A DNA stretch of 64,000 nucleotides. Source: Acidobacteriota bacterium (lineage in GTDB: Bacteria; Acidobacteriota; Terriglobia; Terriglobales; Acidobacteriaceae). The DNA is taken from positions 555,450 through 619,449 of the forward strand of contig JABCZI010000002.1 of NCBI GenBank assembly GCA_013289765.1. The letters are read 5' to 3'. The translations under genes and the position numbers were made by a program. The notes beneath the pieces are model-generated. The model did not search any database. It was not told the origin of the DNA and worked only from the letters and a program-made list of their open reading frames with translations. Numbering within the stretch: position 1 is the first letter of the stretch; every line of letters starts with the position of its first letter. This document shows positions 1-64,000 of the stretch, piece after piece.

Positions 1-2
1 TG

Positions 3-1652
3 GGGCTGAGCGCTTCTGCCCAAGCTCCTGCGCACGCCGTGGACAAAGAAGGTCATCAGTGGTGGCAGCATGCGGTGTTTTACGAAATTTATCCTCGCAG
101 TTTTGCGGATAGTAATAATGACGGCATCGGCGATCTGAAGGGGATTGCCACGAAGCTGGATTATTTAAAAGATCTGGGAGTTGATGCGATCTGGATTTCG
201 CCCTGTTTCCCTTCTCCGCAAGTGGATTTTGGCTACGACGTTTCCGATTACGAAAATATCGACCCGATGTATGGGACGCTGGCGGATTTCGATGTGCTGG
301 CCAGCGAAGCGAAGAAGCGCAACATTCATATCATCCTCGATTTTGTTGTCAATCACAGTTCCGATCAACATAAGTGGTTTTTGGATTCGAAATCGTCACG
401 CACTTCGGCGCACCGCGACTGGTACATTTGGCGCGACGGCAAAGGGCCGGGACAACCGCCGAATAATTGGACTTCGACTTTTGGCGGCTCGGCGTGGAAG
501 CTGGATCCAGCGACGAACCAGTATTACTACCATTACTTTTATGCGGAGCAGCCGGATTTGAACTGGCGCAATCCGGCGGTGAAGGACGCGATGTTTGGCG
601 TGGAGAGTTGGTGGTACAAGCGTGGCGTGTCGGGATTCCGGCTGGATGCGGTGGATACTTTGTTCGAGGATCCGAACCTGAAAGACAATCCGATTCTGCG
701 TCCAGGAACGAACGCGTTTGGCGATCCGATCGAAGATAAGAAGTACAACACAAAGCTGCCCGAAGTACACGATGTCTTGCGCGGCCTGCGCAAAGTGGCT
801 GATCAATACGGTGCGGTTCTGATAGGCGAGACCTGGACCGCGGACGTGGCCGAACTGAACCAGTATTACGGCCAGGGCAATAACGAACTGCAGATGCCCA
901 TGGATTTTCTCTTCACCATGGTCAACAAGCTTTCGCCGGCGGAATTCAGAAAGCAAATCGCGGCGGTGAATGGCGCCTCAGGATGGCCGACTTTTGTGAT
1001 CAGCAATCACGACATTGTGCGCTCTTACGACCGTTACGGCGACGGCGAGCACAACGACCAGATCGCGAAACTTATGGCGGCGCTTTACCTCACATTGCGC
1101 GGAACTCCGATTATGTATTACGGAGAAGAAATTGGAATGAAGACTACGCCGGCGACCAATAAAGAAGAGGTTAAGGACCCGATTGGCCGCACAGGTTGGC
1201 CGCAAGAGAAAGGGCGCGACGGCGAACGCACTCCCATGCAATGGGATGACAGCGCGAACGCGGGCTTTTCGACAGCGACCCCTTGGCTTCCGGTTCCGCC
1301 CACCTATAAAACGCATAACGTGGCGGAGGAATCGAAGGATCCGAATTCCGTGCTCGAGTTCTACAAGAAAGTGCTAAAGCTGCGGCACGAAAACACGGCC
1401 CTGCTGGATGGAAGCTATAAAGCGATCAACGAGGCCGACGATAATGTGCTTTCGTATCTGCGTGATTATAGAGATCACGGCGTGGTTGTAGCGCTGAACA
1501 TGACGAATGCCCCGCAGAAAATCAGCGTTGGATTGAAGGGCAATGGCTTTGCTTCGATGAAGAGTCTGTTGGCTACGGGATCTTCATCAGGAAGCGGAGA
1601 CGAGGTTTCTCTGGAGCCTTACGGAGTTTTTATCGGAGAGCTGAGCAAATAG
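3..1652 (+). CDS. Exported GH13 alpha-glucosidase / alpha-amylase family protein (5' end outside window)
   Basis: This glycoside hydrolase family 13 enzyme should hydrolyse or transfer alpha-glucosidic bonds in malto- or isomalto-oligosaccharides or trehalose. The (beta/alpha)8 signatures are present in order: a YEIYPRSF start, DFVVNHSS, the nucleophile Asp in GFRLDAVD (codon 645-647), the acid/base Glu in IGETWT (828-830) and the transition-state Asp in SNHD (1011-1013). The open frame continues upstream of the GTG at 39 as far as base 3 and encodes an Ala-rich stretch (ASAQAPA) that reads like the end of a signal peptide. The protein is therefore probably exported and its true start lies before the window. 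The overall order resembles oligo-1,6-glucosidase/alpha-glucosidase subfamilies, and substrate specificity cannot be decided. It is followed by convergent glpK. Confidence 0.9.
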   Translation, partial: GLSASAQAPAHAVDKEGHQWWQHAVFYEIYPRSFADSNNDGIGDLKGIATKLDYLKDLGVDAIWISPCFPSPQVDFGYDVSDYENIDPMYGTLADFDVLASEAKKRNIHIILDFVVNHSSDQHKWFLDSKSSRTSAHRDWYIWRDGKGPGQPPNNWTSTFGGSAWKLDPATNQYYYHYFYAEQPDLNWRNPAVKDAMFGVESWWYKRGVSGFRLDAVDTLFEDPNLKDNPILRPGTNAFGDPIEDKKYNTKLPEVHDVLRGLRKVADQYGAVLIGETWTADVAELNQYYGQGNNELQMPMDFLFTMVNKLSPAEFRKQIAAVNGASGWPTFVISNHDIVRSYDRYGDGEHNDQIAKLMAALYLTLRGTPIMYYGEEIGMKTTPATNKEEVKDPIGRTGWPQEKGRDGERTPMQWDDSANAGFSTATPWLPVPPTYKTHNVAEESKDPNSVLEFYKKVLKLRHENTALLDGSYKAINEADDNVLSYLRDYRDHGVVVALNMTNAPQKISVGLKGNGFASMKSLLATGSSSGSGDEVSLEPYGVFIGELSK

Positions 1653-1708
1653 GTGCAATCGAAGAAGGTATTGGAGTAGGGGCTGGCTGCGTTGATGGCC
1701 GGCCTTAT

Positions 1709-3199
1709 TTATGGAAGCTCCCAGGATTTCGTGCGGGATACAGCTTCATTCCAACGCTCACGCAGATGGCGTGCTTGCGATTGTGGCATGCGCGGCTCGA
1801 AGCGGCGTTCTTCCCGCGGCAGTTCCGAGATTGACTGCAATCCTTTCCAGAATCCCGCTGCAAGCCCGGCAAGAAATGCTGCGCCCAGCGCAGTTGTTTC
1901 CGTCATCGAAGGGCGAACCACAGGTACACCAAGAATATCCGATTGAAACTGCATGAGAGCATCATTCGCGGATGCGCCGCCATCCACTCGCAATTCCTCG
2001 AGAGGAGTATTGGTGTCGGTTTGGACCGCATCCATAAGATCGGCGACCTGGTAAGCGATGCTCTCCAGAGCGGCTCGCGCGATATGGCCTGCATTGCTGC
2101 CGCGCGAGAGCCCGAAGAGTGCGCCGCGCGCATAGGAATCCCAGTGAGGAGCCCCGAGACCTACGAAGGCGGGAACGAAATAGACTCCGCCATTATCGGG
2201 AACAGAGTTTGCCAGAGCTTCGACCTCGAAAGACGCGCGGATAATTCCCAGACTATCGCGTAGCCACTGAACCACGGCGCCGCCGACAAAGACGCTGCCC
2301 TCGAGCGCGTAATCAGTCTGGTGGCCGATTTTCCAGGCCACGGTGGTAACCAGGCGATTCGTGGAGTTGATCGCGCGACCCCCCGTGCTTTGCAGCATGA
2401 AACAGCCTGTGCCGTAGGTATTTTTGGTTAATCCCGGAGTAGTGCATTGTTGGCCGAATAATGCGGACTGCTGGTCGCCCGCGATGCCTGCGATCGAGAT
2501 TCCATTAAGACCAGGAACCGAACTTACTTCCCCATAGACGTCGCTTGAGGGGCGAACGCTGGGCAACATCGATAAAGGAATTTGAAAGAGTTCGAGAAGT
2601 TCGTTGTCCCATTGACCGGAGTGAATATTGAAAAGCATGGTGCGGGAGGCGTTGCTGACGTCGGTGACGTGAACGCGGCCACCGGTCAATTTCCAGAGCA
2701 ACCAACTGTCGACAGTGCCAAACGCGAGTCGTCCGGATTCTGCGAGTCCCCGAGCATTCGCGACGTTCTCCAGCATCCATGAAATCTTGGTGGCGGAAAA
2801 GTAGGCGTCGATCAATAAGCCGGTGCGCTGCTGTATAAGAGGCTCGTGACCTTGTGTTTTGAGCTGCTCGCAGAGAGCGGCAGTGCGACGATCCTGCCAA
2901 ACTATCGCATTGTGGATAGGCTGGCCGGTTACGCGATCCCAAACGATAGTGGTTTCGCGCTGGTTGGTAATGCCAATTGCTGCAATGTCACTGGACTGCA
3001 ACTTGGCTTTGGACAAGGCTTCCCGCGCTACGGCGATTTGCGATGCGGCAATCTCTTCAGGGTCGTGCTCTACCCAACCCGGCTGGGGGAAGAACTGCGT
3101 GAACTCGCGCTGGGCCACGGAGACGACGGCGCCGCGATCGTCAAACAGCAAAGCTCGCGAACTGGTGGTGCCCTGATCGAGCGAGAGAATGTAAGCCAC
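1709..3199 (-). CDS. glpK: Glycerol kinase
   Basis: This cytoplasmic FGGY-family kinase phosphorylates glycerol to glycerol-3-phosphate. At 496 residues it has the standard length. The N-terminal phosphate-binding loop DQGTTSSR lies at residues 8-15, the glycerol-binding region has GWVEHDPEE and the FGGY C-terminal signature begins [11 protein letters not shown]. The start is a GTG at 3199 preceded by an AGGAGAGG ribosome-binding site. Upstream on the same strand lies a degraded 3' piece of the glycerol facilitator gene glpF, so this was once a glpF-glpK operon. The gene itself looks intact and no key residue is visibly missing. Confidence 0.96.
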
Positions 3200-3227
3200 G
3201 AAACCTCTCCTATTTTTTTTGGTGCGA

Positions 3228-3462
3228 TTAGGACGATGGCCGGAGCGCTCTTAGGAAACGTCGAATGCCGAAATCGTAAATCGCCGCGCCAAACAGTCCT
3301 CCCAGCAGCGGTGCGACAACTAGTATCCACCAGACACGAGGGCCGTCGCTGAGGCGATTGTTCCTGAATCAGCCAAGGCGGTGAACAGACGCAGGCCGAA
3401 ATCGCGCGCGGGGATTGATCGGGTTCCGTGCATCCCAAGAACAGGCGACGTTAAGAGGCAGC
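3228..3462 (-). pseudogene. glpF: Remnant of glycerol uptake facilitator (MIP/aquaporin family), C-terminal part only
   Basis: Pieces of an aquaglyceroporin C-terminus are readable only by changing frame. Around 3415-3462 one frame gives a stretch ending RNPINP, the second NPA box. One base later another frame continues ARDFGLRLFTALADSG and on to ATALVSGG, then hits a stop at about 3321. A third frame then reads WWILVVAPLLGGLFGAAIYD and ends at a stop complementary to 3228-3230. ARDFG after NP and WW..VAPLLGG are typical of the last two helices of GlpF. No start or N-terminal half was found upstream, so the gene is truncated and frameshifted. It sits 28 bases upstream of glpK in the usual glpFK order. 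Sequencing error could explain single indels but not the missing N-terminal half. Confidence 0.72.
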
Positions 3463-3666
3463 ATATGCAGAACAAAAATATGAGGTTAGTGCTGCTCCAA
3501 CGATTAAGTTTACCGGTGCTTGTCTTACGGTTACCAGCGTTCGCTCTTCTACAGGAAAGACCCTAGAGTCATGTAGTTATTTCCCGTGTTAACAATCTAA
3601 TGTCACATTGATGTAGATTCGTGAATTTCTCTAAATATATTCATCAAAAAATGTGTCGGGTTGATC

Positions 3667-3756
3667 ATGATTTCGGCATCTACCCCTGCAGCGCCCACCC
3701 CCGGACTGTTCGTGCCTATCTCCGCCTACTATTACGACCCTTCGCTGCCGGTGTAA
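3667..3756 (+). other. Possible short leader ORF (29 codons) upstream of the poly-HAMP kinase
   Basis: An ATG at 3667 opens a 29-codon frame ending TAA at 3754-3756. The product is Pro/Ala/Ser-rich, contains three consecutive Tyr codons and has no recognisable homology. The ribosome-binding site is weak. It lies between an AT-rich stretch (about 3565-3660), a plausible promoter region, and a perfect hairpin at 3774-3792 just before the kinase start. That arrangement resembles a leader peptide, but a short open frame of this size can arise by chance. Confidence 0.2.
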
Positions 3757-3773
3757 GAAACTTAAGTCAGGAA

Positions 3774-3792
3774 GCGACGAACATTTCGTCGC
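3774..3792 (+). promoter_or_regulatory. Perfect 8-bp hairpin in the kinase leader
   Basis: GCGACGAA (3774-3781) and TTCGTCGC (3785-3792) are perfectly complementary around a 3-base loop CAT. The hairpin ends 34 bases before the ATG of the large hybrid kinase and upstream of its AGGAG site. No T-run follows, so it is not a classical terminator. A role in leader-mRNA structure is inferred from position only. Confidence 0.4.
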
Positions 3793-3826
3793 GCAGCTGG
3801 ACCCTCCCTCAGTTCAGGAGATCTCT

Positions 3827-10198
<6,372 letters not shown>

Positions 10199-10260
10199 TA
10201 GATAGCTATTGTCCGCGGAAGCATGCTTTTGGCGTGCGGGAAACGCTCGGAGAAAACTTG

Positions 10261-11895
10261 ATGGGTAAAAACGAGAAGGTCAATATCCTCATGGTGGATG
10301 ATCAGCCGGCCAAGCTGCTCAGCTATGAGGTTATGCTCGGGGGCTTGGGCGAAAACCTGATCAAAGCGAATTCGGCCAAGGAGGCGCTCGAACTTCTACT
10401 GAAGACGGATGTAGCCGTAGTGCTGATGGATGTAAGCATGCCGGAACTCGACGGCTTCCAGTTGGCGGCAATGATCCGGCAGCATCCGCGGTTCCAGAGG
10501 ACTGCAATCATTTTCGTCTCAGCGGTGCATCTGACCGACCTGGACCAGCTCAAAGGATACGAACACGGCGCCGTGGATTACATTTCCGTTCCGGTTGTTC
10601 CCGAACTTCTGCGAGCGAAAGTGAGAGTATTCGCCGACCTGCACCGGAAGACGAGGCAACTGGAAGCGCTGAATCGCGATCTGGAACAGCGGGTGCTCGA
10701 GCGTACCGAAGAAATTGCCGCAAAAGCCGAGTTGTTGCAAAGGCTGAATTCCGAACTCGTGGGTAAAAACCAGGAGCTCGACGCTATCATCCACACCGCT
10801 CCCGACATTATTTTCAGTCGCAAAGCTGATGGTTCGCGAGACTACATCAGCGACCGGTTTTATGACTTTACCGGCGCCCCCCTGGGCTCTGCGGAGGGCT
10901 TCGCGTGGCTGGATTATGTTCATCCCGAAGACAACGGGAAGGCTATGGCGGAATGGATTCGTTGTGTGGAATCGGGGGCAGATTACGAAGTTGAATATCG
11001 CCTACGATCGAAAAATGGGGACTATCGATGGTTCCGGGCGCGAGCCGTTCCTATTCGCGACGGCGGTAAAATAGGAAAGTGGTACGGGACCTGTTCCGAC
11101 ATTCACGACAGCAAGCTGCTGGAACAATCGATTCGCGACAATGCAGCCGAGCTGGAAAGAATGGTCGATCACCGGACGGACGAATTACGGCGGCTCTCCA
11201 TCCGGTTGATGACGATGCAAGATCAGGAGCGGCGCCGGATCGCGCGCGATTTGCATGATGGGTTGGGTCAAGAGCTTGCCGTGGCTAAGATGGTATTGGA
11301 TAAAATGCTTCTGCAAAAATCGGCCCGCCCTCCGGAAGAGACATGGGTTCAAGCCAGTGAGATTGTCGATCGCGCTATTCAACAAGTGCGAACTATGTCT
11401 CACCTGTTGCATCCGCCATTGCTTGACGAAGTCGGATTGATGTCGGCGCTATCCTGGTATGTGGAGGGGCTTACCAAGCGCAGCGGCATTGAAACGTCTC
11501 TTGATGTGCAGCCCCCGGATTTCCCTAGGTTGTCGTCGGAGGTTGAAACCGCGATCTTCCGCATTGTTCAAGAGGCGCTCACCAATGTTTTCCGGCATTC
11601 AGGGGCGCGCAAGGTGGGTATCAGCCTGACTCAAAAAAATGGCTTGCTCGTAGTTGCGGTACGCGACGACGGCAAAGGAATCGGCAAAAAGATTGTAGAT
11701 CTTGAGCCCGATAGCGTAGGGGTTGGCATCGGAGGCATGAAACAGCGGGCCAAGGAATTTGGCGGAGAATTGCGGCTGACGAATCTGAATCCCGGGACTC
11801 TGGTCGAGCTCATGATCCCCTATAGTTCAGGCTTGCGGGAAGCCGCGATCCTGGAAGGATGCACGACGACCGAGGCATCCGCTGAGAGCGCATGA
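10261..11895 (+). CDS. REC-PAS sensor histidine kinase, NarX/HisKA_3 type
   Basis: This is a cytoplasmic histidine kinase of the HisKA_3 class, which normally phosphorylates NarL/LuxR-type regulators. The order is an N-terminal receiver with Asp57 in LMDVSMPELDG, a coiled-coil linker (about 140-180), a PAS domain (about 180-295), HisKA_3 with phospho-acceptor His332 in RRRIARDLHDGLG, and a HATPase with EALTNVFRHSG and DDGKGI. I chose the ATG at 10261, eight to nine bases after GGAG, over an upstream GTG at 10234 that has no good site. It follows the poly-HAMP kinase closely and its stop overlaps the next start (ATGA), so the three genes probably form one transcription unit. The N-terminal receiver may take phosphate from the upstream hybrid kinase (inference). 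Confidence 0.92.
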   Translation: MGKNEKVNILMVDDQPAKLLSYEVMLGGLGENLIKANSAKEALELLLKTDVAVVLMDVSMPELDGFQLAAMIRQHPRFQRTAIIFVSAVHLTDLDQLKGYEHGAVDYISVPVVPELLRAKVRVFADLHRKTRQLEALNRDLEQRVLERTEEIAAKAELLQRLNSELVGKNQELDAIIHTAPDIIFSRKADGSRDYISDRFYDFTGAPLGSAEGFAWLDYVHPEDNGKAMAEWIRCVESGADYEVEYRLRSKNGDYRWFRARAVPIRDGGKIGKWYGTCSDIHDSKLLEQSIRDNAAELERMVDHRTDELRRLSIRLMTMQDQERRRIARDLHDGLGQELAVAKMVLDKMLLQKSARPPEETWVQASEIVDRAIQQVRTMSHLLHPPLLDEVGLMSALSWYVEGLTKRSGIETSLDVQPPDFPRLSSEVETAIFRIVQEALTNVFRHSGARKVGISLTQKNGLLVVAVRDDGKGIGKKIVDLEPDSVGVGIGGMKQRAKEFGGELRLTNLNPGTLVELMIPYSSGLREAAILEGCTTTEASAESA

Positions 11896-13775
11896 ATAAA
11901 GCTCGATTACCGCGCGAAATAATCACGGCGGATACGGTGCCGGCCATGGTTTGGGTTTCAGATCGAGATGGTCTGCGAACCTATTTTAACCGGGCTTGGT
12001 TTGCGTTTACGGGAAGGACGTTGCAAGAAGAAGTTGGGAAGGGCTGGACGAATGGAGTTCATCCCGACGATCTTCTGCGCTGTCTTGATTTTCATCAATC
12101 TTCCGTTGAATCGCGCCGTTCATTGAGAGTGGAGTACCGGCTTCGCCGCGCGGACGGTGAGTATCGCTGGGTCCTGAGCGAAGGTGAGCCTCGCTTTGGC
12201 GACAACGGAGAATTTCAAGGTCACGTTGGCTCCTGTCTAGACATTACTGCACAAAAGATCGCCGAAAGTACGGAATCGCTGCTGGCCGCAGTAGTTCAAA
12301 ATTCCGACGATGCAATTGTCACAAAAGATCTGAACGGGATCATTACCAGTTGGAACACTAGCGCACAGCGGATTTTCGGATACACAGAAGAGGAAGTTCT
12401 TGGAAAGCCAATCACGATCCTCATCCCTCCGGAATTGCAGGCAGAGGAAAAAGATATTCTGAGCCGGCTCAGAGCGGGCCAACGGGTGGACCATTTTGAG
12501 ACCGTGCGAATTACAAAAGGCGGAAAGCGTGTTCTTATATCCCTGACTGTCTCGCCGGTAAAAGATTCATCCGGCGCAGTGGTGGCCGCCTCGAAAGTTG
12601 CGCGTGACGTCACTCGGACGAAACAAGTTGAACAGGCGCTACGCGAGAGCGAACAGCGAATGCGTTTTTGTCTGGAGGCAGCTCAGGTAGGCACCTGGCA
12701 TTGGGATATAAAGTCCGGCGATGTGCACTGGTCGGAAAACATGGAACGCATCCACGGGCAGCACGCGGGGTCGTTCAGCGGAAGCTTTGAGGCATTTCTG
12801 CAAGGCATTACCGATGAAGATAGCCAACGGGTGAGGCAAGCCATCCAGCAGGCGCTGGAAGGCGACGGCAAATATCATGTCGAGTATCGGCTGACAAGGG
12901 GCGATGGAAGTACTGGGTGGATGGAAGCGCATGGCCAGGTCATTTACGACTCGTCGAACGTTCCCCAAAGCATGATGGGGGTGTGCCGGGATATATCCGA
13001 ACGGAAATTATCGGAAGCGGCACTGAGGGAAGCGCGCGAACAATTGGAAGCGCGAGTGAAAGAACGCACTGCCGAACTGGATCGCGCTCAAGAACGATTG
13101 CGCATGCTGTCCGGCCGGCTGTTGCGCACGCAAGATGACGAAAGACGGAGAATCGCTCGCGAACTGCATGATACGGCAGGGCAGTTATTGGTCGCATTGA
13201 ATCTGACTTTGGTTCCAGTTGAAGAGACTCTGTTGCGCATAGATCCGCAGCTTGCTCAACAAGTGACGGCGAGCCTTGGGCTGGTCGATGAGCTGTCGAG
13301 AGACCTGAGAACCATGTCTCACCTGCTCCATCCACCGCTGCTGGACGAGGCCGGACTGCATTCGGCGGTACGCTGGTATGTGGAAGGATTTGCGGAACGA
13401 AGCAAGATTGCAGTAGATCTACATCTGGATCCTAATGTAGGCCGGCTTCCGGCGGAGTTCGAGACCGCGATTTTTCGCATCGTGCAAGAGAGCCTCACGA
13501 ACATCCATCGTCATTCGGGCAGCAGGTTCGCCAGCATCGCCATCGCGCGCAATGGAACTGATATCAAACTCGAAATTTTCGATCGAGGCAAAGGCATGCC
13601 GATGCCGATTCCTCGCAGCGGCGTGGGTATACAAGGTATGCGGGAGCGAGTGCGACAGCTGGGAGGAGAGTTGGAGATTGAATCGGGAAGTGTCGGCACG
13701 CGAATCACCGCGACCTTCGCAGTGGATGTTGCCCATCAGGAACGCGCAGAAACGGCGATGAATTTGGCTTCGTAA
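11892..13775 (+). CDS. Triple-PAS sensor histidine kinase, HisKA_3 type
   Basis: This 627-residue soluble kinase has three PAS domains at about residues 7-120, 125-250 and 255-380. The second contains the typical NSDDAIVTKDLNG and the third is a PAS_3-like fold. A coiled coil follows, then HisKA_3 with His426 in RRRIARELHDTAG, then a HATPase with ESLTNIHRHSG and DRGKGM. The N-terminal PAS has no preceding signal or membrane helix, so the signal is cytosolic, for example a ligand or redox state. Its ATG overlaps the stop of the preceding kinase by four bases, indicating translational coupling. Its kinase core closely resembles that of its neighbour (SHLLHPPLLDE in both), so the two probably arose by duplication. 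No cognate regulator is adjacent; candidates lie at 40.7 and 42.8 kb. Confidence 0.92.
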   Translation: MNKARLPREIITADTVPAMVWVSDRDGLRTYFNRAWFAFTGRTLQEEVGKGWTNGVHPDDLLRCLDFHQSSVESRRSLRVEYRLRRADGEYRWVLSEGEPRFGDNGEFQGHVGSCLDITAQKIAESTESLLAAVVQNSDDAIVTKDLNGIITSWNTSAQRIFGYTEEEVLGKPITILIPPELQAEEKDILSRLRAGQRVDHFETVRITKGGKRVLISLTVSPVKDSSGAVVAASKVARDVTRTKQVEQALRESEQRMRFCLEAAQVGTWHWDIKSGDVHWSENMERIHGQHAGSFSGSFEAFLQGITDEDSQRVRQAIQQALEGDGKYHVEYRLTRGDGSTGWMEAHGQVIYDSSNVPQSMMGVCRDISERKLSEAALREAREQLEARVKERTAELDRAQERLRMLSGRLLRTQDDERRRIARELHDTAGQLLVALNLTLVPVEETLLRIDPQLAQQVTASLGLVDELSRDLRTMSHLLHPPLLDEAGLHSAVRWYVEGFAERSKIAVDLHLDPNVGRLPAEFETAIFRIVQESLTNIHRHSGSRFASIAIARNGTDIKLEIFDRGKGMPMPIPRSGVGIQGMRERVRQLGGELEIESGSVGTRITATFAVDVAHQERAETAMNLAS

Positions 13776-13947
13776 CGCGGTAAAAATCTTCAGTTGTCGT
13801 TCATCTCAGGCCTTTCCCCTATTGGCTTTCGTCGGCCGAAGTCCCACTCTATATCTATGGACGCTTGGTATTGCCTGCCTGGCGTCGCGAAAGATTTCAG
13901 ACGCGCGCTTCGCAAAATTTTACGCCACAGTCGGCGACAGGATTCGA

Positions 13948-14487
13948 ATGAGGAAGAGCAAATCATTGTTTGGCGTTTATTCAAGCCGACGTGACGTGGA
14001 AGCGGCGGTCGATGTCTTTAAGGAGTCGGGATTCTCGAATTCCGACATTTCCGTTCTATTACCGGACAAAGCCGACAAGGAATTGGTAACGGAAAAAAAT
14101 ACGAAAGCGCCCGAAGGTGCGGCGGTGGGAGTGGGATCGGGTGCGGCAGTTGGAGGAGCGTTAGGCTGGCTGGCCGGAGCGGGCGCACTGGCAATTCCGG
14201 GCATTGGTCCGGTGATTGCCGCGGGACCGATAGTGGCAGTTCTGGCGGGGATCGGGGTTGGCTGCGCTCTGGGAGGTTTTGCTGGATCACTGGTAGGAGT
14301 GGGAATTTCGGAAGATGAGGCGAAGAAATACGAAGGACGGCTTTCGAATGGCGGAACTCTGGTTGCAGTTCGATGCGAAACGGGTGAAGAACCTAAGCGC
14401 GCGCAAGATATCCTGCGGCGCACGGGAGCTGAAGACATCGGAGCTTCGAATCCTGCACAGAGCGTGGATGCCACCGCCGCCGCTTGA
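13948..14487 (+). CDS. Small glycine-zipper-like membrane-associated stress protein (hypothetical)
   Basis: The N-terminal 50 residues (LFGVYSSRRDVEAAVDVFKESGF) resemble the fold seen in general-stress GsiB/17M-type or ActD-like proteins that start with an F/Y-G-V-Y segment. The middle (about 55-120) is a Gly/Ala-rich hydrophobic stretch with repeated GxxxG spacing that could form a membrane hairpin. The C-terminus has a small ferredoxin-like strand (TLVAVRCETGEE). The open frame extends further upstream to 13822, but that part is not protein-like, and the ATG at 13948 begins the conserved segment. It lies in a run of envelope and stress genes. The exact function is not recognised. Confidence 0.75.
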   Translation: MRKSKSLFGVYSSRRDVEAAVDVFKESGFSNSDISVLLPDKADKELVTEKNTKAPEGAAVGVGSGAAVGGALGWLAGAGALAIPGIGPVIAAGPIVAVLAGIGVGCALGGFAGSLVGVGISEDEAKKYEGRLSNGGTLVAVRCETGEEPKRAQDILRRTGAEDIGASNPAQSVDATAAA

Positions 14488-14788
14488 TCTGCATCTAATC
14501 TACTCAAGACTCTGCAGAGCTTCACAATCCTTCAAAATCCGCGAGAACTTGGCATTCAGGATCTTAATTTGGCGGAAGCGAAAGGGTTGTGGGCGAAACA
14601 ATACCGTAAAGGATGTATATCGGCGGAGAACTCCCTTTACTCGCTCTGAAGCTTCGCCCTAATCATGCAGCCTTGTGCCGATTACTTTACAGGCTGAACC
14701 GGATGGAACGGCCACAGCACGGAGGCTAAGCTCACCCATGTCGTTTAAAACAACTGCTCGCATCGAGCACGGAAGAAGAGGTCTACGT
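14488..14788. other. Intergenic region of 301 bases without a supported gene
   Basis: The stretch between the glycine-zipper-like gene and the SYLF gene holds an in-frame extension of the SYLF ORF from 14675, with an alternative ATG at 14738. It presumably also carries the SYLF promoter. No clear -35/-10 pair, RNA gene or terminator was seen. Confidence 0.4.
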
Positions 14789-15538
14789 ATGACAAAGTTT
14801 CGCGCAAGGTCGCTGAGGAGTTTCGTGGTGCTCATGTCGAGCCTGGCGTTGTTCGCCGGAATGGCGTGGTCTGTCGCAAAAGACACAGATGATGATAAAG
14901 ACACATCGGATATTGAGAAACGGATTGATGCTTCCGCCCGAGTTCTGACGGAAATCATGGCGACGCCTGACAAGGCGATTCCAGACAAAGTTATGAGGGA
15001 TGCCAACTGCATCGCCGTGATTCCTTCGATGGTTAAGATAGCCATTGGCTTTGGCGGCAGTCACGGCAAGGGTGTCGCTACCTGCCGCACAAACGGCCAT
15101 TGGAGCGCTCCGGTCCCGATCACGATCACCGGTGGAAGCTGGGGACTGCAGCTCGGTGGTCAGGCCGTGGATTTGGTGATGGTGATTACGAATGACAAGG
15201 GGATGGACCATTTGTTGTCCAGCAAATTCAAGTTGGGCGCGGATGCCTCGGCGGCCGCTGGTCCGGTGGGACGCGATGCTGCAGCCGATACCGATTGGAA
15301 GCTGAAGGCTGAAGTGCTTACGTACTCACGAGCCCGCGGAATTTTCGCTGGAATCGATTTGAATGGTTCGGCCATCACGCAAGACAAGGATGAAACCCGA
15401 ATTCTGTATGGGAAATTCATTCCTTTCAAAGAGATTTTAGACGGAAACATTCGCCCGAAGGCAAATGCTGAAGCGTTCCTCGATGCGGTCCGGAAGTATT
15501 CCGGTCAGTCGAAAGAACACGCGCGAAATGATCAGTAG
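14789..15538 (+). CDS. Exported SYLF-domain (Ysc84-like) lipid-binding protein
   Basis: From the ATG at 14789 the protein has a classical signal peptide: basic start, hydrophobic LMSSLALFAGMAWS, cleavage near residue 28. The mature part is a SYLF/Ysc84 domain, seen in PDKVMRDANCIAVIPSM, GFGGSHGKGVATCR, GGSWGLQLGGQ and RARGIFAGIDLNGS. SYLF domains bind membranes and phosphoinositides in eukaryotes. Bacterial exported versions are common and of unclear role, often in envelope stress. The start was chosen because AGAGG lies eight bases upstream and because it gives a clean signal peptide; an ATG at 14738 and a start at 14675 are alternatives. A GC-rich hairpin follows the stop. Confidence 0.9.
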   Translation: MTKFRARSLRSFVVLMSSLALFAGMAWSVAKDTDDDKDTSDIEKRIDASARVLTEIMATPDKAIPDKVMRDANCIAVIPSMVKIAIGFGGSHGKGVATCRTNGHWSAPVPITITGGSWGLQLGGQAVDLVMVITNDKGMDHLLSSKFKLGADASAAAGPVGRDAAADTDWKLKAEVLTYSRARGIFAGIDLNGSAITQDKDETRILYGKFIPFKEILDGNIRPKANAEAFLDAVRKYSGQSKEHARNDQ

Positions 15539-15551
15539 TTTTTTTGTGTTG

Positions 15552-15575
15552 GGCCCGGGTCTCGTCGACCGGGCC
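15552..15575 (+). terminator. GC-rich hairpin after the SYLF gene, possible weak terminator
   Basis: GGCCCGG (15552-15558) pairs with CCGGGCC (15569-15575) across a 10-base loop, 14 bases after the SYLF stop. It is followed by TGCTGTTTC and not by a true T-run. It may act as a transcript end or a processing barrier. Confidence 0.4.
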
Positions 15576-15610
15576 TGCTGTTTCAAAAAACGTAACGACC
15601 GGAGGATTTC

Positions 15611-15763
15611 ATGTCGACGATTCTGCTCATCATTCTGGTGCTGCTGTTGGTCGGAGCTTTACCATCCTGGCCGCATAGCAGGAACTGGGGTTACTACCCT
15701 AGCGGTGGACTCGGCTTGATCGTTGTCGTTTTGCTGGTATTGCTTCTGGCCGGGCGACTTTAG
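15611..15763 (+). CDS. DUF3309 family small membrane protein
   Basis: This 50-residue protein starts MSTILLIIL, has a short central loop with LPSWPHSRNWGY, a GLGLIVVV second helix and ends in AGRL. That is the full and characteristic pattern of the DUF3309 family of tiny two-helix inner-membrane proteins. The family is common in stress-related neighbourhoods, and its function is unknown. The ATG is preceded by an excellent GGAGG site. It lies between the SYLF gene and the TonB-type gene on the same strand. Confidence 0.88.
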   Translation: MSTILLIILVLLLVGALPSWPHSRNWGYYPSGGLGLIVVVLLVLLLAGRL

Positions 15764-15828
15764 TCGTTGGTCGTCCTTTCGATTTGATGGGGTTGAATTG
15801 TTACTTGGGAGTTTATTTAGGAGTGCCA

Positions 15829-16797
15829 ATGCCGAATCAGGAAAGTTCTCGCCACGCCGCCGATACATTTTTCCCAGTTTCTTCATCGGCAATGCTTTAT
15901 GGGGGGCCAAACCGAGTCGGGCGGCCCGTACCTTCGCGAACGCGAGGACAAAAATCGCTCGGTCCGGAAGCAATTTGGGGTCAGTTCAATAACTACCGGT
16001 CGAATGGTCTAGCTGGTTCGGCGGGAGTGCACATCGTACTACTCGCTTTACTTCTGGGTGGTGCAACTTTTAGCCATCCGGCAGTGCAAAAGATTGAACC
16101 GCACGAGACGGTGACGTTGATCGCTCCGTCGCCAGATTCGTATGCCCTACCGGTAGCGAAGAAGATCGCGAGCGGCGGCGGGGGTGGCGGCGACCACGAT
16201 AAATTGCCGGCTATTAAGGGACGGCTGCCAAAACTCGCGATGCAGCAAATCACTCCTCCGCAGATTGTGCTTCGAAATCAGCATCCGAAGCTGGCGGTTG
16301 AGCCGACGGTGGTGATTCCCCCGCAAGTTCACTTGGCTTCGAATCATATGCCGAACTTGGGGAATCCGTCAGCGACCGCAATGCCTTCGGCGCCGCCATC
16401 GAATGGCACGGGCTCGGGTGGTGGAATCGGCTCTGGTTCAGGTGGTGGAGTTGGCGTTGGCCACGGACCTGGCGTAGGCGCAGGCAGTGGTGGAGGCATC
16501 GGCGGCGGCGTATTTAAAGTGGGCGGAGGAATCTCGGCGCCCCAGGCGCTCTCGACGCCCGATCCTGAATATACGGAAGAGGCGCGCAACGCCAAGACTC
16601 AGGGAACGTGCATTTTGTGGCTGATCGTCGACGATCAAGGGCGCCCGCGCGACATCCGCGTGGTGCGCGGCCTGGGAATGGGATTGGACGCGAAAGCCAT
16701 TGAAGCGGTGAAACAGTGGAAGTTCCAGCCCGCGCTCAAAGATGGTCGTCCAGTAAACGTGCAGATCAGCGTGGAAGTCGGCTTCCGTCTGTACTAA
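15829..16797 (+). CDS. TonB-family energy transducer / TonB C-terminal domain protein
   Basis: This 322-residue protein has one N-terminal membrane helix (about residues 70-90, GSAGVHIVLLALLLGGA). A long periplasmic linker follows, rich in Pro and then in Gly/Ser (about 180-240). It ends with a TonB C-terminal domain: TPDPEYTEEARNAKTQG, VVRGLGMGLDAKAIEAVKQW, and a final beta-strand VQISVEVGFRLY. TonB proteins transmit proton-motive energy to outer-membrane receptors. Free-standing TonB-like proteins without adjacent exbB/exbD, as here, may serve other envelope roles. The ATG at 15829 with AGGAG was preferred over one at 15784. About 70 residues precede the membrane helix, longer than usual. 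Confidence 0.85.
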   Translation: MPNQESSRHAADTFFPVSSSAMLYGGPNRVGRPVPSRTRGQKSLGPEAIWGQFNNYRSNGLAGSAGVHIVLLALLLGGATFSHPAVQKIEPHETVTLIAPSPDSYALPVAKKIASGGGGGGDHDKLPAIKGRLPKLAMQQITPPQIVLRNQHPKLAVEPTVVIPPQVHLASNHMPNLGNPSATAMPSAPPSNGTGSGGGIGSGSGGGVGVGHGPGVGAGSGGGIGGGVFKVGGGISAPQALSTPDPEYTEEARNAKTQGTCILWLIVDDQGRPRDIRVVRGLGMGLDAKAIEAVKQWKFQPALKDGRPVNVQISVEVGFRLY

Positions 16798-16832
16798 AGA
16801 AAGATCATTCCGTCCGACCCCGTTTAGGGAGC

Positions 16833-16883
16833 GCCGGATCATACCGCAGGAGTTGTAAAACCTCCGATGCGGTTTGATCCGGC
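16833..16883. terminator. Long intergenic hairpin between tonB-like gene and ECF sigma gene
   Basis: GCCGGATCA (16833-16841) pairs with TGATCCGGC (16875-16883). ACCGCA (16843-16848) pairs with TGCGGT (16868-16873), and GGAG (16849-16852) with CTCC (16862-16865). The stem has 19 pairs with one T-T mismatch and a two-base bulge. It starts 36 bases after the tonB-like stop. No T-run follows on either strand, so it could be a Rho-assisted terminator, an mRNA end protector or a REP-type element. The rest of the 16798-17112 gap holds no gene, only a 13-residue ORF at 17003-17044 that cannot be supported. Confidence 0.5.
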
Positions 16884-17112
16884 AGCTTCGACACAACACT
16901 CCCCCCCAAGAAAAGTTTCGTTTCAAAATTAAGAACTCAGAAGTACCAAATCCTTTGGGGCGCAAGGTACAGCAAGTATGGCATTCAATTACAGGAGCAC
17001 CCTGATGGGATCAGAAAGCCGCAGTCGCTACTCTCAGTGCGGATGATGAATGCTCCCGGAATCGTGGAGAGCAAATTAGACAAGCACCCTAGTTGGAACG
17101 AAGGAGACTAAC

Positions 17113-17790
17113 GTGGCGACTTGCGCGATTTCCGCGACAGCAAGCAATGTGATTCCGGTCAGGGAAGAAACTAACCGAGACGACGAACGTAGCCTGGTTC
17201 AACGAGCACAGAATGGCGATGAGCAGGCCTTTGCCACACTCTTCCAGAGCCATAAGAAGCGTGTGTACTCCGTGTGCCTCTTGATGACGAAAGATGTGGC
17301 GGACGCGGAAGATTTGACGCAGGAGGCATTCCTGCAGGTATTTCGCAGCGTCGGTTCATTCCGTGGCGATTCCGCATTCTCAACCTGGCTGTACCGGGTG
17401 GCGGTGAATACCGTTCTGATGAAGCTGCGCCGCCGCAAAGCGCCGCCGATCCTGTCGCTGGACGAGCCCGTGTCCTCGGACTCGCCATCGCTTCGCCGGG
17501 ACGTGGGCAAGGCGGATCCCAGTCTGTTTGGCGCCATCGATCGCATCGCACTGCGCCGCGCCATGCAGGAATTGCCAGAAGGCTGCCGGAAGATTTTTGC
17601 GCTTCATGAGGTCGAAGGTTATCAACACCACGAGATCGCCAAAATGCTGGACTGCTCCGTGGGCAATTCGAAATCGCAACTTCACAAAGCGAAGATGAAG
17701 ATGCGGGATTTATTGTTTCCAAAACGAAGAATCCTGCGGCGCCCTCCAGTGAATCAAATGAATGGGGCGGCTTCTTACGCCGCGCGCTAG
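17113..17790 (+). CDS. ECF-type RNA polymerase sigma factor (RpoE-like)
   Basis: Region 2 is visible at about residues 28-100 (LVQRAQNGDEQAFATLFQSH, DAEDLTQEAFLQVF, FSTWLYRVAVNTVL). Region 4 is at about 150-205 (LPEGCRKIFALHEVEGYQ, EIAKMLDCSVGNSKSQLHKA). Both are hallmarks of group 4 sigma factors. The length of 225 residues is normal with a short basic tail. Translation starts at a GTG preceded by GGAG. No anti-sigma gene with a zinc-binding motif or membrane helix follows. The next genes are a nucleotidyltransferase-like protein and a STAS protein, so control may be through a partner-switch or transcriptionally. It could drive the polysaccharide-type locus downstream (inference). Confidence 0.93.
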   Translation: MATCAISATASNVIPVREETNRDDERSLVQRAQNGDEQAFATLFQSHKKRVYSVCLLMTKDVADAEDLTQEAFLQVFRSVGSFRGDSAFSTWLYRVAVNTVLMKLRRRKAPPILSLDEPVSSDSPSLRRDVGKADPSLFGAIDRIALRRAMQELPEGCRKIFALHEVEGYQHHEIAKMLDCSVGNSKSQLHKAKMKMRDLLFPKRRILRRPPVNQMNGAASYAAR

Positions 17791-17848
17791 GTAGGCAAAG
17801 ATTTGTAAAGGGGACAATAAGATCCCCATCAGAAACGAGGACAGAGTC

Positions 17849-18937
17849 GTGGGGTTAGGAGCCATCGTAGTAATCGGTGCAGAGTTTGGCGGGAATCGCT
17901 CGACTTTGCCGCAAGGTAGCGAACAGGAGTCTCTGGCCGCGCCGCTGCCATGCGTCGAGGTGATGGGACGTTCGGTGACGGAACGCACAGCGGAAAGATT
18001 CGTGCGTGCCGGAGTCGAGGTAGTTTCCGTTTTGCTAACAACGGAGTTGGCTCATGCGGTCCAAGCGTTCTGCACTTCGTTTGAGAATCTGACGGTGCAG
18101 GTGGTCTCTGACATAAGCTCTGCTGTCATTCAGAAATGTAAGGATTTTTCGCGCGGTGGTATCGATCAGGCATTTATTGTTTCTGCCAATGTGTATACCG
18201 AAACTGACTTGCTCGACTTCTTCTATTTTCATCGCGAGGCGAAGCAGACGGCGACACGCGCCTATGATTCCCAAGGCCCTCTGAACCTCTGGGTAGTCGA
18301 TTGCGCGAAGGCGTATCACACCGACCTCCGGGATTTTCTTGCGGAAGCCGAGGGATCGCCGGCGGCTTATTTCATCAGGGACTATGTAAATCGCCTCGAT
18401 CATCCGCGTGACTTGCGGCGGCTGGTGTCGGACTCGCTGCGCGGCCGTTGCGCAATGCGTCCCTCGGGAACGGAACTAAAGCCTGGAATCTGGGTTGATG
18501 AAGGAGCTGAGATTCATCGCAAGGCTCGAATTGTGGCACCGGCCTACATCGGGCGTGGTTCCCAGGTGATGGAAGACACCTTAATAACTCGCTGCAGTAA
18601 CGTGGAGCGGGGCTGCTTTATCGACTACGGCACGGTGATTGAGAATAGTACTATTTTGGCTAATACTCATATAGGCATCTGGCTGGACGTGTGCCACGCC
18701 GTCGCCAACGGAAATAAGCTGATGAGCTTGAGCCGGAACGTGACTTTGGAAATTGCCGATCGCAGTATTTTGCGAGCCAAGGGCTCAGTCCGGCAAGATG
18801 AGAGAGACACGATTTTAGACTTCAGTTATGGAACGCAACCATTGGATTCTGATTTGAATCAACAACCAGAAGGACTACAAAATGAGCCTCGAACGCCGGA
18901 AACCTGGCAGTTCGGAGCCAATCCTATTCAAGGGTGA
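17849..18937 (+). CDS. Degenerate sugar-nucleotidyltransferase-like protein with left-handed beta-helix
   Basis: The N-terminal 200 residues look like the GT-A fold of sugar-1-phosphate nucleotidyltransferases, but the GGxGTRL nucleotide-binding motif is absent: the start reads GAIVVIGAEFGGN. The C-terminal part (about 215-310) has hexapeptide-type repeats (GAEIHRKARIVAPAYIGRGS, CFIDYGTVIENSTI) that form a left-handed beta-helix. The chain architecture matches GlmU/GCD1-like proteins, yet catalysis of the usual reaction is doubtful. It starts with a GTG after GAGG, and its stop lies five bases before the ATG of the STAS protein, so the two are co-translated. The position at the head of the glycosyltransferase/flippase locus suggests a regulatory or scaffold role in surface polysaccharide assembly (inference). 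Confidence 0.75.
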   Translation: MGLGAIVVIGAEFGGNRSTLPQGSEQESLAAPLPCVEVMGRSVTERTAERFVRAGVEVVSVLLTTELAHAVQAFCTSFENLTVQVVSDISSAVIQKCKDFSRGGIDQAFIVSANVYTETDLLDFFYFHREAKQTATRAYDSQGPLNLWVVDCAKAYHTDLRDFLAEAEGSPAAYFIRDYVNRLDHPRDLRRLVSDSLRGRCAMRPSGTELKPGIWVDEGAEIHRKARIVAPAYIGRGSQVMEDTLITRCSNVERGCFIDYGTVIENSTILANTHIGIWLDVCHAVANGNKLMSLSRNVTLEIADRSILRAKGSVRQDERDTILDFSYGTQPLDSDLNQQPEGLQNEPRTPETWQFGANPIQG

Positions 18938-18942
18938 GTGAA

Positions 18943-19347
18943 ATGTATACCAGGGGTCCCGTGATCGTAATGGAGTTGCCGGAAACGCTGAACCATGTTG
19001 AGGGCGAGAAATTCGTGGCAGAGTTGCAGCCGCTGCTCGAAACCCATCGTCCGCGTATCGTCTTGGACTGCTCCCAGGTTCAACACATGGATAGCGCCGG
19101 TATCGAGACATTGCTTTATTGCATGCAAGAGGCAATGAAACGGGATGGAGATCTGAAGCTGGCCGCGGTGTCCCCCGCAGCCGCCACCATCATGGAGTTG
19201 ATGCGAGTCGATCGCTTGTTTGAAGTCTTCGAGACGGCTGAGGAAGCTTCACGAAGTTTCCAAGCCGTAGTGATGCCCGAAGCGTCGCAGAGCCTGCCCT
19301 GGTATTCGTCCGGGTTGGGCTTGGCCGATTTAAAAATTGCCGGCTAA
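18943..19347 (+). CDS. STAS-domain protein (anti-sigma factor antagonist type)
   Basis: This small single-domain protein has the STAS fold: GPVIVMELPETLN, RIVLDCSQVQHMDSAG, LKLAAVSPAAATIMELMRVDRLFEVF split over the domain. The region around Asp-Ser-Ala-Gly corresponds to the serine that is phosphorylated in SpoIIAA-type antagonists (DSAG motif). About 30 extra residues follow the domain. The ATG at 18943 is eight bases after AGGG, and a GTG at 18934 overlapping the previous stop is an alternative. With the ECF sigma factor upstream it may belong to a partner-switching circuit that controls surface polysaccharide genes. No HATPase-type anti-sigma kinase is adjacent. Confidence 0.88.
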   Translation: MYTRGPVIVMELPETLNHVEGEKFVAELQPLLETHRPRIVLDCSQVQHMDSAGIETLLYCMQEAMKRDGDLKLAAVSPAAATIMELMRVDRLFEVFETAEEASRSFQAVVMPEASQSLPWYSSGLGLADLKIAG

Positions 19348-19381
19348 CAACAACAGAGAAGATCCGCGGTTGGGAGTGGCC

Positions 19382-19885
19382 ATGGGACCATGGAAGCGAA
19401 TGTGGGTACACGTGGCTTGGAGCGGCCTGGTTATCTCCGGATTTCCAGGAGCAATCTTACCGGTTGCGGCGCAACAGGCGACACTGCCCGGGAGTGCGAA
19501 TTCATCCGCAGGTACCAACTCGCCTTTGGTGGCGAGGGTTGAAGCACCGTCTGCGCTGGAAGAGCTGCCCGACAGTCCGGGGACAGTCGCGTCCAAGTCG
19601 GCGGAATTGCAGCAGCAAACCGGGAGCGGTACTTCAGCTCAGCCTGCGCAGTCTCCAGCGCCGGCTTCGGGACAGAAGCCGGTGGGAACAGCAGCTGCAG
19701 AAGCGCCTGACGCCAGCGGTATTGCCGCGTCACAACCCGCGGGCGTTGCTATTGCTCCAGCTAAGCAGCGCCGCACTCGGACCATCATTCTGCGAATGGG
19801 AGCAATTATCGGAGCAGGTGTAGCGGTTGGTTCAGTGGTTGCCTTGACGGAAGCCACATCGAGCAAGCCCCCTGGCGCGCATTAA
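19382..19885 (+). CDS. Hypothetical exported protein with C-terminal membrane segment
   Basis: This protein of 167 residues is not assignable to a family. From the ATG at 19382 (GGGAG upstream) it has a signal-peptide-like N-terminus (WSGLVISGFPGAILPVAAQQ). A low-complexity Ala/Ser/Pro/Gln/Gly region follows (about 30-125), and near the C-terminus a single hydrophobic helix (GAIIGAGVAVGSVVALT). Proteins of this layout often close polysaccharide or PEP-type loci, where the tail anchors the protein or pairs with a partner. It lies between the STAS gene and the P-loop kinase on the same strand. Function unknown. Confidence 0.6.
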   Translation: MGPWKRMWVHVAWSGLVISGFPGAILPVAAQQATLPGSANSSAGTNSPLVARVEAPSALEELPDSPGTVASKSAELQQQTGSGTSAQPAQSPAPASGQKPVGTAAAEAPDASGIAASQPAGVAIAPAKQRRTRTIILRMGAIIGAGVAVGSVVALTEATSSKPPGAH

Positions 19886-19933
19886 CTCTTGAACTTGATA
19901 GCGCTATAAGAAATTTACTAAAGCAGGTGTTTT

Positions 19934-20608
19934 TTGAAGATCGTTAGTTTCTCGGGAATCGACGGAGCGGGTAAGAGTACCCAAATTCTTGCGCTGCAGG
20001 CGTGGCTCAGACAGGCTGGAAAGCGAACCTACCTGCTTACCTTCTGGGACAACGTGGTGGTAGCGCCTGGATTCCGCGAGTTTACCAGTCACAAAGCATT
20101 CAAGGGTGACAGGGGTATTGGGTCTCCAGAAAGGCCGTTGCAGCGGCGCGATAAGAACGTTAATGCGTGGCCGGTAACAGCAGTGCGCTTCGGGCTCTAC
20201 CTGGCGGACGCCGTGAATCTGCTTCGAACGGTTCGCCGTTTAAGGAAGACTAATGTTGATGTAGTGATTTTTGACCGTTACATTTATGACGAACTGGCTA
20301 ACCTTCCACTGAACCGGTGGCTAGCGCGGCTATACATTCGATTTGTCCTAACGTTCGTGCCTAAGCCGGACGTGGCCTATGTTATCGACGCAGAGCCTGG
20401 CGCGGCTTTCGCCCGCAAGCCGGAATATCCGCTGGAATTTCTTCGCCGGAATCGCGAATCCTATTTGACGCTGAGCCGCCTCGCTGCCGATATCACCGTG
20501 ATCGCACCCCTTCCCGTTGAAGCAGCCTCGGTAAGAATCCGGCAGGCATTCTCGCAGAAATTCTCGGAACCAGAAACGACCTTTCCTGGATTGCCCGCTT
20601 TGCAATGA
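19934..20608 (+). CDS. Thymidylate-kinase-like P-loop NTPase
   Basis: The Walker A loop GIDGAGKST is at residues 7-15, as in dTMP kinase. A DRY-type motif follows (FDRYIYDELANLPLN, about 111-125), and the LID region is followed by RNRESYLTL, as in the thymidylate_kin fold. Length (224) fits. It is embedded in a glycosyltransferase locus and not near DNA metabolism genes, and many such loci carry tmk-like kinases of unknown substrate, so I do not call it tmk. The start appears to be a TTG at 19934 with an AGCAGG site about nine bases upstream; no ATG or GTG gives the intact P-loop strand. It precedes the GT4 gene by 72 bases. Confidence 0.82.
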   Translation: MKIVSFSGIDGAGKSTQILALQAWLRQAGKRTYLLTFWDNVVVAPGFREFTSHKAFKGDRGIGSPERPLQRRDKNVNAWPVTAVRFGLYLADAVNLLRTVRRLRKTNVDVVIFDRYIYDELANLPLNRWLARLYIRFVLTFVPKPDVAYVIDAEPGAAFARKPEYPLEFLRRNRESYLTLSRLAADITVIAPLPVEAASVRIRQAFSQKFSEPETTFPGLPALQ

Positions 20609-20680
20609 GTCCGAAATTACCTTGCAACAGCTTTTCCACAACTTTCATCGAAATAAAGCCACAGCGAGGCCGCAAAGATA

Positions 20681-22375
20681 ATGAAGATTTGTCTGGTAAG
20701 CACTTTTCCACCGAGTCAAGGTGGATTGAGCGAGTACGGCCTACATATTGCCGAAGAGTTGCGTCGCAATCCTTTTCTGAGCCTGACGATTTTGGCCGAC
20801 AAACTTTCTTCGCCCCAAGCCGAGTTGGAAGGTTTTTCGGTGCGGCGCTGCTGGTCGTTCGACGATCCCGCAAGTTCCCTTCGACTGCTCCAGACAATCG
20901 CGAAACTGAAACCCGATGTAGTGTGGTTCAACCTGCTCTTCAGTACATTTGGCAGGAACCCGTTCAATGCGTTCCTGGGACTCCTGACTCCACTATTAGC
21001 GCGTCTTAGCGGCCGCTATACTCATGTGACTTTGCACCATCTGATGGATACGGTTGATCTGAAGGACGCAGGGGTGCGGCATCCCCGCATCTATCGCGCG
21101 GCTGGAGCGCTCGCCACCAGAATGCTCCTGCTCTCGAATTCAGTCTCTGTGCTTATGCCTGGGTATCGGAAGATCTTGCATGAAAAATATGGTCACGACA
21201 ACGTTCATGTACGGTCGCATGGAGTTTTAACGCGGAGGCCCGAGTATCCTGACTTCGCGCGGCGCGGGAATCCGGACCATCGCATACTGGCATTCGGAAA
21301 ATGGGGAACCTATAAGCGGCTCGAACTCATGATCGAGGCGTTCAAAATTGTGACCGCAACTCTGCCGAACGCGAAGCTGGTCGTCGGTGGAGGCGACCAT
21401 CCTCAGGCGGCAGGCTATGTGGAATCGTTGAAGAAGAAACACGCGAACAATTCAGCCATTGAGTTCATGGGATACGTGGACGAGGGTCGACTGCCCGATC
21501 TATTCCAGAGTTCATCGGTTGCGGTAATGCCCTATTCCTCCTCCACTGGTTGCAGCGGGGTTGCTCATCTGGCCTGTGCTTACGGAGTACCGATCATCTG
21601 CGCGGACCTGCCTGACTTTCGTCAGATGGCGGATGGCGAGGAACTTGCAATCGAGTTTTATCAACCGGGAAACGCGCAGGATTTAGCGACTTGCCTGGTT
21701 AACTTTCTGACGAACCAGGAAAAGCAGCAAACCATGGCGGTGCAGAATTTTTCCACCGCTTTGCGGATGACTATGCCGACGATCGTCTTGAAATATTTGC
21801 GGCATTTCGAACTCGAGCAGCGCACCGAGGTTCTGCGTCAGATCACCAGGTTCCGCCGCCTGCCCGGTTGGGTTCCCTCGAAGTCGCTCATGTTGCGGCT
21901 CATGACCCGGAACTCGCTCGGGTGGGTTCATCGATCAGCGATTCAGCGCCCGAGTTCGAACGGTGCGGGGCAAGAAGACTTATTGAACGGTAACGTTAAC
22001 GATGGTGGAAAGCTGGCTGGAAGTGGCATTCCCATGAATGGTTACGGCGTAACTGCCGGCGACAGGCGTAGCCTGGGTACTGACAGCCTTCCCACCACCG
22101 CAAGAACTGCCAGCCATTCCGATGGCCACAATGGCGATCACAGCGAAGAACTGAGCCTTGCGCCTGCGTGGCGTACTAACGAGAGCAAAGCCGCCAATCC
22201 CAAAGGGCAGCAGGAAACCAGCGAAGATTGGGATCGAGTTGTGCCGCTCGGGCAAGTTACTCCCAGTAACGGCAGCGGTGGAAATGGTAAGAGTGGAAGT
22301 GGCGAATCCGGAACCGGGAGTAATGGCAGCGGGGGAAAAAGAACAGCTCAAGTTACTGGGAATCCCGGCGCATGA
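20681..22375 (+). CDS. GT4-family glycosyltransferase with antisense-encoded C-terminal extension
   Basis: The protein has a GT-B fold: an N-terminal Rossmann start (ICLVSTFPPSQGGLSEYG) with a Gly-rich acceptor loop, FGKWGTYKRLELMIEAF and GGGDHP in the donor domain, and the GT4 E-x7-E-like region replaced by SSSTGCSGVAHLACAYG. The function is transfer of a sugar from a nucleotide donor onto a growing glycan, probably on the cytoplasmic face. The catalytic part ends near residue 430. The remaining 130 residues (from about 21980) are Gly/Ser/Asn-rich, and their codons are exactly opposite the 3' end of the convergent GH99-like gene, so the tail looks like read-through into a neighbour. Starts at an ATG after GAGG; the upstream kinase gene is probably in the same operon. 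Confidence 0.87.
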   Translation: MKICLVSTFPPSQGGLSEYGLHIAEELRRNPFLSLTILADKLSSPQAELEGFSVRRCWSFDDPASSLRLLQTIAKLKPDVVWFNLLFSTFGRNPFNAFLGLLTPLLARLSGRYTHVTLHHLMDTVDLKDAGVRHPRIYRAAGALATRMLLLSNSVSVLMPGYRKILHEKYGHDNVHVRSHGVLTRRPEYPDFARRGNPDHRILAFGKWGTYKRLELMIEAFKIVTATLPNAKLVVGGGDHPQAAGYVESLKKKHANNSAIEFMGYVDEGRLPDLFQSSSVAVMPYSSSTGCSGVAHLACAYGVPIICADLPDFRQMADGEELAIEFYQPGNAQDLATCLVNFLTNQEKQQTMAVQNFSTALRMTMPTIVLKYLRHFELEQRTEVLRQITRFRRLPGWVPSKSLMLRLMTRNSLGWVHRSAIQRPSSNGAGQEDLLNGNVNDGGKLAGSGIPMNGYGVTAGDRRSLGTDSLPTTARTASHSDGHNGDHSEELSLAPAWRTNESKAANPKGQQETSEDWDRVVPLGQVTPSNGSGGNGKSGSGESGTGSNGSGGKRTAQVTGNPGA

Positions 22376-23803
22376 AAGAGAGATCGGGCTGTCGAACGTG
22401 CCTGATTGCGAGGTCGCGGTCACGGTGAAGCTTCCCGTGCGGCCGCCAAGAATCGTGATGGTGGACGGCGAGGCAGCGAAGGTTACCGTTGCCGTCGTGG
22501 GTGGGGGCGGTGTGGTGGCAATACACGCAGAGTTATATTTGATAGCCCCGCTGATTTGATTCGCTAAGGTGGGCTTGCCCACGGCTTGCACAAGTAATTG
22601 GTAACTCCCGTTCGGGATCGGAAATCCACACAGGTTTAGCGAGCGGAGGCCGGGCTCGAGGTCCGCGAGAGACATCAGGTTCTGACCATCGCTACTGATG
22701 TATACCGTATAGTGATCGACAGTGTTCTCATTTCCGCTGATATTCCATTGCAAGGTACTGCCGGAGACTGAGGGAGCGAGCGTCAGGCAAGAATCGATGC
22801 CAGATTCGATCTCAGTACCCTCTTCATAGTCATTCCAGGTCACGAGTTGCAGATCGGTGAGCTGCTTTCCGGAGTTGTAAAGGCTGTTGATTTCCGAGAA
22901 GGTTTGTAACCAAGTCTGTCCGCACTGCTGTCCCATAATGCGGTGTGAGCCCCAACTGGCGAGAGTATCGTTAAATCCTTTATAGGCTGCTCCGAGCACC
23001 TGCTGGCTGGGAAACGCCATGCCGGCACCATAGAAACTGGAGAGATAGCTCATTCCAAAATCGGTGGTGGTCGGCATTACCCAGGAATAGCTGCCATCGC
23101 TAAGTGTGTGAGTGAAGCCGTTGTTATTTTGAAATAGAAATACTGGATGCGTGCTCAGGGCTGCATTTGCGGCATTCCAGTCGACCGAATAGGAAAGATC
23201 GACGTTGAAGTTGGTGACGACCGGTTTTCCCTGCCGGGTCATGTAAGCCGGGGAAGAAAAATATGTATTCTCAATATATTGCAACTGATTCACCAAGGCC
23301 TGCTGGGGCGTGCATCCTGAGCAGGAATCCCATTCAATCGCTCCCTGATCGACCATAATCGCAAACGTGAACCCTGGATGATTTTCGGCCTCCGCCATTA
23401 CCAGCTTAGTGGCCTGGTCGATTGCATTATTGGGTCCGTACCAGTCAATAATCACGCCATCGATACCACGGCTCACCATGTCGTCAATCTGGCGTTTGAT
23501 CTGCGCAGCATCGGTAGAACTGTACCCGACGTTCATATGGTTCGAGCCTCCGAACCAGAGCATAAGATGAGCGTAAACTTTCGTCGTGGCGCCGACATAA
23601 AGTAGCGAGTGGATGTCCGCCTTACTCACGTTGCCGGCGGCCCGGTTGCCGTTCGACTGGCTCGAAAAATTATTTGCCGCGCTCGTGTTATTGGAGGTTT
23701 GAGCCGAAAGAGTTGTCGTTGGTACAACGTAAGAAGAACTGGCAGAGCCAATAGTCGATGCCGCCAGGAACATCACTGCAACTGCCGAACGCACACCAAG
23801 CAT
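21980..23803 (-). CDS. Exported GH99/GH71-like glycosidase with Ig-like and membrane-anchor C-terminus
   Basis: After a signal peptide (VAVMFLAASTIGSAS) and an Asn/Ser-rich linker, residues about 75-340 resemble the GH99/GH71 fold: LMLWFGGSNHMNVGYSS, GIDGVIIDWYGP, WNDYEEGTEIE with the expected acidic residues. Such enzymes cleave alpha-mannosidic or alpha-glucan chains. A fibronectin-like segment (about 345-425), an Ig-like domain (about 435-510) and a hydrophobic helix with CGGG follow, then a beta-rich tail; this ending recurs in exported Acidobacteria proteins. Start ATG with GAGGA upstream. A paralogue lies at 37306-38292 in the same locus. The last 396 bases overlap, codon opposite codon, the GT4 gene on the other strand. 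Confidence 0.8.
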   Translation of the reverse strand: MLGVRSAVAVMFLAASTIGSASSSYVVPTTTLSAQTSNNTSAANNFSSQSNGNRAAGNVSKADIHSLLYVGATTKVYAHLMLWFGGSNHMNVGYSSTDAAQIKRQIDDMVSRGIDGVIIDWYGPNNAIDQATKLVMAEAENHPGFTFAIMVDQGAIEWDSCSGCTPQQALVNQLQYIENTYFSSPAYMTRQGKPVVTNFNVDLSYSVDWNAANAALSTHPVFLFQNNNGFTHTLSDGSYSWVMPTTTDFGMSYLSSFYGAGMAFPSQQVLGAAYKGFNDTLASWGSHRIMGQQCGQTWLQTFSEINSLYNSGKQLTDLQLVTWNDYEEGTEIESGIDSCLTLAPSVSGSTLQWNISGNENTVDHYTVYISSDGQNLMSLADLEPGLRSLNLCGFPIPNGSYQLLVQAVGKPTLANQISGAIKYNSACIATTPPPPTTATVTFAASPSTITILGGRTGSFTVTATSQSGTFDSPISLSCAGIPSNLSCSFSPAAITPGSGFATSTLTISTAAVTGSNLPERHNSIPIFAGFLLPFGIGGFALVSTPRRRKAQFFAVIAIVAIGMAGSSCGGGKAVSTQATPVAGSYAVTIHGNATSSQLSTIVNVTVQ

Positions 23804-24147
23804 TTCGTCCTCAGGAGCGGAGTAGGGCCGAGGCTTACACGCATTGTGGCCAGCACGAGGAAGGCACGCCTGCCTGTAGATTTCCTTTAGCTGACCTTGG
23901 TCTTTCCGGGACTTTCTGGGAACTGGGGTCAGCTTAGGGTGGAAGGCAGGCGTGGGATAGATAACATTCGTCTAAGAACTTCGGTGCCCTTAGCTAGGGC
24001 CATACGGTCAGGGGCTGGAGTATCGAAGGGCCGTGATCGGTCGTGCAAATGCCTGCCGTTGCGGCAACTTCAGTGTGTCACCGATTTTGGGTCGCCGATG
24101 TCTAAGGCAAAACTGGGCGCGAGTACGCGCCTGCGGTATGAGTCGTT
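23804..24147. other. 344-base gap holding a palindromic element
   Basis: No gene was found in this stretch between two minus-strand genes. It contains a 90-base nested inverted repeat (23865-23954) and probably the promoter of the GH99-like gene. No known riboswitch pattern was recognised after inspection of both strands. Confidence 0.4.
23865..23954. repeat. Nested inverted-repeat element (MITE-like or structured leader)
   Basis: CACGCCTGCC (23865-23874) is the exact inverse complement of GGCAGGCGTG (23945-23954). Inside it AGCTGACC (23889-23896) pairs with GGTCAGCT (23927-23934), and TTCC/GGAA flanks can extend the stem. The loop region repeats a CGGGACTTTC/CTGGGAAC-like pattern. It lies in the 5' leader of the GH99-like gene if transcribed leftward. 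It may be a small non-autonomous element or an RNA structure. Confidence 0.5.
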
Positions 24148-25122
24148 TTATCGCTGCACTGGCGAATTCACCGTGATGCTGTGGGCCACGTAGCGATTCC
24201 CCTGAAAGCGCGTCAGCACGGTGACGTCGACGGATGGACGCACACTGTCGTCGATTGTCAGGACGGAGGGATCCAGATAAATCTCGTAGGTTTTGTGATC
24301 GGTGGAGGATGTGAGAACCATAAGGCCAAGACGGAGATCGATGGCAGTCACTTGTCCAGCAAACGTGAAGCTATCTCCGGGAGCCGCAAGCACAGAGACT
24401 TCGCTGGCGACTTCGCCCCCATCATGACGCGGGCCGAACTTGATGGCGACCAGAGTTCCGGGCGCTAGTTTACTGGTGGACGCGGAGCGGTTCGCTTCGA
24501 CGATTCTGGTTTGCGAAGTAATGCGTATCTTGACCATTTGCGGAGAAAGAGCGTCGTGCACCTCCAGTTCTCCCTTAGAGGCGTTAAAGCTGGTGACAAT
24601 TCCTTGGCTCTCACCGGCAGAGGTGGAAGTCTTAAGTCGAATCGCCCGGGCAAAAACGCTGCTGCCATCGAGAATTGTCTCCACGTACACACGGTCGCCC
24701 TGATGTAAATCCGACAACGAAGCTTCGGCGCCGTCGTGGTAAATATGAGTGCGGGGATCGAAGGAAATTTTCATCTTGCCCCCGCCGAAAACCTGCACCG
24801 TGATCTGATCGCGAACACGGTCAAGCCTGCCAACGGTGCCGCCAATCAGGCTGGCTTTTGCGTCGGGTAACTTTGGCAGATCTGGAAGCAGGCTGGCTGG
24901 ATCGATTGCGATGTCGGGCGTTTCCGCGGCAGGCTGCAAAATTTCAATAGAGGGTGTGGAGGGAGTGCTAGCGGGTGCCGGCGCTTCTGCACTCGCACGC
25001 GATGACGAAGCAGAGTCTGAGACTACACTTTGAGACGCTGTGATTTGACCCGCGGCCCCAGCACTGAAAATACAGCTGGCTGAAACGGCTCCCAACACTA
25101 TCCTCAACCACATCCGGTGCAT
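24148..25122 (-). CDS. Exported DUF5666-type beta-barrel-fold protein (hypothetical)
   Basis: The protein has a signal peptide (LGAVSASCIFSAGAAGQ) and a Ser/Ala/Pro-rich linker to about residue 85. Repeated small beta domains with G-x-V-x-R-x-x-D patterns follow: GGTVGRLDRVRDQITVQVF, GIVTSFNASKGELEVHD, GQVTAIDLRLGLMVLTS. This matches the DUF5666-type OB-like repeats of secreted proteins whose function is unknown. It is transcribed leftward toward the GH99-like gene, with a 344-base gap. The ATG at 25122 was kept and an internal ATG at 25113 is equally possible. It is probably periplasmic. Confidence 0.68.
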   Translation of the reverse strand: MHRMWLRIVLGAVSASCIFSAGAAGQITASQSVVSDSASSSRASAEAPAPASTPSTPSIEILQPAAETPDIAIDPASLLPDLPKLPDAKASLIGGTVGRLDRVRDQITVQVFGGGKMKISFDPRTHIYHDGAEASLSDLHQGDRVYVETILDGSSVFARAIRLKTSTSAGESQGIVTSFNASKGELEVHDALSPQMVKIRITSQTRIVEANRSASTSKLAPGTLVAIKFGPRHDGGEVASEVSVLAAPGDSFTFAGQVTAIDLRLGLMVLTSSTDHKTYEIYLDPSVLTIDDSVRPSVDVTVLTRFQGNRYVAHSITVNSPVQR

Positions 25123-25289
25123 GGCAGGTCCCCAGTGAACAGTTTTCGACGCATGATTAGGATGCCTCCCGGGGCTATAAAGGTAGCTATGTTTTTTGGG
25201 ATGAGGAGCGAGCGAACGGCAAACAATCGGGGCTTCTTAGCATCTTAACTATTGCTTTAAAGCCTTTATTGCCTGAGGGTTTCTAAGAA

Positions 25290-26423
25290 ATGTCCTGGAA
25301 AGATTGGGTGATCGTCGGCACGATGAGCGCAACTCTGGCATGGGCGCCAAGTGTCTATGCCAAAGATCTCAAAATTACGCTCCCGAAGCGCAGCCATCTT
25401 ACGGCTGTGCAACGGTTGAATCAGGAAGGCGTGCTTGAGATTCACAAGCACCGGTACGAGAAGGCGGAGATCCTGTTTTACAAAGCTTACCTGCTGGATC
25501 CTGACGATCCTTTTACTCTAAACAATGTTGGCTACGTTGCTGAATTACAAGGTCAGGTCGACCGGGCACAACGCTTCTACGAGCTTGCGGGCCAGCAGGC
25601 CACCGACGCCGTTATTTACCGCGCGAGCTCATCGAAGCTAGAGGGTCGAACCATGAAGCAGGCGCTCGCGGTTCCGGATATGCCGCTGCAAATCAATCAC
25701 GACAATGTAGAAGCGGTACGGCTGCTCTCGCAGGGGCGCGCTCCCGAGGCGGATATTCTGCTGCAGAGGGTCTTAAAGGATAATCCTCAGAATATATTCA
25801 CTCTCAACAACATGGGCGTCGCGAAGGAAATGGAAGGGGAGTCGGAAGCTGCGCTTAAATATTACGATTCCGCCGCAGCGGCGCAGTCAGATGCCGCAGC
25901 CGTAGTAACACTGAATCCTGCCTGGAGGGGAAAGCCGGTTACTGAGATGGCTGCGCAGAATGCCAAGAATTTGCGCAGCCGGTTGGAGGCGCAAAGAACT
26001 CCCGAGGAGAAAGTGGCTGAGTTGAACATCCGCGGGGTCTCAGACATAAATCGGAACGATCTTCCGGCCGCAGTGCAAGCATTTCGAAATGCCTATTCGC
26101 TTGATCCTAACAATGTATTCGCGCTCAACAATATTGGTTACCTCTCAGAAATCGAAGGCGATCGAGAGACCGCGCAGTTCTTTTACGAGAAAGCGCAGGC
26201 TCTCGGAGGCGCTAATATCACGGTTGGACTGGCGACGCGGCGTTCAGCGGAAGGAATGAAGCTGGCGCAGGTCGCTGCGGACAGCGAATCAAAAGTGGAT
26301 GCCAAAGTTTCCCAAGAGCGTTCGGCTCTCCGCCAGCAGCACGAACCAATTTTGCTGCGGCGTCGGGATAACTCAGTGGTGCAGGAGCCATCGACTCCAC
26401 CGGCCAATACTTCGCCTCGGTAG
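25290..26423 (+). CDS. Exported TPR-repeat protein
   Basis: A signal peptide (VIVGTMSATLAWAPSVYA) precedes a 350-residue mature protein. Three TPR blocks are visible at about residues 45-110, 135-185 and 245-300, each with the phrase F.LNN.G...E..G (DPFTLNNVGYVAELQG, QNIFTLNNMGVAKEMEG, NNVFALNNIGYLSEIEG). Between blocks are spacer loops with conserved LNPAWRGKP and a final basic/Pro-rich tail. TPR domains scaffold protein complexes. Here the context of polysaccharide assembly and a second, much larger TPR exporter suggests an assembly or secretion partner in the periplasm (inference). It is transcribed divergently from the DUF5666-type gene and convergently to the flippase. Confidence 0.82.
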   Translation: MSWKDWVIVGTMSATLAWAPSVYAKDLKITLPKRSHLTAVQRLNQEGVLEIHKHRYEKAEILFYKAYLLDPDDPFTLNNVGYVAELQGQVDRAQRFYELAGQQATDAVIYRASSSKLEGRTMKQALAVPDMPLQINHDNVEAVRLLSQGRAPEADILLQRVLKDNPQNIFTLNNMGVAKEMEGESEAALKYYDSAAAAQSDAAAVVTLNPAWRGKPVTEMAAQNAKNLRSRLEAQRTPEEKVAELNIRGVSDINRNDLPAAVQAFRNAYSLDPNNVFALNNIGYLSEIEGDRETAQFFYEKAQALGGANITVGLATRRSAEGMKLAQVAADSESKVDAKVSQERSALRQQHEPILLRRRDNSVVQEPSTPPANTSPR

Positions 26424-26498
26424 TAATCGAGCTTCTGTCAGGGTCACTTTCCATATTTTCCGGTTGGCAATTTGACGTGAACGAGGCCAAAAGCGGCG

Positions 26499-28526
26499 CT
26501 ACAAGCTATCTTCTTGGAAGCGGTCGATATCGGACTCGGGGTCGTATGAGAAGTAGCGGATAAGATTCTTGGAATACCGCAACAGCGTGTTGACGTTGGT
26601 GGCATACCAACAGCACCGCGTCATCTCAGGCGAGAATCCGCAAATGAACCGTAGACGCGTGAGTACCGACAGAGACGGGCCGAGCATAGCCGCAGCCATG
26701 CGGTGATTGCCGTCGAGAATGGTCAGAGGTCCAGTGTTGTCGAGTCCGATTAAGAGCACCGTCGGATTGATCAGGTTCTCCTGTACCGACGAACTAAGGC
26801 TGCGCAGTTTCCCGAAGAATTCGTCGTGAGTGGAATCAAGCTGCAGGCGAATTCGCTCTACCACGTCCGTGAGATAAAAACTTCCTTGCGCTACCCGGCG
26901 CCACTGAGCTCGCGGGAAAAAACGAATACGGTCAAGGTCTTGTGGAGTTAATTCAACTTCGAACCACCTGGTATCCGCAGGGAGTTCCCGCCACATCGCG
27001 CCCCGCCTCAAGAAAAGCAACGCCTGTCGTACTGCATTTTCTCGTGAGTTGTTCAGGTCCGGATGCCTGACCACAGCGTCGAATTCGTGCCGGTATTCGT
27101 CGAATTCCGGGTGATGGAATTCACTTCGCAGAAACTCGGCGATCACCTCTTCTTCCGAAAGCAACCGGCGCAGCTTAAGACTGTTGTAAACGATGGCAGC
27201 GGGGGCGGTGAGGTGGTTCCGCAGCAACGGCACGATCAGAGCGATGAGCAGTACTACCATCAACACCAACTGGATGACGATCACCTGGTGAAGAGTGTTA
27301 TGGAGCAGGTAAATCGCCAGCGCCAGGGCTCCACTAAATGCCAGCTGAAGCCAGCTGGTGTTCGCGATCTTGCGTGACATTTCGTAGGTGATGATGACGG
27401 AACTCAAAGAATAAATGCCGGTAGTGATGGCGTACAGGATCAAAAGCGGCGCCAACGCTCCATAGCTGCTCAAATCAAAATGCGCGCCGAAGAGAGTCTT
27501 CCACAGAAAGCTCGGCACCAGCCACAAGCCGAAAATCAGAACGCTGAGGATGAGAAAAACCAGCAGCAGCGAGGTGAACAGCACCGGGCTACCCTTGCCT
27601 TCTTCATCCTGGCCCGCACCGGCTGATACCGGGAACATGGTGTTCACCACCGACCACGCGCACATATTCACCAATCGGCCCACAAGTGCGATAGCGGCAT
27701 AGACTCCCGCTTGAGCAGGAGGGAAAAAATGCTTTACCAGTACGATGTCGAAGTTGTTGATGACGGTCTGGCCGGAAAAGAAAACAATCGCCTGGAGTCC
27801 TTCGCGAAACGAAATAGAGATTCCGCGCAGACTGAAGGATGTAATTCCCGGGCTGGGGAGCGCGGCAAAATAGGCAACAATTACTGCGATTACACTCGCA
27901 AGGACCGCGCCTTTCACCCCCAAGCCGATCCCAATGAGCACGAACACTCCCAGCAGCCGAACCAAACCTTCCAGCATGAAATTGATCGCCAGAGGCCGGA
28001 AGGCATGAATCCCTTGAATGTATCCGCGGCGCACGCCGAGCGGAACATAGAAGGCGATACCAATCGCCAGCAGAGAAATCAAAATCGGATCGGGCAGATT
28101 CAGATACGCGGTCAGTGGCCCTCTTGCAAGGAATAAGAGCAGGCACAGCGCGAGTCCCGCCATCCAGGATCGCTGGTGTAGAGTAGCGAATACGAGGGTT
28201 CGCTCTTCCGGTGATGTCGTCCTGGCTACATATTTTGCGCAGACAACCTGGAACGACAGAGTGATGCCCGAGATCAGCATCAGGATGGTGTAAACCGCGG
28301 TGGCATGGGCGAATCCGCTGGGGCCGAGGAGCCGGGCGGTAGCTACGTTGTAGACCAGATTCGTCACGCCTACCAGCCCCGAGCCAGCCAGCAGCGTGAG
28401 ACTTCCGCTGAAAATCTTAGACTTCAGCGTCTTGGCCGGTGCGGGGCTTTGGGTCCGCGTCTCGGCATCGCCGGGTGATTCAGCGAGAGGTGTTTCAACC
28501 ACGGCGCTCTTGATGGAATCGCTCAT
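26499..28526 (-). CDS. Wzx-type polysaccharide flippase fused to a C-terminal ParB-like domain
   Basis: Residues about 35-455 contain twelve to fourteen predicted membrane helices in the MATE/Wzx (polysacc_synt) pattern, beginning with the typical LLAGSGLVGVTNLVYNVATA segment. Such proteins flip lipid-linked glycans across the inner membrane. From about 460 the chain becomes soluble and ends in a domain with TVLLIGLDNTGPLTILDGNH followed by RMAAAML. The DGNHR motif belongs to the ParB/sulfiredoxin-like fold. I know of no standard flippase with this tail, and the join is in one uninterrupted frame. The start ATG at 28526 is preferred; a TTG at 28544 overlaps the stop of the TPR-barrel gene upstream, so the two genes are coupled. 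Confidence 0.82.
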   Translation of the reverse strand: MSDSIKSAVVETPLAESPGDAETRTQSPAPAKTLKSKIFSGSLTLLAGSGLVGVTNLVYNVATARLLGPSGFAHATAVYTILMLISGITLSFQVVCAKYVARTTSPEERTLVFATLHQRSWMAGLALCLLLFLARGPLTAYLNLPDPILISLLAIGIAFYVPLGVRRGYIQGIHAFRPLAINFMLEGLVRLLGVFVLIGIGLGVKGAVLASVIAVIVAYFAALPSPGITSFSLRGISISFREGLQAIVFFSGQTVINNFDIVLVKHFFPPAQAGVYAAIALVGRLVNMCAWSVVNTMFPVSAGAGQDEEGKGSPVLFTSLLLVFLILSVLIFGLWLVPSFLWKTLFGAHFDLSSYGALAPLLILYAITTGIYSLSSVIITYEMSRKIANTSWLQLAFSGALALAIYLLHNTLHQVIVIQLVLMVVLLIALIVPLLRNHLTAPAAIVYNSLKLRRLLSEEEVIAEFLRSEFHHPEFDEYRHEFDAVVRHPDLNNSRENAVRQALLFLRRGAMWRELPADTRWFEVELTPQDLDRIRFFPRAQWRRVAQGSFYLTDVVERIRLQLDSTHDEFFGKLRSLSSSVQENLINPTVLLIGLDNTGPLTILDGNHRMAAAMLGPSLSVLTRLRFICGFSPEMTRCCWYATNVNTLLRYSKNLIRYFSYDPESDIDRFQEDSL

Positions 28527-28540
28527 TGGAGGCGTCAAAT

Positions 28541-31500
28541 TCAAAATAGGGACAAATGTACGACCGGAAGCAGGGTGGTTGTCTTGCCCGGTCCTCCAAA
28601 ATCGTAAAAAGTCTGTTGCTGTACTCCAAATGACAGGCGGAGTGGATGATTCACCGGCACGCCGCCCGCATCATCCCTCACACTGCCTCGCATGGCGCGA
28701 GTGTAGGAAACCAGAAACTCACTCTGCGCGTTGTCATATTGATGATAACCCTCGCCTCGAGAGAGCAGAAACGAACCTTGGAAATTCCAGCGCGAGCTGG
28801 CTCGAAATTCAAATCTTGCTCCCGGCAGAAGAGCCTGGGCAAGGGCGTACTGCGTGTTCTGCACTCGCCACGATCGCAGATCCTCAGCCAGGGCGGCGAC
28901 GGTCAAGCGAGTGCCAAACCTGCGTTGCAGCCCGATATAAGACGAAGTGTTGAAATATTCTTCGACCAGCGGATTGAATAGAAGGTCGCGTACGGTGTAA
29001 CCGGTGATCAGGGAAGTGCGCCCCCAGGGGCGGCCGACGGTGAACTCTATCCTGGCGGAGAGCTCTCGTGAATTCAAATTTTGATCGGTGAATGGCCCGG
29101 CTTCGCGTATTGCGCTGCCATTGATTGAAACCCAGTTATAAAAAGAACTGGTTGAGATGTAGAGGAACTGGCGAAAAAGGTTCTGGCTCAAGGCGACCGG
29201 CGAGATGGTGTCGCGACGGATCGTATATTGGAGCCCTCCGTTGAATGCGATGCTATTCGACCAAAAATGAAGAACTGGAGTGATTCCTCCGTTGAAAATC
29301 GTGTCGTAGGTATTGCGATCTTGAATCACGTTGACGCTCGGAAAAAGAAAACGTCCGGCGGTCATGCTTTCGCCGACGAAGCCGGTAATCGCAGGCAGGT
29401 TGCCGAGATGAATTCGGTAGTGTGACGCTGCCATGCTCTGGTAGGAATGTCGCGGCGGTGGCAGGAGCAGTGGATTCGTGACGTGCAGGATTCTGGCGTC
29501 GAGTGCGTAAACGTTGAGGTCTTCGAGAGCCGGCGCAAATAAGACCTCGGGCGAGATGCTCAGATTCTGCGTAATCTGGCGCCCCTCCTGGCTCGCTGCC
29601 TCAAACTGCGCGGTTTGAGCGGCGCCGCGATCTTCCTGACCGGCGACGCTGCTGGCCTGCGCGAAGGAGGTGAGTTCATGCACCGTATCCTGGTGCTGCC
29701 GGTACACATTCGCCGCTGTCATCTGGTAGTCGTAGTCATCGCGGAAATCGGCAGCCGTTCCCAGGTTAGAGAGCGCTTCTTCGGCTTTGCGAGTCTCGCC
29801 TTCAGCGAGATAGGTGTTCGCGAGACCGATATCGACCGTGCGGGGATTCGCTCCTACAAGCCGCGCTTTGTCAAAATACGTTTCCGCCAGCTCCAAATCA
29901 TGCATCGCAAGGAAGATGCTGGCCGCCTGAGCGATGTCGTCGGGTACGACTGGAGATGAATCCACGCGAGCCTCAGCAAAGCCCAGCGCAATCTGGCGGC
30001 GCGCGTCATCATCATGGCCTTGCCGCATGAAGACCTGGGCGATCGCCAAACGAACTCCGATGCGATCTCCGTTCGGGACGTCAAGTGCGCGCGAGAAACG
30101 CTGCATCGCGGCATCCCGGTCGCCGAGAGCCAAAAGCGCGCCCCCGGTAGCCATAAAGATCTCAACCTGATCTTTGCCATACTGTTCCGCGAGTTGGACA
30201 TCGCGGAGGGTTTCGTCGCGCGCCAACTCTTTGGCGTGCACCTGAGCTCTCAATGCATAAACCCGGGCTTCGGTAGGCCCTAGCTTTTGCGCGACATCAA
30301 GTGCGGCAAGCGATTGTTGAAAGCGTTTCAAGTGAAACAGCGTGTCGGCGTAAGCCAGTTGAGTGTTTAAATCGTTGGGCGTTTCCTGCAGCGCGATCCG
30401 ATACTCTGGTTCGGCATGGGTAAAATCCTGCTCCTGTCGAAAGGCCTCGGCTCTGGCCAGATGAGAGGCGTGCGACTTACCCAAAAGCTTCTGGGCCACG
30501 TCCAACTGCGTAAGAGCGGCCTTCGGCCGATGCAACTGCAAATCGGCGTACGCGAGTCCGAGATGCGCCTCGCCATAATCGGGCTGCAACTGGATGGCTG
30601 TTTGAAAATCCTTTACGGCTTTTGCCGGCTCGCGGAGATCGTTGTACATGTATCCACGATTTTCATATCCCAACGACATTTTGGGATCGCGTTCCAGCGC
30701 CCGAGTATAGTCGGCGACTGCCTCACGAAGCTGTCCGTTATGGGCATGGACGTTTCCGGCAATCAACGCCAGATCTTTGTCATTGGGAATGATGGACTCG
30801 TATTTGGTTACCAGTGCCAATGCTTCATCGTAGCGGCCCAGGTAGTAAAGGTCGTAGGCGAGATAGTCGACGCCTTCGCGATCATGAGGAAGTTTTTCCA
30901 GCACGTAGAAGCCGAGCTTCGCCGATTCGGCGTAGTCGCCCTTCAACGTGAGATACCGTTCACGCTCGCGGCTCAGCTGGGGACTGTCGTTCATCTTTGC
31001 TTTTGCGCGATCGAGCCAGCGTTTGGCTAAATCGGGATTGTGCGATTCGAGTGCAGCGTTAGTGGCTCCAGCTACGATTAGAGCGTTGGTGGGCATGCGC
31101 TGGTAAGCACTCTCATAGTTCGCCTCGGCAGGCTTGAAATTCCGTTCTGCGGTGTACAGATCGCCTAATGCGAGATACGGCGCATAATCTTTCGGGTGGG
31201 CGTTCACTGCGCGAATGAAATAAGTCTCGGCGAGCTTGGCGTCGCCTTTGTCGCGCGCCAGATAACCCAGGGACGATAACGCGGTTCGATTGCGCGGGTC
31301 CAGTTCAAGAACCTTCGCGAATGTGGCTTCCGCGGCATCTTTCTGGCCGATCTTCCATTGCAGGCTGGCGTAGTTCAGCAGAGAATTTACGTTGGCGGGA
31401 GCCAAGGCAAGAGCTGCTTGCAGATCTTTATTGGCTGCATCCGTATTGCCCATGCCGGCTTCGATCGCGGCCCGCAGTCTGAGCATTTCCGGCCGTGAAG

Positions 31501-32767
31501 AGGCTGGAACGTTCACCTGGTTGATAAGGGCGAAGGCCGAATCGAGCTGTTTCTTGGCCGCGGCCGGATCTTCCTGCCGCAAAGCGACTTCGTAAAGATT
31601 CAGCCGCAACTCGATTGAGTACAACGGACCTTCCGGAACATTGGCCGGCAAATTACGGACTGCGAGGTTGTATTCGGAGCTGGCATCCTCAAGGCGATTG
31701 TCGGATTCGGCAATCGCGCCAGAAATGGCGTGCAGGCGGTAATTGTTGGGATCCATGCGGCGGGCTTCGTCCAGGAAGGCTTGCGCGGCATCGGTCTGCC
31801 CAAGGCCAACCAGGGCTTGCGCGGCGCTGAGGTTGAGCCCGAGATTTCCCTTCGCGCTCTTAGCCAGGCGGATATAAAGATCGGCCGCTTCTTGTTGCTT
31901 GCCGGCAAGTTGGTACGTATATGCCAGGTCAGCTTGCACGTCGACAGTTTTCGAAGGGATTGCTTGAAGGGCGGCAATCGCTTCATCGTACTTACCCTGG
32001 TCACGATATTGTCCCGCGACCGCGCGCAAGACTTCAGGATCATGCGGGGCCCGGTTTTTTGCGCGACTTAAATATCGGCTGGACTCTTCGGGCTGTCCGA
32101 GATGTTCGTAAGCATGAGCGATCAGCAAGTCGGTATGAGCGGTCGGCTGCAAGGCCTCGGCCTTTTGCAGCAGTTCGAGAGCTTGGGCGGGGTCGGAATT
32201 AAGCAGAAGTTCTCCCGCAAGCTGCAAGCTATTGCCGTCCTTCGGGTTCGCCGCTATTACGCGCTTCAGCATTTGTTCCGCTTCCGCAGTGCGGCCCATC
32301 TTCGCGTAGGTTTGAGCCAAACCCGCTAAACCACGAACCGAGCCAGGCTGGATCTTCAATCCGCGGCTGTAGGCGTCGACGGAGGCCGAGTAGTGGTCTC
32401 CCAGGCGGTAACAGTAACCTAGAAGGAACCAGAGTTCCGGATTTTGAGGGGCCGCTTTGGCGGCGCGCTCGGCGTAGGAAATGGCGGCGGTATAGTCGTT
32501 TCGTTTTAGAGCCTCGTCAGCCGCACGCGCCTGGCGGGCAACCTCGATGCTCGATCCCCAGCCCAGCTCATTTTGGCCGCTCTGGGGAGAGTTGTCGCTC
32601 TGCTTTTGACTATCGGGCGAGGGACTGCTGCCCTGGCCGTTGACATCGTAAGTCTGTCCCAGGCAGCTGGTTAAAAGAGCAAATAAGCAAAAGCTCGTGA
32701 GCGGAAATCGGCTTTTCAAAGTGTCCACCACGTTCTGAGCAAAGCTTCGGCGTAACCTCCCGCACAC
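28541..32767 (-). CDS. Large TPR protein with probable C-terminal outer-membrane beta-barrel (BcsC/PelB-like exporter)
   Basis: At about 1408 residues the protein has a signal peptide (PLTSFCLFALLTSC), about twenty TPR units across residues 65-1050, and a C-terminal third rich in alternating aromatic and polar strands (for example NWVSINGSAIREAG, RLTVAALAEDLRSW). It ends LLPVVHLSLF, with a terminal aromatic residue as in outer-membrane barrels. This is the layout of BcsC, PgaA and PelB, which guide exopolysaccharides through the periplasm and outer membrane. The start is uncertain: the 32767 GTG has no ribosome site, while a GTG at 32728 and a TTG at 32719 give a shorter signal peptide. Its stop overlaps the flippase start region, so the two form an operon. 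Confidence 0.8.
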   Translation of the reverse strand: MCGRLRRSFAQNVVDTLKSRFPLTSFCLFALLTSCLGQTYDVNGQGSSPSPDSQKQSDNSPQSGQNELGWGSSIEVARQARAADEALKRNDYTAAISYAERAAKAAPQNPELWFLLGYCYRLGDHYSASVDAYSRGLKIQPGSVRGLAGLAQTYAKMGRTAEAEQMLKRVIAANPKDGNSLQLAGELLLNSDPAQALELLQKAEALQPTAHTDLLIAHAYEHLGQPEESSRYLSRAKNRAPHDPEVLRAVAGQYRDQGKYDEAIAALQAIPSKTVDVQADLAYTYQLAGKQQEAADLYIRLAKSAKGNLGLNLSAAQALVGLGQTDAAQAFLDEARRMDPNNYRLHAISGAIAESDNRLEDASSEYNLAVRNLPANVPEGPLYSIELRLNLYEVALRQEDPAAAKKQLDSAFALINQVNVPASSRPEMLRLRAAIEAGMGNTDAANKDLQAALALAPANVNSLLNYASLQWKIGQKDAAEATFAKVLELDPRNRTALSSLGYLARDKGDAKLAETYFIRAVNAHPKDYAPYLALGDLYTAERNFKPAEANYESAYQRMPTNALIVAGATNAALESHNPDLAKRWLDRAKAKMNDSPQLSRERERYLTLKGDYAESAKLGFYVLEKLPHDREGVDYLAYDLYYLGRYDEALALVTKYESIIPNDKDLALIAGNVHAHNGQLREAVADYTRALERDPKMSLGYENRGYMYNDLREPAKAVKDFQTAIQLQPDYGEAHLGLAYADLQLHRPKAALTQLDVAQKLLGKSHASHLARAEAFRQEQDFTHAEPEYRIALQETPNDLNTQLAYADTLFHLKRFQQSLAALDVAQKLGPTEARVYALRAQVHAKELARDETLRDVQLAEQYGKDQVEIFMATGGALLALGDRDAAMQRFSRALDVPNGDRIGVRLAIAQVFMRQGHDDDARRQIALGFAEARVDSSPVVPDDIAQAASIFLAMHDLELAETYFDKARLVGANPRTVDIGLANTYLAEGETRKAEEALSNLGTAADFRDDYDYQMTAANVYRQHQDTVHELTSFAQASSVAGQEDRGAAQTAQFEAASQEGRQITQNLSISPEVLFAPALEDLNVYALDARILHVTNPLLLPPPRHSYQSMAASHYRIHLGNLPAITGFVGESMTAGRFLFPSVNVIQDRNTYDTIFNGGITPVLHFWSNSIAFNGGLQYTIRRDTISPVALSQNLFRQFLYISTSSFYNWVSINGSAIREAGPFTDQNLNSRELSARIEFTVGRPWGRTSLITGYTVRDLLFNPLVEEYFNTSSYIGLQRRFGTRLTVAALAEDLRSWRVQNTQYALAQALLPGARFEFRASSRWNFQGSFLLSRGEGYHQYDNAQSEFLVSYTRAMRGSVRDDAGGVPVNHPLRLSFGVQQQTFYDFGGPGKTTTLLPVVHLSLF

Positions 32768-32918
32768 GTATTCCTGCGGTGCACATCAGATGCTTTTCCT
32801 CCCCGGAAGGCTGCTTTCGCAACCTACCATTAGAAGCCCCGGGGAAGAATTAAGTAAACCCCCGGTGTGATTTGCGAATCGAAGTGATGGCTGGGGACCC
32901 CTGGAGCGCAAAAATAAA

Positions 32919-34664
32919 GTGAGCACTGTACGAAGCTATTCAAATCCAATCCCAATTCTCGCCATCGTCCTGGTGGCGTTGGCGGTTCACGGTCCATTGC
33001 TGCTCATGCAACTGCCTTCCGGCTCCTTTGATGCGAATTTTCACATGTTTTTTGCGTCGCACTACGCGCACCATTGGTTCAATCCCTGGAACGAAAAGTG
33101 GTTTGGAGGGTTTTCGCAGACCACTTATCCGCCGCTGACCCATCAGTGGATCGCCCTGCTCTCCAACGTAGCCGGGTTGAAAATGGCTTACATGCTGGTG
33201 CAGTTGATCGCGGTTCTGCTGCTACCGGTGGGAGTGTTTCGCTTCGCAAGAATTTGGGTTGACGACCGGGCGGCAAGCTACGCGGCCCTGGGGAGCATAT
33301 TTCTAGGCTCGCTCGCTTTCCTGGTGTACCAGGCGGGGCAACTGGCAACGGTGTCTTCGGTAGCCCTGTATTTAAATGCGCTGCCTTATTTTTACGAGTG
33401 GATGACGGAGGCTCGGGGTAAGTCGCTCATTAAGGGAATCGCGATCAGTTTGGCGGCCGCTGCGGCCCATCACGTGACCCTTATCTTTGGCGTAGTTCTT
33501 TTTGCGGGTCCGGTGCTGTGGGTTGCCTTGCTGGATGCGCGCGACGAGCGAGTCTCGGGATCAGTCAGCGGAGTGCTGTCTCGAGCGGTAGTATTTGCTG
33601 TCGCAGTGGGCGCAGGTGTCGGCTTGGTACTGCTGCCGTATTGGTTAGCAATTATTCAGCATCCGATTCATCAGATCCCTATTCCGCATGATAGTCGTGC
33701 GAATTTTCTGCTCAATTCGACCACGGCCGTCAACTATTTCGTGATTCCCTACGGAGCTTTAATTCTGGCATTGCCCTTCATTCTGTTTCGAGGCGCTGCT
33801 TCAAGCCGATTGCGCCCGCTGCTGATTGGTTTCTGGCTTACGCTAATTTTCGGACTGGGCGGGACCACGCCGCTGCCGAGGTGGCTGCTGGGCCGCGCGT
33901 TTGAGATTCTAACTTTTGAACGATTCACTTTCTGGGCGACGCTTTTGGCAATGCCGATTCTGGGTACTCTTGCCATCGAGTTGCTCGATCGGTTCCAGTC
34001 CAAGGCAGCCGTGGCATTATCGCTGGCGGCGGTCAGTACTGTCGGAGCGGCTCTGTGGTGGTTGAATGCCAATCCTTTTCGGCCCACGGCCACAACGAAC
34101 GTGCAGCCCGTAATTGCTTTTCTGAATCGTGACGGCCACGATGCCTACCGCTATATCACTCTCGGATTCGGTAGTGAACTGTCCAAGGTTTCGATATACA
34201 CCAGTGCGGGCAGCGTTGACGGGGACTACAACTCAGCGCGACTTTTGCCTGAGATGACTCACTACGGTTCGGCGCAGCTCACCAATGCGAAGTTTTACGG
34301 TTCGGCAGGCATGGCATCGTTGCGAGCCATGCTGGAACACGCCAATCGCTACGGCCTGAAATACATTTTTGTCCACGACACGTATTACGAGCCTCTGCTG
34401 ACATTTGTCGGATATCGAAAAATCGAGACTTTCGGAAGCGGTGAGATTACCGCGTGGTCGAAGGATGATGTGCCGCCCGCGCACAAGATTGAATCCGACG
34501 CGATTCCACCTCCCTGGCAGGGCTTGCTTTGGGGAATATTGCCGATCGGCGTAAGTTTTCTCGCGATCTTTCTTGAACTCCTGCTGCCCGAGCGGCGCCG
34601 GGTCCCTGCAGCCGCGGGTGTACCAGTCCGTGCCGAGAATCCAGAACGACATTTTGTGGCCTGA
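32919..34664 (+). CDS. Polytopic membrane protein, GT-C / PTPS-related type
   Basis: This 581-residue protein has about ten hydrophobic helices. The first is followed by a loop with DANFHMFFASHYAHHW and a later GGFSQTTYPPLTHQW segment, which match the conserved start of the '6-pyruvoyl-tetrahydropterin synthase-related' membrane family, a GT-C-like fold. A soluble domain of about 160 residues follows the helices, and a final helix lies near the C-terminus (GILPIGVSFLAIFLELLL). GT-C enzymes transfer sugars from lipid carriers outside the membrane; the acidic-His loop fits but activity is not proven. GTG start. It begins a rightward operon divergent from the TPR-barrel gene, with the FxLYD-type gene eight bases downstream. 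Confidence 0.78.
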   Translation: MSTVRSYSNPIPILAIVLVALAVHGPLLLMQLPSGSFDANFHMFFASHYAHHWFNPWNEKWFGGFSQTTYPPLTHQWIALLSNVAGLKMAYMLVQLIAVLLLPVGVFRFARIWVDDRAASYAALGSIFLGSLAFLVYQAGQLATVSSVALYLNALPYFYEWMTEARGKSLIKGIAISLAAAAAHHVTLIFGVVLFAGPVLWVALLDARDERVSGSVSGVLSRAVVFAVAVGAGVGLVLLPYWLAIIQHPIHQIPIPHDSRANFLLNSTTAVNYFVIPYGALILALPFILFRGAASSRLRPLLIGFWLTLIFGLGGTTPLPRWLLGRAFEILTFERFTFWATLLAMPILGTLAIELLDRFQSKAAVALSLAAVSTVGAALWWLNANPFRPTATTNVQPVIAFLNRDGHDAYRYITLGFGSELSKVSIYTSAGSVDGDYNSARLLPEMTHYGSAQLTNAKFYGSAGMASLRAMLEHANRYGLKYIFVHDTYYEPLLTFVGYRKIETFGSGEITAWSKDDVPPAHKIESDAIPPPWQGLLWGILPIGVSFLAIFLELLLPERRRVPAAAGVPVRAENPERHFVA

Positions 34665-34672
34665 GGCCTCCA

Positions 34673-35806
34673 ATGAAATTTATTCTGCCAATTAGTCTCG
34701 TGGTCGCAACAGCCGCACTCATGGTGCTTGGTTTGTTTATTGGCGGACAAGCTCGCGGCACTGTGGGAATTGCCGCCGGTTCTGCCGTTTACACGCCGAA
34801 AGCCGACAATGCAGAACAGGCGCTCAAGAATCTGCTGGCGGATGTCCAACGGCGCAACTGGGATCGGGCCCTGGCGGCGGTTTCGAAGAGCAGCGCCACA
34901 GACAAGGAATCTTTCATTCAGGAATGGACGGGCTCGAACGGAAGCTTGCGATCCTTCTCGGCGCTGGAAGGCTTCGAGTCACGGCCGCTACACATTACCC
35001 CTGATGAAGCTCAGATCCGCGTGCGGCTTCATTGGGCAACTCCGGTCGGCCCCCTGGAGGATGTCCGCGACTTTCGCCTGATCCGCGAAGGCGACGTCTG
35101 GAAGACCGTGTTACCCAAGATTCAAGTGCCCAACGTTCCCGCGCAAGTAATTCCTGTGACCTACTTGCGATGGGACCTGGTAAGCGGAGGCGCCGCTGAC
35201 GAGTGGGGATCGAGGAATGTAGATGCACCGCATGTTCGTATCATATCGATGAACGCGGTGGATTCCGCCGAAGGCGCGGTTGTGATGGGTGAAATTGTCA
35301 ATGAAGATACCGTCCCTGCATTCGTGAACGTGAATGCAACACTGGTGGATAGTGCGGGAAGCGCTATTGATGACGAGACCAGTTTCGACAAGATCAATCA
35401 TGTCCTCCTCCCTAAGCAGGTAAGTCCGTACCGAATCGACTTTCCCAACATCAGTCTGAAGAATGTGAAAAGCGTACGCATGGATGAGAAAGCGACCTTA
35501 GTTCCCGCCTCAGCCGATCCCGTCATCGGAGTGATGAATCAGAAAATCGAATCCGATGTTCAGGGCAAGAGCGTGCTGCATGGTGATCTTTTCAATCAGA
35601 GCGGGCAGACAGTCAACATTTCGCATGTCATCGTGAGTTTTTACGACAACAATGCGAAAGTGATATGGGTCGCTGATGGTTATGAGGATCACGCCTTGCT
35701 GCCGCAGTCCTCGGAGCCATTTGCAGTTGAGATTCCGAAGTCTGTGGCTCCAAAGGTGCAGAACTTTCACGTCGTAGTTGACCAGTACAGTTTGGGCAGG
35801 TCCTAG
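34673..35806 (+). CDS. Membrane-anchored protein with FxLYD-like beta domains
   Basis: An N-terminal helix (LPISLVVATAALMVLGLFIGG) anchors the protein, and the remaining 350 residues are extracytoplasmic. Residues about 45-140 look like a small NTF2/lumazine-type domain (LLADVQRRNWDRALAAVS). About 175-370 contain two beta-sandwich repeats with GEIVNEDTVPAFVNVNATL and GDLFNQSGQTVNISHVIVSF, the pattern of FxLYD domains. It follows the GT-C-like gene by eight bases and precedes the next gene by one base, clearly one operon. It is probably a periplasmic accessory factor of the polysaccharide locus. No enzyme motif is visible. Confidence 0.68.
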   Translation: MKFILPISLVVATAALMVLGLFIGGQARGTVGIAAGSAVYTPKADNAEQALKNLLADVQRRNWDRALAAVSKSSATDKESFIQEWTGSNGSLRSFSALEGFESRPLHITPDEAQIRVRLHWATPVGPLEDVRDFRLIREGDVWKTVLPKIQVPNVPAQVIPVTYLRWDLVSGGAADEWGSRNVDAPHVRIISMNAVDSAEGAVVMGEIVNEDTVPAFVNVNATLVDSAGSAIDDETSFDKINHVLLPKQVSPYRIDFPNISLKNVKSVRMDEKATLVPASADPVIGVMNQKIESDVQGKSVLHGDLFNQSGQTVNISHVIVSFYDNNAKVIWVADGYEDHALLPQSSEPFAVEIPKSVAPKVQNFHVVVDQYSLGRS

Positions 35807-35807
35807 G

Positions 35808-36671
35808 ATGCATCGCGTCTTGTTAATTTGCGCGGTACTGTGCTCGGCGGCGTGCCCGCTGGCGGCTGTGGCACAGGATCTTCGCGTTCCTGCTTCAGTT
35901 ACTGCGGGGGATGACGTAACCATTCCGACCACCGGCAGCGGCAAGGCAACGTTTTATCTTGTGGGACCCGGGGTCTCGCGCAAGAGCGAGGTGAGTTTAG
36001 GCGAGGAAATCCGTCTACAGGGACAAGAGCTTTGGAACGCCGGCGACTATCTGGTTCTGGTTTGCTCTGATATTTGCAACAGTGGAACCTTTTACGTGAC
36101 TGCTGCAAAGCCAGCCAGCTTTGCGTTTCTGGTGCATCCGTCGCGTGTTCCGGTGGGTCAAAGCGATGCGGTAAGCGGGGTGGCATTTCCTTTCGATCAA
36201 TTTCGCAACCTGGTTTTGACGCCCGTAACGGTGAGCTTTCAACTCACGGCAGGAAATAAACCGTTGTTCTCGAAGCAGGTTCGAACGGAAAATGGAGCGG
36301 CATGGTTTCGGACTGCCTCAGGCAAGTCGGCTGGCTTGTTGCAAGTGGTAGCTTCTCTGGACGATCTCTCGGCAAAACGCGCCGTCCAACAAGTTGCTTC
36401 GGATCCTTGCAATCTGCGAATCACGGGTCAGCGAATACCTATCGGAGTACTGGTTCAAACGGAACCAGTTCATGATTGCGCCGGAAATGTTGTACCCGAT
36501 GGGACGATTGTGACTTTCTCCGCCACCGAAGCAAACGGAAAGAGCACCGTAGACGCTCCCATAAAGCAGGGGATCGCGCGCGCGCAGATCGAAGCAACGG
36601 GTGCGACGGTGGTGTCAGTGGCTTCAGGTGTCGTAATGGGCAATGAACTCCGCATCGGAGCGAAGCCATGA
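35808..36671 (+). CDS. Exported beta-rich protein (hypothetical, Ig-like)
   Basis: A signal peptide (LLICAVLCSAACPLAAVAQ) is followed by a roughly 265-residue beta-rich chain with Ser/Thr/Gly strands. The first part (DLRVPASVTAGDDVTIPTTG, then GSGKATFYLVGPG) is Ig-like. The last part (GTIVTFSATEANGKSTVD) resembles a bacterial Ig-like (invasin/adhesin type) strand series. No catalytic motif was found. The ATG begins one base after the previous stop, and its own stop overlaps the next ATG (ATGA), so translation is coupled. A periplasmic or outer-surface structural role is inferred from context. Confidence 0.65.
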   Translation: MHRVLLICAVLCSAACPLAAVAQDLRVPASVTAGDDVTIPTTGSGKATFYLVGPGVSRKSEVSLGEEIRLQGQELWNAGDYLVLVCSDICNSGTFYVTAAKPASFAFLVHPSRVPVGQSDAVSGVAFPFDQFRNLVLTPVTVSFQLTAGNKPLFSKQVRTENGAAWFRTASGKSAGLLQVVASLDDLSAKRAVQQVASDPCNLRITGQRIPIGVLVQTEPVHDCAGNVVPDGTIVTFSATEANGKSTVDAPIKQGIARAQIEATGATVVSVASGVVMGNELRIGAKP

Positions 36672-37210
36672 ACGTGGTATTTAACTTCGCAGGTTGGCTT
36701 CGCCGGGGGATGTGTTTAGCTGTGGTATTCACTTCGTTGTGCGGTTTTGTGCTAAGCGCACACGGAGCTGACTCTGCGGTCCAGGTGCAACTCGATACGA
36801 AGAAAGCGAACCCACGAGCGGTCGAGAGTTTAACGGAGCGCGGAATCTTGAGAGATTATCGCTTCGCATGGACCAGTATTGCGCAGGCCTTCGAGCTCAA
36901 CAGCCTGGATTCCCTCGAGGGGGCTTTCGCTGGTGACGCCAAGCAGATACTGCGCGGCACAGTTCTCAGCCAGCAGCGCTCCGGTTTTACCCGGCAGTAT
37001 CTAAATCAAAATCACCGGCTTGAAGCGGTCTTCTATGCTCCCGAGGGCGATGTCATGGAACTCCATGACACCGCTGAATATGAGTTGCGAATTACGGATG
37101 GCGGAAAAATTATTCACGATGAGCACGTAGTTATGCACTTTGTTGTGCTCATGACTCCCGGCGCCGACCGGTGGGTAATTCGCCGGCTGCAGGCGGTTCC
37201 CCAATCTTGA
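36668..37210 (+). CDS. Exported protein of unknown function, NTF2-like size
   Basis: An N-terminal helix and signal (GMCLAVVFTSLCGFVLSAHG) precede a 140-residue mature chain. The core (FAWTSIAQAFELNSLDSLEGAFAG, split by a hydrophilic loop) and the final strands (HFVVLMTPGADRWVIRRLQA) look like an NTF2-like alpha+beta cone, which often binds small ligands or acts as a regulatory domain. It overlaps the preceding gene by four bases. The following glycosidase gene starts at or near its stop, so all genes from 32919 to 38292 are apparently one operon. The family is not recognised with certainty. Confidence 0.6.
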   Translation: MNVVFNFAGWLRRGMCLAVVFTSLCGFVLSAHGADSAVQVQLDTKKANPRAVESLTERGILRDYRFAWTSIAQAFELNSLDSLEGAFAGDAKQILRGTVLSQQRSGFTRQYLNQNHRLEAVFYAPEGDVMELHDTAEYELRITDGGKIIHDEHVVMHFVVLMTPGADRWVIRRLQAVPQS

Positions 37211-37305
37211 GTTCAAAGCGTAGGCTCGAACCCCGCGCCGCAACTGGGCTGCCGCTGGCCGCATCCAATTATTGGGCAGGAAGGCCGAAAGAATGGAGTG
37301 GATAC

Positions 37306-38292
37306 TTGTCCAAGGCGCTGCTTACACTGTGTCTGAGTTGTTTCGTACTGGCCAGCGGGTGCACCACCGGCGGAGTCCATCGCACGCTCGTGCAAAACGG
37401 GCTTACTCCGGCGCTCTCTCCTAAGCTTCTCGCTGTTTACATGCCATGGTTTGGAGATCACGTCCACATGGACGTGGGCTATTCCAGCGAGGACTCAACC
37501 GTTCTTCGCAAACAGATTCAACAGGCCCGCCGCATGGGAATCGAGGCCTTCGTGGTTGATTGGTACGGCGAGAGCCGGCCTTACTCCGACCACAATTTCG
37601 CTCTCCTGCAGGCGGCGGCAAGTGAAAACCATTTTCAGGTTGCTTTGCTGTACAACGAGTCGGAAGACGAAGACTCGCAAGCAACCGATGCAGCGATTGC
37701 GGCGCTCGATAAAGCGTACTCGGCATATTTTGGTCCAACCGCGAAATACCGCGACGCTTACCTTACCTACAATGGCCGGCCCATGTTTTTCATTTTTCCC
37801 AAGAGCGGGCACATTGACTGGAACCGCGTTCGCGAGCACTGCAGCAGCTACGACCGGGCTCCTTTGCTGATTTACAAAGACGAGCCGTCACAGCAGTTTG
37901 CCAACGATTTTGATGGGTCCTACGCGTGGGTTCAGCCCGGTCCTGGTGGATGGGCGCCCGACGGAAGCAGATGGGGTGAGGAGTATCTCAAAAAATTCTA
38001 CAACACCATGAAGAACAAACATCCCGACAAAATCGCCGTGGGAGGCGCCTGGCCGGGCTTTGACGATTCAGCGGCGAAATGGGGACTCAACCGCCACATT
38101 CAGCGAGGCTGCGGCAAGACACTGGATGAAACCACGAGCATTTATCGGCAGTATTACGATAGTTCCAATCCACTTCCCTTCCTGATGATTGAAACCTGGA
38201 ATGACTATGAAGAAGGCACCGCGATCGAACGGCAGCCTGCGGCGAATTGCGTTGCTGGAGGCAGCAGTTCGAGTCCTGCATCCTCCCGCTGA
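37306..38292 (+). CDS. GH99/GH71-like glycosidase, predicted lipoprotein
   Basis: The mature domain contains MPWFGDHVHMDVGYSSED, GIEAFVVDWYGES and TWNDYEEGTAIE, all shared with the larger protein at 21980-23803 in the same order. It is therefore a second GH99/GH71-like enzyme, probably acting on alpha-mannan or another alpha-linked glycan. Starting from a TTG at 37306 (GGAG eight bases upstream) gives MSKALL with lipobox LASGC near residue 19, a good lipoprotein signal. Earlier in-frame starts at 37207 (TTG overlapping the previous stop) and 37171 (GTG) are possible but lengthen the N-region implausibly. The C-terminal 15 residues are Ser-rich. Two such enzymes flanking the flippase/exporter genes suggest trimming or release of the exported polymer (inference). 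Confidence 0.8.
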   Translation: MSKALLTLCLSCFVLASGCTTGGVHRTLVQNGLTPALSPKLLAVYMPWFGDHVHMDVGYSSEDSTVLRKQIQQARRMGIEAFVVDWYGESRPYSDHNFALLQAAASENHFQVALLYNESEDEDSQATDAAIAALDKAYSAYFGPTAKYRDAYLTYNGRPMFFIFPKSGHIDWNRVREHCSSYDRAPLLIYKDEPSQQFANDFDGSYAWVQPGPGGWAPDGSRWGEEYLKKFYNTMKNKHPDKIAVGGAWPGFDDSAAKWGLNRHIQRGCGKTLDETTSIYRQYYDSSNPLPFLMIETWNDYEEGTAIERQPAANCVAGGSSSSPASSR

Positions 38293-38381
38293 AGGCCGCG
38301 CCACTCGCCAGTTCTCGTTAACAACCCCATAGCAAAACTACACATCCAAGGTAAGCTTTACATTATTGCCAGCCGAGCGGC

Positions 38382-39524
38382 GTGAGCAGGTCACAATTCA
38401 TTATGGACGGCGCGAAAAACTCCACAAGGTGTCTCAGGCTCCTCTCGCAGCTCTTGTTTGGACTCGACGGTAGTAAGAATCCGGAGTCGAATACCGGCCA
38501 CGGCCAGCGACGCGACACCGCCGACATTAACGCGACGATCGCCGGTTTTGGTCCTCAAGATTTTGGCGAGCTATGGGGACTTGCGGGGTCACACCATGTG
38601 GTGCTGCGTGCGTTTCCCGAGTTACACCAGCTGCTGGCAGCACAGGGCTCTGAATACGCCGACTCGGTGAATAACGCGATGGTGAAAGAGCGGGGGCGTA
38701 TCGATCATGCCTTGTCGTTTTTATCTCCAATTTGTGAGGCGTTGAAGGGTGCGGGCAAGGTTATTGTGATTAAATCCCTCGATCACTGGCCCGACCTTGG
38801 CAGCGACTTGGATTTGTACACGAATGCACACAGCGCCGATGTCGTGGCAATTATGCGGGAACGTTTCAAAGCGCATTTGGAAGAACGAAGCTGGGGCGAT
38901 CGGCTGGCCAACAAGTGGAACTTCATTGTCCCCGGCTTGCCGGAACTGGTGGAAGTGCATGTAGGTCGGTTGGGCCAGACTGGGGAACAGGTTGCGGTCG
39001 CCGATTCTCTTGTTCAACGCTCCCGAACGATGCGATTGAACGAACAAGTCTTTCCGGTGCCCGCGCCGGAAGAACGCCTGATCATCAGCACTCTCCAGCG
39101 AATGTATCGTCACTTCTATCTTCGTCTCTGCGACGTAGTGGATACGGCGCGCCTGGTTGAATCGGGCACAATCGATTATGCCTATCTCAAATCTCTGTCT
39201 CGCTCGGCAGGCCTTTGGGATGGATTGGCTACCTATCTCGTTACGGTGTCTGGGTATGTCAAATCGTATCGCGGAGATGATTTACCGCTACCATCCCTGG
39301 TAACCGATGCCGCACGATTCGGTAACGAGCTGGTAAGCTTCCGTCGAAAATTTCTTCGCATACCGATCTTCCCGCAAGCGGCAAAACTCTATGCCTCCGA
39401 GTGGACGAGATTACTGCTCAATGGAGAACTCAAGAGCACGCTGCGCCTGACCTTGCTCCCGCCCTTGGCGGCTGCGGCCGCGTTGGAATTCAAGCTTACC
39501 GGCACCGACAAAGGGATCTGGTAG
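38382..39524 (+). CDS. Nucleotidyltransferase-fold protein (uncharacterised)
   Basis: The middle of this 380-residue protein reads VIVIKSLDHWPDLGSDLDLY. GSDLDLY is the GS...DxD signature of the minimal nucleotidyltransferase (MNT/pol-beta) superfamily, with the two metal-binding Asp residues present. The N-terminal 100 residues and the helical C-terminus (about 210-370) have no recognised motif. Activity could be addition of a nucleotide to a protein, small molecule or sugar, and I cannot specify which. Start options are the GTG at 38382 and an ATG at 38403; neither has a strong ribosome site. It lies 90 bases after the glycosidase and ends the rightward polysaccharide-type operon. Confidence 0.68.
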   Translation: MSRSQFIMDGAKNSTRCLRLLSQLLFGLDGSKNPESNTGHGQRRDTADINATIAGFGPQDFGELWGLAGSHHVVLRAFPELHQLLAAQGSEYADSVNNAMVKERGRIDHALSFLSPICEALKGAGKVIVIKSLDHWPDLGSDLDLYTNAHSADVVAIMRERFKAHLEERSWGDRLANKWNFIVPGLPELVEVHVGRLGQTGEQVAVADSLVQRSRTMRLNEQVFPVPAPEERLIISTLQRMYRHFYLRLCDVVDTARLVESGTIDYAYLKSLSRSAGLWDGLATYLVTVSGYVKSYRGDDLPLPSLVTDAARFGNELVSFRRKFLRIPIFPQAAKLYASEWTRLLLNGELKSTLRLTLLPPLAAAAALEFKLTGTDKGIW

Positions 39525-39585
39525 CGTGCGTACCGTACTGGCTGCTAGGGAGTTCACGGTATTGTGACTACGACCCCAGGACTCT

Positions 39586-40062
39586 ATGGTGAAACGAATA
39601 GTCCCAATGATAGAAAGCTCAAATTTGGCGACTGAAACGGAAGGGAAGTGCCGCTTGGTTCGAATTCTGGTGGTAGACGACAATCCGGCGGTACGCCATT
39701 ACCTTCGGGCGCTGCTTGAACAGCAGGGGACCTGGCAAGTCTGCGACGAGGCTCGTACCGGGGGAGAGGCTATTCAGAGAGTAAGAAAAAATCCGCCCGA
39801 TATGATCCTGTTGGACTTCCAAATGCCTGATTTGAATGGACTTGACGTTGCCCGGCAAATTTCTGAGCTGTTCCCCGAGATTCCTATTCTAATGGTGACG
39901 ATTCATCTGTCGCGCCAACTGGCCGACGAAGCCCGTCGCGCAGGAATACGCGGAGCGTGCGCGAAATCGGATGTGGGCTCGATTGTCGAAGCAGTCGACG
40001 CGCTCTTGCACGAAGGAACTTACTTCCCGCACTTTCCCCCAGCTAGTGCTATCGGAAATTGA
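39586..40062 (+). CDS. Stand-alone receiver-domain response regulator
   Basis: This single REC domain starts at residue 25: RILVVDDNP (acidic pair), LLDFQMPDLNG (phospho-acceptor Asp in LLDF), VTIH (switch Thr) and AKSD (conserved Lys) are all present, so it should be phosphorylated. No DNA-binding or enzymatic output domain follows within 158 residues. Proteins of this type shuttle phosphoryl groups or act by protein-protein contacts, as CheY or Spo0F do. The ATG has AGGA a few bases upstream. It is the first of four receiver proteins on this strand between 39.6 and 43.5 kb. Confidence 0.88.
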   Translation: MVKRIVPMIESSNLATETEGKCRLVRILVVDDNPAVRHYLRALLEQQGTWQVCDEARTGGEAIQRVRKNPPDMILLDFQMPDLNGLDVARQISELFPEIPILMVTIHLSRQLADEARRAGIRGACAKSDVGSIVEAVDALLHEGTYFPHFPPASAIGN

Positions 40063-40268
40063 AGTATATTTTCTGCTTGGGATTACATCCTGTTAAAGAT
40101 ACAGGATTCCCTGTATTCGGTCTCTAGGGAGCGCCATGCTAGTTTCGAGGGTGGAATCACTCGTCCATTGGTGAGAGTGCCCTGCGGCAGGAATCGATAA
40201 TTGCAGAGAGAAAGAGTTATCTGTTGTCTACAGCGCTTAACAAACTGCCTCAGGGGAGCCAGATAGTG

Positions 40269-40682
40269 ATGCCAGTCCGGATCTTGCTTGTTGATGATCA
40301 CCCGATCGTAAGGCAAGGGCTCAGGACTCTTTTAGAAGGGCGTTCTGGATGGGAAGTCGTAGGCGAAGCGTCGGATGGTATCGAGGCTCTCGAAAAAGTC
40401 GATAGCTTACAGCCAGATGTTGTGGTTCTCGACGTTACGATGCCTCGGATGAATGGCCTCGAAGCTTGCCGATTGATTCAACGGAAGCCAAAGACGGGTC
40501 TCGAGGTTTTGTTCGTTACCCAACACGACTCACCCCAGATGATGCGGGAAGCGCTCGACGCAGGCGCCAGAGGTTATGTTGTAAAGTCGAATGCTGCCCG
40601 CGATCTGTTGGAAGCTGTGGAAGCGGTAAGCCAGCATCGAGTATTTACGGCGTTGGCCAGAAGTCCTGGAGCTGCGTGTTGA
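40269..40682 (+). CDS. Receiver-domain protein lacking its LuxR-type output domain
   Basis: The protein is a NarL-type receiver: RILLVDDHPIVRQGL, VVLDVTMPRMNG, VTQH, and REALDAGARGYVVKSN. It resembles the receivers of the regulators at 40753 and 42797 closely. After the receiver it stops at AGAAC within about 20 residues, and no helix-turn-helix is found in the 70 bases before the next gene in any frame. It is probably a tandem duplicate that lost its HTH, now acting as a phosphate sink or relay. The start at 40269 (GGGAG upstream) was preferred over a TTG at 40224. Confidence 0.82.
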   Translation: MPVRILLVDDHPIVRQGLRTLLEGRSGWEVVGEASDGIEALEKVDSLQPDVVVLDVTMPRMNGLEACRLIQRKPKTGLEVLFVTQHDSPQMMREALDAGARGYVVKSNAARDLLEAVEAVSQHRVFTALARSPGAAC

Positions 40683-40752
40683 ATTTGCGCCGTGGTTTCA
40701 GTTCCAGGTTGGACACGTATCGTGGGCCTGTATGTGGGAGGAAGAATCTGCC

Positions 40753-41454
40753 ATGAAACTCCGTATCTTGTTAGCCGATGATCACGAAATAGTACGCCGC
40801 GGGTTGTGCGCACTTCTACAGAAGCATGAGGGGTGGGAAGTGTGCGGCGAGGCCTCCGACGGTCGAGAAGCAGTCGAAATGGCCAAGCAGCTGAAGCCCG
40901 ATGTAGTCATTGTCGATATTGGCATGCCGTATCTTAACGGCCTTGATACCACACGCCAACTATTGCAGCACAACCCGCACTTCAAAATTATCGTTCTGAC
41001 GATTACGGATTCCGATCAAGTCATCCGCGAGGCTTTGGACGCGGGCGCCCGTGGATTTGTGCTCAAGTCCGATGCGGCTCGCGACTTGGTGTCAGCGGTG
41101 GAAGCTTTGCAGAGCAAGCGAATGTTCTTCACTCCGCGGGTGAATGATCTGGTCTTGGCGGGCTTCCTGGATAAGGGTCATGCCATATCGCGAAATGAAC
41201 CGCCTAACCTGCCGACTCTGACGGTACGGGAGCGCGAAGTCACTCAGCTTCTGGCTGAAGGCAAGAGTTCTAAAGAAGTGGCTACACTTCTGAACTTGAG
41301 CACTAAGACTGTAGAAACGCATCGCAGCAACATCATGCGGAAACTCAGCTTGCACTCCATCCGTGACCTGGTGGTGTACGCCATCAAGAACAACATTATC
41401 CAGATCCAGATGCCGCCCCAGCTGCGAAACACTACGGAAGTTCCGATCGCTTAG
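40753..41454 (+). CDS. NarL/FixJ-family response regulator (REC + LuxR HTH)
   Basis: The receiver (about residues 3-120) has RILLADDHEIVRRGL, the phospho-acceptor Asp in VIVDIGMPYLNG, the switch Thr in LTIT and Lys in VLKSD. A linker leads to a LuxR-type helix-turn-helix (about 160-215) with LTVREREVTQLLAEGKSSKE and STKTVETHRSNIMRKL. It should activate or repress transcription when phosphorylated by a HisKA_3-type kinase. No kinase is adjacent, and the two in the 10-14 kb block are candidates. ATG at 40753 with GGAGGA upstream; an ATG at 40732 would add seven residues. Confidence 0.93.
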   Translation: MKLRILLADDHEIVRRGLCALLQKHEGWEVCGEASDGREAVEMAKQLKPDVVIVDIGMPYLNGLDTTRQLLQHNPHFKIIVLTITDSDQVIREALDAGARGFVLKSDAARDLVSAVEALQSKRMFFTPRVNDLVLAGFLDKGHAISRNEPPNLPTLTVREREVTQLLAEGKSSKEVATLLNLSTKTVETHRSNIMRKLSLHSIRDLVVYAIKNNIIQIQMPPQLRNTTEVPIA

Positions 41455-41470
41455 CCAATGGGGTTGGCTC

Positions 41471-42553
41471 TTAGTGGGCCGGCTCCGGAGGGAAGTACCC
41501 GCTCTTGGTACGAACCGTCAGCTTGCTGTAGCCCGGGGCATGCGCCTCAACTCTTACCGACTGATATCCCGGTTTTGCGTTCTGATTGCGCGGCTTATAG
41601 GCCAGCATGTACTGGCTACGGATGTCATGGGCGACGGTTCGCGTAATGTTATCCACCTGATCCAGCGTGTCGGGGAAGTAGGCAACGCCGCCGGTTCCTG
41701 CGGCCAAGTGTTGCAATGCTTCCTGGCCTGAGCTGTGCAGCCCTCCCCCGAGTAAGCCAACCGCATAGAGCGTTGGACCATTCGCCTGCTGCAGCCGGCG
41801 CGAGGCTTCCTGTAGCGTCTCCTGGCTCATGTTGTCTTGCCCATCAGTGATGACCAGCAGCACTTTCTTTTCCAGGTGGGGATTGTTGTTGAGGTGCACA
41901 GCCGAGGCGACAATAGCGTCATACAAGGCGGTGCTTCCCTTCGCGGAAACCTGGTGCAACGCGGCCTGCAACAGGTTTAGATCGCCAGTGAAATCCTGAT
42001 CCAGGTAATACTTCTGGCTGAAATTCACGACAAAAATTTCATCTCGCGGATTGCTGGCGCGGATAAGATTCAAGACCGCCTGATTCACCTTTTCCCGCTT
42101 ATCGCGCATCGAGCCGGAGTTGTCCACCACTATTCCCATCGCTACCGGAACATCCTCCCTGCGGAATGAGGTGATGGGCTGCAGTGACCCGTCGTCGTAG
42201 ACGGTGAAAGCGTTTTTATCCAAGCCGGGAACCATGTGTCGTTCCTCGTCATAGACGGTGGCATGCAGAACAACTTCTTGCACCTGCTTCTTGAAAACAA
42301 ACATGCCGCCCTGATCATTTCCGCTGGGTTCTGGACTGATGGGTTCTTGCGCCCCCGGAGGGTTTTGCGAACCTGAATTATCCGTAGTCGAAGGTGCTTG
42401 CTGAGGAGAGGAACCTGTTCCGCTAGCAGCGGGAGGGGGAGGAGTGGAGCCTGGCACAGGGTTTTGAGCCGAGGCGCCTGGAATCACAAATATAGTTATC
42501 GAAATCCCGATAAACAGAATAAGGCCAAACGACCAGGACGCGGCTGAACGCAT
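41471..42553 (-). CDS. Exported VWA-domain protein (Acidobacteria VWFA-related type)
   Basis: A signal peptide (FGLILFIGISITIFVIPGASA) and a Pro/Gly/Ser/Gln-rich linker (to about residue 85) precede a von Willebrand factor A domain. Its metal-ion-dependent adhesion motif is DNSGSM, and the beta-strand VLLVITDGQDN is also typical. Such VWA proteins are abundant in Acidobacteria and mediate metal-dependent protein binding in the envelope; the partner is unknown. I moved the start from 42583 to the ATG at 42553 because GGAGG lies six bases upstream. The gene is convergent with the regulator at 40753 and divergent from the one at 42797. Confidence 0.87.
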   Translation of the reverse strand: MRSAASWSFGLILFIGISITIFVIPGASAQNPVPGSTPPPPAASGTGSSPQQAPSTTDNSGSQNPPGAQEPISPEPSGNDQGGMFVFKKQVQEVVLHATVYDEERHMVPGLDKNAFTVYDDGSLQPITSFRREDVPVAMGIVVDNSGSMRDKREKVNQAVLNLIRASNPRDEIFVVNFSQKYYLDQDFTGDLNLLQAALHQVSAKGSTALYDAIVASAVHLNNNPHLEKKVLLVITDGQDNMSQETLQEASRRLQQANGPTLYAVGLLGGGLHSSGQEALQHLAAGTGGVAYFPDTLDQVDNITRTVAHDIRSQYMLAYKPRNQNAKPGYQSVRVEAHAPGYSKLTVRTKSGYFPPEPAH

Positions 42554-42796
42554 GGAAATCCCTCCACCATGATTGGATGCCATATTCGGGCGGATGGAAG
42601 CCGTCCCACGGTTCCGGTCAAAGGAGATTTAATGAGTACGTCGCACCCTTAAAAGTGTCATTTGTGTGAATAAGTTAGGTTCTCGAAGATCTTTTTGCAA
42701 CCGATGCTGGCGATTGATGCAACCTATCTTTCATACAAAGTGTTTCCGGCGGAAATCTCCGCCGACCTTCTGGTTGGCTCTAAAGGGAGTAGAGTT

Positions 42797-43450
42797 GTGG
42801 GCGCTCTTCGAATCCTTGTTGCGGATGATCACGAGGTCGCGAGGCAAGGCATTCGTTCTCTACTTGAATCCCACGCGGGATGGGAAGTTTGCGCCGAGGC
42901 CAAAGATGGCCGCGAAGCGGTCGAGGGCGCCACTAGGTTTAAACCTGACATTCTCCTGCTCGACATCGGCATGCCCAACCTGAACGGCTTGGATGCGGCG
43001 CGACAAATCCTCGCCATGATGCCTGAGGCCCGCATTCTGATCCTCACGATACATGACTCGGAACAGGTAGTACGAGAAGTACTGTCGTCAGGCGCTAAGG
43101 GTTTTTTGTTAAAGTCGGACGCCGGCCGGGACCTATTGGCTGCAGTGGAAGCGTTGCAACATCGGCGAACCTTTTTTACTCCAAAAGTGGCGCAGATGAT
43201 GCTGGATGGCTACCTGCGCCCCCACGCGGAGAGCGACCCTAGTGGCCAGTGCGTGCTGACGCCGCGGGAGCGCGAAGTAATTCAACTGGTGGCCGAAGGC
43301 AGAACTACGAAAGAGATTGCCGCTGCCCTAAGCCTGAGCGTGAAGACCGCAGAAACTCATCGCACTAATCTCATGCGCAAACTCGACCTGCACTCGGTCG
43401 CAGATCTCACGCTCTATGCGGTACGGAATGGGATCGTGCAAATCTACTGA
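42797..43450 (+). CDS. NarL/FixJ-family response regulator (REC + LuxR HTH)
   Basis: The receiver begins LRILVADDHEVARQGI, with the phospho-acceptor in LLLDIGMPNLNG and Lys in FLLKSD. The HTH domain follows (TPREREVIQLVAEGRTTKE, SVKTAETHRTNLMRKL). It is paralogous to the regulator at 40753. The GTG at 42797, eight bases after GGAG, gives a 217-residue protein of normal length; the open frame further upstream is not protein-like. It is followed by small stress-type genes (lmo0937-like, CsbD), which it may control (inference). A 6-bp hairpin (GGCTAC-CTA-GTAGCC, 43491-43505) lies downstream and could be a weak terminator. Confidence 0.92.
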   Translation: MGALRILVADDHEVARQGIRSLLESHAGWEVCAEAKDGREAVEGATRFKPDILLLDIGMPNLNGLDAARQILAMMPEARILILTIHDSEQVVREVLSSGAKGFLLKSDAGRDLLAAVEALQHRRTFFTPKVAQMMLDGYLRPHAESDPSGQCVLTPREREVIQLVAEGRTTKEIAAALSLSVKTAETHRTNLMRKLDLHSVADLTLYAVRNGIVQIY

Positions 43451-43624
43451 GTGAGCCACCTTGCTGCTGTTCTCGTCTGGCGCCAACTGCCGGCTACCTA
43501 GTAGCCGCGCCATTGCATAAAGCGACAATGCATAGCGAATAGGGCTTTTACTGGATAGCTACGGGCCAGGACCACCTCTACACTCGCCTGGATAGTTGAA
43601 TACGACATTCTGAAGGGAGTGCCA

Positions 43625-43777
43625 ATGCTCTGGACTATAGCTGTTTTGCTGTTGATCCTCTGGCTGCTGGGCATGGTCAGCTCGTACACACTTGGTGGAT
43701 TCATTCACATTCTGCTGGTCTTGGCCGTGATTGCGGTTTTGATCCGCCTGATCCAAGGTCGAAGTCCCGCGCTCTGA
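43625..43777 (+). CDS. lmo0937-family small membrane protein
   Basis: This 50-residue protein reads MLWTIAVLLLILWLLG, then SSYTLGGFIHILLVLAVIAV and finally RLIQGR. That is the signature of the lmo0937 (DUF5670) family, two hydrophobic helices joined by a Gly-Gly turn. The family is often induced by stress and its function is unknown. The start ATG follows GGGAG five bases upstream. It precedes the CsbD gene by 76 bases on the same strand, a common pairing. Confidence 0.85.
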   Translation: MLWTIAVLLLILWLLGMVSSYTLGGFIHILLVLAVIAVLIRLIQGRSPAL

Positions 43778-43853
43778 TTTAAGGGGTGGGTGAAAGTGTG
43801 GGAGCGCATCCTGCATCCATTTCAAATTCATATAAACCTCAGGAGGAAATAAA

Positions 43854-44111
43854 ATGAATAAAGATCAAGTGGAAGGCAAAGTGAAAGATGTCGCAGGTCG
43901 TGTTGAGCGCCAGGCGGGCGAATGGACAGGAAATAAAGAAGCCGAGGCTCGCGGCGCCGCCAAGCAAGTTGAGGGTAAGGTGCAAGGTGCTTGGGGCGAC
44001 GTGAAAGATGCCGGACAAAAAGCGGCTGACAAGGCTAAGAGCAATAGGCCGACCGACGAAACGGCTGAAGTGGAAAAAGAAGAAGACAATCGCTCGCGCA
44101 AAGCGAGCTAA
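43854..44111 (+). CDS. CsbD-family general stress protein
   Basis: The protein has the CsbD motif at its start (MNKDQVEGKVKDVAGR, then GEWTGNKEAEARG) and a second amphipathic segment (QVEGKVQGAWGDVKDAGQKA). It is a small, charged, alpha-helical protein of 85 residues. CsbD proteins are produced under stress in many bacteria, and a precise mechanism is not known. The ATG has an excellent AGGAGG ribosome site. It follows the lmo0937-like gene and is followed by a 391-base gap. Confidence 0.93.
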   Translation: MNKDQVEGKVKDVAGRVERQAGEWTGNKEAEARGAAKQVEGKVQGAWGDVKDAGQKAADKAKSNRPTDETAEVEKEEDNRSRKAS

Positions 44112-44502
44112 CTGCAGTTTGGGGCGTGCGGGGCTGCGTCATCGCTGGTAGGCCACGGATTGACTCAGTCCAGCGACGCCTGGGATCAAGGGAAGGTTCG
44201 AATGACGTGCTTTCATGGGCGCGGGTTATCGAACCTTCCTGCCCGAATCTTCCCTCTACATCCTCACCGACAGATCAGCCTTTGCAATTGTGATAATCAG
44301 AGCTCCGGCCAACCGAAGGAGATTGAGGGTTGCACTTGCAGTGGGGATTTCTTCGAGTGACCTTACATCTATTGACCTGACCAAGTAGGTGTAACTATCG
44401 CCCACCTACCGGGAGTCCACAGTATTGCTGGTACGAGAGGAGCACTTTAAAGTCGCACAGTACGTTGAACTTCTCGAACAATAGAAAGTCGGAGCTTCTG
44501 AA
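44112..44502. other. 391-base region without a supported gene
   Basis: No gene or RNA could be supported here. A GTACGAGAGGA stretch near 44433 resembles the sarcin-ricin loop of 23S rRNA, but no flanking rRNA sequence is present, so it is a chance match. A reverse-complement ACAGTATT lies near 44419, matching the AATACTGT sites at 45053 and 45092. Short ORFs here are not protein-like. Confidence 0.3.
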
Positions 44503-44748
44503 ATGCCGCACAAGATGACATCCTCCCACATTGAAACCCAACGCCCACCCTCTCCCGATGATTTGAAGCGACTGTTCGAATCTGCCGTTTGCGAAATTCA
44601 CCAGGCAGATGTGACGTCCGGGAAGAAGCTGCAGTACCGAGCCCCGATTGTCTCCCGCGCAAGAATGCTGGGGCTTTCCCAAGCGGGCGCGGAGAAACGT
44701 GCCCTTTCAGACGCGGCCCGAGCATTGGCCCAGTTGTGGAAAGTTTGA
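44503..44748 (+). CDS. Small hypothetical soluble protein
   Basis: The 81-residue product has a charged, helical profile (PDDLKRLFESAVCEIHQAD) and no recognised motif, signal or membrane segment. Its ATG has no strong ribosome-binding site. It is convergent with the gene at 44760-45005 and the two stops are 11 bases apart, which fits two real genes. I cannot assign a function; it may be a small stress or regulatory protein, as its neighbours are. Confidence 0.5.
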   Translation: MPHKMTSSHIETQRPPSPDDLKRLFESAVCEIHQADVTSGKKLQYRAPIVSRARMLGLSQAGAEKRALSDAARALAQLWKV

Positions 44749-44759
44749 TTTCCTGAGGC

Positions 44760-45005
44760 CTAAGCCGCAGCGCGGAACTCCAGACAGTTCTGCAGGGCAC
44801 GCAGGGCGTAAAGGGCATCGTCCAACGCTTGATCCTCTTCGATTGTGTCGGCGCCAGCAGAAAAGAGCTCGCGGGCCCGAGCGATGATGGCCTTCTCCGC
44901 TTCGGCAATTCGGTCCGGGATACGATTTTTGTCCGTCTCAAACAGAGCGGCAGTGTAAAGCTCGCGCCAGCCATGCAAGAGCGTTTGGGGGGATTGGCTT
45001 GTCAT
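44760..45005 (-). CDS. Small helical protein of unknown function (conserved-looking)
   Basis: From an ATG at 45005 with AGAGG upstream, this 81-residue protein has a regular amphipathic helical pattern (HGWRELYTAALFETDKNRIP, ERIAEAEKAIIARARELF-like phasing, then DALYALRALQNCLEF). This layout is typical of small, uncharacterised proteins I associate with Acidobacteria, but I cannot name a family. The longer reading from 45152 adds 49 residues that are not protein-like. The upstream region carries two copies of AATACTGTAGT. Confidence 0.6.
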   Translation of the reverse strand: MTSQSPQTLLHGWRELYTAALFETDKNRIPDRIAEAEKAIIARARELFSAGADTIEEDQALDDALYALRALQNCLEFRAAA

Positions 45006-45052
45006 AGAAACCTCTAGGTGCGTGGCGGTTTTACTGCAAGGATTGGAATGAA

Positions 45053-45102
45053 AATACTGTAGTGAGTTTCCACGAAATGCGCTATACGGTGAATACTGTA
45101 GT
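45053..45102. promoter_or_regulatory. Direct repeat of AATACTGTAGT upstream of two leftward genes
   Basis: AATACTGTAGT occurs at 45053-45063 and 45092-45102 in the same orientation, 39 bases apart centre to centre. The spacing is close to four helical turns, and the copies lie just upstream of the small gene starting at 45005. A shorter copy of the core on the opposite strand occurs at about 44419. They may be operator half-sites; the pattern is short enough to be chance. Confidence 0.3.
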
Positions 45103-45180
45103 TGACCGCAAGTGGAACAAAAAAATGGAAGGGACTTTGCAATCCCCTCCATCTAAAGTAGTTGCTCTCGAAGCTTTAGT

Positions 45181-45729
45181 TTACGCTGCGTTTTTGGATT
45201 TGGAACGACCTTCATTGGAACCAGTCGCACCCCGTCCATGACCTTCTGACGCCTTCGGATTGATCTCCTCGGCAAGCTGCATCAGCTTCTCATCGGCCTG
45301 CTTTTCTTCCTGCAGCGTCTGCTCTAGTAACGAAACATGCTCGGTCTCGCCCAGCAATTCCGCAAAGGCACGGACAGTTCCGTAGCCTGCCATTTCGTAA
45401 TGCTCGACCCGCTGGGCGGCACCAATGATGGCCGCGTCTTTCACTTCGTCGGAATAGTCTTCGTTTATGGTCTCCGATCCTTCTTTGACCAGACCTTCCA
45501 TGCCCAAACACTTCTTGCCCGACGCCTTCTCTCCCAGCTGTTCGAAAATCTGTTCCAGGCGAGAAACATGTTCTGAAGTTTGCCGCAAGTGTTCCTGGAA
45601 GGCTTCCCTCAGTTGGTCATTGGAGGCGGCTTTGGCCATCTTCGGCAAAGCCTTTACCAGTTGTGTCTCCGCATTGTAAAGATCCCTAAGTTCGTCAACA
45701 TACAGCTCTTGCAGTGAGCTTTTCTCCAC
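45181..45729 (-). CDS. Ferritin-like DUF892 (YciE/YciF) family protein
   Basis: The protein has the four-helix DUF892 pattern: LQELYVDELRDLYNAETQLV at the start, then HLRQTSEHVSRLEQIFEQLG, a VEHYEMAGYGTVRAFAELLG helix, and VSLLEQTLQEEKQADEKL. The Glu/His positions could bind two metals as in ferritin-like proteins. DUF892 proteins are stress-induced, and their metal and reaction are not established. The C-terminal tail is Lys/Ser/Ala rich. Start is a GTG after a strong AGGAGG site. It groups with the CsbD and lmo0937-like genes. Confidence 0.92.
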   Translation of the reverse strand: MEKSSLQELYVDELRDLYNAETQLVKALPKMAKAASNDQLREAFQEHLRQTSEHVSRLEQIFEQLGEKASGKKCLGMEGLVKEGSETINEDYSDEVKDAAIIGAAQRVEHYEMAGYGTVRAFAELLGETEHVSLLEQTLQEEKQADEKLMQLAEEINPKASEGHGRGATGSNEGRSKSKNAA

Positions 45730-45961
45730 GTTGTATTCCTCCTAAGTAGCGTGATGTCTTGCTTTCATCAGATTTCTGAGCGCTTTTTCGAAAGTAGTGC
45801 GCCGACGCGAGGATGGAAATACCCCGGACTCCGTACAAAGCAAGAATTGAAGACCCAAGGAAAGGGATGCGGGAGGCAAGTCCCAACGGAAAGGGGCGTA
45901 ATCGCCGACGTATGTTCTGCTCAGACAGTGCGCACCAGCGAAACTCTCCGCCTTCGCTCAG

Positions 45962-46843
45962 TCAAGGTCTTGTTTTGGCAATTTCGGGGAGGACTTCTTG
46001 TTCTTTCTCTTTCTTTGGCGGGCCACCCAGGTGGTATTCCGTAAGGCCGTCGCGGAGGAAGGTGAAGGCATCTTCGGGAGTGTCGACGAACTTGAAGAGG
46101 TTGAGGTCCTCGGGGGAGACGGTGCCGGCGTCGACGAAGGCCTGGAAATTCATGATGCGGTGCCAGTATTCGCTGCCGTAGATCACGACGAGAATTTTCT
46201 TGGCGAGTTTGTCGGTTTGGGCGAGGGTGAGGATTTCAAAGAGCTCGTCGATGGTGCCGAAGCCGCCAGGAAAGATCACGAGTGCTTTGGCGAGATAGGC
46301 GAACCAGAACTTGCGCATGAAGAAATAGTGAAACTCGAAATTGAGCGATGGGGTGATGTAGGAATTGGGATTCTGTTCGAAAGGGAGATTGATGTTAAGG
46401 CCGATGCTTTTGCCTCCGGCTTCGTGCGCGCCGAGGTTGGCGGCTTCCATGATGCCGGGGCCGCCCCCGGTGGTGACGACGAAGCGGCGGCGGCGGGCCG
46501 GAATTTGAATCGACCACTCGGTTAGAAGGTGAGCCAGGCGGCGGGCATCCTCATAATAACGGGCCATCTCGACGGCGGCGAGGGCGCGCTTTAATTCCTT
46601 CTCTTGGTCCGCGGGAGCCGCCTTTGCGGTATTTTTTAGGGCGGCAAGATTTTTTTTGGCCGCATCCTCTCCTTCGAAACGGGCCGAGCCGAAAAAGACG
46701 ACGGTGTCCTGTATCTGTTCGCGGCGAAAACGCGAGAGCGGCTCCTGATATTCGGCGAGGATGCGAAGAATGCGTCCGTCTGGACTGTTAATGAATTGAT
46801 GATTCTCGTAGGCGAGGGGCGCCGGTTTCAGCTTGTCGATCAT
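45962..46843 (-). CDS. LOG-family protein (TIGR00730, Rossmann fold)
   Basis: The key motifs of the LOG/'lysine decarboxylase-like' family are present: FVVTTGGGPGIMEAANLGAH (GGGxGxMEA) and FPGGFGTIDELFE (PGGxGTxxE). Family members of the LOG type release free cytokinin-like bases from nucleoside monophosphates, but most bacterial members are annotated only by fold and may be nucleotide phosphoribohydrolases. At 293 residues it is longer than classical LOG proteins because of N- and C-terminal extensions. It is transcribed leftward, with a 232-base gap to DUF892, and its GC- and codon-usage look like its neighbours. Confidence 0.9.
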   Translation of the reverse strand: MIDKLKPAPLAYENHQFINSPDGRILRILAEYQEPLSRFRREQIQDTVVFFGSARFEGEDAAKKNLAALKNTAKAAPADQEKELKRALAAVEMARYYEDARRLAHLLTEWSIQIPARRRRFVVTTGGGPGIMEAANLGAHEAGGKSIGLNINLPFEQNPNSYITPSLNFEFHYFFMRKFWFAYLAKALVIFPGGFGTIDELFEILTLAQTDKLAKKILVVIYGSEYWHRIMNFQAFVDAGTVSPEDLNLFKFVDTPEDAFTFLRDGLTEYHLGGPPKKEKEQEVLPEIAKTRP

Positions 46844-46913
46844 CTTATCGGCTCACGTTCTCACTCAGATGCTAAGTTGCGAAATCGAGCATTTGTTTAA
46901 TTTCGAGGCACTG

Positions 46914-47228
46914 CTATTGGTGTTCGTGGTAGTGGAGGGCTTCCCAGAAGCCGATCCAGATATCGAGTAGTCCCAGGCCACTGCATAAACCGCGAAAAAA
47001 TCCGGTGGAGATCAAGGTGCGAAGTGACGGATAAGAGAGCAGGAGGTAATTATCTGTCCACTCTGGGGTCCAGGGCAGGATCACGAGCAGGACTCCGGCG
47101 ACTGCGCTGATCAGGACGAAAAGAAAGACAGAGCTGCGATGCAGCCAGAGATGTGCTGGTTGCGGCGCAAGGGCCGGGGAATCGATGACGGTAGTGGCCG
47201 GCTGGCTTGCCGACGACTGAGCAGACAT
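46914..47228 (-). CDS. Small two-helix membrane protein (hypothetical)
   Basis: From the ATG at 47228, a Ser/Pro/Ala-rich start is followed by two hydrophobic segments (FLFVLISAVAGVLLVIL and ISTGFFRGLCSGLGLLDIWI). It ends with a His-rich tail (ALHYHEHQ). The open frame extends upstream to 47366, but that extra part covers an interspersed intergenic repeat and reads SSRAKRGTL, a well-known spurious translation. AGGTG lies upstream of the chosen start. No function can be assigned. Confidence 0.62.
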   Translation of the reverse strand: MSAQSSASQPATTVIDSPALAPQPAHLWLHRSSVFLFVLISAVAGVLLVILPWTPEWTDNYLLLSYPSLRTLISTGFFRGLCSGLGLLDIWIGFWEALHYHEHQ

Positions 47229-47337
47229 GGCGACACCTTCATCGACTGGCAACTTAGGATCGGGCATCACCGGACGCTCCACTGCAGCGCGCAGCTGGCC
47301 GACTCCGAGGGCGCCACGGAATGTGTCGGCAAAAACC

Positions 47338-47370
47338 AAGGTCCCTCGCTTCGCTCGGGATGACAAGTGT
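47338..47370. repeat. Interspersed intergenic repeat (GGTCCCTCGCTTCGCTCGGG type)
   Basis: The plus strand reads GGTCCCTCGCTTCGCTCGGG followed by ATGACA. A related form occurs at about 63451-63485 (GGTCCTTCGG ... TCAGGATGACA). This is the familiar short palindromic repeat spread between genes in many soil bacteria, the source of spurious SSRAKRG-type ORFs. The inner CGCTTCG/CGAAGCG half-sites form a hairpin. Confidence 0.55.
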
Positions 47371-47413
47371 GCATGGGAATGAGTATTTTAGGGATAAGAC
47401 CCATCGGGCTATT

Positions 47414-50400
47414 TTACGACTTCAAGGGCTTGATGCGCTCGGCAACATCGCGATAATCGATGTTGCGGCCGTAAACCTCCATGAAGTGCTTGAGGGCAGA
47501 GGCTCTGTCACCGGCCGTTTCATAGGCTGCGGCCAGCTCATAGTGGAGAGCCGTCCGGGTTTCTTCGTCAATGCCCGGGGCATTGAGGGCTTTCTGGTAC
47601 CAGCGAATAGCGGCCTCAGGAACGCCTTTGTCGAGAAAGCATTGTGCCAACCAAGTATAAGCTTGCATGGCTTGCGGGAAGGGATGTCCGCGATCAACAG
47701 CCTGGCAGGTCTTTTGCAATTCGCCAATAGCTTCGTCGAGCAAACCCATTTCGCGGAACGCGATGCCGAGATTGTAGTGAGTCTCGGGATCTTCTTCAGT
47801 GGTGGCAGAGCCGGCTTCGAGATCCTGCTTCAACTCCCCAAACATTTCCGCGAGGTCAACCCCGGCGTCCTCAGAAAAGGGCGAGGCCTTGGTTGCTGCG
47901 GAGGCAGAAATGGACGGAGAGACCTTGGGCGTCGCGGGTAATGAAGTCGCGGATCGGTGTGAAACCGTGGGAACACCGGAAGATGCTGCGGCTGCCGCGG
48001 CGTTGCTCGAGACCGGAGCGCTGACTAGAGCGCTGGGTGTCGGCACCGGCCGATGCTGCGCCAGAGGTGCGGCGCCCGGAGTTTCAATTTTAAGTGCAGG
48101 CTGTGTGCGTGCGGCGGGCTGAGCCTGGGGTGCGGACTCAGGTTCGGGAATCGGTGCGCCCTGCAGGAAGTCGTCACCCAAAGAAGCTTCCAGATCGGCG
48201 ACGAACTCACCCATGGGCTCTGCTTGGGACACACCGAAAGTTGTGGGGGCGGCGTTTCCGATGGACTCAAGTTCGGGGTGTGCATGGTGGGCCGGTTGAG
48301 AAGCTGCCGAGGATTGTTCGATTACAGGCTCGGGTTCGTGAGGGACAGCGCCCGGAAGGAAAGTCTCGCCAAGAGAAGACTCGAGGTCGGAAACGAATTC
48401 TTGAAGCACGCCCGGAGCCGGGTCAACAGGAGATTCGTTAACTAGAGCCTCCTCGATAACCGCCGGCTCGGCGTGCTGCACAAGCGGAGCGGGCGCTTCC
48501 ATCACCGGCATGGGCGGCTGCACGGCAACCTCTTCTACAACAGCGGGAGCTTCTTCAATAGCAGAAGAAATTTCGTCGACGGCAAATTCAGCAGTCGGCT
48601 CGCTGATGGAAAATTCGGGGGCAGCTTCAAGCGTGGTCGCTTCCGTTACTGTGGAGTTTGGCTGTAAGGCCTCGTCAATTTCAGCTCGAAGCTTGTTGAG
48701 CGTAGCTTCATCAGCGGTGAGAGATTTAATTTTTGCAAAAGCTGCTGAGGCCTGCTCGGGCATGCCATGCTCGAGGAAGAAATGAAACTCTTCAATGGCA
48801 TCCGCAATCTTTTCGGTATGCTGCTGGGCCGCGGCCATGTCGTGATCACCTGCGCCATCAGTGACTTCACCTGCCGCGGCCTCGGCGGGCAGAGCGTCCG
48901 CTTCGATGGTGATCGCGTCATCCCACTCCGACGACAGGTCGATTTCGGCGGGAGATGCAGGTTCAGAGACTGCGGATGGAGGTTCATCCCTCTGGTGGTC
49001 CTGCTGATCGGCGACGACGGCGAACTCGGATTCCTCAGCCGCCAGCGGCGGAGCGGCCGGCCATGGAGTCGAGGCAGCAGACGCGCCTGAAATTTCCGCT
49101 GCTGCTGATTCTGCTGGCGAAGCTGCGTGCTCGATTACGGAATTGGCGACCGCTGCAGATGCCGAGCGATCTTCGTAACGGTCAGCGAGTTCGCCGTACC
49201 GCGTGGCTTCTTCGGGATGGTCGGCTTCGGAGTAAATATTCTGCAACGTGCGGCAGCAGACGGCAGCTTCGGCGAAACGAGCAGCGCGGGTATGAAGCGC
49301 GGCAAGCCGCTGATTCAGTCGCAGATCATTAGGCGCTTGCGGAATCGCGGACATGAGCGGTCCAAGAGCTTTGGCCGGCATGTTGTAAGAAATGAAAAGC
49401 TCAGCGTCAGTGAGCGCGGATCGAATGGCGAGGGCGACGGCATCGGAATAGTGCTGGTGGATGGAAGGAGCGGTCGCTTCCAGTTCGTCAACGATAACGG
49501 CCGCTTCATCGGCGGAAATGAACTTTGCCGCCGATGATCCCCCAATCTGGCTGACCACCTGCTGGTAATTGTCCATGTGCAGGGGATTGCCGGGCTCCAT
49601 GGCGGCAAGTTTTTGATACAAGTCGCGCGCGCGGGGCAACTCGCCGGCCTGGACTGAGGCATGGGCCAATAACTCGATGACTTCGGTGATGTGAGTAGTG
49701 TCTCCGGCCTTCTGGAAGAGGTCGAGAAGTTTCTCCAGCGAAGCGGGATTGTCGCGTACGTGTCCGATTACAGAGTGAAGATTTTTTAGAACTTTGGCGG
49801 AGTCTTCGGAAAGCAGGCGGTCAGCATGCTGATCATAGACCTGAAGCGCGTTCTCGTATTGTCCGGCCTGCATGAGAGCATCGGCCAAAATGGAAATCGC
49901 AGTGAGGTCGTTGTGTACCGTCTGGAGTTTACTGGCGAGGGTGCCAGCATCCGAGAGACGTCCCATTTTTAGATAGGCTTTGAGCAGATCGCGGAGGCCC
50001 TCGATATTGGAATCGAGATTGGGAACTTTTTTGAAGGATTCGATGGCGGCTTCGGCGTCCCCGGCCTCGAGTTGGTTGCGGCCCTGAATGAGTAACGCAT
50101 AGCTGTTGCCGGGATCGAGCGTGAGCATGCGTTGCAGGACTTCTTCAGCACCGCTCAGGTTGCCCTTGGCGCGCAAAGTTTCAGCGGCGGCGGAAAAGAT
50201 TTGCCAGGCGTCGTTTTTCTTGCCCAGACGAATGTAGACTTCCGCCAGGCGGACACGCATGGAAGTGTTTTCCGGATCCATTTCCAGAATCTTCTGGAAG
50301 ATGCGGACGGCGTTGTCGAGTTCGCCGGATTTCAGAAATTCTTCGGCTACCTGCATGTATTGCGAGCGGGCATCATTGAAGAGTCCCTGCTGGGTGTAGA

Positions 50401-50713
50401 GTTCTGCCAGCTTCAGCACGCCCTCTAAGGAAGGCTTGAGCTTACTGATTTTCTTGTACATGGCGATGGCCTTAACCGTGAAACCCTGGTTGGCATAGGC
50501 ATCGCCGACACTCTTGAAGCATTCCGTAGCTTTATCGATTTGGCCGAGGCGGGAATAGAGATCGCCAACGGTGTTGGTGACGGTGAGGTCCTTGGGATCG
50601 GCCTTGAGGACCTTTTCGTACTCAGCGATGGCATTCTGCATCTTGCCCTGCTGGACATACTTCTCCGCAGCGCTGAGTACTTTTTGTTTGTTGAACCCGA
50701 AACCGAACGCCAT
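47414..50713 (-). CDS. Large TPR-repeat scaffold protein
   Basis: The start ATG at 50713 gives a 1099-residue protein without signal peptide or membrane helix. TPR units occupy about residues 1-530 (for example EYEKVLKADPKDLTVTNTVG, RIFQKILEMDPENTSMRVRL) and again about 955-1099 near the C-terminus (HYNLGIAFREMGLLDEAIGE). Between them is a 400-residue Ala/Pro/Glu-rich linker of low complexity with several short repeats of EFVADLEASLG/EFVSDLESSLG. The linker repeats could be interaction motifs. A cytoplasmic scaffold role is inferred, and the partner is unknown. It starts from a 392-base region shared with the AhpD-like gene. Confidence 0.85.
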   Translation of the reverse strand: MAFGFGFNKQKVLSAAEKYVQQGKMQNAIAEYEKVLKADPKDLTVTNTVGDLYSRLGQIDKATECFKSVGDAYANQGFTVKAIAMYKKISKLKPSLEGVLKLAELYTQQGLFNDARSQYMQVAEEFLKSGELDNAVRIFQKILEMDPENTSMRVRLAEVYIRLGKKNDAWQIFSAAAETLRAKGNLSGAEEVLQRMLTLDPGNSYALLIQGRNQLEAGDAEAAIESFKKVPNLDSNIEGLRDLLKAYLKMGRLSDAGTLASKLQTVHNDLTAISILADALMQAGQYENALQVYDQHADRLLSEDSAKVLKNLHSVIGHVRDNPASLEKLLDLFQKAGDTTHITEVIELLAHASVQAGELPRARDLYQKLAAMEPGNPLHMDNYQQVVSQIGGSSAAKFISADEAAVIVDELEATAPSIHQHYSDAVALAIRSALTDAELFISYNMPAKALGPLMSAIPQAPNDLRLNQRLAALHTRAARFAEAAVCCRTLQNIYSEADHPEEATRYGELADRYEDRSASAAVANSVIEHAASPAESAAAEISGASAASTPWPAAPPLAAEESEFAVVADQQDHQRDEPPSAVSEPASPAEIDLSSEWDDAITIEADALPAEAAAGEVTDGAGDHDMAAAQQHTEKIADAIEEFHFFLEHGMPEQASAAFAKIKSLTADEATLNKLRAEIDEALQPNSTVTEATTLEAAPEFSISEPTAEFAVDEISSAIEEAPAVVEEVAVQPPMPVMEAPAPLVQHAEPAVIEEALVNESPVDPAPGVLQEFVSDLESSLGETFLPGAVPHEPEPVIEQSSAASQPAHHAHPELESIGNAAPTTFGVSQAEPMGEFVADLEASLGDDFLQGAPIPEPESAPQAQPAARTQPALKIETPGAAPLAQHRPVPTPSALVSAPVSSNAAAAAASSGVPTVSHRSATSLPATPKVSPSISASAATKASPFSEDAGVDLAEMFGELKQDLEAGSATTEEDPETHYNLGIAFREMGLLDEAIGELQKTCQAVDRGHPFPQAMQAYTWLAQCFLDKGVPEAAIRWYQKALNAPGIDEETRTALHYELAAAYETAGDRASALKHFMEVYGRNIDYRDVAERIKPLKS

Positions 50714-50740
50714 ATGAGTACAGACTCCAGAACCTGGTGT

Positions 50741-50772
50741 GAACCGAGAAACTTCTGAACCGAGAAACTTCT
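50741..50772. repeat. Tandem duplication of a 16-base unit
   Basis: GAACCGAGAAACTTCT occurs twice in exact tandem (50741-50756 and 50757-50772) and is followed by a partial third copy (GAACC). It lies 30 bases upstream of the TPR gene start on the minus strand. It may be a replication-slippage product or an operator. Confidence 0.7.
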
Positions 50773-50909
50773 GAACCCAAAAATTCGTACAGCGAATATT
50801 TATGACGGTCCGGGCGGTGTGCCCGGCGAACGTCACATGGCCAGACTCCTGTTTCGGAGGTGGCCCTTCGGACAAGGGCAATTGTACGGCTGGGCGAGTG
50901 AAAACGTGT

Positions 50910-50954
50910 GGTTACCAAGGGTTACCAAAAGGGAGTGTACGAACGGGTTACCAA
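50910..50954. repeat. Three GGTTACCAA iterons
   Basis: GGTTACCAA occurs at 50910-50918, 50920-50928 and 50946-50954, all on the plus strand, with 10 and 26 bases between starts. Iteron-like spacing suggests a protein-binding cluster upstream of the AhpD-like gene. Confidence 0.45.
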
Positions 50955-51383
50955 AGGGCATTAGGTCCGTCGAGTGCTCAAGGGACGGTTCAAACCATAG
51001 AAAACGGTGAGCCGATAGTATGGACGTGCTATTTGATGACGTTCCGCATCCGTGTACCCTTCCGATGCGCAATTCTTGAGACTGTTAGACGAGGGGAGCG
51101 CCAACATGACTTGGATTCGAACCATACCGATGGCGGAGGCGGATGAGAAGTTGCGGCGGGCGGTTGAGGGACAGAAGGCGCTTTATCCCAAGGAGTATGC
51201 CGAGCCGGTACGTCCAGATGATGCTGGCGGGGCGTCGATCGTAGGGGCGCACACGTTATTGCCGGAGGCGCTCTACCATTCGTTTGCCACGTTTGGTGCG
51301 CTAATGTCGCCGGAGTTGCCGTGAGCCGGCGGCAGCATGAAATGATTACCACGATGGTCTCGGTCACCAACCGGTGCGTCTAT

Positions 51384-51386
51384 TGA
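51384..51386 (+). other. Candidate selenocysteine (TGA) codon in a CxxU motif
   Basis: In the frame that matches the AhpD-like C-terminal half, the reading is TGC GTC TAT TGA ATC GAG. That gives Cys-Val-Tyr-(TGA)-Ile-Glu-Ser-His, the CxxC/CxxU redox motif of AhpD-like proteins. The conservation of IESHAEF after the TGA argues that the downstream part was selected after the TGA arose. Confidence 0.6.
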
Positions 51387-51391
51387 ATCGA

Positions 51392-51421
51392 GTCGCACGC
51401 AGAGTTTCTGCGTAGAGTGAC
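51392..51421 (+). promoter_or_regulatory. Candidate bacterial SECIS hairpin
   Basis: Perfect stem ACGCAG (51397-51402) / CTGCGT (51408-51413) with loop AGTTT. An extra A-T pair could close it to seven pairs, and an outer GTC (51392-51394) / GAC (51419-51421) stem is separated by an internal loop. The loop contains G-U, 18-19 bases after the TGA, within the range known for bacterial SECIS elements (fdhF type). The region is coding, as bacterial SECIS elements are. Confidence 0.5.
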
Positions 51422-51816
51422 GCTGGACGCGAAGTTAGTGGAGGCATTGGAGAAAGACTACAGGACCGCGCCCATGACTGCGCAGGAGCGGGTGATGCTG
51501 GACTATGTGGTTCAGTTGACGAAGGATGCAACCAGGATTCGGAAGGCCGACATTGAGGGCCTGCGAGCTGCCGGATTTGATGATCGGGGAATTCTGCAGA
51601 TCACCATGATTGCGGCCTGGTTCAATTCGATTAATCGCGTGGCGGATGCGCTGGGGGTCGGTAGAGATTGATATGCGGGTGCCGGTGTTGCTGGGATTCA
51701 CGAGTACCGAATTGACTTCGGTCCCGGGTACCGAATGTATTTTCAAGGAGGGCGAACAGGCGGCCGCGGCAAAGATAGTTCATCCGCTCTGGGCCATGCG
51801 ATAAGATCAAAGTGCA

Positions 51817-53553
51817 ATGAAATCATCTCATCCCCCGACTGAAACTGGAGAAAAAGCTGTGGCTGCATCGCCCTTACCTGCTCCGTCGAATTTTATCCGC
51901 GACATCATCGTCGAGGATCTCAAAGCCGGTAAGCACAACGGCCGCGTGCAGACGCGCTTCCCTCCCGAGCCTAACGGACACCTGCACATTGGCCATGCCA
52001 AGGCCATCTGCATTGATTTCGGCCTGGCTGACGAATTTGGCGGACATACGAATCTTCGCTTTGACGATACGAATCCCGAGAAGGAAGAGACGGAATACGT
52101 TGAGTCCATCAAGGCTGATGTGAACTGGCTGGGCTTTCAGTGGGATGGGCTTTTTTATGCGTCGGACTATTTCGACCAGCTTTACGAGTGGGCCGTCAAA
52201 CTGATTAAAGATGGCAAGGCCTACGTCGACGATCTGACGGCCGGCGAGATTCGCCAGCATCGCGGGACGCTCACGGAGCCGGGCAAGAACAGCCCTTATC
52301 GTAGCCGGGCTGTCGAAGAGAACTTGAATTTGTTTGAGCGCATGCGCGCCGGAGAATTTGCCGATGGCTCGCGCACGCTGCGGGCGAAGATCGATATGGG
52401 GTCGCCGAACCTGAATATGCGCGATCCGGTGATGTACCGAATTCTGCATGCGGAGCATCACCGCACCGGAAATAAGTGGTGCATTTATCCCATGTACGAT
52501 TTCGCGCACGGGCAGTCGGATTCGATCGAGCGGGTCACGCACTCGCTTTGCACGCTGGAGTTTCAGGATCATCGCCCGCTTTATAACTGGTTCATCGAGC
52601 AGCTGGGAATTTTCCCGTCGCGACAGATTGAGTTTGACCGGTTGAACCTTACTTACACGCTGCTGAGTAAACGCAAGCTGTTGCAGTTGGTGCAGGAAGG
52701 CCGGGTGAATGGCTGGGATGATCCGCGCATGCCGACGCTGGGTGGTATTCGCCGGCGCGGCTATACGCCCGAAGCGGTGCGAAATTTCTGCGGCGCGATT
52801 GGGGTATCGAAGACCAACGGCTCGATCGAGCTGGCGATGCTTGAGCACTTCGTGCGCGAAGATTTGAACAAGCGTGCGCCACGAGTGATGGCGGTGCTGC
52901 GTCCCTTGAAAGTTGTGATCAACAATTATCCGGAAAATCAGGTCGAAGAGATGGACGCGGTTAACAATCCGGAAGAAGCGAGCGCTGGTTCGCGCAAAGT
53001 CCCATTCGCGCGCGCTCTCTACATCGAGCAGGATGACTTCCGCGAGGAGCCACCGAAGGGATATTTCCGCCTGTCGCCGGGGCGCGAAGTTCGGCTGCGC
53101 TATGGCTACCTTGTAACTTGCACGGGGGTCGTGAAGAACGAAAACGGCGAGGTGGTGGAAGTGCATTGCACCTACGATCCGGCAACCCGCGGAGGAAACA
53201 CTCCTGACGGTCGCAAAGTAAAGTCGACGATTCACTGGGTATCGGCCGCGAATGCGCTCGATGCCGAGGTGCGGATTTACGAAAATTTATTTACCAAAGA
53301 AAATCCGAATGAGGTGGAAGATGGGCAGGATTTCACCGCGAATCTGAACCCGAAGTCGCTGGAAGTAATCAGCAACGCGAAGGTTGAGCCGTCTTTGGCT
53401 GGGGCCGCGGCCGGAAGCAGGTATCAGTTTGAACGCCTGGGATATTTTTGCGTCGATCCGGACTCGAAGCCGGATAAGCTAATTTTTAATCGGACCGTGG
53501 CGTTGAAGGATACTTGGGCGAAAGTGGAGAAGAAGCAAGGCACCAAGTCTTAA
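51817..53553 (+). CDS. glnS: Glutaminyl-tRNA synthetase
   Basis: This class I synthetase charges tRNA-Gln directly. The HIGH motif is at residues 57-60 ([10 protein letters not shown]) and the KMSKS equivalent is in [11 protein letters not shown]. The catalytic core includes [16 protein letters not shown] and [11 protein letters not shown], and the C-terminal half is the beta-barrel anticodon-binding domain ([19 protein letters not shown]). Length 578 is normal. ATG at 51817; the first 20 residues are poorly conserved. It follows the AhpD-like gene by 146 bases, with no obvious functional link. GlnRS instead of the amidotransferase route occurs in only some bacteria. Confidence 0.97.
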
Positions 53554-53687
53554 AAGGTCGGCGGAGTCTCGCTGAATCATTTTTTATTCCTACCTTGTTC
53601 TGCGGCCCGGTTCTTGAAACAATCCCGCATGTAATCCGGGCGCTTTGCCCATTTCAGTGCCCATTCCCACGCTTCACGAAGGCGCTC

Positions 53688-54599
53688 ATGCACTCCATCA
53701 CTCTCGCTGCATTTTTTGAGTTCCCCCGCACTGCGGTTTCGATGTGCGCCGCCGGCATCCTGCTTTTCCTGATTGCCCTATGGGCTGCCAGGGCAGAGAT
53801 CGCGCGGGCGCGCGGCCTCGACAAGATCGTAGCCTCGAGCAATTTGTGTTTCGCCATCCCCTTGGCGGTTTTCGGCGCGCTCCATCTTTCGGGCGTAGAT
53901 TTCGTCCTGCCCCTCGTGCCCTCGTATATGCCATGGCGGCTGTTTTGGGCGTATTTCGTGGGGTGCGCGCTGCTGGCCGCGTCCTTGAGCATTGCCACAA
54001 AAATTCAAGTGCGCTGGTCTGGCCTGCTATTCGGGATCATGATGTTTCTTTTTGTGGGGATGCTGATGATTCCGGGAGCGCTGGCCACTCCCAGAGACAG
54101 GATTGCATGGACGATTGTTGTCCGCGAAAGCTCATTTGCTGGCGGAGGCTGGATTCTTGCCGGAACCGCACTGCGCGAGCAGGGCCGCGGACAAGGCGGG
54201 AGCAAGCTCATCACCGTGGGTCGCGTTTTGATCGCGATCGCCGCGATCTTTTATGGGGTTGAGCATTTTCTGCACCCAGCGAATGTCCCCGGAGTTCCGC
54301 TCGAAAAGATGACGCCGGTGTGGATTCCGGGGCGCCTGTTTATCGACTATCTGACGGGCGCATTTCTTGTGGTTGCAGGAGTAAGCATTCTTCTGAACAA
54401 GAAGACCCGGATGGCGGCAACTTATCTGGGTACCTGGATTGTGCTGCTGGTCTTGTTCATCTATGGGCCGATCCTGATCGCGTCGCTAGCCGATCCGAGC
54501 ACCGCGGTCAAGGTCGAGGGGATCAACTATTTTGCAGATACGCTGCTGTTTGCTGGAGCGATTCTCGCGCTCGCCAGCGCGACGCCACGCACCGATTAA
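53688..54599 (+). CDS. Polytopic membrane protein, DoxX-like (hypothetical)
   Basis: The protein has about 303 residues and eight predicted membrane helices, with no large soluble domain. Segments such as FAIPLAVFGALHLSGVDFVL, GRVLIAIAAIFYGVEHFLHP and FIDYLTGAFLVVAGVSILL resemble two internal repeats of a DoxX-like four-helix bundle, a fold linked to membrane redox or oxidoreductase accessory roles. The start was moved to the ATG at 53688, six bases after GAAGG; the longer frame begins inside glnS. Function unknown. It is convergent with the DsbD-alpha-like gene. Confidence 0.75.
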   Translation: MHSITLAAFFEFPRTAVSMCAAGILLFLIALWAARAEIARARGLDKIVASSNLCFAIPLAVFGALHLSGVDFVLPLVPSYMPWRLFWAYFVGCALLAASLSIATKIQVRWSGLLFGIMMFLFVGMLMIPGALATPRDRIAWTIVVRESSFAGGGWILAGTALREQGRGQGGSKLITVGRVLIAIAAIFYGVEHFLHPANVPGVPLEKMTPVWIPGRLFIDYLTGAFLVVAGVSILLNKKTRMAATYLGTWIVLLVLFIYGPILIASLADPSTAVKVEGINYFADTLLFAGAILALASATPRTD

Positions 54600-54661
54600 A
54601 GTGGCGCCTGCCCACTTGTTAGAAAATCGCAACCGCAAAAGGGTCGTTATGAAGGTGGCGG

Positions 54662-55264
54662 CTAGTTGTGCACGTGTGGGCTCTGCGCGGGATTGGCATG
54701 ATGCGCGGGCGGTTCTTTTACGACCTTCACTTCAAAACTTATCGGCAAAGTCTTCGGAGGGTAGCAGGCGGAGTTGTCGCAGGCCTGGTAGCGCAGGACT
54801 CCATGCATCGCGTATTTGCCGGGGACCACCGCCCGCAAAGGGTGTACGCCTACCGCAATCGTGAAATCTCCGCTGTACACGCTCAGCTTCTCGTCGGGCG
54901 AGAACGGGAATGTCATGTCCGTGCCCGCGGGATACTGGGTCTTTCCCAAGATAATGTCGGTGGGAACTTCAATCCTGACGGTGGTTGGAATCAAAAACTC
55001 AGACTTCGGCGTATTCGAATTCACGTGATAGCCCGAAGGCACGCGGAAGTTGAGCTCCACCATGGTTTGCTGCGTACGCTGAGCCGTGATTAAAGGAACA
55101 GCCGCCATTGTCACGGACGGAGCTTTGCCCGGCACTCCTGTGACCACAGGGTTCCCTGCGTCAGCCGAACGAGATTGCACTGATTGCGCCAGGGCTGTAC
55201 CAGCGACCAGACCGATGGAAACCAACAAAGAAAGTTGTCTCAGCGAATATCCGTCAGATTTCAT
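54662..55264 (-). CDS. DsbD N-terminal (alpha) domain-like thiol protein
   Basis: After a signal peptide (LSLLVSIGLVAGTALAQ) the mature protein is an immunoglobulin-like domain with two Cys in a YQACDNSACYPPKTL motif. It matches the DsbD-alpha (periplasmic) domain, which passes electrons from the membrane domain to partner proteins. The longer frame to 55402 overlaps the TlpA-like gene and is unlikely. Together with the TlpA-like and CcdA genes immediately upstream it forms a split DsbD system. The tail is His/Pro-rich (PAHHANPAQSPHVHN). Confidence 0.85.
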   Translation of the reverse strand: MKSDGYSLRQLSLLVSIGLVAGTALAQSVQSRSADAGNPVVTGVPGKAPSVTMAAVPLITAQRTQQTMVELNFRVPSGYHVNSNTPKSEFLIPTTVRIEVPTDIILGKTQYPAGTDMTFPFSPDEKLSVYSGDFTIAVGVHPLRAVVPGKYAMHGVLRYQACDNSACYPPKTLPISFEVKVVKEPPAHHANPAQSPHVHN

Positions 55265-55307
55265 TTTCGGAACCCATGGTAGAGCGTTCGACCACTCATT
55301 CCTATTG

Positions 55308-55901
55308 TCACTTCTGAGGCTGCGAAACGCCGGCGTTGTTCGACGCCGAGGCTTGGCTGGCGGCAGGGCGGGTATTGAGGGCTTCTTTAATGGCATCCTC
55401 AATTTCAGCTTTACCTCGCAATCCGATGATCTTGTCTACAATTTTTCCGTCGCGCGCGATCAGGAAAGTTTCGGGCAGAGCGGGAACGCCGCCATATTGG
55501 TCGCCTACCGCCTCTTTCCCGATCAGAATGGGATAATTCACGCCCATATCTTTAGCGAACTTACCGATATCTTCTTTACTGGCATCGTCCATAGCAACGC
55601 CGACGATCTGCAATCCTTGCGAGCCGTATTGCTTTTGAAAGTCAACGAACCAAGGCATTTCGATCTTGCACGGGCCGCACCAGGTGGCCCAGAAATTCAG
55701 CAGCACCGCTTTGCCGCGAAAGTCCGAAAGCCGCGTGGTCTTGCCGTCGAGCGATTCGAGGGAAAAATCCGGAGCCGGGCTTGATTGCTTCAGACGGGTT
55801 GTCAACGATCCGCCCGACCGGCGGGCCTGATGGTAGCCGACGTACAACATGAACGCGACCACGAAAGCTACAACTACCAGCACCAGAGGGCTACGTTTCA
55901 C
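55308..55901 (-). CDS. TlpA-like membrane-anchored thioredoxin
   Basis: An N-terminal membrane anchor (LVLVVVAFVVAFMLYVGY) is followed by a thioredoxin fold with the CGPC active site at residues 75-78 (FWATWCGPCK). The fold includes LIGKEAVGDQYGGVPALPET with the cis-Pro. It reduces disulfides in periplasmic partners, as in cytochrome c maturation or the ResA/TlpA type. It is transcribed with the DsbD-alpha-like gene (43-base gap) and downstream of ccdA (60-base gap), and takes electrons from CcdA. Confidence 0.93.
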   Translation of the reverse strand: MKRSPLVLVVVAFVVAFMLYVGYHQARRSGGSLTTRLKQSSPAPDFSLESLDGKTTRLSDFRGKAVLLNFWATWCGPCKIEMPWFVDFQKQYGSQGLQIVGVAMDDASKEDIGKFAKDMGVNYPILIGKEAVGDQYGGVPALPETFLIARDGKIVDKIIGLRGKAEIEDAIKEALNTRPAASQASASNNAGVSQPQK

Positions 55902-55961
55902 AGAAATTCTCCATTCAAATCCTAAGACCGGACGGGCATCAATAACAATTCACGAGTCAAC

Positions 55962-56684
55962 TCACAAGGCAAAGCGGTTCAAGAACGAAAGCCAGTTCGA
56001 AATCAAGGTAAAGCGGCCGAGCACCAGCAAGATGCCGAGTGCAATCAACAATGCTCCGGAAGCGACTTCGAGCGCGTGCATGTGCGAGCGGAAGCGGCTG
56101 TAAAACTTTAAAAAACGTTCCATCAAGAGCGATGTAAGCAAGAAGGGCACCGCCAGTCCGAGTGAATAGACCGCGAGCAGGAGAATGCCTTTCACGAGCG
56201 TGTCTTGTTCTCCGGCGATGGTGAGGATCGCGGTAAGAATCGGCCCGAGGCACGGAGTCCAGCCGAAGGCAAAGGCGAAGCCAATGACGAACGCGCCGAA
56301 TGGAGTGCTGCTGCCTTTCACGCTGTGCAACCGGGCATCCGTGTAGAGCGCTTTGATCTTGAAAATACCGGTCAGGTGCAATCCGAAAAGGATAATAACA
56401 ACGCCGGCGACTCGCGCTAGCGTGTGTTTGTACATCCCAAGCATCTGGCCGACTTCGGTTGCCGCCGCACCGAGCACGATAAAAACCACACTGAAGCCAA
56501 GGATGAACCCGACGGAATTCACCATCACGCGGCGCATCAGGTGGGCTTGCGGCGCCTTGAGTTCTTCGAGACCTGCGCCCGAGATCAAAGAGAGGTAGCC
56601 CGGAACGAGCGGCAGCACGCATGGCGAGAGAAACGAAATAAGGCCGGCAAAGAATGCGGCAATCGGAAGTGGGAGACTCGACAT
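55962..56684 (-). CDS. ccdA: CcdA-type cytochrome c biogenesis / thiol electron transporter
   Basis: This protein has about six membrane helices and no soluble domain. Each CcdA half carries one Cys: FLSPCVLPLVPGYL in the first helix and FGWTPCLGPILTAIL in the fourth. This is the membrane domain of DsbD without fused domains. It moves electrons from cytoplasmic thioredoxin to the periplasmic TlpA-like and DsbD-alpha-like proteins encoded downstream. ATG start. Length 240 is normal for CcdA. Confidence 0.94.
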   Translation of the reverse strand: MSSLPLPIAAFFAGLISFLSPCVLPLVPGYLSLISGAGLEELKAPQAHLMRRVMVNSVGFILGFSVVFIVLGAAATEVGQMLGMYKHTLARVAGVVIILFGLHLTGIFKIKALYTDARLHSVKGSSTPFGAFVIGFAFAFGWTPCLGPILTAILTIAGEQDTLVKGILLLAVYSLGLAVPFLLTSLLMERFLKFYSRFRSHMHALEVASGALLIALGILLVLGRFTLISNWLSFLNRFAL

Positions 56685-56793
56685 GCGCCTTTATTGTACC
56701 CGCCGGAGTTCTTCTATGTGACAGATCAGGCTGCTAATAGATCAGACGGTTCGAAACGGAGTAAGTTGCACGTGGCGCTAAACTTTTCGCCAC

Positions 56794-57843
56794 TCACTTT
56801 GATTTTGCAGGCATCTGGGCGGGAGAAGCGGCGGTGGGCTCATTCAACTCAGAAGAGGATTCCGAAACCATCTTGTGCAGAAAGGTAAAAGGCATGGAGG
56901 CAGTTAAAATAGTGCGATTATCCTCCTGCCTTACCTTCAGGCTGTCGAACAGCGCTTTCACGTCGGCATCGGTGCCGTGGGTTCCCACAGAAGTTTCGGC
57001 AGTGCGCGTGAGCGCGAGGAACAACGTCAGCTTATCGGCAATGTAGTGGGCATCCTCAGGAGACGCGCTAAAGGCTTCGGCGCGGAGATGAACCGCCTCC
57101 GCCGTGAGATGGAGGGGGCTGAGATAGCTTCCTGAGATAACGACGGTCGCAGGTTTGGTGAAGACGGTGTTCCAGGCGGAGGCTCCGGGCGCCGAGGGAT
57201 CGACCCGCGCGACGACCCAGGCCAGGCTGGCCAACTGAACGTGCTTGAAGTATTGCCGTAATAACGATGGGCCGCCGAATGGCGACGCCAGGCGCTTCGA
57301 TCGATCGACGATTCCCTGGATGACCGCGGGGTCGTCATGATTAGAAGCGGCTACCGTATCGGGGCTCAGTACAGCCACTCGCAGGGCTCGACCTTGCAGC
57401 TGAATGGTAAAGATATCCACCGAGTGATAAATCTCCGCCGATTGCGCGATTTGCCGGAGATAGTCGGTGAGGCGCTCGCTGTGGAATTTTCCTTCCAGCA
57501 CTTCAGAAAAACGAGGCTCACGAGCGGCCCCGCCGCTACCACCGCCGGGCCATCTCGCCGGATAGTGAATGGCGAATGCCGCCACATCGAGGTCACGCTC
57601 AAACTGAAATCCGGTTTCGCGGATGAAGCGCTCATATTCGGGATCGTGACTGACTGCGGGCAATTCTTTGCCGGAATTTGCCCGGCGCGCCGACTTGAGG
57701 TTGAGATAGAAAAATGCGTCCGCCCCAGGCAGCAAGCGGGCAGCCTCAGGCGGGGCGTGCTTTCGCAATTGAACGGCGAGGATTATCGCTGCGGCGACGA
57801 TTACGACCGCCAGAACGATGGGGAAAGTGCGCCTAATTCGCAT
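56794..57843 (-). CDS. Membrane-anchored protein of unknown function (DUF3352-like)
   Basis: The N-terminus is a single helix (FPIVLAVVIVAAAIILAVQL) followed by an extracytoplasmic domain of about 320 residues. It contains RLLPGADAFFYLNLKSARRA, FAIHYPARWP and the phrase GTDADVKALFDSLKV, and ends in a Pro/Ala-rich tail. The pattern of LP-ADA-FFY-N resembles DUF3352, whose members are secreted and uncharacterised. It is not clearly part of the ccdA operon, with a 109-base gap, and lies downstream of the Ser/Thr kinase on the same strand. Confidence 0.65.
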   Translation of the reverse strand: MRIRRTFPIVLAVVIVAAAIILAVQLRKHAPPEAARLLPGADAFFYLNLKSARRANSGKELPAVSHDPEYERFIRETGFQFERDLDVAAFAIHYPARWPGGGSGGAAREPRFSEVLEGKFHSERLTDYLRQIAQSAEIYHSVDIFTIQLQGRALRVAVLSPDTVAASNHDDPAVIQGIVDRSKRLASPFGGPSLLRQYFKHVQLASLAWVVARVDPSAPGASAWNTVFTKPATVVISGSYLSPLHLTAEAVHLRAEAFSASPEDAHYIADKLTLFLALTRTAETSVGTHGTDADVKALFDSLKVRQEDNRTILTASMPFTFLHKMVSESSSELNEPTAASPAQMPAKSK

Positions 57844-57926
57844 GGAATGCGGTCAGGGAAGAAATGATAACACTGTGGCGAGAAATCCGGGCGACGGGAC
57901 GAACGTCCAGAGGGCTATACCTCCCA

Positions 57927-60686
57927 TCATTTCTTCAGCTCCGAAGGCCAGTTGCTGACCAACTGAAGCGGTGCCTGGACTTCCTCCTCGGAATGGTTTA
58001 CCAGCAACCGCTTGCCATCGGTGGAGACATCAAACGATTCACCCAGTCCTGGCGATGCGGCGTGGAACAGATGCTGCGGCGAACTGACTTCTACCGCCGA
58101 TTCCTTCAGCGCCACGGGGCAGACAAATAATTCGTCACTAAGGTTCTTGTAGAACAATTCTTTGCCATTCTGGTTCCACGCGGGGTAAGCTCCGCCATTG
58201 GCCGAGACCCTCCATTTACCTTTTCCTTCCGGGAAACTCGTTAAGTAGACTTCGATCTGTCCGGATTCATCGGAGACATAGGCTACCCAGTGGCCGTCGG
58301 GAGAAATTCGATAGGAGTAGAGACTCGATTGTGAGGAAGGCGGCTGCACGACCGCGACCGGCTTTGCATCCCCCTTGGCATCTACATTGATCGGCCGTAT
58401 CCAAAGGGAAACGTCTTTCTCACCCTCGCCCCAAAGGTAGGTTAGATATTTTCCATCGGGCGACCAGCCTGGGCTGTGATAGTTGTCCGGTGCAGCGAGT
58501 AATTTCTTCTCCGAACCGCTGCCGTCCGCGGACTTGGAGCGGATTTCGACGGTGCCACCTCCGGTGCTAAGTTGGACTGAAAATAAAAGCATCCTGCCGT
58601 CCGGAGACCAAGCAGGTTCCTGCACCACCTGGTCGTCGAAGGTGATGCGCGTTTTTGTTTTGCGCTCGAGGTCGAGCGTCCAGATGCCGGTTCCGTTGGC
58701 AAATGCGACGCGCTTGTTGTCCGGCGAGAGACGTACATCCCGCACGCCCAGCAGCGTTCGCGAATTCGTGATCGTCGTTTCCTGAGGGTCGTAGTCGGCA
58801 AGCACTTTCCCCGTGCGGTCAAACAACACCAGGTGGCTTTTTGCCGAGTCAGTACTGCCGGACTGGTAAATCAAAAGTCCGTTCTGGGAGACGGCGAAAA
58901 TGCTGCGCCATACGCCGACATCGTCGCGGAGATTGTTTACGAGCGAAATCGCCGACCCTGACAGAATGCCCCTTTCCGGATCGAAGGGTTGCGCCACCAG
59001 CGCCGTGTTGGCGCGATAGAGGAGATATCCGGACGCGTATTGTGCCGCCGAATCAGCGGCCTGGATGAGGTGTGCTTCCGTGCTATCGACAGATCCGAAA
59101 TAGATTCCGTTCTTGGTGGCATCGCCGCCGATGTGACTGGTAGCGAGAAAAATAAAATGTTTGCCGTCGGGCAGAAACCACGGCCAGCGATGGGTGGTGT
59201 GCTTGGCTTTGTCGAGCACCGTTGCCGGGGATGCTGTGCCGCCCTGGGCGCTCACTTTCATCAGCGCGCTTTGAAAGTCGGCGGCGAACACAATCACATC
59301 GTTGGCGCTCCAGCTTCCTCCCCGGGAATTGGGCGCGTCGGCCAATGCGGCAGCGGGGCCTCCAGTCGCGGGGATCTTCATTAACTTGCCGCCGGCAAAG
59401 AAGCCAATGTATCGGCCATCCGGCGACCAGAAAGGATGTGCAGCGCCCGCCGTGCCATCAAGTTGCTGCGCCGAATCACTGCTGAGCGAGCGCACCCACA
59501 GCAGCTTGGTTTCACCAGAATGCGCGACGAAGGCAATCTTATCGCCTAGCGGAGAAAGCACAGGCATGCCTCCGTTATCGCCGGTGGCATCGAGGAAAAA
59601 TTTGTCAGGCGGAGGAATTTCGGCGTGCAGCGATAAAGGCTGCTCGGAGGATTTCGCCCAGCGGTATCCGGCGAATCCAGCGAGGGCTACGAAAGCGAGA
59701 AGGATCGCCGCCAGTCCGGCACTCCAAGACTTATTCAAATGGCGAGGCAGCTTTGCGTCGTCTGTGGGTGATTCGGCGAGCCAGTGCAAATCCATCGCGA
59801 CGTCGTGCGCAGATTGGAAGCGGTCCGCAGGATCTTTCGCGAGGCAGGCACGCACCACGCGATCAAGTAATGGCGGAACGAGGGGTTGGGTCGCAGTGAT
59901 CGGCTCAGGATCTTTTTCCAGAATGGCGCTGAATACACTGAGTTGCGATTTGCCTTCGAAAGCGCGGCGTCCGGTAATCATTTCGTAGAGAACGCATCCG
60001 AAGCTGAAGAGGTCGCTGCGCGCGTCGGATTCGGCTCCTTGCAGAAGTTCGGGCGCCATGTATTGAAAAGTCCCGACAACAGAACCTTTCTGGGTGAGCG
60101 GCGACGCCACGGCGGTTAGCGAAGCCATGTTCATGGTCGGCGTGGAAGGAGTAAACGGGCCGGCCGCGCGCGCGGCAATTGCTACTTCTGGTTTTGCCAG
60201 ACCCGGCTTTGCCAAACCAAAGTCCATCAGCTTCGCGCCCGCCTTGGTCAGCATGATGTTCGCGGGCTTCAGATCGCGATGGATGATGCCCTGTTGGTGC
60301 GCCTTCTCCAGGGCTTGTGCGATCTCAGTTCCAATCTTCAGTACTTGATCAAGAGGTAGCGGGCCTTTCGCCAGTCGCTCGGCGAGAGTTTGGCCCTCGA
60401 GATACTCCATGACCAGGAAGTTGGTGCCATCCTGTGAGCCGATGTCGTGAAGCGTGCAGATGTTGGCGTGTTGAAGCGCGGAAATGGCCTTGGCTTCGCG
60501 CTCCATGCGCTGTTTCAATTCCGGGTCCGAGGAAAGATGCGACGGCAAAACCTTGATGGCGACCGCGCGATCGAGGCGCGTGTCTTTTGCACGATAAACT
60601 TCGCCCATGCCTCCAGCGCCGAGAGGCGAGAGGATTTCGTACGGGCCGAGTCTGGTGCCGGAGGTGAGCGCCATAGAGTCGCGCAA
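57927..60686 (-). CDS. Ser/Thr protein kinase with WD40/TolB-like beta-propeller
   Basis: The PASTA-type-free eukaryotic-like kinase has a Gly-rich loop (PLGAGGMGEVYRAKD, residues 21-35), catalytic Lys45 in AIKVL, HRDLKPAN with Asp138, and DFG at 155-157. An Ala/Pro-rich linker and one membrane helix (about 325-345) lead to an extracytoplasmic propeller of PD40/TolB-like WD repeats (SPDGRYIGFFAGG, WSPDGKYLTYLWG, SPDGHWVAYVSD). This fusion of a kinase to a propeller is very frequent in Acidobacteria. It senses envelope signals through the propeller and phosphorylates cytoplasmic targets. A TTG at 60686 with GAGG upstream appears to be the start; the ATG at 60674 is the alternative. Confidence 0.94.
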   Translation of the reverse strand: MRDSMALTSGTRLGPYEILSPLGAGGMGEVYRAKDTRLDRAVAIKVLPSHLSSDPELKQRMEREAKAISALQHANICTLHDIGSQDGTNFLVMEYLEGQTLAERLAKGPLPLDQVLKIGTEIAQALEKAHQQGIIHRDLKPANIMLTKAGAKLMDFGLAKPGLAKPEVAIAARAAGPFTPSTPTMNMASLTAVASPLTQKGSVVGTFQYMAPELLQGAESDARSDLFSFGCVLYEMITGRRAFEGKSQLSVFSAILEKDPEPITATQPLVPPLLDRVVRACLAKDPADRFQSAHDVAMDLHWLAESPTDDAKLPRHLNKSWSAGLAAILLAFVALAGFAGYRWAKSSEQPLSLHAEIPPPDKFFLDATGDNGGMPVLSPLGDKIAFVAHSGETKLLWVRSLSSDSAQQLDGTAGAAHPFWSPDGRYIGFFAGGKLMKIPATGGPAAALADAPNSRGGSWSANDVIVFAADFQSALMKVSAQGGTASPATVLDKAKHTTHRWPWFLPDGKHFIFLATSHIGGDATKNGIYFGSVDSTEAHLIQAADSAAQYASGYLLYRANTALVAQPFDPERGILSGSAISLVNNLRDDVGVWRSIFAVSQNGLLIYQSGSTDSAKSHLVLFDRTGKVLADYDPQETTITNSRTLLGVRDVRLSPDNKRVAFANGTGIWTLDLERKTKTRITFDDQVVQEPAWSPDGRMLLFSVQLSTGGGTVEIRSKSADGSGSEKKLLAAPDNYHSPGWSPDGKYLTYLWGEGEKDVSLWIRPINVDAKGDAKPVAVVQPPSSQSSLYSYRISPDGHWVAYVSDESGQIEVYLTSFPEGKGKWRVSANGGAYPAWNQNGKELFYKNLSDELFVCPVALKESAVEVSSPQHLFHAASPGLGESFDVSTDGKRLLVNHSEEEVQAPLQLVSNWPSELKK

Positions 60687-60758
60687 TTATAGTCCTCGTC
60701 CAATCACAGGCGTATTCAACGTTGTGCTAGTATGCGTGCGCTCTTGAAAGGAGCCTCC

Positions 60759-61202
60759 ATGAAGACGAAGCGGATCACCTTTTTGATTACGGTAACGCTG
60801 GGTGTGGGAGTGATGCTGGGGCTGCTGAGCGGCCGGATGTCGAGCGCGCAAGAGAAAGAGAAAGGCAATTTGAAAGGCGGCAAGATTCTGCAGCGAATCG
60901 AACTCAAGGGCGCACCGGGATGGGAAGCGATCCTGGTCGATCGCACTCTGCCAGCGGGCGCAGAGAGCGGCACTCACACGCAATCGGGCAATGAGATCGT
61001 GTACATCGAAAAAGGCTCTGTGATCTTCGAGACACCGGGCAAAGAAGCTAAGACGCTGAAGCCCGGCGAATCGTTCACCACGGTCGACGGCCAGGTGCAC
61101 AACGTAAAGAACGCCAGCAAGACCGAGCCCGCGAAGGCCTTGGCCTTTTACGTGGCGAAAAAGGGCACCCCGCTGGAGGAGCTGTCTGTTCCGGCGAAGT
61201 AG
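60759..61202 (+). CDS. Exported cupin-domain protein
   Basis: From the ATG at 60759 (GGAG upstream), a signal peptide (FLITVTLGVGVMLGLLSGRM) is followed by a single cupin barrel (about residues 40-145). It has LPAGAESGTHTQSGNEIVYI and LKPGESFTTVDGQVHNVKNA, with the first His conserved. Cupins bind a metal or a sugar; the second metal motif is only partly present. A short hairpin (61216-61244) lies just after the stop. The gene is divergent from the Ser/Thr kinase, with about 70 bases between the starts. Confidence 0.88.
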   Translation: MKTKRITFLITVTLGVGVMLGLLSGRMSSAQEKEKGNLKGGKILQRIELKGAPGWEAILVDRTLPAGAESGTHTQSGNEIVYIEKGSVIFETPGKEAKTLKPGESFTTVDGQVHNVKNASKTEPAKALAFYVAKKGTPLEELSVPAK

Positions 61203-61215
61203 GATTCCAGACGGC

Positions 61216-61244
61216 GGCACGGGCAGGGAGACGAAGCCCGTGCC
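61216..61244 (+). terminator. GC-rich hairpin after the cupin gene, possible terminator
   Basis: GGCACGGGC (61216-61224) pairs perfectly with GCCCGTGCC (61236-61244) over an 11-base loop, starting 13 bases after the cupin stop. It is followed by GAAATATTTGTTG, only a weak U-tract. Probable transcript end. Confidence 0.5.
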
Positions 61245-61441
61245 GAAATATTTGTTGGCAAGTTGAATGGTACAAGGAAATCGACAGGGGATGTAAGGTC
61301 AACTGGAATGACCTGATGATAATGAGTGTAAAGGCCCGGGTAGGTCACTTGACGTCCCGGCCCTGACGCCTCTACCCATACCGAATACGCTCCCCACAGG
61401 TTTCCGCCCCTCAGTTCTTCCTGTCGAAACATCCCATACGC

Positions 61442-61741
61442 TCATTGACTAGATTGGGGTGCACTGGACGTTCCTGATCGCATGATACGGCGCATCACAA
61501 ACCAGCCCCCGTTCAGTAGCAAGAAGGTGACGCAGCCAGCCTTTATTTGAGTCTTCAATACAATCCACCTGCTCTTGCGTGCTTCTTCATTCAGGACGGC
61601 GGTCTTTTCAGTTGACTGATCCTTCATCCACCCCGATAAGGCAACATCGAAATCGTGTCGATGGACAAAGACAGGAACGCAAATAGCAACTACTAAAGCA
61701 AGCAGTGCGGTTATCACGACCTGTCGAACCTTGGATCTCAT
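61442..61741 (-). CDS. Small membrane protein (hypothetical)
   Basis: The 99-residue protein from the ATG at 61741 has a first helix (VVITALLALVVAICVPVFVH), a hydrophilic middle (SGWMKDQSTEKTAVLNEEAR) and a second helix (GCVTFLLLNGGWFVMRRI). No family is recognised. The longer frame to 61942 starts inside the tRNA promoter region and is unlikely. Topology suggests both termini on the same side of the membrane. Confidence 0.55.
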   Translation of the reverse strand: MRSKVRQVVITALLALVVAICVPVFVHRHDFDVALSGWMKDQSTEKTAVLNEEARKSRWIVLKTQIKAGCVTFLLLNGGWFVMRRIMRSGTSSAPQSSQ

Positions 61742-61897
61742 ACGAGTGCAATTGTCCCACACGCTTTGGCGCTTGCACCCTTGGCACCCATCAACCGTCG
61801 TAACATCGCTACAGCACTCATCGACCCGTGGTCGTTCCTGATCAAGACCCGCCTGTTGCGCGAAAATTCCCCGCTGTGATAACTTATCTAATTGTCC

Positions 61898-61927
61898 CGG
61901 ACATCTGGAAGGGATCAAGGGTATACT
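61898..61927 (+). promoter_or_regulatory. Putative sigma-70-type promoter of the first tRNA gene
   Basis: CGGACA (61898-61903) and TATACT (61922-61927) are separated by 18 bases, a reasonable -35/-10 pair. The transcript would start near 61934, about 22 bases before the tRNA-Thr gene at 61956. It likely drives the tRNA cluster. Confidence 0.4.
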
Positions 61928-61955
61928 TGTGTCTGCGGACACTTGTCCCCCGCAC

Positions 61956-62031
61956 GCTGGCGTAGCTCAGTCGGTAGAGCACCTGATTTGTAATCAGGGG
62001 GTCGGGGGTTCAAATCCCTTCGCCAGCTCCA
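61956..62031 (+). tRNA. tRNA-Thr (anticodon TGT)
   Basis: GCTGGCG (61956-61962) pairs with CGCCAGC (62021-62027), followed by discriminator T and encoded CCA. The anticodon loop TTTGTAA has TGT. D-arm TAGCTCAG and T-arm GGTTCAAATCC are normal. It is the first gene of a tRNA cluster that leads to tuf. Confidence 0.96.
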
Positions 62032-62374
62032 GCATATGAAACGCAGGACATGAATTCAGAGCGACTTCCGGCAGGCTGCGGAATTCTTAGTTTCGGCAAC
62101 CAGGTGGCGCAACAGGTTTTTCCAACACACTTCATTCGGAAGCACATTCGAAACGATTCCGGCGTGCAGTGATCTTCGCGCAGCAAATTCGTAGCGCGAT
62201 TCTTGGTTTCCCTGCTTTGCGAAATTCGGACTTGCGAAAGTCTGGTTTTTAAAAGTTGAACTGCGGACCGGAAGCAGAAGTGTGCTGCCGCGGTCTGCGG
62301 ATTCGCGAGATGTCCTGCTGGATGGTTTGCTTGTTGAAGAAGAAGGGCAACGGCTGCATCGCCCGGCAGTATCT
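62032..62374. other. 343-base spacer between tRNA-Thr and tRNA-Tyr
   Basis: Both strands were read. ORFs here (for example 62056-62526 on the minus strand) run through the tRNA-Tyr antisense and are spurious. No further tRNA, hairpin terminator or repeat was convincingly seen. Confidence 0.4.
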
Positions 62375-62463
62375 GCACAGGTGGGTGAGTGGTTAAAGCC
62401 AACAGACTGTAAATCTGTCCCTCCTAGCGAGGTACGAAGGTTCGAATCCTTCCCTGTGCACCA
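62375..62463 (+). tRNA. tRNA-Tyr (anticodon GTA)
   Basis: GCACAGG (62375-62381) pairs with CCTGTGC (62453-62459), then A and CCA. The anticodon GTA is in GACTGTAAATC. The long variable arm typical of bacterial tRNA-Tyr makes it 89 bases. Confidence 0.96.
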
Positions 62464-62540
62464 GAATTTGAGCCGTTTAGCGGACGTGAGCGAAGCGGGA
62501 GTCCGCTGGCGAAATCCCGAGCGCATTTTGCGAGGGATCT

Positions 62541-62729
62541 GTGAGTTTTATGAGTCGCTTGGCCATGTCGTTGATTGCGTACCTGGTTTTGGGCGTACTG
62601 GCGTTTGCCACGTTGAGTGATTCGCGGATCCGGTTGGTGACGCTGCTGATTCTGGCGATGTTCGCGCTTAAAAGCTGGGTGCGTCGCAAGGATGTAATGC
62701 ATCCGGACGGCGAAAGCAAGTCAGAGTAA
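62541..62729 (+). CDS. Small two-helix membrane protein between tRNA genes
   Basis: The 62-residue product has two hydrophobic segments (AMSLIAYLVLGVLAFATL and VTLLILAMFALKSWV) and a charged tail. The start may be the GTG at 62541 (GAGGG close by) or the ATG at 62550. It sits between tRNA-Tyr and tRNA-Thr(GGT), read in the same direction. No family assigned; the regular hydrophobic pattern and strand fit a genuine small gene. Confidence 0.55.
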   Translation: MSFMSRLAMSLIAYLVLGVLAFATLSDSRIRLVTLLILAMFALKSWVRRKDVMHPDGESKSE

Positions 62730-62757
62730 GCCGGGAAGGTTTGCTGAGAAGTTTTTA

Positions 62758-62833
<76 letters not shown>

Positions 62834-62884
62834 GTGATTGGAAGTTGCGGAAGTTGAAAGTTTGAGAGCGGAAGGTTTGGGAAG

Positions 62885-62938
62885 GGCGCGACTTCAGTCG
62901 TGCCGCACGAGCATGGAATTGAAGCGGCTTTAAGCCGC
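62885..62938. repeat. Two palindromic REP-like hairpins in the tRNA spacer
   Basis: GGCGCGACT (62885-62893) pairs with AGTCGTGCC (62896-62904) with one G-T pair and a two-base loop. GCGGCTT (62924-62930) pairs with AAGCCGC (62932-62938) around a single base. The pair has the look of an interspersed intergenic repeat. Next to it are short GCTGATA repeats up to 62980. Confidence 0.5.
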
Positions 62939-62987
62939 CGAGGTTTTGCTGAAAGCTGACGGCTGATAGCTGATAGCTGCTTTAAGG

Positions 62988-63062
62988 GCGGGAGTAACTC
63001 AGTGGTAGAGTCACAGCCTTCCAAGCTGTTGGTCGCGGGTTCGATTCCCGTCTCCCGCTCCA
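62988..63062 (+). tRNA. tRNA-Gly (anticodon TCC)
   Basis: GCGGGAG (62988-62994) pairs with CTCCCGC (63052-63058), then T and CCA. The anticodon loop CTTCCAA gives TCC. T-arm GGGTTCGATTCCC is canonical. Length 75. Confidence 0.96.
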
Positions 63063-63081
63063 TGTTCTTGGTTCAGGTGTG

Positions 63082-63426
63082 ATGATGGCTTTCGAGCAGG
63101 CTGCAATCAAAATCGAGAAGCAGCAGGAATTTGCGAAGCTGCAAACGGCGGTGGAGCAAGCCTTTTCTGCCGGTAACGTAGAGCGGTTTCTCAAGCAGTT
63201 GGACCGCAAGGCGATTCGGGTTCGGGAGTTCGATGCGGTGCTTTCGGCGCGGGCGCTGGAAGAGGCAAGCGGATCAGCGGCGCGGCCAGACTTGAGTGCG
63301 TGGCAGTTGTACCAGGAACTACCGCTTTCTGATCAGGCGCAAATGCGGGAGTTTTACCTGTCGAAGCTGGAAACGGTGGATATGGCGCTGCGGCATAAGT
63401 TTAAGAAGCTGTATCAGTATTACTGA
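63082..63426 (+). CDS. Small hypothetical helical protein upstream of tuf
   Basis: The 114-residue protein is charged and helical: KIEKQQEFAKLQTAVEQAF, ERFLKQLDRKAIRVREFDAV, then LPLSDQAQMREFYLSKLETV. No signal or membrane segment and no recognised motif. An ATG at 63082 follows AGGTGTG; 63085 is an alternative. It sits between tRNA-Gly and tuf, where Acidobacteria often carry such a small gene. Function unknown. Confidence 0.65.
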   Translation: MMAFEQAAIKIEKQQEFAKLQTAVEQAFSAGNVERFLKQLDRKAIRVREFDAVLSARALEEASGSAARPDLSAWQLYQELPLSDQAQMREFYLSKLETVDMALRHKFKKLYQYY

Positions 63427-63513
63427 ACGGCGGGCACAAAGAAATTGCATAGGTCCTTCGGCGCAAAATGCGCGCCTCAGGATGACAAAGAGCTAGGAGC
63501 TGAGAGCAATTTT

Positions 63514-64000
<487 letters not shown>

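Follow-up and report, generated by a model that had tools for sequence, protein, structure and literature searches.

The peroxidase-related gene and its surroundings

The window, meaning the whole 64,000-nucleotide stretch of DNA analysed here, lies on contig C2 of an acidobacterial genome of 4.8 Mb (18 contigs, 97.6% complete). At 51106-51671 on the forward strand it carries a gene of the AhpD/CMD superfamily, assigned to TIGR01926, 'peroxidase-related enzyme' (Table 1). In profile searches, the C-terminal half alone reached 108.5 bits with TIGR01926 (cut-off 81.8) and 33.6 with PF02627 (cut-off 23); the N-terminal half alone matched no Pfam or NCBIfam model, and it aligns with the intact relatives. 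Two models of other seleno families, searched with the C-terminal half only, stayed below their cut-offs, namely NF041238 AhpD_rel_CFYUT (52.7 versus 175 bits) and NF053654 GroundWater_YciW (34.4 versus 310 bits). The first-pass annotation had treated 51106-51671 as one gene span, which overlooks that the two halves lie in different frames, the reading frame being lost by one base about 60 bases 5′ of an in-frame TGA.

Table 1. Features of the peroxidase-related locus (positions within the window).
Feature	Position	Strand	Remarks
Divergent gene for a TPR-repeat-like protein	47414..50881	-	listed ORF; TPR repeats recognised by eye
N-terminal half, own frame	51106..51324	+	ATG at 51106; frame stops at TGA 51322-51324
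Site of frame loss relative to intact relatives (one-base frameshift)	51316..51324	+	80 fetched loci pass in one frame
C-terminal half, other frame, CMD/AhpD core	51321..51671	+	open but for the in-frame TGA; stop TGA 51669-51671
Glu codon	51339..51341	+	aligned with the Glu of 2pfx, 3c1l and 2oyo
Cys codon, first redox residue of CxxU	51375..51377	+	from alignments
In-frame TGA, predicted selenocysteine codon	51384..51386	+	TGA in 80/80 and 30/30 loci
His codon of CxxUxxxH	51396..51398	+	from alignments
Predicted coding SECIS hairpin ACGCAG-AGTTT-CTGCGT	51397..51413	+	arms 51397-51402 and 51408-51413, loop 51403-51407, G-U at 51404-51405; folding and conservation
Downstream glnS-like gene	51817..53553	+	listed ORF

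The predicted protein has the layout Glu-x11-Cys-x2-Sec-x3-His, in which E79, C91 and H98 are invariant across 40 aligned rows; the Glu is presumably a member of the AhpD catalytic set. Sequence relatives of known structure include 2pfx, 3c1l, 2oyo, 6k40 and 2prr (E 2.5e-29 to 5.3e-22). In 2pfx, 3c1l and 2oyo the Glu, both redox positions and the His all align with those of the window gene, but these proteins have Cys at both redox positions. The TGA stands at the second Cys position of the CxxC motif, exactly where the first-pass annotation had put it. The Tyr codon directly before it (TAT, 51381-51383) is frozen almost like the hairpin described below, being TAT in 77 of 80 relatives with two changes on the codon tree, whereas another Tyr of the same gene is mostly TAC (66 of 78).

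The TPR gene was matched at 36 of the 80 relative loci, some of which have short flanks, and shares a contig with the peroxidase gene in three genus-mates (G006, G082 and G123), so that this gene neighbourhood is kept in many relatives. The downstream gene, which from its motifs we take to encode glutaminyl-tRNA synthetase, was not matched anywhere in the 80 loci, flanks of up to 6 kb included, and lies on a different contig from the peroxidase gene in the same three genus-mates. A stretch of about 40 bases at 47315-47372 matches many places in G006 and G123 and is likely a dispersed repeat. Equal-scoring pieces resembling an elongation factor (tuf-like) were found at the right end of the window (C2:619002-619445) and at C16:5-448, both contig ends, and the assembly may break at this repeated region. 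Elsewhere on C2, a CxxC-form AhpD-like gene (C2:163845-164228, minus strand; L024:8816-9550) stands tail to tail with selB.

Residues at the TGA site in relatives

A protein search returned 939 matches, and among the 120 listed the position of the TGA is written as Trp in 75, Cys in 42, Ser in one and Leu in one. The remaining protein, P0068, is without the stretch; about 20 residues around the site are missing, likely a gene-model artefact that hides a TGA. For three of the Trp-written proteins (P0025, P0040 and P0041) the identical 150-residue core was found on DNA that carries TGA, and their Trp is therefore a TGA read under another code; the Trp of the other 72 probably has the same origin.

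At the DNA level, a pattern-based scan of species genomes with a 40-row alignment gave 308 relatives, of which the top 80 were fetched; the ranking was by likeness to a Sec-form first row and so favours Sec forms. All 80 have TGA at the site as the sole internal stop, over an aligned span of 1-188 in 78 loci, 1-185 in one and 1-187 in another. By their record titles these are mostly Acidobacteriota MAGs, with one from Latescibacterota (L090) and two from Gemmatimonadota (L105 and L114), binning errors among them being possible. TGA was likewise present in 30 of 30 loci from a search of the window's bacterial family. In a sample of 150 genomes of that family, its own included, the gene occurs among the listed rows at an identity of at least 67% in 34; it is full-length with a single TGA in 31 of these and broken in the window's own genome, G078 and G092. 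The copies in G092 (L219) and G078 (L220) are interrupted by frame or stops, and still contain the TGA and the hairpin core. A scan of viral contigs for the protein gave no match.

When the Sec label was placed on a protein tree that covered all the listed proteins but P0068 (119 of 120), six changes were needed, at least four of them forced by well-supported branches, which means that Sec and other residues have been swapped more than once. The first-pass annotation had asked whether Cys or Sec occupies this site in homologues; both do, Sec being predicted at every fetched TGA locus and Cys standing in the 42 listed proteins noted above. We regard it as almost certain that this is a family of selenoproteins.

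A coding hairpin with frozen letters

The 6-bp stem, the 5-base loop and the G-U 18-19 bases after the TGA, all described by the first-pass annotation, are exact to the base. RNAfold adds one pair to this hairpin, which leaves GUU as the loop, at -15 kcal/mol. The printed bacterial SECIS (bSECIS) model (PMC13188914, Fig. 2) allows a loop of 3-9 nt with G in the first two loop positions, a stem of 4-16 bp, a distance of 16-37 nt from the UGA and an MFE <= -7.5, and the window hairpin (loop GUU or AGUUU, stem 6-7 bp, 16-17 nt) lies within these limits, which bears out its description as SECIS-like. Fold energy by itself is unremarkable: a 47-nt stretch has z -0.79 and folds no better than shuffles (41 of 200 fold as well), and a 66-nt stretch has z -2.08 (7 of 200). 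What lifts the hairpin above chance is the TGA in all 80 relatives together with the freezing of the hairpin codons.

Indeed, the codons behind the TGA are nearly uniform across the 80 loci (CAC 78, GCA 80, GAG 80, TTT 80, CTG 80, CGT 77), while the next Arg codon beyond CGT is spread over more than four codons. The hairpin is therefore kept in Sec-form relatives, a point on which the first-pass annotation had made its reading depend. On a codon tree, codons +5 to +8 (GCA GAG TTT CTG) show no change at all, +4 (CAC) shows two and +9 (CGT) three; 57 other codons whose residue is conserved in 95% show a median of 24 changes on the same tree and a minimum of 2, this minimum being the Tyr codon before the TGA. 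The tree was built without the hairpin codons from 83 of 87 distinct sequences (the window plus the overlapping sets of 80 and 30 loci), L038, L044, L060 and L100 being left out by a register and stop filter. The control for hairpin constraint was thus the other codons of the same gene; a control with Cys-form DNA was dropped, the 301 plasmid records all being less than 60% identical (best listed 33%).

Free folding of 81 sequences formed all six stem pairs in 75, some of them in three and none in three (L085, L106 and L108). The stem is nearly invariant in the 80 loci and shows no covariation; since it hardly varies, covariation gives no result here, and the invariance neither supports nor denies pairing. 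Changes that would keep both the residue and the stem through G-U pairs (GCA to GCG, CTG to TTG) are absent from the 80 loci, and so is TTT to TTC, where the base concerned is in the loop or the closing pair. That such pairing-neutral synonymous changes go unseen suggests that the letters matter, not only the shape, and SelB may accordingly read letters here as well as shape.

The same bacterial family has a second AhpD-like gene (L202-L218), 33-45% identical to the window gene. In all 17 loci fetched it has, like the window gene, a TGA at that position, and xDSHAYFLR or a close variant of it comes next. Unlike the window gene, it has the repeat CTTCCTG-6 bases-CAGGGAG (17 of 17), which lies further from the TGA; in free folds of this stretch, the repeat stem forms in some loci only.

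Selenocysteine machinery in the genome

The first-pass annotation had proposed a search for the sel genes, and selA (545.7 bits over two pieces), selB (355.5 bits) and selD (373 bits) were all found above their cut-offs, whereas no selC turned up in the assembly. The selD gene (C2:298120-299046; TGA at L025:6151) reads AAG-TGA-ASKLSP at a redox-type site with a predicted hairpin behind it, and from this in-frame TGA SelD itself is predicted to contain Sec. A peroxiredoxin-like gene on C7 (L184:1114-2454, a 446-residue frame) reads SADW-TGA-PFCKGQ, with the TGA at 1615 and a perfect inverted repeat, GCAGCTG-GTC-CAGCTGC, shortly behind it; RNAfold of a longer stretch prefers another fold. This gene is predicted to be another selenoprotein gene.

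For tRNA-Sec, the best RF01852 match in the assembly, with 150 of 673 candidates scored, reached 46.6 (cut-off 47) and is a tRNA-Ser, and blastn with the selC of a genus-mate gave nothing better than E 0.117. A pattern of tRNA-Sec-like anticodon and T arm had nine matches in the genome, and ARAGORN found no tRNA-Sec in the five loci submitted to it: L027 is a tRNA-Leu, L033 contains only a tRNA-Val elsewhere in the locus, and L028, L030 and L034 contain no tRNA. Among 20 relatives searched, 19 have an RF01852 match of 64-72 bits, and ARAGORN gave a tRNA-Sec with TCA in all six that were tried of these 19; in the remaining relative (G084) the best match over the cut-off is a tRNA-Ser. Because a tRNA-Ser can thus pass the cut-off, the 64-72-bit matches were used instead of the cut-off. 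A peroxiredoxin gene precedes selC in four genus-mates, with selC 0.1-3.6 kb downstream of it. This selC-adjacent peroxiredoxin has no close match in the window's own assembly (best 31%), nor does the selC block stand there beside its S1-like neighbour.

An assembly gap is the simplest account of the missing selC. A lineage that is losing Sec decoding, with selC gone, one selenoprotein gene frameshifted, and selA, selB and three UGA-bearing genes (the window gene, selD and the peroxiredoxin-like gene) left over, seems improbable to us.

Alternative readings of the TGA and of the lost frame

Could the TGA be a plain nonsense mutation of a gene in decay, one that fell on the CxxC motif by chance? 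The window copy does have a second lesion, its frameshift, and frame-broken copies are also found in G078 and G092. For the family, however, this reading is contradicted by the same TGA in all 80 fetched relatives, which are otherwise intact, by the frozen hairpin codons and by a C-half dN/dS of 0.04-0.14 in nine intact pairs (the tenth is undefined), and we hold it to be very unlikely. The concern about unrelated degradation that the first-pass annotation had raised therefore applies to the window copy and not to its fetched relatives. The organism might instead read TGA as tryptophan throughout (code 4), making the site a plain Trp codon, as the 75 Trp-written proteins would have it. Yet TGA is the terminator of 27 of these 80 genes and of the window copy too, the residue usually found at the site instead is Cys, and selD and the peroxiredoxin-like gene have TGA at redox-type sites as well, which leaves such a code with hardly any credibility. 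We therefore keep to selenocysteine for the TGA of this family and turn to the state of the window copy.

Intact copies of the gene are present in three of the four genus-mates searched (G006, G082 and G123); the fourth, G143, gave a remote match only, and 6.5 kb of sequence next to its TPR gene contained no such gene. For the C-terminal half, dN/dS is 0.061, 0.073 and 0.072 between the window and the three genus-mates, and 0.072, 0.074 and 0.039 among the genus-mates themselves. For the N-terminal half it is 0.178, 0.131 and one undefined value against the genus-mates, and 0.253, 0.102 and 0.027 among them. Since dS to the genus-mates is near saturation (1.26-1.42), these values argue against decay of long standing but say nothing against a recent break.

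Either recent inactivation or an assembly error lies behind the frameshift, and the two look the same in these data. We put at about even odds that the frameshift is real, the strain having recently inactivated its copy, with the TGA and hairpin as fresh remains. The lack of such a gene in G143, the frame-broken copies in two further family members and a downstream gene order unlike that of G006, G082 and G123 would fit this, while the absence of any sign of relaxed selection (a weak test by dN/dS) and the open frames of selA, selB, selD, the TPR gene and glnS argue the other way. That the gene is intact and works as a selenoprotein gene, with one base wrong through sequencing or assembly, has, in our estimate, a little under an even chance: the relatives, three genus-mates included, are intact and constrained, and the TGA and hairpin of the window are in perfect order, but the few other genes examined show no error like it. 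A programmed frameshift that joins both halves in normal expression would agree with the resemblance of both halves to intact relatives; the 80 fetched relatives all run in one frame, however, so that there is nothing programmed to conserve, and we give this idea almost no weight.

Taken together, our preferred reading, with a probability of about 0.87, is that a TIGR01926 gene is present in the window in a copy whose TGA is a predicted Sec codon and whose hairpin is kept, with the frame lost 5′ of the TGA, so that this copy likely makes no full protein as assembled. The proposal of a selenoprotein in the first-pass annotation is thus borne out at the level of the gene family, and likewise for the window's TGA and hairpin, where relatives, Sec/Cys exchange, selA, selB and selD, and the frozen codons agree; two of its own tests, on unrelated lesions (the frameshift) and on sel genes (no selC in the assembly), speak against this copy as a working gene.

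Relation to known selenoproteins

A TIGR01926 CxxU selenoprotein family is already known. Table 1 of a 2026 review (PMC13188914) includes 'AhpD-like protein, TIGR01926, CxxU' among predicted selenoproteins; this entry has the same NCBI family model as the window gene, CxxU and one Sec, and cites MCB9421940.1 as its example. The window copy differs in being frameshifted. The main text of that review has no word beginning with 'acidobacteri'. The precedent from metagenomic surveys to which the first-pass annotation appealed is also in print: the Sargasso Sea and GOS reports (PMC1088965, PMC2398784) describe AhpD-like (COG2128) CxxU selenoproteins that, like the window gene, have a bacterial SECIS behind the TGA. 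Unlike it they come from marine samples, and the likeness is at the level of AhpD-like proteins. For Acidobacteria, four selenoproteins in three families are given in one study (PMC1794560), and one acidobacterial genome with three known selenoproteins was used in another (PMC12013277). Literature searches on selenoproteins, selenocysteine and tRNA in Acidobacteria or Acidobacteriota, with subscription papers mostly outside their coverage, returned no title on this gene. As far as these searches show, the new elements are how widely the gene occurs in acidobacterial genomes, the freezing of the hairpin letters and one copy with a frameshift; overall, the finding is sound and mostly ordinary.

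Implications

In the intact relatives, the hairpin that closely follows the UGA would be bound by SelB carrying the Sec-tRNA, and selenocysteine delivered by SelB would be inserted at the UGA in place of the second Cys of CxxC. Peroxide attacks this second Cys in M. tuberculosis AhpD. With Sec in its place, peroxide is predicted to be reduced by the selenol and the intermediate to be resolved through a Cys-Sec bond, and Sec at this second redox position would likely make a faster peroxidase, which a partner would then reduce.

Such genes are easily missed by annotation, as relatives have been deposited with Trp at the site or without the stretch altogether. The gene family is also a clean case of a predicted SECIS within coding sequence, its letters fixed while other codons change. 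Finally, the two related AhpD-like genes of this bacterial family, with their different hairpins, are a ready pair for testing whether SelB reads such hairpins in a letter-specific manner.
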